Shown: one piece after another, positions 1-40,246 of the stretch | Position numbering within the stretch: the first letter of the stretch is position 1 | Layout: every line of letters begins with the position of its first letter | Virus record (IMG/VR): IMGVR_UViG_3300017730_000027 | Coordinates: 1-40,246 of that record | Length of the DNA stretch: 40,246 nucleotides | From: a virus | Direction: 5' to 3' (one strand) | Notes under the pieces: generated by a model | Databases searched by the model: none | Seen by the model: only the letters and a program-made list of their open reading frames with translations | Told to the model about the DNA's origin: nothing | Made by a program: the position numbers and the translations under genes

Positions 1-12
1 AAACTATTTAAA

Positions 13-567
13 ATGGTAGTTAAAGGTAGTACTTCTGAAATTGAAGGTCAGAAGATTTCTAAGGAAATGGCTCAAGCTGCGTTAGACTGGTTTGATAGAT
101 CTGTATACGCTAGAAAATATGAGAAGCAGGTTAAATCTGCTGGTATGGGTGCAATAGCACCAATGATCTTTGGAGATTACTGGGGTATTAAGAAAACCAT
201 TCCTTCTAAACTTAAAGCAGAATTTAAAGAGTTACAACAAGTCTATAAGAGAGAAATGGCTGAAGGTGTCTTAACAGAATCTGATGCAACTCCAACTATG
301 ATGTTAGCACAAGAGATTGAAGGTGCTGAATTTCACCATGGATTTGGTGATGGTACTGAAGTTGAGGCTAGATCTACTAAGAAAACTTGGGAAGATGGCG
401 TACCTGTACTTAAGTATATCGCCAGAGCTCCTAAGAAGAGCGTAAAGCTACCTAAAGGAAAGTTTGAAGTAGTTATTGACGATAAGTATGGATGGATCTA
501 CTGGCAAGATAAAGGTGTCTGGTACGGTATGGATAAAGAAGACGATTATATCCCCTTTGAGTTTTAA
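13..567 (+). CDS. Unknown protein, possibly truncated at its start by the window edge
   Basis: I do not recognise this protein. The first ATG is at 13, but the frame is open back to base 1 (K-L-F-K precedes it), so the true start may lie outside the window and the visible 184 residues may be only the C-terminal part. It looks soluble: no signal peptide or membrane segment, charged throughout, with a tryptophan/tyrosine-rich end (residues 150-184, including YGWIYWQDKGVWYGMD) and an acidic last ten residues. It is followed after 29 nt by a strong intrinsic terminator, so it is the last gene of its transcription unit. That it is a real gene is supported by length, frame integrity and the terminator position; function is unknown. 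Confidence 0.7.
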   Translation: MVVKGSTSEIEGQKISKEMAQAALDWFDRSVYARKYEKQVKSAGMGAIAPMIFGDYWGIKKTIPSKLKAEFKELQQVYKREMAEGVLTESDATPTMMLAQEIEGAEFHHGFGDGTEVEARSTKKTWEDGVPVLKYIARAPKKSVKLPKGKFEVVIDDKYGWIYWQDKGVWYGMDKEDDYIPFEF

Positions 568-596
568 GATTTGAGTATCATCGAATTAAACTTTTT

Positions 597-637
597 AAAG
601 AGTCTATGTATAACAATAGTAACATAGACTCTTTTTT
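597..637 (+). terminator. Strong intrinsic terminator
   Basis: A perfect 13-bp stem (597-609 pairs with 622-634, arm AAAGAGTCTATGT) encloses a 12-nt loop and runs into a T tract at 632-637. It ends the unit containing the first gene. The next start codon (640) lies only 2 nt after the T tract, so the terminator occupies the place where a ribosome binding site for dCMP deaminase would be expected. Confidence 0.88.
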
Positions 638-639
638 AT

Positions 640-1146
640 ATGCCTAGAATACCAGTAGACTTAATTTATATGCAGATGGCTTACCAAATAGCCAAACTGT
701 CCTATGCTAAACGTAGACGCGTTGGTTGTATTATTGTGAAAGATACACAAGTTATATCAACTGGATATAACGGTACGCCACATGGCTTCGAAAATGACTG
801 TGAAGAGGTGCAGGTTAGAGAGATAGAGAATACAAATCATAAGAAAGTATTAGAAGAAAAGGGTTATGAGTGCGAAGACACTTGTTGTTCTAAAGAGGTA
901 ACCAGAAGAGAGGTCTTACACGCAGAATCAAACGCCCTAGCAAAAGTAAGTAAGTCAACACTAAGTTCAGAAGGAGCAGATATGTATGTTACAACATGTC
1001 CCTGTTTTGATTGTGCTAAATTAATTATTCAAGCAGGTATTGCAAGAGTATTCTATTCAGAAGACTATAGAGATATGGCAGGTGTAGAACTACTAGAAAA
1101 AGCAGGTATCGAAGTAAAAGAGGTTATATGTTGGAACGCGGAGTAG
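640..1146 (+). CDS. Deoxycytidylate (dCMP) deaminase
   Basis: Predicted zinc-dependent dCMP deaminase that converts dCMP to dUMP, feeding thymidylate synthesis for phage DNA replication in the cytoplasm. The 168-residue length fits phage dCMP deaminases. The cytidine-deaminase signature is complete: H94-A-E96 supplies a zinc ligand and the proton-shuttling glutamate, and C120-P-C122-F-D-C125 supplies the zinc cysteines. The N-terminal V-G-C-I-I-V and S-T-G-Y-N-G-T-P-H-G segments match the family substrate pocket. Residues 51-92 form a Cys-containing insertion (C54, C78, C82, C83) that could bind a second zinc, as in T4 deaminase. An internal ATG at 670 is an alternative start, but residues 1-10 fit the family N-terminus, so the ATG at 640 is preferred. 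The 3' end overlaps the helicase start by 19 nt. Confidence 0.93.
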   Translation: MPRIPVDLIYMQMAYQIAKLSYAKRRRVGCIIVKDTQVISTGYNGTPHGFENDCEEVQVREIENTNHKKVLEEKGYECEDTCCSKEVTRREVLHAESNALAKVSKSTLSSEGADMYVTTCPCFDCAKLIIQAGIARVFYSEDYRDMAGVELLEKAGIEVKEVICWNAE

Positions 1147-2861
1147 ACGCTATTATTAACGAGGCACTTGTCACTGGTACATTTGGAAAAGATTTCAAAT
1201 TCAGAGAGGGACAGAGAGAAGTTATTGAAGCTATCTGCAATCATTATATTGAAGATCCAGAAGGGACTATTATTTTAGATGCCCCAACTGGCAGTGGTAA
1301 ATCACTAATTGCTATGTGGTCCGCGCACGTCCTAAAAGAACTGGGTAAAAGAGGTTATTTAGTAACCTCTGATCTAATGCTACAAGATCAATATGAAGAA
1401 GACTTTAAAAGACTAGGACTTAATTGGCCAAGTATAAGAGGAGTAGACAACTATAATTGTAACGTAAACGATCTGCCATTCTCTCTTGCTGATTGTAAGA
1501 TGAAAGGTATTGGGTATGAAGCTGCAGAGAAATTACCTTGCTGGGGCACTTGTGGGTATCTTCAGGGCAGAAAGCGCGCGAAGGAGCTACCTGTAGCTCT
1601 CTTCAACTATTCATATTATCTAATACAAAGGAATTACGTAGAGGATAAGATGCAAGAACAAGACAGAGAGATACCATTTCCTATAAGAGACTTTGTATTC
1701 TTTGATGAAGCACATAAGGTAGATAATATAGTACAGTCACACTTTAGTCCTAGAATAGACAGAACAACTACAAAGATATTTAAAGAGGTAAACAAGTTTG
1801 TACAGAAACAGGCCATTAGTGCTGCCTGGGTATCTGAGAACAGAATAGCAGATATTGTCGACCGCTTAATGCGGGAAGACGATCACCAGGAGTTGATGAG
1901 CCACATCAGAGAATTCAGAGGTATTGCCATGGTTTACCGCAAGGTCAGATCGGCAGCCCTAAAACAAAGTAAGTCAAGGTTTAAAGGGGGAGATGTCCCT
2001 AAGGATTGGCAGACTTTTTTTGGACGACTCGATAGACTTAAAGATATATGGTGTAAATTTGATGACTATCATGCTATAATTAAAGAACTTGGTATGGATG
2101 CGATTGTTATAGATCGTAAAGAAACTGAAACTAAATTCTTATGTCTAGAAGAAGCTATCATGATTGATAAATTCTTACAAAAGAAAAGTGGCTTTAAAGT
2201 CTTTATGTCTGCAACTCTAGGTGATATTAGATCTTATGCAAAACATACTAAAATGGGTAATGCTAAAGTTATTAGAATGAGTAATAATTTTGATTACAAA
2301 AAATCCCCCGTGGTTTTCATTAATAGGCACAAATTGTCTTTTAGGGAACGCGAACAAAATCTCCCTCATGTAGTTAAGACTCTGGATAAGATCTTAGAGA
2401 AACACAAAGGACAAAGTGGAATTATTCACGCCGGTTCCTACAATTTCACAAACTACATCAATCAACATTCTAAACATAGTTTTGATTTCATCACCTATGA
2501 TTTAGCAAAAGAGAGACAAGGGGCAATTAGAAACTTTAATGAACAAGATGGTAAAATACTTATGGGGCCATCACTATTAGAAGGGTTAGACTTAAAAGAT
2601 GACAAATCTAGATTTCAAATCTTTTTTAAAGTACCATATCCTTCTTTAGGAGATCCGCTTGTAAAAGCTAAGATGTCTGCATTTCCAGATTGGTATGATT
2701 GGAAAACAGGCATTGCAATTCAACAAGGATCTGGAAGGTCTATTAGATCTAAAGACGATTGGGCAGTAACATATATCCTGGACGCGTGCTTTAGAAGCTT
2801 GATAAATAAAAAGGGACTATTCCCACCTTCGTTTGAAGAAAGACTTAAAACAATATACTAA
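1128..2861 (+). CDS. DinG/Rad3-type superfamily 2 DNA helicase with probable Fe-S cluster
   Basis: Predicted ATP-dependent 5'-3' DNA helicase of the XPD/DinG type, acting in phage replication, recombination or repair. Walker A is at residues 51-60 (DAPTGSGKSL) and the DEAH box at 193-196. Between them four cysteines (C111, C123, C138, C142) sit where XPD/DinG helicases bind a 4Fe-4S cluster. FNYSYYL at 159-165 matches the conserved N-[HY] motif that follows the cluster domain. Motif VI (QGSGRSIRS, about 533-541) carries the arginine-finger residues. At 577 residues it is slightly shorter than E. coli DinG. The ATG at 1128 lies within the dCMP deaminase end, preceded by AAAGAGG, one of the few Shine-Dalgarno-like sites here. 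T4 uses Dda, UvsW and gp41; a DinG-type enzyme is not a core T4 gene, so this is an accessory helicase. Confidence 0.88.
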   Translation: MLERGVDAIINEALVTGTFGKDFKFREGQREVIEAICNHYIEDPEGTIILDAPTGSGKSLIAMWSAHVLKELGKRGYLVTSDLMLQDQYEEDFKRLGLNWPSIRGVDNYNCNVNDLPFSLADCKMKGIGYEAAEKLPCWGTCGYLQGRKRAKELPVALFNYSYYLIQRNYVEDKMQEQDREIPFPIRDFVFFDEAHKVDNIVQSHFSPRIDRTTTKIFKEVNKFVQKQAISAAWVSENRIADIVDRLMREDDHQELMSHIREFRGIAMVYRKVRSAALKQSKSRFKGGDVPKDWQTFFGRLDRLKDIWCKFDDYHAIIKELGMDAIVIDRKETETKFLCLEEAIMIDKFLQKKSGFKVFMSATLGDIRSYAKHTKMGNAKVIRMSNNFDYKKSPVVFINRHKLSFREREQNLPHVVKTLDKILEKHKGQSGIIHAGSYNFTNYINQHSKHSFDFITYDLAKERQGAIRNFNEQDGKILMGPSLLEGLDLKDDKSRFQIFFKVPYPSLGDPLVKAKMSAFPDWYDWKTGIAIQQGSGRSIRSKDDWAVTYILDACFRSLINKKGLFPPSFEERLKTIY

Positions 2862-3437
2862 ATGAGAGACTTAATTATTTGCGATAACTTTTACTCTAAT
2901 GTAGATGATGTTAGGGCTTTTGCTTTAAATCAATCCTTTGATGTAGAGGGTAATTATCCAGGAAACAGAACAAAATCATTTTTAACACCTTCAGTAGTAG
3001 ACTATATAGGCAAAGTCGTTGGAGCTGAAGTAGACATGAATGGTTTAGATAAAGATAGTTACTGCGGTGCGTATCAATATACAACTGCTACAGATAGAAC
3101 ATGGATTCATGCTGATGGATGGAACGAATGGGCAGGAGTTATTTATTTAACACCAGACGCGCCAGTTACTGGTGGTACTGGTATTTATAGACATAAACCA
3201 ACGGGAGCATATAAGATGCCAAGATTGGCTGATGGTAGTAGAGACCAAGAATTACTAGATACAATTAATAATGATGGCCAAGATTATACTAAATGGGATT
3301 TAGTTGACGTGGTTGGAAATAAGTATAATAGAGCAGTATTCTATAAAGGAGACTTATTTCACGCATCTTTAGATTACTTTGGTAAAAATATACATGATGG
3401 CAGATTATTTCAAACATTTTTCTTTAACACTAAATAA
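2862..3437 (+). CDS. 2-oxoglutarate/Fe(II)-dependent oxygenase-like protein
   Basis: Predicted non-haem iron oxygenase of the double-stranded beta-helix fold, similar in layout to small 2OG-Fe(II) oxygenases common in marine myoviruses. The iron-binding facial triad can be placed at H83-x-D85 (WIHADG) and H167 (FHASLDYFG), and R181 (GRLFQTFFF) is at the position expected to bind the 2-oxoglutarate carboxylate. The N-terminus (IICDNFYSNVDDVRAFAL) is typical of this group. The start abuts the helicase stop with no spacer, so translation is probably coupled. The substrate cannot be told from sequence: phage members are proposed to hydroxylate proteins or modify nucleobases or small molecules. 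The family call is fairly secure; the specific reaction is unknown. Confidence 0.75.
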   Translation: MRDLIICDNFYSNVDDVRAFALNQSFDVEGNYPGNRTKSFLTPSVVDYIGKVVGAEVDMNGLDKDSYCGAYQYTTATDRTWIHADGWNEWAGVIYLTPDAPVTGGTGIYRHKPTGAYKMPRLADGSRDQELLDTINNDGQDYTKWDLVDVVGNKYNRAVFYKGDLFHASLDYFGKNIHDGRLFQTFFFNTK

Positions 3438-3443
3438 ACAAAT

Positions 3444-3677
3444 ATGGGATTTAATAAATTACACCTTCCGGACCTAGAGTATTTAAAAGAGAGCCTAAAA
3501 ACAAAGGGCAATGAAGAATTTACACAATTCTGGAAATCTAGGTATTTTAAAGCAGATGCGATCATGGGCCCACCTGAATCTATGGACTTTATTAAACAAT
3601 TTCTAAATCGTGAGTATAATTATAGAACAACTGGTCAAATCGAGTTTGATTTTGATCAGGTTAATGACAAAAAATAA
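3444..3677 (+). CDS. Small unknown protein
   Basis: A 77-residue protein I do not recognise. It starts 6 nt after the oxygenase stop, on the same strand, in an A/T-rich leader. It is charged, aromatic-rich and lacks a membrane segment; the C-terminus is acidic (IEFDFDQVNDKK). Its stop (3675-3677) lies 4 nt before the preferred start of the next gene at 3682, giving tight operon packing. The packing and uninterrupted frame support a real gene; no function can be proposed. Confidence 0.6.
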   Translation: MGFNKLHLPDLEYLKESLKTKGNEEFTQFWKSRYFKADAIMGPPESMDFIKQFLNREYNYRTTGQIEFDFDQVNDKK

Positions 3678-3681
3678 AGAT

Positions 3682-4275
3682 ATGTCTGAACAAACAGAAA
3701 AACAAAAAGCAAAAACTTACGTTTGGGTTAAGACTGAACGTGCTGGAGATACAGTTATAGTAGAAGGAACTGAAGGTCAGTTTACTACTTTTACTGATGG
3801 TACTAGATGTGCAACCGCATTAATTGGTGAAATGTTAATGGAGGCTAGAGATGAAGCTAACGCAGCTTCATTAGCTAAATCATTTAAAACTGTAAAAGAG
3901 GTTGCAACAAAACCAGTAACTGAAACTAAAACTACTCAACCAACTGGCGAATTAAACGTAATGTTAGAGATGCTAAAGAAGATTAGCGCTAAGAATACAA
4001 TTACAATGCCATTAGAACTTAATGTTCCATCTAAAGATGTTTATGATTTATTTAAAGATCAGATGGATATTACAAAAGCAGATCTAAACGAACAGATATT
4101 GCTACTGGTACAGAGCCAGATAGATAACTTACAAGAACAATTAAAACCTCAAGCAGAAGAATTCATTAAAAATTATTACAATGGCAAAACAAAAAGAAGA
4201 GTCAGTACAACTGACGCCGGAGCAGCAACAAGCAATAGATCAAGCAGTAACTCAGCCCCAAACATCACCTACTAA
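3682..4275 (+). CDS. Unknown protein whose end is overprinted by the next gene
   Basis: I do not recognise this 197-residue protein. The frame is open from 3610, but the start at 3682 (MSEQTEKQKAK) is preferred because an earlier start would overlap the preceding gene by about 70 nt and add an atypical hydrophobic lead. Residues 1-75 look like a small beta-rich domain, 75-95 is a Thr/Lys linker, and 95-165 is helical (LNVMLEMLKKIS... to ...QIDNLQEQLKPQAEEF). The last about 30 residues (KTKRRVSTTDAGAATSNRSS) are low complexity and lie entirely in the 95-nt overlap with the following gene, whose frame is +1 relative to this one. The unusual overlap allows either overprinting or a programmed frameshift. 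Confidence 0.65.
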   Translation: MSEQTEKQKAKTYVWVKTERAGDTVIVEGTEGQFTTFTDGTRCATALIGEMLMEARDEANAASLAKSFKTVKEVATKPVTETKTTQPTGELNVMLEMLKKISAKNTITMPLELNVPSKDVYDLFKDQMDITKADLNEQILLLVQSQIDNLQEQLKPQAEEFIKNYYNGKTKRRVSTTDAGAATSNRSSSNSAPNITY

Positions 4276-4642
4276 TTGGAACAGACGTCAAAGACGTCAC
4301 ATGATGAAACAACAAGGTGTGCTTAAGTATTTAAGTAATATGAATTTCTTAGGTGAGGTTAGGTCTAACTTTCGTAAGCAAAATATAGAGAACGGTAAAA
4401 AGATTCATCAGCAAAACTTAGATGCTAATGATAAAGTTAATCACTCTATGTTAGAAGCTAAGTTGGAATCTATGAAAACTACTTGGAAATCTATGGGCTA
4501 TAATAAGAGCGAGATAGATAAATTAGAAGAGGCTTGGTCTTTATCTGCAGTAAAAGATAAAGAGTCTAGAAAAGAAGACAAGAAAGCTATTAAGAAATTA
4601 CAGAAAGAAGTGAGAGAATCATTTCAATCTAGAAAAAAGTAA
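4181..4642 (+). CDS. Unknown basic helical protein
   Basis: A 153-residue, Lys/Gln/Glu-rich protein, probably mostly helical, with no membrane segment. The N-terminus (MAKQKEESVQLTPEQQQAID) and the following NWNRRQRRHMMKQQG look like a genuine start region; the Asn-Arg-Arg-Gln-Arg-Arg element is a type often seen in small phage proteins. A later Met at 4301 would remove the overlap with the previous gene but would discard this region, so 4181 is preferred. Residues 75-153 could form a coiled coil (KLEEAWSLSAVKDKESRKED to the end). Function is unknown; a scaffold or assembly role is only a guess from composition and position upstream of the baseplate block. Confidence 0.65.
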   Translation: MAKQKEESVQLTPEQQQAIDQAVTQPQTSPTNWNRRQRRHMMKQQGVLKYLSNMNFLGEVRSNFRKQNIENGKKIHQQNLDANDKVNHSMLEAKLESMKTTWKSMGYNKSEIDKLEEAWSLSAVKDKESRKEDKKAIKKLQKEVRESFQSRKK

Positions 4643-4650
4643 CAGGCAAT

Positions 4651-4974
4651 ATGATTACTATTCAAATAGAACCCGCTGATAACGGGATAGTCAAATTTTT
4701 GATTGATGATAACGTAAACGGTGGAGGTGAAGAATATACCTCCAGGGTAGTTTACGACTTCGATGGCTATCTTGGTAGACAACAGCAGGTAAAGTTTTTG
4801 AACGATATGGTATTAGATTTAGGTTTAAGTACTGGTAGTGATATTGACCGTGACAAATTGGAGATTAAATTAGATTGGGGAGGCAAGTATACGCCAACCG
4901 AAGCAGAAATAAAACAAAGAGTAACGCTACTCCAAAAAGAAATAAAAAGGCTTACTCGTTTAATAGAGAAATGA
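4651..4974 (+). CDS. Small unknown protein
   Basis: A 107-residue acidic protein I do not recognise, starting 8 nt after the preceding stop. Residues 1-75 are predicted beta-rich (MITIQIEPADNGIVKFLIDD) and the last 30 residues form an amphipathic Lys/Leu helix (IKQRVTLLQKEIKRLTRLIEK) that could make a short coiled coil. Its TGA stop overlaps the ATG of the next gene (ATGA at 4971-4974), a standard translational-coupling arrangement. Function unknown. Confidence 0.65.
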   Translation: MITIQIEPADNGIVKFLIDDNVNGGGEEYTSRVVYDFDGYLGRQQQVKFLNDMVLDLGLSTGSDIDRDKLEIKLDWGGKYTPTEAEIKQRVTLLQKEIKRLTRLIEK

Positions 4975-5378
4975 AACTACACGTAGAAGGTGTATGGTGT
5001 AAAACTAGAACTGAGTTTGAAAGATTAGCAAAGTCTGGTGAATACGATTTAACAGTATCTTATTTTGATATATTCAATAGATTAATTAAATCAGATCCTT
5101 ATAGCAAGGAGCCATCAGATATTATTGTATCTCTTTATATTAGAAAGCTAATACAAAGACTGCTTGACGATGCAAACAATAATGAAAAAGATCAAGCTAA
5201 AATTTTATACATGTTCAAAACTTTGGATACTGGATCTGTATCCGGGTTCAAAGATTTTGTAAATGACCTAATCGAAGAACCTTTTGATTTGGATCTTATT
5301 ATCATTAATAGATGTGACTATCCTAAAAGAGGTGTGTTGAGTAAATTTGATAACGTAAGATTCATTGACCATGATTAA
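4971..5378 (+). CDS. Unknown protein
   Basis: A 135-residue protein I do not recognise. The frame is open from 4875, but ATG 4971 (MKLHVEGVWCKTRTEF) is chosen because it forms an ATGA overlap with the previous stop, whereas the longer version would overlap by 100 nt and add a basic, low-complexity lead. The body is helical with a C-terminal hydrophobic strand (DLDLIIINRC). Its stop is overlapped by the start of the next gene (ATG at 5371 within ATGATTAA). It belongs to a run of tightly coupled small genes leading to the baseplate cluster; function unknown. Confidence 0.65.
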   Translation: MKLHVEGVWCKTRTEFERLAKSGEYDLTVSYFDIFNRLIKSDPYSKEPSDIIVSLYIRKLIQRLLDDANNNEKDQAKILYMFKTLDTGSVSGFKDFVNDLIEEPFDLDLIIINRCDYPKRGVLSKFDNVRFIDHD

Positions 5379-5967
5379 GCATAAGATATTTACCAAAGGT
5401 GAATTAATACAAGCTCTAATCTCTACTACACAAGCACCTAATGTACTGATTCCTGTAAGAGCTATGATACACGACGTTAAATTTAACGACGTGAACCCAC
5501 AATATCAGATTAAGATTAGAAAGTTCTATGACCAAATTAATTTTTTAAAGAGAAATCTATTTGGTGGTAGATTTATTAGAAACTTTGAGGGTAAAGATAC
5601 AAGAATAAATTTAAAGAGGCAAGAATATAATACTGTTAAGGAACTAGAGGATAGAGTTTTTAATGGTGATAAATGGGAACAATATCTAATTGTTGTAGAT
5701 TCAGTGTTCTGTGTTAAGACTAAAGCAGAGCAGGATAGGCTATTTAATAAAATACAAGATTTTCAAATAGAGGCTAATATAAAAGATCTATTTAATCTAT
5801 CGAATAGAACCTTATATAGTGGAAATTTTAACTTTCACACAAAAGGAGAGTTCGTTAAGGCACTTCAAAAGTTTTTAGGCGATAAATACCCTAAAGATGA
5901 TGATTGGGTAGACTCTGTACTCTATAGACCTAATCACGATGAAATGGACCGCGGAGAGTGGGTCTAA
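5371..5967 (+). CDS. Unknown protein, last gene before the baseplate block
   Basis: A 198-residue soluble, Lys/Phe-rich protein I do not recognise. ATG 5371 is preferred to the in-frame TTG at 5365 because it gives an 8-nt stop/start overlap with the preceding gene. Features include a basic central segment (KFYDQINFLKRNLFGGRF) and an acidic, aromatic C-terminus (HDEMDRGEWV). It is the final gene of the coupled set; the next 54 nt contain a TATA-like motif and the start of a structural gene, so this is probably the end of an operon or an operon with an internal promoter. Function unknown. Confidence 0.65.
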   Translation: MIKHKIFTKGELIQALISTTQAPNVLIPVRAMIHDVKFNDVNPQYQIKIRKFYDQINFLKRNLFGGRFIRNFEGKDTRINLKRQEYNTVKELEDRVFNGDKWEQYLIVVDSVFCVKTKAEQDRLFNKIQDFQIEANIKDLFNLSNRTLYSGNFNFHTKGEFVKALQKFLGDKYPKDDDWVDSVLYRPNHDEMDRGEWV

Positions 5968-5969
5968 AC

Positions 5970-5984
5970 ATATTACTGTAATAT
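5970..5984 (+). repeat. Short AT-rich inverted repeat in front of the baseplate block
   Basis: ATATTA (5970-5975) and TAATAT (5979-5984) are perfect inverted repeats around a 3-nt centre (CTG). There is no T tract, so it is not a convincing terminator. It lies 8 nt upstream of the TATA-like motif at 5993 and could be an operator or chance in AT-rich DNA. Confidence 0.25.
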
Positions 5985-5992
5985 ATTGCACA

Positions 5993-6005
5993 GATATATA
6001 TAAAA
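5993..6005 (+). promoter_or_regulatory. Candidate phage promoter (GATATATATAAAA)
   Basis: The TATA-like string begins 29 nt upstream of the ATG at 6022 in a short intergenic gap. Related GATATATA motifs occur in the gaps before 14967, 16325 and 30109. By analogy with T4 late promoters, which consist mainly of a TATA-like -10 element, it may drive the baseplate genes. The assignment rests on recurrence and position only. Confidence 0.4.
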
Positions 6006-6021
6006 AACAATAGGACTTTTA

Positions 6022-7770
6022 ATGGCTGACGCTAAATACACACTTGATAATATAACTCCTGGACCTCCAACTAAATTCTCTTATACAGAGATTGCAACTG
6101 GTGAGAAGATTGTTAGAAATAGCAAGTTTCCAGATGACGAGGTGCAGGGCGATGACCCTCAAACTGGCGGGGGTGATGCTATAACTTCAGGAAAGAATAC
6201 TTTTATACAATCTGGTGATAGTGCCGGAGAATCTTTATATGGTAAAAATAGTATTGAAACCAGAACCTTTAAATTTGGAAATCCAGAGGAAACTACTAAT
6301 TTAGGACCTGGTGTTAGATCTTTATATAACAAGTGGTCTATTCATAATTACAACAACAGAGCAAATGGTGCTGCTGGAGAAAAGAATGCATTTAATTACT
6401 ATAACAAGGCTGTATCAGATGGTGATTCTGATAACCTTTTAAATCCTACTGCTAGAAGAATTGTAAACTATTCACAAGAACATGGCGGCATTGGTTATTC
6501 ATATAAGTTTGGTGATTTTGCGGCAACAGAACATTATGGTCAGATTTCAAATGAATACCTAATTACTCTAAGGCGTTTTGCATATCCATGTGGTGATGAT
6601 ATTATGAATGTAAAAGGATTAGATAGTAAAGGTGGTGAAATAGATTTAAGCCAACCAGATTTAGCTAGAGCTCTAACATGGATGTCACCTCAATTGGGTA
6701 ACGATATGAAAGAGGTATTAAAGTTTAGTACTGGGTTTCCATGGAAAGACGTTGAGTCTCAAATACAAGAAGTCGCAGGTAGTGCAAAGAAAAGAGGTAA
6801 GTTAGGTGAGATGATGGATTCATCTTCTATGGGTCGTGCTGTTGAAGCAGGGCTTGCCGGCAAGTCTGCAGATGAAGCTCAAAGAATTCAAGATAGAGGT
6901 GGGGGTTTCGACCCTATGAAAGAAACATACCCTAACAAAGTATTCGGGCCTTTAAATGTAATTAAGAAAGTTTTAGCTAGAGAACAAGGCTTAGAGTTCA
7001 ATAGCGAATTTAGTTTAGTCTTTCACTATGATATTAAAGGTATTACTGGCACTTCGCCTAAGGTTGCGTTTATGGACCAACTGTCAAATATCTTAGCAAT
7101 GACATATAACAATGCTCCTTTCTGGGGCGGCGCGGTTAGATATACTGGTAGTGGCTCTGTCGGTAAACCATTCGGTGATTATGATAAATTAAAGAATGGA
7201 GACTATGCAGGTTTCTTAGGTTCGTTAACTACGCAATTAAAATCTTCAATGGGCGCTGCTTTTACTGATATAGGTAAAGCCGCAAGTGGTCTATTAAGTG
7301 GTAAGGGTATAAATGCACTAGGCGACTCTAAGATTATGGATAATATTATCGGTGGTGGACTAATGAAATTAATGAACGGCCCTCAAGGTGGTACAGTAAT
7401 TAACGCATTTATGACCGGAGACCCTACGGGACAGTGGCACATGACGGTAGGAAATCCTATGAATCCTATAATGGTTTGTGGTAACTTAGCCCTACAAGGT
7501 TCTGATGTAGAATTTGAGGGACCATTAAGTTATGAAGGATTTCCAACTAAAATTAAATTAACGGTTAATCTTAAACCGGCAAGACCTAGAGATAAAGGTG
7601 AAATTGAAAGTATGTTTAATGCTGGTAGAGGTAGAATGTACTTACAACCAGAAGTTGAAGGTGCTACAGATTTAGATGCAGTTGTAGATGTATCAGCATA
7701 CGGAAATAAAGACAGAGGTAATTTTACTCCTGGCTTATCAGAAAAATTATCAAACTTTGGACACGGATAA
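6022..7770 (+). CDS. Large virion structural protein, probably baseplate or tail
   Basis: A 582-residue protein at the head of the baseplate block, preceded by a TATA-like motif. The N-terminal 180 residues are Gly/Asn/Ser-rich; the centre includes small-residue helical stretches (about 380-440). The C-terminal region from about 466 (TGQWHMTVGNPMNPIMVCGN, then GFPTKIKLTVNLKPARPRDK and a GRGRMYLQP segment) is a compact beta-rich module of the type I associate with tail or baseplate proteins of large myoviruses. It ends one base into the start codon of the gp53-like gene, so the two are co-translated. A tube- or tube-initiator-like role (T4 gp48/gp54 counterparts) is possible by position but not shown by motif. 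Confidence 0.7.
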   Translation: MADAKYTLDNITPGPPTKFSYTEIATGEKIVRNSKFPDDEVQGDDPQTGGGDAITSGKNTFIQSGDSAGESLYGKNSIETRTFKFGNPEETTNLGPGVRSLYNKWSIHNYNNRANGAAGEKNAFNYYNKAVSDGDSDNLLNPTARRIVNYSQEHGGIGYSYKFGDFAATEHYGQISNEYLITLRRFAYPCGDDIMNVKGLDSKGGEIDLSQPDLARALTWMSPQLGNDMKEVLKFSTGFPWKDVESQIQEVAGSAKKRGKLGEMMDSSSMGRAVEAGLAGKSADEAQRIQDRGGGFDPMKETYPNKVFGPLNVIKKVLAREQGLEFNSEFSLVFHYDIKGITGTSPKVAFMDQLSNILAMTYNNAPFWGGAVRYTGSGSVGKPFGDYDKLKNGDYAGFLGSLTTQLKSSMGAAFTDIGKAASGLLSGKGINALGDSKIMDNIIGGGLMKLMNGPQGGTVINAFMTGDPTGQWHMTVGNPMNPIMVCGNLALQGSDVEFEGPLSYEGFPTKIKLTVNLKPARPRDKGEIESMFNAGRGRMYLQPEVEGATDLDAVVDVSAYGNKDRGNFTPGLSEKLSNFGHG

Positions 7771-8576
7771 TGGATTTTAAATCACTCGTAAATAAGACCA
7801 TAAGTGGAGCTAAATATATTTTAGCCCAACCTACTATGATGTTTAGGAATAAGGAAAAGGTTAACATCATTGCTTATCATATCGTAAAAGAAGATGAGGT
7901 GGGTAGACCTGACCTTATATCTCTGGAGTACTATAATACTGACACTAAAACAGATATTATCTTAAAATGGAATGGTATATCAGATCCATTTGCTCTAAAT
8001 CCAGGTGAAGAGTTAGAGATTCCAAACGACGAAGTGCCTTTCTACAAGTTAGATAGACCAAGGCAATTTGAAGATAATAAGATTAAAAACGAATTTGTAC
8101 AGGGTAAAAAGTTAAATCAAAAAGATAAAAATAGACTAGATGCTCTAAAAAAGAAATATAATAAGGAAGTGTTATTACCACCTAATGTTATCGCTCTCGG
8201 TAAAAAGAATTTTAAGTTTACTGCAGATGGAAACGTTATATTAGGAGCACAAGCCCAGAACGATGATGTAACTCAATCAATAATATCAGACTTAGCTAAC
8301 CAGGGTAACCAGGGCGGTACGACAGATGATATAATAGATGTAGAAGTTTTAGACACAAGTAGTGGATCAGGATCTGGAGCTGGTAGTGGCGGTTTGACCG
8401 AGAGTCAATTAGATAAAAATTTAGCAAACCAAGCTGGTAAGGGTGGTGTTAGTGCTGGCAGTGGAGCTGGTGCTGGAACTGCTGATGAAACCGGCGGTGC
8501 GGCTGGAGATGGTACCTCACCAGAATCTTCTGGAGGAGCGAACGATATTTCTAATGACGGAGCACCTTGTAACTAA
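7770..8576 (+). CDS. Baseplate wedge protein, gp53-like (LysM-like domain)
   Basis: Residues 31-85 carry the pattern of T4 gp53 and related LysM-like baseplate proteins: G-R-P-D-L-I-S, then a Y-Y-N-T-D-T-K-T-D-I-I-L-K-W-N-G-I segment, then DPFALNPGEELEIP. In gp53 relatives this small domain helps join wedges to the central hub. A basic linker follows (about 100-140), and residues from about 195 to the end are Gly/Ser/Ala-rich low complexity with a terminal cysteine (GAPCN), much longer than T4 gp53 needs. The gene starts in a TAATG overlap with the preceding structural gene and is followed after 9 nt by the hub gene. The domain call is fairly confident; the role of the flexible tail is unknown. 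Confidence 0.7.
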   Translation: MDFKSLVNKTISGAKYILAQPTMMFRNKEKVNIIAYHIVKEDEVGRPDLISLEYYNTDTKTDIILKWNGISDPFALNPGEELEIPNDEVPFYKLDRPRQFEDNKIKNEFVQGKKLNQKDKNRLDALKKKYNKEVLLPPNVIALGKKNFKFTADGNVILGAQAQNDDVTQSIISDLANQGNQGGTTDDIIDVEVLDTSSGSGSGAGSGGLTESQLDKNLANQAGKGGVSAGSGAGAGTADETGGAAGDGTSPESSGGANDISNDGAPCN

Positions 8577-8585
8577 ACCTAGAAT

Positions 8586-10097
8586 ATGGAGTTAGATAAT
8601 CATTTATTAGCGGTTGTAGAACCGGCTATTTTACCAACAGAAATAAAAATTGATAGCGTAGGAGAAGATGGAGGTGGTAATAAGCAGACCAAAGCCATCG
8701 GTACTCTAAAACCATTCATTCTGGTAAACTCATATCAGTTTGGACCTGGAGATATAATGGCATTCAAGTTAGACTGTAGTGGTATTGCACCAAAATGTTC
8801 AGTGACTGTAATGGATAATAAGAATGCTTTCCAAGTAGAGTCATATCCAAGAGATGGTGATTTCTTTACTATCTTACTTAATTCAAAACACCAAGAGACT
8901 TTTAAGTCGATTCACATGGATTTTGATATTATTGAGATAGAGACTTCTCCGGAAGTAGAAGGAGCAAATCCTACAATTACATTAGAGGGCATCGCAAAGA
9001 TACCTAGACTTTATGCTGAAGATTGTCAAAACTTAGATGCTGATAATTCATTAAATCATTTAGAGCTAATAGCAAGAGATTTAGAATTAGGTTTAGCTAC
9101 AAACGTAGAAGCTCCAAATGATAATCAATCTAGACTACAGGCTTATATTACTTATGCAGATTTCATAAAAGAAATTGTAGAGGATAGTTATATCTCTGAT
9201 GATGCTTTCACAAAATACTATATAGATCAATATTATTATTTGACTTATGTAAATATTAATAAGATATTCAACGCTCCTAACCCTAAGCTGGATGAAGTAA
9301 TGTCTGTTCTTGCTTCTTTTGCTTCATCAATGTCTGAAGGTCACAATCAAGCCGAGGACGGCGAAGAAAATAAAGGTGACCAGATTGAAGTACCATTAAT
9401 GCTAACTAACCATAAAGATACAAATGGGATGTCCTGTTATGTTGACAGATATGAATTGATAAACAACTCATCTCAAGTTAGTCTTGCAGCAGGGTATGCC
9501 AGAAACATTCAGGTGTATGATAATAATTCAGAACCAGGAGAACGTCTACAAGAATTTAAAGTTGAAGCTTTAGTAACTGAAGATCTTCCTGATATTGAAG
9601 CTCCGTTAAAAGGTAATGAGAAAGATAATCGCTATGAGACTCAAGTAAAACATAAATACATGGGTAGACAAAATGCAGGCGAGGACGGTTTAGGAAATAC
9701 ACATCCTAATGCAGCTTTTTCTAAGTTACACAATAAACAGAATCAAATGGAAACAGAAAAGATGAAAGTTAGAATGACTTTATCTTCATTTAATCCATCG
9801 ATCTATAAATTTCAAAAGATACCTGTGATAATGTATCATTATGATGGTGTCAGAGGTGAAGCATCAAAACAAGGTGATTTTAAAAGAGAAGAAGCAGGAT
9901 TTACAGATCAGCCATTTGATGCTGGAAAAGCAGATAGCGCAAATGATGCGCAACAGGTGATGGACAGGTTTTTGAGTGGGCATTACATCATAGAAAATAT
10001 CGATTACATTATTGATGAGCCAGAAGGTGGTTTAAAACAAATAGTTACTTTAATTAGAAGAGAGTGGCCAACAAGAATAAAGAATTTAGAAGATTAA
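8586..10097 (+). CDS. Baseplate hub protein (gp27/gpD-like)
   Basis: Predicted central hub of the contractile tail, joining the tube to the spike. The N-terminal region (SYQFGPGDIMAFKLDCSG, then DGDFFTILLNSKHQETFKSI and FDIIEIE) has the alternating beta pattern of the gp27/gpD/VgrG hub fold. The C-terminus ends in the common hub pattern of a [S]-G-H-Y-I-I-E-N-I-D-Y-I-I-D segment followed by QIVTLIRREWPTR. An acidic insertion (about 255-265) and a segment at 345-375 look like surface loops. At 503 residues it is longer than T4 gp27 (about 390). It lies between gp53-like and gp5-like genes, as expected of a hub. Fold call is from pattern and synteny, since hubs diverge strongly in sequence. Confidence 0.65.
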   Translation: MELDNHLLAVVEPAILPTEIKIDSVGEDGGGNKQTKAIGTLKPFILVNSYQFGPGDIMAFKLDCSGIAPKCSVTVMDNKNAFQVESYPRDGDFFTILLNSKHQETFKSIHMDFDIIEIETSPEVEGANPTITLEGIAKIPRLYAEDCQNLDADNSLNHLELIARDLELGLATNVEAPNDNQSRLQAYITYADFIKEIVEDSYISDDAFTKYYIDQYYYLTYVNINKIFNAPNPKLDEVMSVLASFASSMSEGHNQAEDGEENKGDQIEVPLMLTNHKDTNGMSCYVDRYELINNSSQVSLAAGYARNIQVYDNNSEPGERLQEFKVEALVTEDLPDIEAPLKGNEKDNRYETQVKHKYMGRQNAGEDGLGNTHPNAAFSKLHNKQNQMETEKMKVRMTLSSFNPSIYKFQKIPVIMYHYDGVRGEASKQGDFKREEAGFTDQPFDAGKADSANDAQQVMDRFLSGHYIIENIDYIIDEPEGGLKQIVTLIRREWPTRIKNLED

Positions 10098-10117
10098 AAA
10101 AGAGAGATAGATAATAC

Positions 10118-11467
10118 ATGGCAGACTTTAAAACACAGCAAGATTTTAGAAAAGGTTCGTTGCTTCGTAAGATAAACGAAGATCCAACGTATCTAAGCTT
10201 CTTTTTAGTATTTGATACAGTGAACAAAGAAGAGTCACCTCTATTTGCAGGTCCTGCTAAAGAATATTTATTAAACGTATTAAATACTAGGTATTCTCAA
10301 AAACACGCTGATGCTTTAGATAACTTTAAAAAAGTTTTACTAAAGATTAATAAAGAATTGCCTTGGTTTTGGCAGAATTTAGGTGGTCTTGAGCAAGCTT
10401 TTCAATATGAAAACTTAGCAGAGCCTTGGTGGGGTGCAAAAAAACCTAAACTAGAACTTGAATGTCTAGAGGAGAATGTTGAATTAACAGCAATTGGTCT
10501 AATGGACTTATATAAAAGAGCTTGTTATGACTTTGTAAGATGGGTAGAAGTTATTCCACCAAACTTAAGACATTTTCAAATGCAAGTATGGGTTAGTGAA
10601 GTTAGAAGATTTCAACAAGATACCGGAGAAAAGGATTTAGGTTTCTTTGATAATCCTGATAATTCAGGAGAAAACGGTAATGTTAAAAAGATAAACCAAG
10701 ATTTAAGCTTAACTGCAAAACCTTTTATACAACTTAATTTTTCACATTGTGAATTTGATATTGATAGCATTGCAGATATGTTTGCAGATATTAGTAAAAA
10801 TCCAGAATTAAAAAAGCCTAAGATTGCAATTAAATGGGGATCTGTAGCACAAATTAATCAGAAGTTAGGATCTAATCTAGTTACTGAAGTAAATGATAGT
10901 CCGTTAACACAAGCGGCTCAAGGTGATTACAATCCATTTGATCCAAATGCAGAGATAAAAACTTTAACAGCTGATGGATTCGCATTACCTGGAGATCCTA
11001 CTTTTAAATCAGTACTTAAAGATAATACTTTAGGTAAGATAGGAGATGCAATTGACAATGCTGTTAGTGGTATTGAAGGTAGAGTTGACAGCGCTGTAAA
11101 TTCTTTAACATTACAAAATAATTCAGATATTGGTAATGTACATGGCGGAACAACAGGTTTAGCTTCAACATTAATTGATAGGGCTACAGACTCTGTTATG
11201 AGTAGTTTATTATTAGGTAATGTACATGGTCTTTCAGGAGGTACATTATTAGACGCAGTCCAATCCGGATCTATAAATGCTATTGCAAATCAACTAGGTG
11301 GATTATTTGGTGGTAGAGGTAACGCTGGAGGCGGTGGTGGTATAAATGAAAATATTCATCCTGCGGCAATAGACTCAACGGCAGATGGTTTCTTAAATCA
11401 AAGAATACATCCGGAAGGCGTAGACTCAACTCCTGATGGAAACTTAAACGAAAACGCACATGAATAA
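10118..11467 (+). CDS. Probable tail-tube-fold baseplate protein with C-terminal repeats
   Basis: A 449-residue virion protein lying between the hub and spike genes. Residues 112-215 resemble the tube-protein family (T4 gp19/gp54 type): a conserved-looking YKRACYDFVRWVEVIPPNL stretch, then RHFQMQVWVSEVRRF and LNFSHCEFDID. Residues 240-400 are Ala/Gly/Asn-rich and probably flexible, with two similar G-N-V-H-G segments. The C-terminus has two 17-residue repeats and a truncated third (410-426, 427-443, 444-449; core IHPxxxDSTxDGxL). The ATG is preceded by AGAGAGATAGATAATAC. The last 8 nt overlap the spike start (ATGAATAA), so hub-complex components are translationally coupled. A role at the hub-tube junction is inferred. 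Confidence 0.55.
   Translation: MADFKTQQDFRKGSLLRKINEDPTYLSFFLVFDTVNKEESPLFAGPAKEYLLNVLNTRYSQKHADALDNFKKVLLKINKELPWFWQNLGGLEQAFQYENLAEPWWGAKKPKLELECLEENVELTAIGLMDLYKRACYDFVRWVEVIPPNLRHFQMQVWVSEVRRFQQDTGEKDLGFFDNPDNSGENGNVKKINQDLSLTAKPFIQLNFSHCEFDIDSIADMFADISKNPELKKPKIAIKWGSVAQINQKLGSNLVTEVNDSPLTQAAQGDYNPFDPNAEIKTLTADGFALPGDPTFKSVLKDNTLGKIGDAIDNAVSGIEGRVDSAVNSLTLQNNSDIGNVHGGTTGLASTLIDRATDSVMSSLLLGNVHGLSGGTLLDAVQSGSINAIANQLGGLFGGRGNAGGGGGINENIHPAAIDSTADGFLNQRIHPEGVDSTPDGNLNENAHE
11345..11464 (+). repeat. 51-nt-period tandem coding repeat
   Basis: Three units at 11345-11395, 11396-11446 and 11447-11464 (partial) encode NENIHPAAIDSTADGFL, NQRIHPEGVDSTPDGNL and NENAHE. The DNA has diverged more than the protein, so this is an old duplication kept at protein level. 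The third unit overlaps the start codon of the spike gene. Confidence 0.75.
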
Positions 11468-12176
11468 TAGTGAATTATTTAGAGACAATTTACGAGATGC
11501 ACATTGGCTTGGAGAGGTCGTCGATATAGAAGATCCTCTTCTTCAAGGTAGGGCAAGGGTAAAAGTATATGGTAAGTTTGATAAATTACCAAACGAGGCT
11601 ATTCCATGGGCAACTCCACAGAATAGAGAGGCTCCTGGCATGCATGTTGTACCTAGAGTTGGAGATATTGTTGCAATAAGATTTGACAATGGAAATATCT
11701 ATCATCCGGAATACTGGTTTCAAGTAGATCAAAACGAAGATTTAAAAGCAGATATTCTAGAAGCTTCAAGCGCTCCACATGATGTTATCTCATTAGTATA
11801 TGATGCTGAAAGAAATGTAAGAATTTATCACTCTCCGGAGGATGGTCTAGTAATTACAAGGGGTGAAGGTGCAAAAGAAAGGCCTATGCTTCAAATTGAT
11901 GAAGAAGGATTTATTAAGATTTCTACAGATGCTAAAATGTTTTTAGATTGTGGGGATATATTTGTATCTAACGAAGGTGAACCTGGAGCAGATGAAACTG
12001 AACCCGCAGTAAGAGGTCAGTCTTTACAGGATTGGTTACAGGCTTTATTAGATGATTACGTAGCACATATACATCCAACTGGTGTTGGGCCATCAGGGCC
12101 TCCAATGCCACCTACTCCAACAACAGTAGGTCAACTATCCGGAACACATATTAACTATCAACAAAGAAATAAGTAA
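11460..12176 (+). CDS. Baseplate central spike protein, gp5-like OB-fold, no lysozyme domain
   Basis: Predicted cell-puncturing spike protein. Residues 15-90 match the N-terminal OB-fold of T4 gp5 and P2 gpV: WLGEVVDIEDPLLQGRARVK, then the IPWATP element, GMHVVPRVGDIVAIRF and the YHPEYWFQVD turn. Residues 105-165 are beta-rich and could form the start of the trimeric spike. The H203-x-H205-P motif followed by a Gly-Pro-Pro-rich segment is common in phage spike proteins and in P2-type spikes an H-x-H pair binds iron at the tip. At 238 residues there is no room for the lysozyme domain of T4 gp5, so peptidoglycan digestion must come from elsewhere or be unnecessary. It overlaps the preceding gene by 8 nt and precedes the next by 2 nt. 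Confidence 0.85.
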   Translation: MNNSELFRDNLRDAHWLGEVVDIEDPLLQGRARVKVYGKFDKLPNEAIPWATPQNREAPGMHVVPRVGDIVAIRFDNGNIYHPEYWFQVDQNEDLKADILEASSAPHDVISLVYDAERNVRIYHSPEDGLVITRGEGAKERPMLQIDEEGFIKISTDAKMFLDCGDIFVSNEGEPGADETEPAVRGQSLQDWLQALLDDYVAHIHPTGVGPSGPPMPPTPTTVGQLSGTHINYQQRNK

Positions 12177-12178
12177 TT

Positions 12179-14134
12179 ATGCCAGCGAATTGGGGAGCAT
12201 TTATTCCAGCATTAGCGAGTACGTTACAAAGCCAAGAGTTTACTAAACCTGGTGGAGCAGTAATTTCTTATGAACCTCCAAAAGTTGGAGCTGAAGTTTC
12301 TTTAGGTAAACCATCAGGCCCACAAAAATCAATTTTAAGTGGAGGACTTACTGAGGTTGGGAATCCTGCAAATGCGGCCCTAGCAACTAATCCTGCAAGT
12401 ATGGTTAATGCAAATGATATTAATCCACTTTCTGGTAGATACGATTTTGGTAAACAAGTTGCTCAACATTATTTAGATGCAGTATTAAATCAAGGAGCGG
12501 GCGCACAAACACATGTTGGAGAATTCCATATTAACAATGGTGCTGCTGAGCTGCTTTTAAAAGAGGGGTATGGTATTGCATTCGAAAGACTTTTAAGAGA
12601 GGGTGATATACCTCTACAAGACCAATACGATGAGGATGGTAATCTAATTGAGATGGGCAAAGAGTCACATCCTGCCTATGCTGATTTCTGTCCTGAAGTT
12701 GAAGAACCAGATGCAGAAGCTTTAGCTAAACTTGAGGCTGAAAATAATAAAGCCTTTAATGCGTTTGCAAGTGGTGAAAATATTCAGAACTATAACTTAT
12801 ATAAATTTAAGTTCTATCAATTTCCTTGTCTAATAGGCACGGAGTCTCAACAACAATTAGAAGTTGTCTTTGCTACTAGGATTTTAATGGGATATGATTT
12901 TATGACTAATGGTGATGCTAGATGGGATTACTTTGTATGGGCATGTCACTTAGGTAAAGAGAATTATAGTACGAATAATAGTAGTTTTAGTAATTCTCAA
13001 TATAAAAATATTAGTAGTAGAACTAAAAATGATATTGAGGCTGCAGGTTATGACTGGAAAGAGTTAGCAGATAATGTTTCTTTTTTAGTAAAGACAGCTA
13101 TTTTAAATATACATCCAGAAAGAGATACTGATGGATATGCAACTGGGAATAATTCTGTAATAAAGAAAAGAATTAAGAGGTCTCCAGAAAAAGAAATAGA
13201 ATACCCTACGTTAAAAGATGAGTCTGGTAAAGATATTACACCAGAGTTTTGTCCTATTAATCAATATAAAATACAGGTTGCCTATGACTTTGAGGAAGAT
13301 AGTCAAAGACCTAAAATATTAACATCTAACGTAATAGCAACATTTACATATTATCCTAATAAAAGATCTGGAGGTCAGCCCTATGTAACTAATAATGCGA
13401 AAGTTTTATTTGGTAATACAACAAATAGCGTTAAGTACGAAAAGTCTACAACATGGGTTAGGAATACTTATGAAAGGGGTGAATGGAAGAATAAATGGAG
13501 AAAGTGTCCACCTGAGGGTAAATTAAAAGCTGCGGCCAGAGCTACTGATGATCTTAAGTTTATGGGTAAATCAAAACCTGGTTATGCATTCTTAGCCTTA
13601 GGTTGGAATGGCGATAATTGGAATGGCGATGCAGCAGGAACTCAATATAAATTTGAGTACCATAGAGCATATTGTGCGATAAAAGCTGCTGAAAACTGCG
13701 AAGAGCCAATGACTGAAGTTGGACATCCATGGGATCCAAGTGGTTCAACGCCTGGAGGTAAGTCTTATAGTGGAGATCCTTATATGATGATGGCAAGAGT
13801 TACAATAGCATACTGGTATGCTTGTATTGTTAAACCGTTTAAGCCAACCCCATCTGCACCACCGGCATTAATTCCAGCACCACTAACAGGAATTTATATT
13901 CCAATTTATTATGGAAGTGCAAATCGTTTAGCAAATAATTTAAGAAGAGCCTGGAATACAGGTAAGTCTTTTGCAACACCTGGAACTCAAGCGCCAGCAT
14001 CTAATGCTACAGCAACAGCAGTTGCAGGAGCTTATGCCCTGCATCTACTAGAATTTAAACTACTTTATCTTGGTGGTATTCCAACTCCTGCTGGACCAGT
14101 TCCAATGGTAGGTTTTGTACCGATTGTATTTTAA
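12179..14134 (+). CDS. Large unknown virion protein next to the spike
   Basis: A 651-residue protein starting 2 nt after the spike gene stop, hence almost certainly co-translated with the hub-spike set. I do not recognise the family. The N-terminal 110 residues are Pro/Gly/Ala-rich; 115-260 contains helical and aromatic segments (YLDAVLNQGAG, YNLYKFKFYQFPCLIGTES); 360-480 is beta-rich. The last about 100 residues are strikingly hydrophobic and proline-rich (PPALIPAPLTGIYIPIYYGS and PTPAGPVPMVGFVPIVF), resembling a membrane-interacting or buried interface segment rather than an ordinary transmembrane helix. It ends at a convergent junction with the minus-strand pair. A role at the tip of the spike or in membrane penetration is a hypothesis only. 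Confidence 0.6.
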   Translation: MPANWGAFIPALASTLQSQEFTKPGGAVISYEPPKVGAEVSLGKPSGPQKSILSGGLTEVGNPANAALATNPASMVNANDINPLSGRYDFGKQVAQHYLDAVLNQGAGAQTHVGEFHINNGAAELLLKEGYGIAFERLLREGDIPLQDQYDEDGNLIEMGKESHPAYADFCPEVEEPDAEALAKLEAENNKAFNAFASGENIQNYNLYKFKFYQFPCLIGTESQQQLEVVFATRILMGYDFMTNGDARWDYFVWACHLGKENYSTNNSSFSNSQYKNISSRTKNDIEAAGYDWKELADNVSFLVKTAILNIHPERDTDGYATGNNSVIKKRIKRSPEKEIEYPTLKDESGKDITPEFCPINQYKIQVAYDFEEDSQRPKILTSNVIATFTYYPNKRSGGQPYVTNNAKVLFGNTTNSVKYEKSTTWVRNTYERGEWKNKWRKCPPEGKLKAAARATDDLKFMGKSKPGYAFLALGWNGDNWNGDAAGTQYKFEYHRAYCAIKAAENCEEPMTEVGHPWDPSGSTPGGKSYSGDPYMMMARVTIAYWYACIVKPFKPTPSAPPALIPAPLTGIYIPIYYGSANRLANNLRRAWNTGKSFATPGTQAPASNATATAVAGAYALHLLEFKLLYLGGIPTPAGPVPMVGFVPIVF

Positions 14135-14156
14135 CCCCAATTTTAACCCCAATCCT
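14130..14156. repeat. Tandem 12-nt direct repeat at convergent gene ends
   Basis: TTTTAACCCCAA occurs at 14130-14141 and again at 14142-14153. The first copy supplies the TAA of the plus-strand gene (14132-14134); the second supplies the TTA that is the stop of the minus-strand gene (14143-14145). No hairpin terminator is visible between the converging genes. Confidence 0.6.
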
Positions 14157-14562
14157 TTTCGTATGTATACCAATGGTCTGCGGACGCACAGTCCCTAAGA
14201 GCATCTAATACCATATAAACTTTTTCTTCCATAGTTAACATCGGTAGAATGGCTCCTACGTGCATCTCTAGTAACTCACTGTTTGGCATATACTCTGCGG
14301 TATGTCTTGCAATTCCGGTAATAAGTCTATATGTATTATCTTCTACATTTGAAAACCTAATACCAGCATGATAGCCTAGTGAGTCATTTCTACCAGTTTC
14401 TTTACTATGTTCAATCATTTTATCCCAAAGTTTATCGCCGAGTAAATCTCTAACGTCTTGGCAAATTTCTTGAATAGCATCTTTGTGTTTAAGAACAGCC
14501 TGATAGCCATGGCCACCAACACCGTTACATTCCACATCTTTATAGTTAAATTGTTTTTCCAT
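14143..14562 (-). CDS. Unknown minus-strand protein
   Basis: A 139-residue protein I do not recognise, second gene of the only minus-strand pair. It contains several His and Cys residues (GVGGHGYQAVLKHKD near the start; DALRDCASADHWYTYEKDW at the end) and mostly helical prediction, with no membrane segment. The ATG is 4 nt after the stop of the upstream minus-strand gene, so the two form an operon transcribed toward the tail genes. Orientation against every other gene here suggests expression at a different time, probably early. Function unknown. Confidence 0.65.
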   Translation of the reverse strand: MEKQFNYKDVECNGVGGHGYQAVLKHKDAIQEICQDVRDLLGDKLWDKMIEHSKETGRNDSLGYHAGIRFSNVEDNTYRLITGIARHTAEYMPNSELLEMHVGAILPMLTMEEKVYMVLDALRDCASADHWYTYEKDWG

Positions 14563-14566
14563 ATTC

Positions 14567-14791
14567 TTATCTTTCTAAAATTACAAATGAACCAAAGGCT
14601 TTATCAAAAGTTTTTACTAAATGCTCGTAGTCACCTTCCATCATTTCATTAATAATACTTGCACCTGCATCTTTCCAACCCAGCTGTTTAGCAAACTTTT
14701 TAGCGTATGCCATTAATGCGTATGCATTTCCATCAGGACCTGTAAGATCTATAATAATAGGGCCAGTATGTTTTTGTTTTTCTCTAATCAT
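14567..14791 (-). CDS. Small conserved-looking minus-strand protein
   Basis: A 74-residue protein, first gene of the minus-strand pair. The layout (PIIIDLTGPDGNAYALMAYA, then AKQLGW, EMMEGDYEHLVKTFDKAFG and a terminal FVILER) is one I associate with a small uncharacterised protein family seen in phages and plasmids of several host groups, but I cannot name a function. The fold looks alpha/beta, with a strand, a helix and a C-terminal strand. Its start borders the 175-nt divergent intergenic region, from which its promoter must fire leftward. Confidence 0.7.
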   Translation of the reverse strand: MIREKQKHTGPIIIDLTGPDGNAYALMAYAKKFAKQLGWKDAGASIINEMMEGDYEHLVKTFDKAFGSFVILER

Positions 14792-14873
14792 GTTGTTTGT
14801 TAGTTTTAATTACAGTACTAATATACGAAAAATATCTGACATAAAAAAATATTTCGGCAACTATTTTGCAGAT

Positions 14874-14885
14874 GATATATAAAAA
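14874..14885 (+). promoter_or_regulatory. Candidate distal promoter of the S1-like gene (GATATATAAAAA)
   Basis: TATA-like motif of the same type as at 5993 and 30060, 93 nt upstream of the S1-like start. Transcription from here would put the nested inverted repeat at 14885-14934 in the 5' leader. The site is inferred from recurrence and position. Confidence 0.4.
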
Positions 14886-14934
14886 GTATCAACCACCTAA
14901 AAAGAATATTTTAGTGGATATATAATATGATACT
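14885..14934 (+). promoter_or_regulatory. Nested inverted repeat in the S1-like gene leader
   Basis: An outer perfect 7-bp pair (AGTATCA at 14885-14891 with TGATACT at 14928-14934) encloses an inner stem: CTAAAA (14897-14902) pairs with TTTTAG (14909-14914), extended by CCA (14893-14895) with TGG (14915-14917) around one bulged C. The second TATA-like motif lies inside the outer stem on the 3' side. It could be a leader RNA structure controlling the S1-like gene, an operator, or both. No T tract follows, so it is not a standard terminator. Confidence 0.45.
14917..14926 (+). promoter_or_regulatory. Candidate proximal promoter of the S1-like gene (GATATATAAT)
   Basis: Second GATATATAA motif in the same gap, 50 nt upstream of the ATG at 14967. 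It overlaps the last base of the inner stem of the inverted repeat, so structure or a bound protein there could affect initiation. Confidence 0.4.
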
Positions 14935-14966
14935 AAGATAGTATAAAACCTTTTAAATAAAAATAA

Positions 14967-16274
14967 ATGTCAGGAAAAAGAAAGAGAATCAGTAACGATT
15001 CAACTACAACCAACCCAACTACAACAATTATAGTCGAAGAAAAGACTAAAAACCCACAAGAAGAAACTAACATTACTAAAACTCCAGAAGTTAGTGAAGA
15101 GCTTGGAAACGATCACTCAGAATTTTATGACGAATCCGGAGAATTCCTCTGGGACAAATACGAAGGCACATGCCCTACTCGTTATAGAAAACCAAACCCA
15201 CATATTAAAACAAATAACGGAGATAAGGTATTTTCAAGAGAATCTTATGCTCAAGAGTTATATGATAAGATGGAACAATATGGTACTGATGTTAAGCCTA
15301 TTGTAAACCCTGGTGAAATTCATGATGGAACTATTTATGCAATTGACCAAACTTATATAACTGTTGATATAGGTTATAGAGAATTAGTATACGTAAAGTT
15401 TGGTAAAGAATCTGATGAGGTTAAAGCATCTTCAGTAGGCGATAAGACTGCAGTTTTAATTACCGAAACTAAAGGTACTTTAACTGGAACTATTACAGGT
15501 GGTGTAAGACATAAAACATTTACAGATCTTAGAGACTCAATTGATGAAGGTAGAACTGCTTGGATTGGCCATGTAAAGAATATGATTGATAAGGGTGGAT
15601 ATGTTGTTACAGTACAAGGTATCAACTGTTTTATGCCAGGTTCTTTAGCAGGTATTAATAAATTATCTGACTTTAGTTCTATTGTTGATGAAGAGATTTA
15701 TGTGGTACCAGTTAGTTTCTCTGCGGATAGAGGCACAATTGTAGTTTCACATAGAAAATATTTACAAGCACTTATTCCAACTGCAATAGAAAATTTAAAA
15801 CAATCTATTGACACAGAAAAAGAAGGTACTGTAACAGGTACTGCTAAATACGGTGTATTTGTAGAATTTGATCAATGCCTAACTGGTATGATTCATAATA
15901 ATGATCTAGATGAAGATACATTAACTAGGTTTAAAACTAGAGAGATTAAGCCTGGAGATCCTATTAAATTTAAAGTAAAAGATATAATCAGCAATAATAA
16001 GATTACTCTAACACAAAAAGATGTGGTTGATGTTAACCCTTGGATAAACATTAGTAATAGATACCAAATACCATCTGTAGTAGAAGCTGTTATTAAGTCT
16101 AAAAAAGACTATGGTTTATTCATTAATATAGAAGATGGTGTAACTGGATTGCTACATGTTAGCGAGATAGGTGAGGAAACCATGTCTGTATTTAATCCTG
16201 GTGATAAAATTACTGTTCAAATTACTAGAATTGATGAGGGGACTATGAAGGTATTTTTGAAGATGCCCCAATAA
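14967..16274 (+). CDS. Phage-encoded ribosomal protein S1-like protein (four S1/OB domains)
   Basis: A 435-residue protein with about four tandem S1 RNA-binding OB-folds: roughly 115-170 (GEIHDGTIYAIDQTYITVDI), 195-262, 285-352 (EGTVTGTAKYGVFVEFDQCL then GMIHNNDL, ITLTQKD) and 368-433 (AVIKSKKDYGLFINIEDGVT then GLLHVSEI). Domains 3 and 4 show the canonical G-x-[FV] and [LM]-[IL]-H pattern of mRNA-binding S1 repeats; 1 and 2 are more diverged. Residues 1-50 are Thr/Glu/Lys-rich and disordered, followed by FLWDKYEG (60-67), resembling the W-D-x-[FY]-E motif I recall near the start of Bacteroidota S1. Host S1 has about six domains, so this is a shortened form. It probably binds A/U-rich leaders or ribosomes and may favour phage mRNAs. 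Two TATA-like motifs and an inverted repeat precede it. Confidence 0.85.
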   Translation: MSGKRKRISNDSTTTNPTTTIIVEEKTKNPQEETNITKTPEVSEELGNDHSEFYDESGEFLWDKYEGTCPTRYRKPNPHIKTNNGDKVFSRESYAQELYDKMEQYGTDVKPIVNPGEIHDGTIYAIDQTYITVDIGYRELVYVKFGKESDEVKASSVGDKTAVLITETKGTLTGTITGGVRHKTFTDLRDSIDEGRTAWIGHVKNMIDKGGYVVTVQGINCFMPGSLAGINKLSDFSSIVDEEIYVVPVSFSADRGTIVVSHRKYLQALIPTAIENLKQSIDTEKEGTVTGTAKYGVFVEFDQCLTGMIHNNDLDEDTLTRFKTREIKPGDPIKFKVKDIISNNKITLTQKDVVDVNPWINISNRYQIPSVVEAVIKSKKDYGLFINIEDGVTGLLHVSEIGEETMSVFNPGDKITVQITRIDEGTMKVFLKMPQ

Positions 16275-16291
16275 CTATCTTAGAAGAGGTT

Positions 16292-16304
16292 GATATATAT
16301 TGAA
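16292..16304 (+). promoter_or_regulatory. Candidate promoter before the amidoligase gene (GATATATATTGAA)
   Basis: TATA-like motif in the 50-nt gap between the S1-like and amidoligase-like genes, 33 nt upstream of the ATG at 16325. It shares GATATATA with the other candidate promoters but differs after that, so it is weaker evidence. Confidence 0.3.
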
Positions 16305-16324
16305 AGTAATATTATACTCTCAAT

Positions 16325-17638
16325 ATGCAAAAACTAAATAGAGACTCTAGTAGGATTTCGATACTGAACGGAAGTCAAATGGGTATCGAGTTTGAATTCT
16401 ATTCTAACTTAGAGATCGAAGAGACACAGAAAGCTTTATCTAAGCTACTTAATCGTAAGATTAAAGTAGAAGATAAAGCCCATTCTGACTTTCAACCTAG
16501 TAAAGATGTTTTTAAGATGGAACCAGATATGTCTGGTGGTAAAGGACTAATTGAATTAGTTACTGGACCTATGCCGTATCGAGATGCTAGATTAGTTATT
16601 ATTAAAATGTTAGGATGGATTAGAGCAAATGGTTATACAACTGATCGTGCTTCTATACACCTTAACATGTCTTTCAATCCTGATTATTTAGAAGATCCTA
16701 TGATGGTTTCTAAAATGAATATTTTAAAGTTTATTTTAGAATTTGATGAAAAGAGAGTTTACAAGTATTTTCCTAAAAGAGAGAATTCAACTTATGCAAA
16801 ATCTATTAAATGGGTTATGCCTAAACATGAAGCTTTCTACTACAATGAGAATCTAATCAGTTCAGATAACTTTACATTTGCTAATACTAAATATTATGGT
16901 ATTAACTTTGAAAAAGCTCAAAGTAACTATTTAGAGTTTAGGTATATTGGTGGTAAAGATTATGAAAAAAGAGCTGATGATGTTTTACATTTAGCGGAAA
17001 TGTTTATTATGTCTGTATGGAAATCTTGCTTTAATCCTAAGTTTACTGCCGAGAATAAAATAGAGATGAAAAGGATTTTACAGAAGAATGCACCTCTTTC
17101 AGAAATGCTAAAAGATTATTCTGCCGTAAATAAATATTGGCCTAAGATACATATACTAGTAGATTTGCAAGATAATCCACAGGTAATTGAAGTTCAATGG
17201 AACAGATTTAAGAAAAAAGTTCTAGAGCTTTTATCAAATGGAAGCATGGAAGAAGGTACAGTTAATTATGATTCTGACTATGGGGCAGTCCAAGTTAAGG
17301 ATGGTAAGTTTAAAACTGCATATTTATTAGACGGCTTTGAATTTGTAAACTGTGAATTATCAGGTAATATTGAAAACAGTGAAATGTACGAATGTAAAAT
17401 TAAAGGTGCTCAAGTATTAAAATCAAGTTTATACCAAGGCACAGAGGTTTGGGATTCTAAAGTAGAGTCTAGTTTTGTACATGGAAGTTGTACTTTAAAT
17501 AACTGTTTTGTTTTTGGCAGGGATGGTATTTTTAAAGGTAAAATGAATGCAGGTATTTTTAGAGAAGGTGGGGTTGGACCTCATGCTAGATTCTCTGATG
17601 AGACTGAAGTCATTGTAAGTAAAAAAATTAAAGCATAA
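16325..17638 (+). CDS. Amidoligase-like protein with a repetitive beta-helix-like C-terminus
   Basis: The N-terminal about 300 residues fit the glutamine-synthetase-like COOH-NH2 ligase (amidoligase) superfamily, ATP-dependent enzymes that form amide bonds on small molecules or peptides. Visible matches to the family layout are G20-I-E22-F-E24-F, K64-x-E66-x-D68-x-S70 followed by E77-L-V-T-G-P, S110-I-H112-L-N114, and Y202-L-E204-F-R206-Y. These acidic and His/Asn residues are those expected to bind metal-ATP. Residues 330-437 are a run of short repeats (FEFVNCELSGNIENSEMYEC, then further N/S-C/S-x-V/F units) like a pentapeptide or right-handed beta-helix, unusual for the family. The substrate is unknown. 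The gene follows the S1-like gene by 50 nt and precedes a structural gene by 2 nt, so modification of a virion or host surface component is conceivable. Confidence 0.65.
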   Translation: MQKLNRDSSRISILNGSQMGIEFEFYSNLEIEETQKALSKLLNRKIKVEDKAHSDFQPSKDVFKMEPDMSGGKGLIELVTGPMPYRDARLVIIKMLGWIRANGYTTDRASIHLNMSFNPDYLEDPMMVSKMNILKFILEFDEKRVYKYFPKRENSTYAKSIKWVMPKHEAFYYNENLISSDNFTFANTKYYGINFEKAQSNYLEFRYIGGKDYEKRADDVLHLAEMFIMSVWKSCFNPKFTAENKIEMKRILQKNAPLSEMLKDYSAVNKYWPKIHILVDLQDNPQVIEVQWNRFKKKVLELLSNGSMEEGTVNYDSDYGAVQVKDGKFKTAYLLDGFEFVNCELSGNIENSEMYECKIKGAQVLKSSLYQGTEVWDSKVESSFVHGSCTLNNCFVFGRDGIFKGKMNAGIFREGGVGPHARFSDETEVIVSKKIKA

Positions 17639-17640
17639 AA

Positions 17641-18483
17641 ATGAGCGAAATTAGAAGCGGCAATCGCAACGATTTAAGTACACCAAGAGACTTTGGTGCT
17701 AACTGCTTAAACGAATTTTTAACAGAACTTGGAGATGATTTAACAGGAGCATGTATGGTGCCGGTTAATCTACCTCAAAGAGAGATTGTTAATATTATTA
17801 AAAGAGCTAAGAAGTGGTTCTATAAACAATATGAAGACTCGGTAAAAGAAAACTACTACCATGTTCCTAAGGAAGTATTTGAATCTACTTATTTTAAAAA
17901 TAATAGATGTTTAAACTTACCTGGAGCAAGTGCTGACGGAGGAGGTAATGTATACTCTGTATTTGGAGTATTTGATTTAGCCTCTGGCTTTAACGGAACT
18001 GGTCAAGGTATGGATGTAAGATTCTCAGGTGGCGGAGATTTCGCTTTAGAAAAAATGCTATTTAGAGGAATGTACGACGGTTCAGGTCCTGCGGAAGCAG
18101 CAGAAGAATTACAATATTATGTACTAAATGCTTCTATGGCTGATCTGTCTAGGCAGATCTTAGAAAATCCTATATCTTTTAACTATACCAGACTAAATGG
18201 TGAGTTAAAGATTCTAGGTGATACTCCAAAGGGAGATATAATACTACATGTTTATGAAACTATATCTGATTGCGCACTTTATAGCGATGAGATTTTCTTT
18301 AGATATGTAAGTGCTAAAGTAAAGCAATCATTGGGTGCTAAATTAGGTATCTTTAAATTTGCTTTACCAGGTAATGTAGAATTTGATTACGATGCTATTA
18401 AAGACATGGGCGACACCGAAATAGAGTCAATAATAGAGGAAATTAAGGGCGACGAAGGCGTGGACTGGATGTTCCACTCATAA
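17641..18483 (+). CDS. Probable virion structural protein upstream of gp25
   Basis: A 280-residue protein without a recognised name. It starts 2 nt after the amidoligase stop and ends 20 nt before the gp25-like gene. The N-terminal helix (REIVNIIKRAKKWFYKQYED), a Gly-rich middle (95-145) and a conserved-looking C-terminal half (YVLNASMADLSRQILENP, then SFNYTRLNGELKILGDTPKG and DEIFFRYVSAKVKQ) suggest a folded virion component. The end is acidic. Its place immediately before gp25 and gp6 suggests a tail, neck or baseplate part; nothing in the sequence shows which. Confidence 0.6.
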   Translation: MSEIRSGNRNDLSTPRDFGANCLNEFLTELGDDLTGACMVPVNLPQREIVNIIKRAKKWFYKQYEDSVKENYYHVPKEVFESTYFKNNRCLNLPGASADGGGNVYSVFGVFDLASGFNGTGQGMDVRFSGGGDFALEKMLFRGMYDGSGPAEAAEELQYYVLNASMADLSRQILENPISFNYTRLNGELKILGDTPKGDIILHVYETISDCALYSDEIFFRYVSAKVKQSLGAKLGIFKFALPGNVEFDYDAIKDMGDTEIESIIEEIKGDEGVDWMFHS

Positions 18484-18503
18484 TAAGCCGAATACATATA
18501 TAA

Positions 18504-18860
18504 ATGGAATTTTATATTAAATACATTGGTGACCCAAACTATAACGCGACACAGTTACAGAATAACGGTGAGATTGAGCAATTAATTACTCAAATCGAAA
18601 CTATTTTGTTTACTAGAAAAACAGAGGTTTTAGGATCTGCTGGATTTGGTTGTAATCTAGAAGATATGGTTTATTCATTGAATCAAAATGAGTATAATAT
18701 TAAACAAATGATTACAAATCAGATTAATCGATATTGTCCATTAGCTTCTAAATACAATGTAGCTACTGATGTAAAATTCTTTAAAGGTGAAGTAAGAGAT
18801 ATTGCCTATATTGACATTACAATTGATAGTAAATATTTAGTGCAAATAAACCTAAGATAA
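18504..18860 (+). CDS. Baseplate wedge protein, gp25/gpW-like
   Basis: A 118-residue protein matching the gp25/GpW family, the conserved wedge component that nucleates sheath assembly in contractile tails. The family pattern is seen as INxxL-type residues (IEQLITQIETILFTRKTEVL), then GSAGFGCNLEDMVY in place of the usual G-E-R-x-x-x-P-x-F-G, followed by the helix IKQMITNQINRYCP and the terminal strands AYIDITIDSKYLVQINL. Length is normal for the family (T4 gp25 is 132). Location directly upstream of gp6 is the T4-type and P2-type order. The usual Gly-Glu-Arg of this family is altered to Lys-Thr-Glu. Confidence 0.82.
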   Translation: MEFYIKYIGDPNYNATQLQNNGEIEQLITQIETILFTRKTEVLGSAGFGCNLEDMVYSLNQNEYNIKQMITNQINRYCPLASKYNVATDVKFFKGEVRDIAYIDITIDSKYLVQINLR

Positions 18861-18876
18861 AAGAGATAAATAATAA

Positions 18877-20706
18877 ATGGCAGAATTAAAATTTTTAGAG
18901 ACGGTTAGAAATAACGCGGAGCAGATCAAAACTGACACAAGAACCTACATAAGTAGAGTTTACAAAAGAGCCAATACTCTTTTTACTGAGGCATCCCCAT
19001 TTGCTCAGATTATTTCTGTGTTCTCAGAATTATATGAACTTATTATGTTCTATATTGAGGATGCTATTGTTGAGCAAAACATATATACCGCTCAACAGGC
19101 AGAGTCTATATACGGTATGTCAAGATTGACAGGACATGATGCAACAAGAGGTTTTGCTGCAACCGGTGAAATTGAATTTAGATGGAAACCTGGAGCTGAT
19201 TTAGGTAAGATTGCAGGTACAGGATTAAATATAGATCCTAGATCTGAATTAAAGTGTGAATTAAACGGTATGTTCTATACCGTGTTATCTTCAAAGGATA
19301 GATTCAGGTTAGAGAAATCTAATATGTCTAAAATTAAATCAGCTATTATACAAGGTAAATACGAAAGACAAACTTTAACAGGCAGTGGAGAAAAGCTACA
19401 GTCTTTTAATATACAGACAAAAAAGCTATCAGACCACTCTAAGGTTAGTGTTTCTATCAATGGCGAGAAGTGGACCAAACATGATTCGCTTTATGATTTA
19501 TTAAATAATGAAAAAGGTTATCTATTAAAAACCGGGATTTCTGGTGGTATTGATGTTTATTTTGGTAATGGTGCATTTGGTGCGATTCCACCTCTAGGTT
19601 CTACTATTGAAGTGGAATATGTAAAACATGATGGTTTTATGGGTAATATAGATGATGGTAGAGATATTACTTTTAAATGGCAAGCAGAAGGAACTGATTC
19701 ATTAGGAGGAGAACATGACCTAAACGAGTTTTTAGATATTACATGTACTTCATCTCCAAAAATGGGAGCAGATAGAGAGTCAACAGATTTTACGAAAATA
19801 ATGACTCCTCTTGCTTCAAAATCATTTGTTTTAGCAACCCCAGATAATTATGAGTACTTCTTATCAAGATATGGATTATTCTCGTATGTGGATGCCTACA
19901 ACACTACTTCGGATGAGTATCTAGATGATGATAATGTTATTTATATTTTCGCTGTTCCGGATGTAAGAAAGAAATTAGCTTCAGGTCAAGATTACTTCTC
20001 TATTCCAGAGAATGAAATGTTCTTCGACCAGAATGAATATGATAAAATGTCACAAGTAATTCAGGATAGTGGCCAACAGATGGTTACAACTGAAGTTGTG
20101 TTTGTAAAACCCCAAGTAAGAAAATATAGTATGGATATTAATATTAGATATTTTGAGGGCTATGCAAAAGAAGAGATTTTTAATGATGTCAGAACAAAGG
20201 TAAGTGATTACATGTTAAATGTAACGAGAAGAGATAAACTGCCTAAGTCTGATATTGTCTATATTCTAGAAGAAATAGAAGGTATTGATGCTGTTAACGT
20301 TAGGTTTATTTCAGAGACTGAAGAAACAGCTAGAAGACTTGGTTACTTTGAGTCGGTTACAACAACTGTCCAGCCACAAGAGCCAGTAGTCTTAGAAGAT
20401 ATAGGTAACGGTAAACAAAAATACATCTTTTTCAAAAAAGTAGAGGAAGTTAAAACAGTTGATGTTGACGAATCTACAGTAATACCGTACACTGTTGCTG
20501 GCTTAGACCAGTGGGGTGATATAATTATGGAGAAAGAGGAAGTTGCAGTCTTTAGAGGCGGGTGGCAAGATCGTGATGGTGACGAGATTGTTGACAAAGC
20601 TCTAATTAATGCAGAAGCAGCACTGTCTGTTAACTTCGACCCAACGCCAGTACCTAGGACGATATACACTAGAGTACAGGCTGGAAACAGAAAAGCCTTG
20701 AAATAA
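18877..20706 (+). CDS. Baseplate wedge protein, gp6/baseplate-J-like
   Basis: A 609-residue wedge protein of the gp6/BaseplateJ family, which forms the inner ring of the baseplate. The diagnostic segment at 221-258 (IDVYFGNGAFGAIPPLGSTI followed by VEYVKHDGFMGNI) is the family's Gly-rich beta turn. The N-terminal helical part (residues 1-80, VRNNAEQIKTDTRTYISRVY onward) and the C-terminal half with a KSDIVYILEEIEGIDAVNVR element also fit. The ATG is preceded by AGAGATAAATAATAA, much like the leader of the gene at 10118. The stop overlaps the next start by one base (TAATG). Confidence 0.82.
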   Translation: MAELKFLETVRNNAEQIKTDTRTYISRVYKRANTLFTEASPFAQIISVFSELYELIMFYIEDAIVEQNIYTAQQAESIYGMSRLTGHDATRGFAATGEIEFRWKPGADLGKIAGTGLNIDPRSELKCELNGMFYTVLSSKDRFRLEKSNMSKIKSAIIQGKYERQTLTGSGEKLQSFNIQTKKLSDHSKVSVSINGEKWTKHDSLYDLLNNEKGYLLKTGISGGIDVYFGNGAFGAIPPLGSTIEVEYVKHDGFMGNIDDGRDITFKWQAEGTDSLGGEHDLNEFLDITCTSSPKMGADRESTDFTKIMTPLASKSFVLATPDNYEYFLSRYGLFSYVDAYNTTSDEYLDDDNVIYIFAVPDVRKKLASGQDYFSIPENEMFFDQNEYDKMSQVIQDSGQQMVTTEVVFVKPQVRKYSMDINIRYFEGYAKEEIFNDVRTKVSDYMLNVTRRDKLPKSDIVYILEEIEGIDAVNVRFISETEETARRLGYFESVTTTVQPQEPVVLEDIGNGKQKYIFFKKVEEVKTVDVDESTVIPYTVAGLDQWGDIIMEKEEVAVFRGGWQDRDGDEIVDKALINAEAALSVNFDPTPVPRTIYTRVQAGNRKALK

Positions 20707-20978
20707 TGTCATTATATAAAGATCTATTAGCATATAAAAGAAAGAGCCTTTACAAGGTGGCTAAAACTAGAAAAGATTCTAGGTTAAATGTTGGTGCAGA
20801 TTATCAAGATTTAGGTCTATTACAAAGAATGCTATCAAGACATATTCAAAGAAACAAAACTCTTAGTGAATTTATTTCTTTCCTAAATGATTATCTTTTA
20901 AATATTTTAAGAGGTAATAGGTTTTTAAAAGGCTATAAGAATTACACGGTTAAAAAAGATGATAAGTATATTAGATAA
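20706..20978 (+). CDS. Small basic protein between wedge genes
   Basis: A 90-residue, very basic protein (many Lys and Arg; N-terminus MSLYKDLLAYKRKSLYKVAK) I do not recognise. It overlaps the gp6-like stop by one base and ends 2 nt before the gp7-like gene, so it is firmly within the wedge operon. Predicted mostly helical, ending in a hydrophobic-basic segment (FLKGYKNYTVKKDDKYIR). A small baseplate accessory or assembly factor is the natural inference from position, with no motif to confirm it. Confidence 0.65.
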   Translation: MSLYKDLLAYKRKSLYKVAKTRKDSRLNVGADYQDLGLLQRMLSRHIQRNKTLSEFISFLNDYLLNILRGNRFLKGYKNYTVKKDDKYIR

Positions 20979-20980
20979 CT

Positions 20981-23776
20981 ATGTGGAATAATTTAAGATT
21001 TTTTAATGGTTTAACAACTGAGTTACCGCTTGAGCGAGTAGATGGCATCTGGGAAGGTTCTATCTATTTACCTGTTGTATCTTCACAGTTATATGAGACT
21101 GTTAACCTCTTTATCTTAGAAGAGGGTATAGATGCTAATGGTGATTCTATTATTAATACCCCAGTTTCCCCGGATGGTGTAATAACTACATTTGACTTTA
21201 AATGGGAGCCAACTAAAATAGATCAATCTGAAGATATTATTATGTATGGTTATACTCTATCTGGAGGTAAACCTATCATAAAGGAGTTAAAAACTCAAAG
21301 TAAAGATTTAGATTTATTCTCTAATATTACAAGCCAAGATTCAAATTATCTTAAAACAGTAAGTGAGAATATTAATGTTGCAGTACAAGTTAATATTGCA
21401 CTTAACTCTACTATAGAAGGAATTCACAAAAGAGTATTAGAAGTTAAAGCAGGTACTGAGGTAATTGCAAGAATTCAGGTTTACGGTGAAGTTGAAGGAG
21501 AAGATGAAAGGTTGAAAGTTCTTTTAGCTAACCTAGGTGCAACTTTAGATTCTTCTGATTTCCTATTGTTTAAATCACATGATATTTCTGAACAAGCTCC
21601 AGACCAAGTTTTAATGAATGCTAAAAGAAAAGAGCTTCTTTTAGAATTACATAATATTAAGCCATTTGTTGGTACATATAAAGCTATTCTAAATGCTATA
21701 GATTATTTTGGCTATGATAAAATTACACTTAAAGAGTATTGGATTAATGTAGATAAATCAGAAAACAACTTTGGTAAGTTACATGCAATTCCAGTACCTA
21801 ATTCATCTGTAAGGGGTGAGATGACCAGAAAAAGATTAAAATTTAAAGTACCTTCTACTACACAAAAGAAAACTAGTAGGTTTTCTTTAGTTTACAGATT
21901 AAATGAGCCTAATGGAACGTTTGACCAGTGGGATATTCCAAATGTTGATGAGGTATTTGATTATACACCGGATGAGGTTATTATTAAATTATATGGTTTA
22001 AAGAATAGATTACAGAGAGACTATCTACCGCTCGAGGCTAAAATTATAGACATTACTGGTGAAGGTGATTTCTTTACTCAAAGAAACTTAAACGTTTGGA
22101 AGGTACAAAACCCAATTGGTTTCTTTACTGAAGGGCATAAGATTAAGTATCAAGTATTCCCTAACGATAGAGATCTTTTTATTGAAGATACTTCAAATGT
22201 TTTAAAAACAGATTTAGCACAAGATTTTTATCAGACTGCAGCTAATGAGCAGGCAATCTCTCCTACAAATAATTATGAGAATTTTTTAAATCTTGAACCA
22301 GGTGGAGAGGGTAGTTTAACAGAGGCGCAAAGAACTGAGATGAAGAATATCTTTAGAAACTTCTATGGAACATACCATGATAGAGATTTATATTCATATA
22401 ACGAAAATATTCCAATTGGATGTCCGGTTATCTTAGATGGTGTACCTTCTTTTGATGATGTTTGGGATGAAGCTAACTTTGTTTGGGATGATGCTATAGA
22501 TGCAAATGCAAATTTAAGAGTAACTTGGGATAACTGGTGGAAAAAGTGGGTTTATGAAATTGAATGGTTAATTGATGGGCCAAATGGTTTACACCAAGAA
22601 TACAGAGGTCCGATTGATGACTATAAACAATTACCTCTTAATTTACCCTATGTAGGTTCATATACTGTAGAAATGAGAACATACGACCTATTCGGCCACA
22701 TGTCTTTCTATAAAACAAAAGATCTATTTGAAGTTAAACTAAAAGACTTAGAACTATATGGTATTTACAAATGGTTAGATACTGATCAAAACACAGTTCC
22801 ATTTACTTGGAATTCTAAAACATTGGACTGGAATAAGTCTGGTGGTTACTGGGACTTTGCACAGGACAACGAAACTAAAGTAGAGGATAATATAGCAACT
22901 TTATACTTAACGTTAGACAGAGCAAACTATGTACATATTGAGGATGACCAAGGAGTTAGATTCTCTACAGTTAGAAGATACCAAGATGTGTATTCTGAAA
23001 CAGGATATTCTGAAACTACTGGACCTTATACTTATGATGAATCTACTTTTAGATGGAAAGATACTGAACACCTTTGGTGGGAAGCGATGAGAGTGGGCCC
23101 AGATTTAGCGGCTTCATTTAAAATTGATTGGATCGAACAGGGCGATACTTTAAGAATTGTACATAAAAACCCTTCTACAAACCGAGTTTCATTTGGTGAA
23201 CATACAATTACCACTCCAACTCCAGTTAATGCTGCTGATTTTGTAGGATGGGAATCTGTAATTACAGAGCTAGAATCTAGCACAGACCCAATTATATCTA
23301 AATTTAACTATAATGGCGTTTGGCAAGATATGAATTTGGATAACGATGTTGTTGATCCAAATGATAAATTATGGCATATACTATGTGTAGGCCAAGAATA
23401 TTCTAAAACTTATGACTTTGAAACTGTCGAGATTATTAAAGGTAGTAATGCTTCTAATGCTCAAGTTAGTGGAGAAGTTCATGTAAAACACTACAACCCA
23501 ACATGGGATGATACTAAAGTGTTTAAACATCATGCGACAGTCGATAGATCGACGCATGTAACTATATCAACTGATATTTCTAAGTTTCCTGGAGCGAAAA
23601 ATCCAAAATGGACTATTACGAATTTAAGTAACCCAGAAATCAATGATATATACTATAATAATATGTGGCTAACGTACATTTTCAAGGAGCCTGGAGATTA
23701 CTCTATTCAACTTGAAGCGGAAGATACATATAACAACAAAAACGTCATAAGACGTAATATGATAAAAGTAAAATAA
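20981..23776 (+). CDS. Large baseplate wedge protein, gp7/gpI-like, with PKD-like domains
   Basis: A 931-residue protein at the T4 gp7 position after gp6. Residues about 214-253 (KRKELLLELHNIKPFVGTYK followed by AILNAIDYFGYDKITLKEYW) match the P2 gpI/tail-I pattern of a helix, G-T-x-x-A-I and an E-[YW]-W end, a domain also present in T4 gp7. Two Ig/PKD-like domains can be placed at about 513-576 (YEIEWLIDGPNG through GSYTVEMRTYDLFG) and 847-931 (PKWTITNLSNPE through EPGDYSIQLEAEDTYNNKN). Repeated W-x-W-D-x-A segments near 484-500 suggest a shared surface module. It probably connects the inner ring to peripheral fibre proteins. Confidence 0.68.
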   Translation: MWNNLRFFNGLTTELPLERVDGIWEGSIYLPVVSSQLYETVNLFILEEGIDANGDSIINTPVSPDGVITTFDFKWEPTKIDQSEDIIMYGYTLSGGKPIIKELKTQSKDLDLFSNITSQDSNYLKTVSENINVAVQVNIALNSTIEGIHKRVLEVKAGTEVIARIQVYGEVEGEDERLKVLLANLGATLDSSDFLLFKSHDISEQAPDQVLMNAKRKELLLELHNIKPFVGTYKAILNAIDYFGYDKITLKEYWINVDKSENNFGKLHAIPVPNSSVRGEMTRKRLKFKVPSTTQKKTSRFSLVYRLNEPNGTFDQWDIPNVDEVFDYTPDEVIIKLYGLKNRLQRDYLPLEAKIIDITGEGDFFTQRNLNVWKVQNPIGFFTEGHKIKYQVFPNDRDLFIEDTSNVLKTDLAQDFYQTAANEQAISPTNNYENFLNLEPGGEGSLTEAQRTEMKNIFRNFYGTYHDRDLYSYNENIPIGCPVILDGVPSFDDVWDEANFVWDDAIDANANLRVTWDNWWKKWVYEIEWLIDGPNGLHQEYRGPIDDYKQLPLNLPYVGSYTVEMRTYDLFGHMSFYKTKDLFEVKLKDLELYGIYKWLDTDQNTVPFTWNSKTLDWNKSGGYWDFAQDNETKVEDNIATLYLTLDRANYVHIEDDQGVRFSTVRRYQDVYSETGYSETTGPYTYDESTFRWKDTEHLWWEAMRVGPDLAASFKIDWIEQGDTLRIVHKNPSTNRVSFGEHTITTPTPVNAADFVGWESVITELESSTDPIISKFNYNGVWQDMNLDNDVVDPNDKLWHILCVGQEYSKTYDFETVEIIKGSNASNAQVSGEVHVKHYNPTWDDTKVFKHHATVDRSTHVTISTDISKFPGAKNPKWTITNLSNPEINDIYYNNMWLTYIFKEPGDYSIQLEAEDTYNNKNVIRRNMIKVK

Positions 23777-23782
23777 ACTAAA

Positions 23783-24346
23783 ATGGCAAACATTACAGAA
23801 ATTTTAGGTACCGACTCGGTATCGTCTTCAAGACCAACTATTAACAGTAACTTTGAGTTGTTAAACGACGAGTTAGCTTCAGTAATTGCACTTTTAAATC
23901 CTACTACTTCGGTATTATCGGGTTTATCTAGCGCAACTACAAGTTCATTAACAGTTAATGATGGTACGAATCTTTTAGTAGCAAACTCATCTGGTTTATC
24001 AGTTAGTACGGCAGCAGCGTTTGCTGGTAACGTTTCACTAGGTGGTAGAATAGCTAAGTCTGGTGTTGTTGGAACAGCTTCAACTCCTGCAGCTAACTTA
24101 CAACCATCTGAGATTACAAAAGGTTCTTACTTTATTAACGCTGGGTTTACAATCCCAACTGCAGTTGATGGAACAGAAGTAACTTTGATTAATGCAGCGA
24201 CAGGTGCGGTGACCGTACAGAACGGAACAGGTGCTACTATCGCAGCAACATCTATGCAATTAGATGGCGTTAACTCAACTTTAACATTAAGATGTTTTGA
24301 AAACAAATGGTATATTATTAGCGCATACGCTTGTACTATATCCTAA
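23783..24346 (+). CDS. Short tail-fibre-type structural protein
   Basis: A 187-residue protein beginning with ANITEILGTDSVSSSRPTIN, then SNFELLNDEL, a pattern shared with the fibre protein at 38266 and likely to be an attachment module. The rest is Ala/Thr/Gly/Ser-rich beta structure of the kind found in trimeric fibre shafts (SVLSGLSSATTSSLTVNDGT). It ends in a compact segment with two cysteines (LRCFENKWYIISAYACTIS). The gene lies 6 nt after the gp7-like stop and 24 nt before the next large structural gene. I infer a short fibre or decoration protein on the wedge. Confidence 0.6.
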   Translation: MANITEILGTDSVSSSRPTINSNFELLNDELASVIALLNPTTSVLSGLSSATTSSLTVNDGTNLLVANSSGLSVSTAAAFAGNVSLGGRIAKSGVVGTASTPAANLQPSEITKGSYFINAGFTIPTAVDGTEVTLINAATGAVTVQNGTGATIAATSMQLDGVNSTLTLRCFENKWYIISAYACTIS

Positions 24347-24370
24347 ATTAATTAAACTGAAACCTAATAG

Positions 24371-26311
24371 ATGGCAACTCCTTTAGTTAGAATACCGCAG
24401 CCACAAGGCGGCACGATGTATGCTTTTGCTTCTTCAGCAAGAGATATGACTAGGGCGTTTAACAGTTCTGATCTGAACTTTGAGTTTAGTAAATTCGCTT
24501 TACTAGACTTACCAGATTTTACAGACTCTGTGAACGGCTCTAATACTATTGACTTTGAATTAAATTTAAAGCAAGCATCAGGACAGGCTTATGTAGCTGG
24601 GCAACCTAATGTAGATTGGGCACAAACTTTCCAGAACTATGCTTTAAATATGGAAGAGATTCTTTTAAAGGATGATGACTATGATCCAATTATTTTAGCA
24701 TCTGACTCTGAAAAGATTTTCTTTAAGTGGTTATCTTCATTGGGAGCAATTGGCTTTAGACCTACAGATTCTAATGAATCTAGTACAGGTGCTTATGCGG
24801 AAAATGATAATGCAATTCTAGGAGGTTCTAACTACGATAGAGTAGTAAAATATTTAGGTACTATTGACGCAGAGAATGATGTGGCTTACCAAGGTAATAC
24901 ATATCACGAAGTCTATATTAACGTACCAACGTCTGTTGGAAATACTCCGTTGGTTTTATTTAAGCCAACCGACTATAATACATCAGCTACTAAATTATTC
25001 CCAACAGATAGTGAAGCTGCTAATGTTGAGGGAAGAGAGGGTCAAACACACCCAGATCCAAATTTGAATATGTCTCCGGTTGTAGATAACTGGACTCAAA
25101 GCCAAGGAGCATACTATGATATTGCAACAAATGCTACGGATTCTGTGGGTATTGACTTTGATACAGCTTCTTATGCTGGGATTCAAAATAATCCTGATGT
25201 AAAGTCTCTATTAGACTTTGCTAAGACTGGGCAACAATTTAGATTTAATGCCGTTTTAGTTTACTATGATTTATATAGCCAGTCAGTTCCAGCAAATAGA
25301 TCTACCAACCTATATGGTATCTTAATCTTAGATGATATTTTAGATGCTTACGGACCTGGTACAAAAATACATGAACAAATTAAGTTTAAGCCTAACGAAG
25401 TTACCGGTCTTAATGGTAATGCTTATTCATTAAAATTAAATCTTAAATTTAATTCATCTCTAGATAATGTAGGAGTTGAGACAAGTGTAAATGACTTTAC
25501 TACTTTCTCAATGGATCTTTTCATGGATACGACTACAGCTTTAGAAAATGCGACCGATTTATTATTACAAACTAATAATAGGTATTCTAAAGTTACAGAT
25601 AGATTAGATAGTCTAGAGAATATAATTCTAGGTACTGCAAAAGCAGCAGCACTAGAGGCTAGAATACAAGAATTAGAAGATGACTTTACAGCATCTTCAT
25701 TACAGTTACAAGATTCAACAGCGTTATTAGATCTTGTAAATAATGCACATGCTAAAATTAATCAATTAATAGATGGCACGATTCCAGTAGAATTACAATA
25801 TAATACAGATGTAATTTTTGCAGGAAAGGGAACTACAGTTGATAAATCAGTAGCTGGTAAGATTAAAGTAAACAATAACGTTGATGGTTATGTTGTTGCT
25901 GATGTATTTACATGGGATATTGCATCTAAGACGGTCGTTAGCCAATTATCTACAAGTAACATATTCGATCCTACCACGGCTAATCAATATGGGGTATGGT
26001 CTAAATTAGTTCCTTTCTCTAATAGATTAAGCTTAAAGAACATTACAAGTTCTGGGGTATTCAATGGAGACTTGAATATATACATTGATGATTCTACTAA
26101 TGGTTGGTCAAAAGGCCAAATCCTTAGAGTTGCATTAGATAACATTGACATTAACGGAAACAATATAAAAATTTGGACGGGTGCTTCAACAAGTTTCAAT
26201 CAAGCAGTTGCAAACATTGACCCTTCGCAGTTGATTACAACAACTCCGTATATTGAAGTAGTATGTATGGACCCATCCAATTACGTATTTGAAGCAGATA
26301 TTTTAAGATAA
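24371..26311 (+). CDS. Large baseplate or fibre-base structural protein
   Basis: A 646-residue protein at the position of T4 gp8, without recognisable sequence identity to it. The N-terminal about 380 residues are beta-rich (VRIPQPQGGTMYAFASSARD; later GQQFRFNAVLVYYDLY and YGILILDDILDAYGPG). Residues 391-470 form a coiled coil (RYSKVTDRLDSLENIILGTA, then ALEARIQELEDDFTASSLQL), and 480-646 is again beta-rich. A globular-coil-globular layout fits a trimeric connector between wedge and fibre. It ends one base before the ATG of the following 1239-residue gene. Role is inferred from architecture and order. Confidence 0.6.
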   Translation: MATPLVRIPQPQGGTMYAFASSARDMTRAFNSSDLNFEFSKFALLDLPDFTDSVNGSNTIDFELNLKQASGQAYVAGQPNVDWAQTFQNYALNMEEILLKDDDYDPIILASDSEKIFFKWLSSLGAIGFRPTDSNESSTGAYAENDNAILGGSNYDRVVKYLGTIDAENDVAYQGNTYHEVYINVPTSVGNTPLVLFKPTDYNTSATKLFPTDSEAANVEGREGQTHPDPNLNMSPVVDNWTQSQGAYYDIATNATDSVGIDFDTASYAGIQNNPDVKSLLDFAKTGQQFRFNAVLVYYDLYSQSVPANRSTNLYGILILDDILDAYGPGTKIHEQIKFKPNEVTGLNGNAYSLKLNLKFNSSLDNVGVETSVNDFTTFSMDLFMDTTTALENATDLLLQTNNRYSKVTDRLDSLENIILGTAKAAALEARIQELEDDFTASSLQLQDSTALLDLVNNAHAKINQLIDGTIPVELQYNTDVIFAGKGTTVDKSVAGKIKVNNNVDGYVVADVFTWDIASKTVVSQLSTSNIFDPTTANQYGVWSKLVPFSNRLSLKNITSSGVFNGDLNIYIDDSTNGWSKGQILRVALDNIDINGNNIKIWTGASTSFNQAVANIDPSQLITTTPYIEVVCMDPSNYVFEADILR

Positions 26312-26312
26312 T

Positions 26313-29300
26313 ATGAACACAAACAACTCTATTTCCAACTCATTAAAAAGGCTCCTAGAGCTTAATACTAATTCATTAAAGACTTTTGAAAGAATTAATG
26401 AAGCAGTTACAACCGAGCAAAAAAGTATTCCATTAGAAATACTTACTGACGAGGGCACTAAAATAGTGTCTATTCCTGGGTTTGGATATATGCAAAAGGA
26501 GTTACAGAGATTAGATACTAATCTTAAAGCCCTAACTGGATTAGGTAAAGGCTCAACTAAGATTAAGTTACCTGATGGGACTTTTCAAAATATTATTACA
26601 TCTGCATTAAAAACTCCTGCAAGTGATTTTACTACAGTAGACAGACCTATTAACTTTTTTACTGCTCCTAATTATTTTGCAGAGGATTTCTTAAATCCAA
26701 TGTTAAAGACCTCTTTTGATGTTAGCGGTCAAATTCCAAATGACACAGAAAGAGTTTTAGTAAAAAGAATTATTTTTGATTCTTCAAATCAAACAGCGGT
26801 AGAGTGGTTTAATGATAATTATAGAAACCAAGAGAGTGTCGATTATTTAACTGCAATTAGAGATGTAGTAAATAATAACATTGCATATATCGTTGATGAA
26901 GAATTAAGAGATATGCCATATAGAACTGGACAATATACTGGAAAGTTTGATGTCTTATCAATTTCTAATTCTCAAAGAGAAGTTCTTGAAAACGGTGTTA
27001 CTATAAAACAAGCTATTAAATTATATACTTTAGATAAATTAACATATTCAGATAAAACTAAAGATCTAGATGAGACTGAGTTACTCCGCGTTGGAGATGA
27101 ACTAATGGTCGCTGGTGGTTCTAAAAACACAAGGTATAGAATTGACAAGCTGGATTCTTCAACAAGACAGGTTGAGCTTAGATTAATTGAAGGATATGAG
27201 GCTATTAAGATCGGAGCTAATGTGCTCGGTATCTATAAAAATGAAGATAATAATTTACAAGTTGAAATTCCATGTGGATTTAACGAGAGAGTTTTAATGT
27301 TTATGAAAGCAATTGATGCTGATTCTAAACTATTAGCAGAGAACTGGTCTCCAGGTGTTGGTTATTATACAAATGAATTAACACTTACACAAGAAGATGG
27401 TGTGCAGATTACTTTAGCTGAATACTATAAAGAGAATGTAGCTGACTTTAGTAGAATGATTGACGCTTTAAAAGTAGATTCAATTCCACCTGCTGCAGTT
27501 GGTGTAACTCCAGATGCTCCTACTTTGGATGGTGCTAACTTTAAAGTAGTTCAGATTAATACACATCTTGGTGCAAATGATGCTAAAGGCAAAATCACTA
27601 AGCTATCTGCTGATAAAATTACAGTGGATGAAGGTGTTAAAAAATTAGATACTACAATTGCTAAAAAGCGTGAAGAGATTGCTACTAAAAAATATGAATC
27701 TGAAGTACAAAAAGATAAAGATAAATCAGAATTAAATTCTTTAATTGAAGAGAGAACATCAGAGGCTAAATTATTTAACTCTATTGTAAATCAAATACAA
27801 AGTGTTTCTGCAGATACTAATGTTAAAAAGGCTAGTCCTAAATATAGAATTAGAGGTTTCTGGGCTATTCCAGGGGCTAAGAAGGTTGCAGATACTGCAA
27901 ACCAAGAAGTTGTACAATTTATTGTCGCATATAGATACTTATCTACTTCTGGTAAATCTGGAGAAGCTGCTCAACTTAAATTCGCAGAGAATGGTAGAGA
28001 AAAAACAGCAGTGTTCTCAAACTGGAACGAAAAGAAAACTAAAGTAAGACCTAGAGCTAAGTCCGTTAATCCAGATGGAACTGTTGCTACTAAGTTTACA
28101 TGGCAAGAATCTAAGATTGAAGATGGTCAAGAGATTAACTTTAATCAATTAGATATTCCTATTAGCCAGGGTGAAACTGTAGAAATTAAAGTTAAATCTA
28201 TTTCAGAGGCAGGTTACCCACAGAATCCAATTATTTCTGATTGGTCAGAATCAATGACAGTTGCTTTCCCGGAAGCAGAAATTGATACCACAGATATTGC
28301 TGCAACAGTTGAGGCTAATTTAGCTGAATTAGCTAGAGTAAGAATGAACGAAGAGCTAACTGCTCAAGGAGTTTATACTCACGTTGGAGATTCATTTACT
28401 GCTAACGAAAGTTATTACGCTCACGTTGCTACAAATATTGCATCTGGATTTTTATCTCCGGAACAAAAACCAATCTCAGTTTATGATAAGATTGCAGAGT
28501 TAGAAGCTCAGATTGCTGGACTTAAAGGTACGGTTGAGGCTGAAGTTGGTGAACTTGTTGTTAAAATCGTTGCTGAAGATGGTACTGTAACTAACGTTGC
28601 TAAAGATACTACGATTCAGTTATTTGCTGGTTACTATGTCGACGAGGTTGCAGACTTAACAATTAGAAAGGGACATATTGTAAATAAAACATTTAAACTA
28701 CAATTAGAAAATAGTAAAGCTACAAAACTAGAATTAGTTTCTAGACTAGTGGGTGATAGAAATAAAGCTGCTTATAGATCTTCATCAGGAAACTCAACAG
28801 AGAGTAGTAACAAGTTTGGTTTAGCGTTAAATGATAATAACGCAGATAACTTTGATACTAAAGTTGAAAATGATACTTATTATCTAACTGAAGGTAAATA
28901 TGATTTAGCTCCTATTCAATTCCAAAACGTAGATACAAATACAGTTGATGAGTCGGGTACTGCGCCTTATCAATCTGCACAAAGAAGAGGCCAATTCGTT
29001 TATAGTAGGTTTATGGATATTGCAAATCAAAACCCTCATTATATAGTTGAACCTCTTGAAACTGTAACTCAACCTTTTGATATTACTGACTATGAACATG
29101 GTTTAAGTTATGACGCAACTTCTCCTTTAGCTTCTACTAATGGAGTTAATGATTTTATATGGTCAGGTGAATTTGGCCAAGGAGCTGGAAGTGCACCTTA
29201 TGGTACTGCTGAAATGTGGGATAATACTAAAGTTAATACAACTTCTATTAGTAATGTTACTCTTTACGGGTATAATAGAGGTTTATATTTACATAAAGAC

Positions 29301-30032
29301 CACCCTCTTTTAGAAAACGTATGGGAGGATGCTAATGCTGCCGAGGCTATTGATATAAATACTGTTAGAGATAGTATGATTTTCTCAATGCCTAAAACTG
29401 CAACACAGGCGACAGGAGCTACACTATTTAGTTTCTTTGGATATAATTCTAATTTGAATAGTGTTGGTATTGGAAATAAACAACAGACTGCTTATCATAA
29501 TGGTAGAGGCTTAAGTGCACAGACAGTAGATGCAGACCTGGGAAGACCGATTAAGATGTCTTTTGAAGAAAACGATCAGTATTTGTTAGGTGGTAGATCT
29601 TGTGGCTCATTCTTATACATGTCTCCGATCAACATAGAAACACTAAAGGTTGGTGGTGACACTAGAAGAAGTAAAAAAGAAATAAACCCTAAAAAAGATA
29701 ATGAATCTAACGCGGTTTCTGTAGATATTGTATTTCAGTATAGAATGACTGATTACTTTGGTAATAACGAATCTTTAGATACTGGTAGAATTGGAGGATT
29801 TGCTAGATTAGCTTACAACAACTTGACATATACTAAAAAAGTTGGCTTTGATATTTTCGATAAGTATGGTGAACAATTCTCATTTGATTTCGAGGTGTTT
29901 GCTAAATATAGTCCAAAAGGTAAAAACTTAAACTCAATTAAGGCTGCTAGATTGACTAGAAACGTATCGACTACTCCAATCCAAACATGGTATACTCAGG
30001 ATAATCGAGGTAGGAATATAATCCAGGAATAA
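26313..30032 (+). CDS. Very large tail/baseplate structural protein with coiled coils and an Fn3-like domain
   Basis: A 1239-residue protein starting 1 nt after the previous stop. Visible parts: an N-terminal helical segment (1-60), a beta-rich body (100-400), a charged coiled coil at about 430-490 (VKKLDTTIAKKREEIATKKY onward), a probable Fn3-like domain at about 509-650 ending in VEIKVKSISEAGYPQNPIIS and DWSESMTVAFP, a second short coil near 726-752 (KIAELEAQIAGLKGTVEAEV), and a C-terminal beta-rich half. Fn3 domains followed by coils are common in tail-tip and fibre proteins. No enzymatic motif was seen. The gene ends 76 nt before the next start, with a TATA-like motif in between. Confidence 0.6.
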   Translation: MNTNNSISNSLKRLLELNTNSLKTFERINEAVTTEQKSIPLEILTDEGTKIVSIPGFGYMQKELQRLDTNLKALTGLGKGSTKIKLPDGTFQNIITSALKTPASDFTTVDRPINFFTAPNYFAEDFLNPMLKTSFDVSGQIPNDTERVLVKRIIFDSSNQTAVEWFNDNYRNQESVDYLTAIRDVVNNNIAYIVDEELRDMPYRTGQYTGKFDVLSISNSQREVLENGVTIKQAIKLYTLDKLTYSDKTKDLDETELLRVGDELMVAGGSKNTRYRIDKLDSSTRQVELRLIEGYEAIKIGANVLGIYKNEDNNLQVEIPCGFNERVLMFMKAIDADSKLLAENWSPGVGYYTNELTLTQEDGVQITLAEYYKENVADFSRMIDALKVDSIPPAAVGVTPDAPTLDGANFKVVQINTHLGANDAKGKITKLSADKITVDEGVKKLDTTIAKKREEIATKKYESEVQKDKDKSELNSLIEERTSEAKLFNSIVNQIQSVSADTNVKKASPKYRIRGFWAIPGAKKVADTANQEVVQFIVAYRYLSTSGKSGEAAQLKFAENGREKTAVFSNWNEKKTKVRPRAKSVNPDGTVATKFTWQESKIEDGQEINFNQLDIPISQGETVEIKVKSISEAGYPQNPIISDWSESMTVAFPEAEIDTTDIAATVEANLAELARVRMNEELTAQGVYTHVGDSFTANESYYAHVATNIASGFLSPEQKPISVYDKIAELEAQIAGLKGTVEAEVGELVVKIVAEDGTVTNVAKDTTIQLFAGYYVDEVADLTIRKGHIVNKTFKLQLENSKATKLELVSRLVGDRNKAAYRSSSGNSTESSNKFGLALNDNNADNFDTKVENDTYYLTEGKYDLAPIQFQNVDTNTVDESGTAPYQSAQRRGQFVYSRFMDIANQNPHYIVEPLETVTQPFDITDYEHGLSYDATSPLASTNGVNDFIWSGEFGQGAGSAPYGTAEMWDNTKVNTTSISNVTLYGYNRGLYLHKDHPLLENVWEDANAAEAIDINTVRDSMIFSMPKTATQATGATLFSFFGYNSNLNSVGIGNKQQTAYHNGRGLSAQTVDADLGRPIKMSFEENDQYLLGGRSCGSFLYMSPINIETLKVGGDTRRSKKEINPKKDNESNAVSVDIVFQYRMTDYFGNNESLDTGRIGGFARLAYNNLTYTKKVGFDIFDKYGEQFSFDFEVFAKYSPKGKNLNSIKAARLTRNVSTTPIQTWYTQDNRGRNIIQE

Positions 30033-30059
30033 TCTTTCATTTGGTTAGATAATAATCTT

Positions 30060-30070
30060 GATATATAATA
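30060..30070 (+). promoter_or_regulatory. Candidate promoter of the giant structural gene (GATATATAATA)
   Basis: TATA-like motif identical in its first nine bases to the one at 14917, 49 nt upstream of the ATG at 30109. It would give the 8-kb gene its own transcript. A weak 5-bp inverted repeat (AGAGA 30070-30074 with TCTCT 30083-30087) follows. Confidence 0.4.
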
Positions 30071-30108
30071 GAGACGGAAGTATCTCTAAAATAAAGATTT
30101 AAAACTGA

Positions 30109-33100
30109 ATGGCAAATATAAGTTTTCAACTTAATACTACAGCAGGCTTTACAACTGCAGCAGGAGCAATAACAAACTGGGGAACCGGTACTGTTATTAC
30201 GGCTTGGGCTGATATGGCAGGGCAAGATCTTGCCAACGGAGAAACTGTTTACGAGAACAATGATGAAAATCCTGATGCAGCTTCAGGTACTTTAAGTAGT
30301 GCGTTTACAGGGAATGCAACTGACTTTTTTGCATTTGAAAAATCAGATGGTACTATTGCTGCAGTTCAAATAGATGCAGCAGGTCTAGTTAGTACACTTA
30401 CGACAACAACTACTACAGCCGCACCTCAATATACTATAACAGTTACTCCAGGTTTAACAGTTAACGAGGGTGATACATTTAATGTTGTCTTTCAATACGC
30501 CGGAGGAGGAACGACAGGCCTTACGGTAACTGGTTCTGCAACAGAGGCAGATTTTTCAACATGGCCAACTGGGATTGGAACGGGAAATACTACAGGAACT
30601 TTAGATTTTACAGGTGGAAATACAGTAGATTTAGAGTTTACGGTAGACCAAGATGCTTCTTTTAATGAGGGAAGTGAAAATATTATATTTACTTTAACGG
30701 ATGGTACCACTGAAACTGTAAATATTACAGATTCAAGTACAAACCAGCCGCCAGTTGCTGGCGCTGGGAACTTTACAGTTCAACAAACCGGTACAGGAAA
30801 TGACGAGGTTACAATAGACCTTTCTGGAACAGGAGTCTCAGATCCTGAAAATGACGCTTTAACTTGGATAATAACAAGTCTGCCTGGTAATGGAGATTTG
30901 TATGACAACGCTTTACAAAACACGGTTTTATCAACAGTACCATATACAATAACACAAGATCCGAACGGAGATGCATATAAGGTTGTTTACAAACCAGGTA
31001 ATACTTTTATAGGTAATACTTCTTTTCAATATAAAGTACAGGATTCAAACGGACAAGATTCCGGAGTTGCTACAATTTCTATTTCAGTAACTCAGCCTCA
31101 AAATCAACCTCCAGTTGCTACCAATGTTTCTGATACGTTTCAAGCGGGTAGTTCTGTAAATAAATTCTTTTCTAGAGAAGCAACGGATGACGACTCCGGG
31201 GTTACTTTTGAATGGTGTTTAAATGACGGACCGCCTGCAACAATACAGACGCTTGCACAAATCAATAGCGCATTAAGCCATGGTACAGTGGCTCCAACGT
31301 CTGGGGAAGGTTTTGTTTATACAACGACTACTATATTAAATCCTAATGATACTACGGTTAGTGATATATTTTATTTTAAAGCAATAGATGCTGAGGGTGA
31401 AGAAGATATAGGCCAGGTGCAGTTTCAACTTCAACCTCCGGGTAATAACCCACCCCAGTTTAATGCTAATCCTCCTAGTAATGCAATCGAGATCGAACAA
31501 GGAAGTGCTTGGACTAACTCGACTCCAATAACAGCAACTGATCCAAATGGAGATGTTGTAACTATTACTATCGTTTCTATTGGAGGTACAGATACTGGAG
31601 CTATTGCTAATTTTAGTAATGGTGTATTATCAGTTACGGGAACTCAGGCTAATGCTACAATTACCGTTACATTAAGAGCAACTGATGAATTTGGTGAATC
31701 TGGAACAGATATAACTTATAGCTTTACTGTTCAAGGTGTTCCATATAGAGCTCTTAAAAAATCTACATTTACAAACTCAGATTCGTCTGCATGTTCACAA
31801 GAAAGAACATCATCTCCTGCATATTATTATGATACTGGTAATGGCGGCGCTACATTCCTAGGTGATTTAACGACCGGTGGTTTTTTATATACAACTTCTG
31901 CTTTAACTAGTAAGGTAATTCCTACATCTAATTCAAATACTTGGGTTTCTGTAGAGGAGAATATAGGGCAAAATGTTACTATAAGAGCTATTAAACTTAA
32001 TGGTGCTGACGGAGCTATTGAAGAAATTTTAAGCTGTACAGTTACTGGTGGGGCGGCATGGCCTATTTTAATTAGATATGCTGCTAACGATAACCTTTAT
32101 TGTGATGGTGTTTATGAAGAGGGAGAGGCTTGGCAAAATATTGCAGATGGTGCAACACTAACAGATGTTGTTTCTGTAGGTGGTCAGCTATTTACGTCAG
32201 AGTATTATGCTAACCAATATGCTGGTTCTATAGCTCCTGCAGAATTCTTATTAGAAAATGGTATTTACAATCAAGCGGATGATGTTGAGATTCCAAGTAG
32301 AGGATATTACTTTTACAATAGTGGTTGGCAAACAAATCCAAATCCAGAGGCCAACGATCCAACTAACGATCCAAATTCAATAGTAACAGTAGATAGACTA
32401 TATGTGTGCCAGCCGGATATTGTGTATCAAAATAAATCTATTGACGTATATTGGTATACTGCAGATCCTGCGAATATAGGGTCAGTATGTAGTGCTAAAA
32501 ATGGCCTAACATGGAACGAGTCCAAAGATAATTTTGATCCAATCACCATTTATTACAGACAAGATGTTGAAGATACAGATACTTGGACTTTATTAGATAT
32601 TGCTAAAAATCAAACACTAGTCTTTATTTCTGCTTTGGCAGCAGAAAATAAAAACTATCCTTTATTACAGCCCAGTTCAGTCTTATTAGACTCTACATCT
32701 GGAGAATTTGTATTATGGGATAATGAAAATTATACTGGTTATGACGGCTCTTATAGATGGTACGCCTTTTCACCAGATGATGGTAATTCATTAACACAAG
32801 ATAACTTATTAGAAGTAGCCACAGATACTTCAGTTTTAGGTACATGTACAGACGGTATTATGGGTCCTGATGCTGATTATTCTAGACCAGCACTTTGGAC
32901 TATTAGCAGCGGTCAACCATTTTTAATCGGTGCTCCATCTGGATCTAGAAATTCTATGTACTATGCGTTTTACGGTTGTGAAACTGAATTAAATCCAGGA
33001 ATACCGGGCGGCACGCCGTACTATCCTGTTTATATTGTGGATGGTATGTCAGATTATTTAGAGTTTGGTTTATCTGGAGTTTCATATATTAATGATTTTG

Positions 33101-36100
33101 TTAATACTATAACAAACAGTTCCCTAAGTAGAGCTCAGATTAAAACAGAGAGTGGTAAATGTTTTACATATACTAATGCAATTATTGCAACAAATATTGA
33201 GGAAGCTGTAAGCTTTATGAATGCTGAGATTGATGGTATTACTGGAGATGTTCCTGCTATAGCAGTTTCTATAAATGCAATTGATTTAGGTTTTGGAAGC
33301 CAGGCTAACGTAAGCTGGAAAGAGGTTAATCAATCGGATTCCACAGCGTGTTATGAATGTTCAATACAAACAGGTGGAGGATGGAGTACGTATACGTTCC
33401 CGTCGATTAATAATGCTGATATTTTAAATAGAACAATACCTAATTTTGACCTAGAAGAAAACTATACGTTGGATAATGTATCTAGGCCTTTATTAAGAAC
33501 TAATCCTAAGTTATCAACAAACGCTAAATTAGTAGCAAATAGCACAGATCAAATATTTATAGAGTCTATTGATGCAACTAAAGAGTTAGCATCTGTTGAA
33601 TATAAAAAGTGGGAGTTAAACCCAGGTGGAGCGTGGTCTTATGACTTGTATAAATTCTTTAAGAATAATGCTACTCCATCCGATATGATTTATTCAACTA
33701 GAGTTGACTATTCAAACTTCGCGGTACAGGATAGTTTTGATAAACAAATAGAAGAGGTTTATCACTATGGAACTACATATAACTATTCTAAGCTTCACGA
33801 TGAAGATTTAAGGATGTTAGCACCTATTTGGCTAGATAAAGATATTCCAAAAAGGTTTGTTATTTTTAGAGTTAACGACCCTGTTGGAGAAATGGATTTT
33901 GATACTAGAAGTAATTTTAATAATATACAAGATATTCTTAAAAACTCTGAAATAGTTAAAACTTTTGATTTAACTTCAGAATCATCTTTAGGTAAATATA
34001 TTAGAAACCATGTAAACTCTGAGTCTTTTCCTAAGGCTCCAGTACAGTTTAATTTTGCTAGAGAAGAAAAGAGTAGCTTTAAAGGTATTGATTTAGGTAA
34101 AGGTGGTTTTACGTCAAAGGGTGAATATTTATATAAAGACTTTGTAAGATCTGATAATCCTTTAATTTCTAGCAACGCTTTAATTACTGATGGGTTTGAA
34201 AGAAATAACCTTGCATGTGCAAACTTAATAAATTTAGAGTTTTTATTTGATGACAATAATGCACCGGATTATTCTATTAATAGATATTTTGGTTTATATG
34301 TAAATGATATTGATTCGGGATATGGTAGCCTGTTAAGCTCTAATAATGGTAGTGCTATATTTAAAAGTTTAAATTCTTATATTAATGAATCTCCTGATTC
34401 TGCGATTCCTAGTTTTAAACAAATATCTTCAACCCCTACTTTAGGCTATCTTTCGGTTAGTGATAAATTCTATAAAATATCACCTAAATCATCTTATGAT
34501 AGTAAAAGTTTAAATGTGATTGTAGAAGATAGTGCTAATGAAATTCCAAACGAAATTAAAATAGATACGAACGGTAATTCAATTGATATAGTAAAAGAAG
34601 ATTCCGCAGGGTTTGACTTTGTTAAATTTTCAGTAACGGGTACTCCAGCTATAAATGATAGGTTTGTGGTATTTGAATCTAGAGAGTCTTCATATTCTAT
34701 TAAGTTCTTAAGACATATTCCAAACGAGGCTTGGACGCTTGTTATTAATAACGCCGGCACTGTCATAACATCTCAGATTATACTACAGTCTAGTTTGTAT
34801 GCATCTTTTTTATCTATTAAAAACTTGTTTGCAAATGAGGCAAATATAGATGTAACCTGGGATTTAGATAATAAAGAACTTTTTATTACAGAGAAGATTG
34901 CTACATTAGGAGATTTAGAAGTGTCCTTTACACCAGTCGATGCTCTTACTTCTAGTTCTATTGCTAAAGTTACTCAAATTCAAACTTCTGTTAATTTAGA
35001 TAACTCAACGTTTTTTGCAACACATGGATTAGAGAGTGGAACTTTTGATAGTACATCATTTTCTTTACAAGGTAGTAATATCGATATAGCTAGAGCTATG
35101 GTAGGGTGTATTAATAATAGCCCTATTAATTTTGAAGCTGTTAGAGAAGATGGTTCATCGGAGTTTTATGTTAAAAGTAAAGTTAAGGGTTATAGGCTCT
35201 TACAGTCTGGAGTTTTAATACCTAATGCCAACGCAAATGATTTTATTACTCTAGAAAATAGAGATACACAGACTGTATTAAGCCCTAACGGTTTACTTAA
35301 ATTAAGTACTTCAATACTAAATGATAATGAAGTTTACTATATGTCCGGTGGTAATTCTGCTGGAAAGTCTGTTTTAGTTACTAAAGATTCAGTTTCCGAT
35401 ATTGTAATTGGTGATATGCTACCAACTGTTTCTACAGGTCTTTACAATAAGGTAATAGATATTGTAGATGATATTGAAAGATCTAATTCTATTTACAAAA
35501 AGCTAATACTTGAAAAAGTAAACACATTGGAAAGTGGTGAAGAAAACATCTATGCTGATAATATTGTTAAGTTAGGTTTATTTTCTGCTTATGATATTCA
35601 TGATATGAATTTTGATTTTTATGATCGATCAAATTCAGACTTAAAAGAATTAGAATATGAGACTAGTGCAACTATTAATTATGAGCCTGAAAGAAGCCCT
35701 TCTAATACACTTACTGTTTTTGGTAACGATTATGATTTAACCCCGGATAATTACTTTAGCGGTATTAGCGATATTTTACCTGAAGAAACTTTAGATGAAT
35801 ATAATGAGATAAAGTTATGGAGTGAATATGATAGGTTAGAAGAAAACAACCTTAAGGAGTTTGTTGTAAGATCTAGAGTAGTTCCTAATATAAACAAATG
35901 GGCACTAAAAGATAGTTTAACCGTAAGAGAACAGCCGTATTATTTAAACGCAAATGAGGCTTTTGGTAGAACTAACTTTTCTCCAGACTTCGGAGCTGTA
36001 GGTAGAGATAGATTATCAATGACACATGAATGGTTTTATATGGATAGTATGCCTAAGTACTTACAATATAATCAACTTAATGACACATTTAGTTATGTAA

Positions 36101-38262
36101 ACTTTTTAGAAGGTTTTCAATTAACACCGGCACACTTTAAGAGTACTTCGTATAATTACTTTGATAAGTTTATGATTTCTGATGGTTTTGAAGTAAAAGA
36201 CCAGTATGGTATAAAATCGTTTATTAAGACAAATTTAAAAAAGAAATATACTTTAATTTCTGGTGGTAATGACGTTTCTTTTGCTAACACAGTGTTTAAA
36301 GGAATACAAGTAGGTTTTAAAAATAGAAAAGAGTTTATTAATGATAAGGCTACTGAATTTGTTAAGTCTTCTGAGTTTAACGGATATAAGTTTAGCACAT
36401 TAGTAGTTGTTAATGGTGGTAATAATTCAAATGGTATATCTTATGAGGTAATTCAAAATAAAGCATTTAAGTTTGTTGTATTTTTAATTACAGTTTCTTT
36501 AGATGATTTATGGATAGACGGTGCTTTAAATAGAAAGTTATTATATGAAATGAACCATAGTTTTGTATGGGACCATGAAGATAAAAACTTTGCATATTCA
36601 GATGTTAATCTAACAGGAGCTTTAAACTTAAACGATATTAATTTTTCAAATCCGGCTGGAGATGATTATTTAATTGCTAAAGGTATTGCACACTCAAACG
36701 GTACACTACCTCAATTTTTAGATCAAATTAGCCCTGATGAAGATAATATATTTGGATTACTTCAAGTTAAGGTTAGTGATTCTAGTGGAGATGTTGTTTT
36801 TAATATGAAAATAGAGTCAATAGATGACCAAGATCAAATAACATTAGCAGGTGGTCCAGTTGATGTAAATGGCGGTGCTGTTAATGTTTCTAATATTGCT
36901 GGCTACATTCAAACGGGTGCAGAGTATGTATATAAACAAGGTGGTAAGAATGCCTTTACGTCAATCTTAGATCAATTATCAGTATCTAGTGTTTCTGATC
37001 TATTAAAGTTAAATTCTGGTGAAATTACATATACTACTGTAGAAGAAAATGGGGAGATATTAAATAATAGGTTTGAAATCGATTTTGAAAATGGAGTTGA
37101 AATTATTAAAGAGTCTAAACTAGTTACAGTATCTGATGAAGATAAACCAAAGACCTTTAAATTAAAACAAGGTACAATTGGCTATAACTTAACAGCTGGA
37201 GACACTTATTATCCATTCTTAGTTAGACATAATGGTAATTATACTGTAGATACAATTCCGGTTGTAACGTTTACAGATACTTATACACACTTTAAAACAA
37301 ATACTCTTCAAACTACATTAAATAGAGTAGAGTTAGATTTTGAAGAGCCAATGTATAAACATTCTTTAACAAGTGCCGAAGAAATTAAACTAGCTAGAGA
37401 TTATTACAAAAGATATAATAGGTGTAAAACTGCATTTAACTTAGGCTTTATACAAGATGATGGTACTCATGATTCAAACTGGGGTATCGTTAAAAACCAT
37501 TTCTATAGAAAGGTAAATGAGTCTAACGCTTCTGGTGTAACTAAATTATCCTCATCTACGGATAAACTACCACTTTACCCATTAATCGGTGAAGTTGCAA
37601 TAGACAAGAAGGATGTAAATGTGTTTAGATCCTCTTGGGATAAAAACTATTATACAAGAGCTTTATCGGGTGGTTTAACAGAGGATGTTCCAGGAACATT
37701 TGAAACTAAAGAAGAAAGATCTTATTTAGGTTCTACTATTATGAAGGTAAAAGATTCATATAATATGATTTCATTTACTACACAAACTGTAAAAACACAA
37801 GAGGAACAAGATTTAATTTTAGCTAACGATAATAATACAACAGATGTAGTTGTTTTTGAAGATAAAAAATATGTATATTTAGATTTCTACATTACTACAA
37901 CAGTTAAGAAATTATTAAGCCAAGATGGTGTTTTAGATTCGATAAATAGATTTGTAGCTGCTGCTGATTCTGCAGGTGATAAAACTACAACTAAAGATGA
38001 CGCTTTACTTTACGTTGAGAATAACTTATTAAATACGTTTAATTTAGACATAATTAAAATCTACACGAGTAGAATTAAAGGCTCAGCTTCAGAAGTTTTA
38101 TCTTCTGCTAGCATAGCAAATCTAGATGACGGAGGATATAGCAATGATACAAACTTTACTTTTAAGTCTCATGAGCAAAAGCCCCTTAATTTTAGATTGA
38201 TATATAATAAAAGATTAGGTTATTCTTATAGAATTAAACCTATGATAAAAATACAGTCATAA
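30109..38262 (+). CDS. Giant tail structural/adhesin protein with an N-terminal Ig-like domain array
   Basis: A 2717-residue protein, the largest in the window. After about 100 residues of a small N-terminal module, a Thr-rich linker (about 97-106, TLTTTTTTAAP) leads to a chain of beta-sandwich domains: Calx-beta-like (107-212; LTVNEGDTFNVVFQY), two cadherin/Big-like domains each opened by N-Q-P-P-V (about 222-330 and 342-443), and a putative Ig domain opened by NNPPQF (about 445-543; ITATDPNGDVVTI). Residues 545-1090 contain Cys-bearing repeats (SSACSQERTS; ACYECSIQ). From about 1100 to the end is a long non-repetitive beta-rich body resembling a baseplate-to-fibre scaffold. Ig-like domains on phage virions commonly bind surface glycans. 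Having the adhesive array at the N-terminus is unusual if that end is the virion anchor. Confidence 0.62.
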   Translation: MANISFQLNTTAGFTTAAGAITNWGTGTVITAWADMAGQDLANGETVYENNDENPDAASGTLSSAFTGNATDFFAFEKSDGTIAAVQIDAAGLVSTLTTTTTTAAPQYTITVTPGLTVNEGDTFNVVFQYAGGGTTGLTVTGSATEADFSTWPTGIGTGNTTGTLDFTGGNTVDLEFTVDQDASFNEGSENIIFTLTDGTTETVNITDSSTNQPPVAGAGNFTVQQTGTGNDEVTIDLSGTGVSDPENDALTWIITSLPGNGDLYDNALQNTVLSTVPYTITQDPNGDAYKVVYKPGNTFIGNTSFQYKVQDSNGQDSGVATISISVTQPQNQPPVATNVSDTFQAGSSVNKFFSREATDDDSGVTFEWCLNDGPPATIQTLAQINSALSHGTVAPTSGEGFVYTTTTILNPNDTTVSDIFYFKAIDAEGEEDIGQVQFQLQPPGNNPPQFNANPPSNAIEIEQGSAWTNSTPITATDPNGDVVTITIVSIGGTDTGAIANFSNGVLSVTGTQANATITVTLRATDEFGESGTDITYSFTVQGVPYRALKKSTFTNSDSSACSQERTSSPAYYYDTGNGGATFLGDLTTGGFLYTTSALTSKVIPTSNSNTWVSVEENIGQNVTIRAIKLNGADGAIEEILSCTVTGGAAWPILIRYAANDNLYCDGVYEEGEAWQNIADGATLTDVVSVGGQLFTSEYYANQYAGSIAPAEFLLENGIYNQADDVEIPSRGYYFYNSGWQTNPNPEANDPTNDPNSIVTVDRLYVCQPDIVYQNKSIDVYWYTADPANIGSVCSAKNGLTWNESKDNFDPITIYYRQDVEDTDTWTLLDIAKNQTLVFISALAAENKNYPLLQPSSVLLDSTSGEFVLWDNENYTGYDGSYRWYAFSPDDGNSLTQDNLLEVATDTSVLGTCTDGIMGPDADYSRPALWTISSGQPFLIGAPSGSRNSMYYAFYGCETELNPGIPGGTPYYPVYIVDGMSDYLEFGLSGVSYINDFVNTITNSSLSRAQIKTESGKCFTYTNAIIATNIEEAVSFMNAEIDGITGDVPAIAVSINAIDLGFGSQANVSWKEVNQSDSTACYECSIQTGGGWSTYTFPSINNADILNRTIPNFDLEENYTLDNVSRPLLRTNPKLSTNAKLVANSTDQIFIESIDATKELASVEYKKWELNPGGAWSYDLYKFFKNNATPSDMIYSTRVDYSNFAVQDSFDKQIEEVYHYGTTYNYSKLHDEDLRMLAPIWLDKDIPKRFVIFRVNDPVGEMDFDTRSNFNNIQDILKNSEIVKTFDLTSESSLGKYIRNHVNSESFPKAPVQFNFAREEKSSFKGIDLGKGGFTSKGEYLYKDFVRSDNPLISSNALITDGFERNNLACANLINLEFLFDDNNAPDYSINRYFGLYVNDIDSGYGSLLSSNNGSAIFKSLNSYINESPDSAIPSFKQISSTPTLGYLSVSDKFYKISPKSSYDSKSLNVIVEDSANEIPNEIKIDTNGNSIDIVKEDSAGFDFVKFSVTGTPAINDRFVVFESRESSYSIKFLRHIPNEAWTLVINNAGTVITSQIILQSSLYASFLSIKNLFANEANIDVTWDLDNKELFITEKIATLGDLEVSFTPVDALTSSSIAKVTQIQTSVNLDNSTFFATHGLESGTFDSTSFSLQGSNIDIARAMVGCINNSPINFEAVREDGSSEFYVKSKVKGYRLLQSGVLIPNANANDFITLENRDTQTVLSPNGLLKLSTSILNDNEVYYMSGGNSAGKSVLVTKDSVSDIVIGDMLPTVSTGLYNKVIDIVDDIERSNSIYKKLILEKVNTLESGEENIYADNIVKLGLFSAYDIHDMNFDFYDRSNSDLKELEYETSATINYEPERSPSNTLTVFGNDYDLTPDNYFSGISDILPEETLDEYNEIKLWSEYDRLEENNLKEFVVRSRVVPNINKWALKDSLTVREQPYYLNANEAFGRTNFSPDFGAVGRDRLSMTHEWFYMDSMPKYLQYNQLNDTFSYVNFLEGFQLTPAHFKSTSYNYFDKFMISDGFEVKDQYGIKSFIKTNLKKKYTLISGGNDVSFANTVFKGIQVGFKNRKEFINDKATEFVKSSEFNGYKFSTLVVVNGGNNSNGISYEVIQNKAFKFVVFLITVSLDDLWIDGALNRKLLYEMNHSFVWDHEDKNFAYSDVNLTGALNLNDINFSNPAGDDYLIAKGIAHSNGTLPQFLDQISPDEDNIFGLLQVKVSDSSGDVVFNMKIESIDDQDQITLAGGPVDVNGGAVNVSNIAGYIQTGAEYVYKQGGKNAFTSILDQLSVSSVSDLLKLNSGEITYTTVEENGEILNNRFEIDFENGVEIIKESKLVTVSDEDKPKTFKLKQGTIGYNLTAGDTYYPFLVRHNGNYTVDTIPVVTFTDTYTHFKTNTLQTTLNRVELDFEEPMYKHSLTSAEEIKLARDYYKRYNRCKTAFNLGFIQDDGTHDSNWGIVKNHFYRKVNESNASGVTKLSSSTDKLPLYPLIGEVAIDKKDVNVFRSSWDKNYYTRALSGGLTEDVPGTFETKEERSYLGSTIMKVKDSYNMISFTTQTVKTQEEQDLILANDNNTTDVVVFEDKKYVYLDFYITTTVKKLLSQDGVLDSINRFVAAADSAGDKTTTKDDALLYVENNLLNTFNLDIIKIYTSRIKGSASEVLSSASIANLDDGGYSNDTNFTFKSHEQKPLNFRLIYNKRLGYSYRIKPMIKIQS

Positions 38263-38265
38263 GAA

Positions 38266-40167
38266 ATGGCCATTAACATTCAAGAAATACTACACCCTAG
38301 TGACTCCGATAGTATCAAGTTCGCGAAGATTAACTATAACTTCGACCAGATACTAGCAAATGGCGGTGGACCTGTTGGACCTAAAGGTCAAAAGGGAAAC
38401 CAAGGTGTCGTTGGTCAAACAGGCGAGCAGGGTATACAAGGTGAAAAAGGTACTAAAGGGGATTCAGGTGAGACTACTAGCCCATGGAAATCTATTGCGA
38501 TAGATTTAAACACACAAGATGGTGTAGATAACCTTACAATTTTAAAACCTAAACCAGATACTGATCTAGAAACTCCTGTTATTTGGCTAGGAGATTCTTC
38601 TTTTGTTAATTCAGGTCAGACTTTAAACGATGGAGATACTACATTAAGATCTACTTTGAATGTTAGTAGACATTATGATATTAATAACTCTGCAGTCAAT
38701 GCTGAATATATGACTTTTTGGCATGATGCTAATAATAAAATAAAATTAGATTCTGAAGATCAGTCTGGATATGTTAGATTTAATCTATCTCCTGTAACTC
38801 CACTTGTTGGAAGTGCACCGGATATTAGATTTCAGATTAATATTCCTACAATACATACTGAGACTTTTAGATTAGATAATATGGCTGCCACTGGTGTATT
38901 AGCATCTGGTATGGTTAGATATAATTCAGGTGGTCAAAAGTTTGAAGGTTATATTGATGGTGCATGGGTTGAATTTTGTACAGCGCCATGTGGAAGCGGA
39001 GGCACTGATGCTATTTCATTCTCTCCTGCAGATGATTTAACACTTAACGCTGATGGAACTCCGTTTGGAGATTCTATTTCATTTGCTCCGGTAGGTGATT
39101 TAACACTTAATAACGATGGTACGGTAGCTTCTTCTACACCTACACTTCCTGTTATTACTAACTTTGATGCTTACGCGGTGACTGGTTCTTCAACTGAGAT
39201 AGAATGTTATTGGGACAGTATCTCAGACTCTACTGACGTTACTATTACTTGGGGTACGGGCGGTAGCTTCACAAACGTAGGAAGTTATACGGTAACTAAT
39301 TACGGTTCCGATACTTATACTATAACAGGGTTGACTGCAAGCACTGCTTATTCTATTAGAATGACTGCTACAAATGCAAATGGCAATGATGTAGAAGAAA
39401 AAACTGCGACAACAGAAGCGGCTGCGACAACTCAAGCGCCAACAGGAGTAACTGGAAGTTTTGATATACAATATGCTGATAACGAATATGATGCATGTAA
39501 TGGTGGTGGAAACGCTACACTTCTTCAAAATCAAGCATTGACAATATCTAATAATACAAATCCAAGTGTTTCAGATTGGAATAACGCAGCGGTAGCTGAG
39601 GGTGTAAGTTTAATGAGTTCTGGAGGGTATTTTACAATACAAGATATAACGGATCATGAGGGAAACACACTCGTCATGGTAGACAATGTTTATGAAGTAG
39701 ACCAGAATGGTACTCTTGGATCGCAGGTCCAATGTTCTACTGTAACTACTCAAGCGCCTGCGACAACTCAAGCGCCTAACGACTTTGATTTTACTAATGG
39801 ACAAATGACTAACCCATCCGGAAGCTTAATAACCTTTAGTAATGGAGGATTAAATACTCTTGGAATAATTACAGGTGGTGGAAGTATAGCGATTAATTTT
39901 GATTCAAGCACTAGCGTATCACAGAGTGATTTTTCTCTTCCTAATTTTGTTAATTGGGCTAATAGTAACCCACTAACTTACAATGGTTCGAGTGACGATG
40001 GTACCTTGAATTTAACGGTTAATCCAAATACCGGAAGTAATGCTAATGCCAGAACTGGTAATGTAACTTACCAAGGCACAGCGCCGATGAATAATGTGAG
40101 CGCAGTAACAATACAACAAGACGGTACTGTAATATCAGGTCCATCAGGTCCTCAATCGAATTATTAA
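38266..40167 (+). CDS. Distal tail-fibre protein with collagen-like, Fn3 and BACON-like domains
   Basis: A 633-residue probable receptor-binding fibre. The N-terminus (INIQEILHPSDSDSIKFAKI then NYNFDQIL) matches the module at the start of the gene at 23783. A collagen-like Gly-X-Y run follows (about 36-69; GPVGPKGQKGNQGVVGQTGE onward), then a beta-rich region, two 21-residue repeats (248-289), an Fn3 domain (about 293-380; NFDAYAVTGSSTEIECYWDS to YSIRMTATNANGN), and TTQAP linkers flanking a Cys-containing domain (about 394-497). The last about 115 residues (504-618), with NLTVNPNTGSNANARTGNVT and the closing AVTIQQDG, resemble a BACON domain, a Bacteroidota-associated glycan- or mucin-binding fold. 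It starts 3 nt after the giant gene. Confidence 0.7.
   Translation: MAINIQEILHPSDSDSIKFAKINYNFDQILANGGGPVGPKGQKGNQGVVGQTGEQGIQGEKGTKGDSGETTSPWKSIAIDLNTQDGVDNLTILKPKPDTDLETPVIWLGDSSFVNSGQTLNDGDTTLRSTLNVSRHYDINNSAVNAEYMTFWHDANNKIKLDSEDQSGYVRFNLSPVTPLVGSAPDIRFQINIPTIHTETFRLDNMAATGVLASGMVRYNSGGQKFEGYIDGAWVEFCTAPCGSGGTDAISFSPADDLTLNADGTPFGDSISFAPVGDLTLNNDGTVASSTPTLPVITNFDAYAVTGSSTEIECYWDSISDSTDVTITWGTGGSFTNVGSYTVTNYGSDTYTITGLTASTAYSIRMTATNANGNDVEEKTATTEAAATTQAPTGVTGSFDIQYADNEYDACNGGGNATLLQNQALTISNNTNPSVSDWNNAAVAEGVSLMSSGGYFTIQDITDHEGNTLVMVDNVYEVDQNGTLGSQVQCSTVTTQAPATTQAPNDFDFTNGQMTNPSGSLITFSNGGLNTLGIITGGGSIAINFDSSTSVSQSDFSLPNFVNWANSNPLTYNGSSDDGTLNLTVNPNTGSNANARTGNVTYQGTAPMNNVSAVTIQQDGTVISGPSGPQSNY
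39007..39132 (+). repeat. 63-nt tandem coding repeat in the fibre gene
   Basis: Two adjacent 63-nt units, 39007-39069 and 39070-39132, encode DAISFSPADDLTLNADGTPFG and DSISFAPVGDLTLNNDGTVA(S). GATTTAACACTTAA is identical in both. It lies between the shaft region and the Fn3 domain. Confidence 0.75.
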
Positions 40168-40197
40168 AATAATGGATAGCATATAATATAAGATATA

Positions 40198-40246
40198 TGA
40201 AAGACAAAATAAAAAATATATTAGCAAATAGAACTCTGGTAACTTT
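40198..40246 (+). CDS. Start of a further gene, cut by the window edge
   Basis: ATG at 40198 opens a frame reading MKDKIKNILANRTLVT to the window end without a stop. The 30-nt gap before it is A/T-rich and contains TATAATATA-like sequence (40183-40190) and a GATATATG string that overlaps the start codon. Composition fits a real start, but only 16 residues are visible, so no function can be assigned. Confidence 0.4.

Follow-up and report, generated by a model that had tools for sequence, protein, structure and literature searches.

Proteins resembling ribosomal protein S1 (rpS1, bS1) have been described from several large phages. In their 2020 report on huge phages, Al-Shayeb et al. described rpS1-like proteins and proposed a role for them in initiation and in hijacking of host translation, but they could not be confirmed as "true" rpS1 (PMC7162821). 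Homologous S1 proteins are encoded by the Mahaphages LR756500-LR756504 and LR745206 (462-735 kb) and by the Lak megaphages of Prevotella (about 540 kb), whose S1 falls in the same tree clan as the protein discussed here. A jumbo cyanophage, PhiMa05 (MaAM05), likewise carries a bS1 (2026, PMC13157829), however, this protein groups with host S1s outside the phage clan and is encoded in an ispH-rpsA-rplU-rpmA cluster. Another protein of the same 30S site, bS21, is known from phages of the same host phylum, the Bacteroidota, and has been proposed to act in late mRNA selection (PMC9723584). It is a separate protein, which in the present family is encoded beside bS1 in the same contigs. Relative to the 2020 report, the analysis below adds the identity of the first two domains and what appears from the sequences to be a Bacteroidota docking motif in the window's family and in Lak. 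The support for bS1 identity, the Bacteroidota-type docking motif and the pairing of bS1 with bS21 are possibly new; in the literature searched, which was covered in part, the docking motif, the fixed locus, the promoter-like element and the pairing were not found for the window's family.

The window is the whole 40,246-nucleotide stretch of viral DNA that was analysed. The S1 gene occupies exactly positions 14967-16274 on the plus strand, from ATG to stop (435 codons), and a long competing frame is absent. Its 435-residue product, with four S1/OB domains, is a ribosomal-protein-S1 (bS1) homologue and not a stray S1-domain protein. The Pfam S1 model PF00575 matches it with an E-value of 5.7e-23 and detects two stretches unaided; the remaining two segments are visible through rpS1 profiles, per-domain HMMs and the beta-barrel units of an AlphaFold2 model. 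The top-ranked NCBIfam models are those of ribosomal protein S1, and NF004952 scores 155 bits (E 2.3e-45), below its curated equivalog cut-off of 524 bits, in a collinear alignment of residues 90-434 with profile positions 24-374 of 580. The profiles of PNPase, GSP13 and RNase R score 56, 55 and 34 bits, and their matches are limited to single S1 repeats. With phmmer, residues 113-433 aligned with residues 18-346 of E. coli bS1, which are D1-D4. PHROGs contains no model for this protein.

The four domains were assigned with HMMs made from each host S1 domain and run on 20 family representatives. In all 20 the best match of repeat 1 was D1 and that of repeat 2 was D2; for P0001 the scores were 16.8 bits against 2.3 for the next model (D1) and 31.0 against 5.5 (D2). 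OB domain 1 lies at about residues 113-180 (15303..15506, plus strand) and OB domain 2, which the family conserves best, at about residues 196-266 (15552..15764, plus strand). OB domain 3 (about residues 282-352; 15810..16022, plus strand), which matches best to host D5/D4, and OB domain 4 (about residues 365-435; 16059..16271, plus strand) resemble the D5/D4-type RNA-binding repeats, in a register that is not clear. Conservation in the family is lowest for domain 1, 62% versus 77-82% for the others and 77-79% for repeats 3 and 4. The AlphaFold2 model, which was built from 21 family sequences, has a mean pLDDT of 72.6 and a pTM of 0.41, so that the relative placement of domains is undefined; it contains a disordered tail (residues 1-48), a short helix (62-68), a second helix (95-105) and four OB units. 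Its top PDB fold matches are bS1 chains on 30S and 70S ribosomes (9gut, 9guv and 6h4n), and its top viral matches are phage proteins annotated as S1 motif or 30S ribosomal protein S1.

In E. coli bS1, D1 and D2 bear the uS2 anchor and the exit-site contacts, and Lys43 inserts into a pocket of uS2 (PMC10123108). Arg138 of the phage protein (codon 15378..15380, plus strand) occupies the column of Lys43, the contact to the uS2 Zn pocket, and is invariant in the family alignment. The segment G-E-F-L-W-D-K-Y-E (residues 58-66; 15138..15164, plus strand) precedes domain 1, and F60-L-W62-D-K-Y65-E66 is the N-terminal signature of Bacteroidota bS1. Among 21 family sequences F60 and W62 are invariant and Y65 and E66 are at least 90% conserved. 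The pattern F-x-W-x-x-[YF]-[EQD] occurs in 0.03% of shuffles of the first 110 residues versus 20 of 20 family representatives, and F-x-W-x-x-Y/F-E/Q is present in all 20 representatives, in the Lak proteins and in five of five Bacteroidota S1s versus none of six other S1s. The Bacteroidota versions include F-N-W-D-A-Y-E (Bacteroides finegoldii), F-N-W-D-A-F-E (Parabacteroides distasonis), F-N-W-E-E-F-E (Prevotella nigrescens) and F-N-W-H-N-F-Q (the bS1 of PDB 9zcd). A scan of genome contigs yielded no Bacteroidota genome, so the host S1 set was drawn from plasmid records, to which a PDB alignment added one incomplete sequence; a Bacteroidota S1 served as a probe only. By analogy with F5/F9 of E. 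coli bS1 (PMC10123108), with which it is equated by position and role and not by alignment, the segment would dock on uS2; a solved structure with the Bacteroidota N-terminal segment on uS2 was not found. The phage protein differs from Bacteroidota bS1 (rpsA) in that overall identity is low, there are four repeats rather than the six of Bacteroidota and E. coli, and about 50 residues of disordered, basic N-terminal extension and about 18 residues before D1 have been added; the motif, D1-D2 and the RNA-binding repeats are shared. The extension carries a K-R-x-R-I motif (residues 4-8; 14976..14990, plus strand) in which R5 and R7 are invariant in the family. Membership in bS1 is supported, as judged from sequence, because the D1-D2 architecture is accompanied by docking-type residues, and ribosome binding is a prediction from it. 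The preliminary description had read four S1/OB segments, a W-D-x-Y-E motif near residue 62 (W62-D-K-Y-E66) and a shortened rpS1 homologue rather than a PNPase or RNase fragment, and had proposed a HMMER-type profile check; the profile scores, the D1/D2 matches, the repeat number and the fold search all agree with it.

A scan of viral contigs recovered 87 S1 relatives, 80 of which were kept; they are 46-84% identical and of similar length where complete. The same scan queried with a Bacteroidota S1 gave zero matches. Purifying selection acts on the gene: among 15 informative pairs, 14 have a dN/dS of 0.04-0.18, and the outlier (0.70) has a dS below 0.01. The locus is fixed in all 59 related marine contigs that reach far enough upstream, counted with gp6 as an independent anchor: S1 lies between a large 651-aa tail gene and an amidoligase-like gene with a weak PF12224 match (16325..17638, plus strand), which is immediately 3' of S1 in 59 of 59 and belongs to the tail/neck cluster. 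The position inside a tail gene cluster noted earlier is thereby correct, and the flanking genes are structural, a gp5-like hub (11460-12176), an Ad2 head-tail adaptor (17641-18483), a gp25-like gene (18504-18860) and the gp6 wedge (18877-20706). In the 462-kb Mahaphage LR756500, 15 window genes surround S1 in preserved order. S1 of LR756502 and LR745206 adjoins two large genes that are found downstream in the window, and in LR756501, LR756504 and the Lak phages (541-544 kb) it lies in different neighbourhoods.

A promoter-like element, GATATATAATATG(T/A)TAC, is located at 14917..14933 on the plus strand, 33 nt 5' of the S1 ATG, where it would serve as promoter or leader. In a comparison of 20 upstream stretches (19 relatives and the window) its core heptamers occur in 17-19, about 20-40 nt 5' of the ATG, and the flanks vary; read as GATATATAATATGTTAC, the strongly conserved element directly before S1 (window 14917-14933) has a TATAAT core and may be S1's own promoter. 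The copy at 14917 is the only one in the window within three mismatches. A divergent pair of minus-strand genes precedes the window's S1, and a variable minus-strand gene upstream (139 aa; 14143..14562), of unassigned function, is found in 26 of 59 loci. Late expression, which had been deduced from the position in a structural cluster, does not follow from that position because this element and the divergent pair precede S1. An Rfam search of the window gave no match. Sites of the form GATATATAATA, related to the S1 element, were seen upstream of a few other genes in the contigs G002 and G003. In the same two, 10 of 138 (G002) and 8 of 213 (G003) proteins start with MKxIKxFExFxNE, like T4 capsid-targeting signals, versus 3 and 1 with the pattern at an internal control position; these are possibly many injected internal head proteins.

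The host phylum of this large virus of marine bacteria is taken to be Bacteroidota because the named hosts of cultured phages with related baseplate and tail proteins, Tenacibaculum, Chryseobacterium and Flavobacterium, point to it; one such phage is listed for Sphingomonas. These cultured phages have genomes of 168-235 kb, and neither S1 nor bS21 was found in the five tested. In a tree of phage and host S1s, from which non-rpS1 proteins were left out, all phage S1s form one clan, and a branch with 100/100 support separates it from all host S1s. Since all phage copies form one clan, the acquisition of S1 is, on the tree, ancient, and recent capture from a host is ruled out. The clan sits on a long branch, and neither attachment to Bacteroidota (AU p 0.18) nor attachment to Proteobacteria (0.20) was rejected. 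The suggestion that the gene is host-derived therefore holds as an ancient origin, but these values do not settle the donor phylum. The Bacteroidota-type motif is the sole hint of the source and could be convergent. Mahaphage/Lak-type S1 was also seen on an Erysipelotrichaceae MAG contig and a Clostridium MAG contig, which are probably misbinned phage DNA. Contigs of Acinetobacter phage MD-2021a (CAKLQH020000011 and CAKLQF020000009) have the host gene order of the cmk-rpsA-ihfB type and were rejected as host contamination. MT835643, which is filed as phage, has a Bacteroidota-type rpsA and was treated in the same way.

The family also encodes bS21. It was found 24.6-29.7 kb upstream of S1, in the same direction, in all seven searched contigs with 27 kb or more of sequence on that side; one of the seven matches is under the curated cut-off, yet has an E-value of 2e-6. 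Family contigs without bS21 have a shorter upstream reach, one of them borderline at 26 kb. In the 40-kb window bS21 was not found, its expected position being beyond the left end, and the window's own phage would be expected to carry it. LR756501, LR756502, LR756504 and LR745206 also encode bS1 and bS21 together; in LR756500 and Lak, S1 was found and bS21 was not. The comparison was seeded with two bS21 sequences. It has been shown that Tyr54 of bS21 blocks the anti-SD (PMC9723584), and this position is retained in all these phage bS21s. IF3 is encoded by the Mahaphages LR756500, LR756501 and LR756504 and was not found in the family contigs searched.

A correlation between phage S1 and missing Shine-Dalgarno (SD) sequences has been published (PMC7162821). 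In phages with S1, 3-8% of genes have a core SD motif in front of them, which does not exceed the value for shuffled leaders, so the earlier statement that the phage leaders mostly lack SD sequences stands. Its use as specific support for an S1 role does not, because the S1-less Tenacibaculum phage PTm1 (4%) and Chryseobacterium phage MA9V-1 (2%) are equally SD-poor; in T4, the positive control, SD motifs were found before 59% of genes versus 16% in shuffled leaders. A-rich leaders are general in these phages. Since SD-poverty is a trait of the host phylum (PMC3155529), the published correlation is confounded by phylum.

The phage bS1 paralogue probably acts on the 30S subunit of its Bacteroidota host, replacing host bS1 or standing beside it. 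The segment F-x-W-D-x-Y-E and domain 1, through Arg138, would dock on uS2, domain 2 would sit where the mRNA exits, and domains 3-4 would direct initiation towards phage mRNAs by capturing leaders that are A/U-rich and lack SD sequences. This use of A/U-rich leaders would parallel current thinking on host bS1 in Bacteroidota, and in Flavobacterium johnsoniae extra bS1 increases initiation on SD-less mRNA (PMC9976891). Phage bS21 probably partners bS1, and the two small accessory proteins at the mRNA exit site would then both be viral. Ribosome binding, displacement of host bS1 and mRNA preference are what the collinear rpS1 match, D1/D2, the ribosome-bound bS1 folds, the motif, the fixed locus, dN/dS and bS21 would lead one to expect. 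Against them stand the low conservation of domain 1, an SD-poverty that is not specific to S1 carriers, and the relatives. In the window's family S1 is a fixed core gene with the W-motif, whereas the motif was not found in the 462-735 kb Mahaphage copies. Lak S1 has F-N-W-T-P-Y-E and keeps the linker IKTKN...SHESYAQELYD, but D2 and one later repeat are all that is recognised; it has no clear domain 4 and no Lys43-type residue. Because of these Mahaphage and Lak copies, docking on the ribosome may not be what phage S1s ancestrally have in common.

The altered docking elements of Lak and the largest Mahaphages would also suit a protein that works off the ribosome, coating or chaperoning phage RNA in RNase protection, antitermination or as cofactor of a phage nuclease, with D1-D2 as a relic. 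Host S1 is a cofactor of T4 RegB. D2-D4 are conserved better than D1 and the N-terminus, the invariant basic KRxRI N-terminus is phage-specific, and Al-Shayeb et al. did not decide between action on the ribosome and action away from it (PMC7162821). However, F60, W62, Y65, E66 and R138 are kept near-invariantly in the window's family, and bS1 is paired with bS21, and we regard this possibility as doubtful. It is improbable that phage S1 is a decoy which displaces host bS1 and blocks host initiation rather than favouring phage mRNA: the small number of repeats, four, and the retained docking elements speak for it, but a pure blocker has no need of the well-conserved repeats 3-4, and the same block would strike the SD-less phage mRNAs. 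The least credible reading is that of an OB-fold tail protein or of an S1-domain protein unconnected with the ribosome (PNPase, RNase R or a GSP13-like fragment), despite the location among tail genes and the S1-domain matches that Mizuno et al. left out as ambiguous (PMC6375957), and is already largely refuted, since the profile scores, the domain order with its D1/D2-specific matches, and the ribosome-bound bS1 chains at the head of the fold search rule out a generic S1-domain or PNPase identity.

How Bacteroidota choose start sites without Shine-Dalgarno pairing is an open question in which bS1 is the suspected reader. A phage family with its own bS1, bearing host-like docking residues, and its own bS21 provides natural variants of the proteins in question. 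The results bear on the doubt, raised in 2020, about counting the S1-domain proteins of phages as true ribosomal proteins. They also indicate that the host phylum accounts for the association that had been reported between S1 and a lack of SD sequences. Tentatively, with both exit-site accessory proteins viral, there could be a virus-specific class of Bacteroidota ribosomes in which the viral bS1 reads A/U-rich leaders and SD-less phage mRNAs are picked in this way. A bS1 at a fixed spot, together with bS21 in relatives, suggests that the phage adapts host ribosomes to the translation of its own mRNAs.
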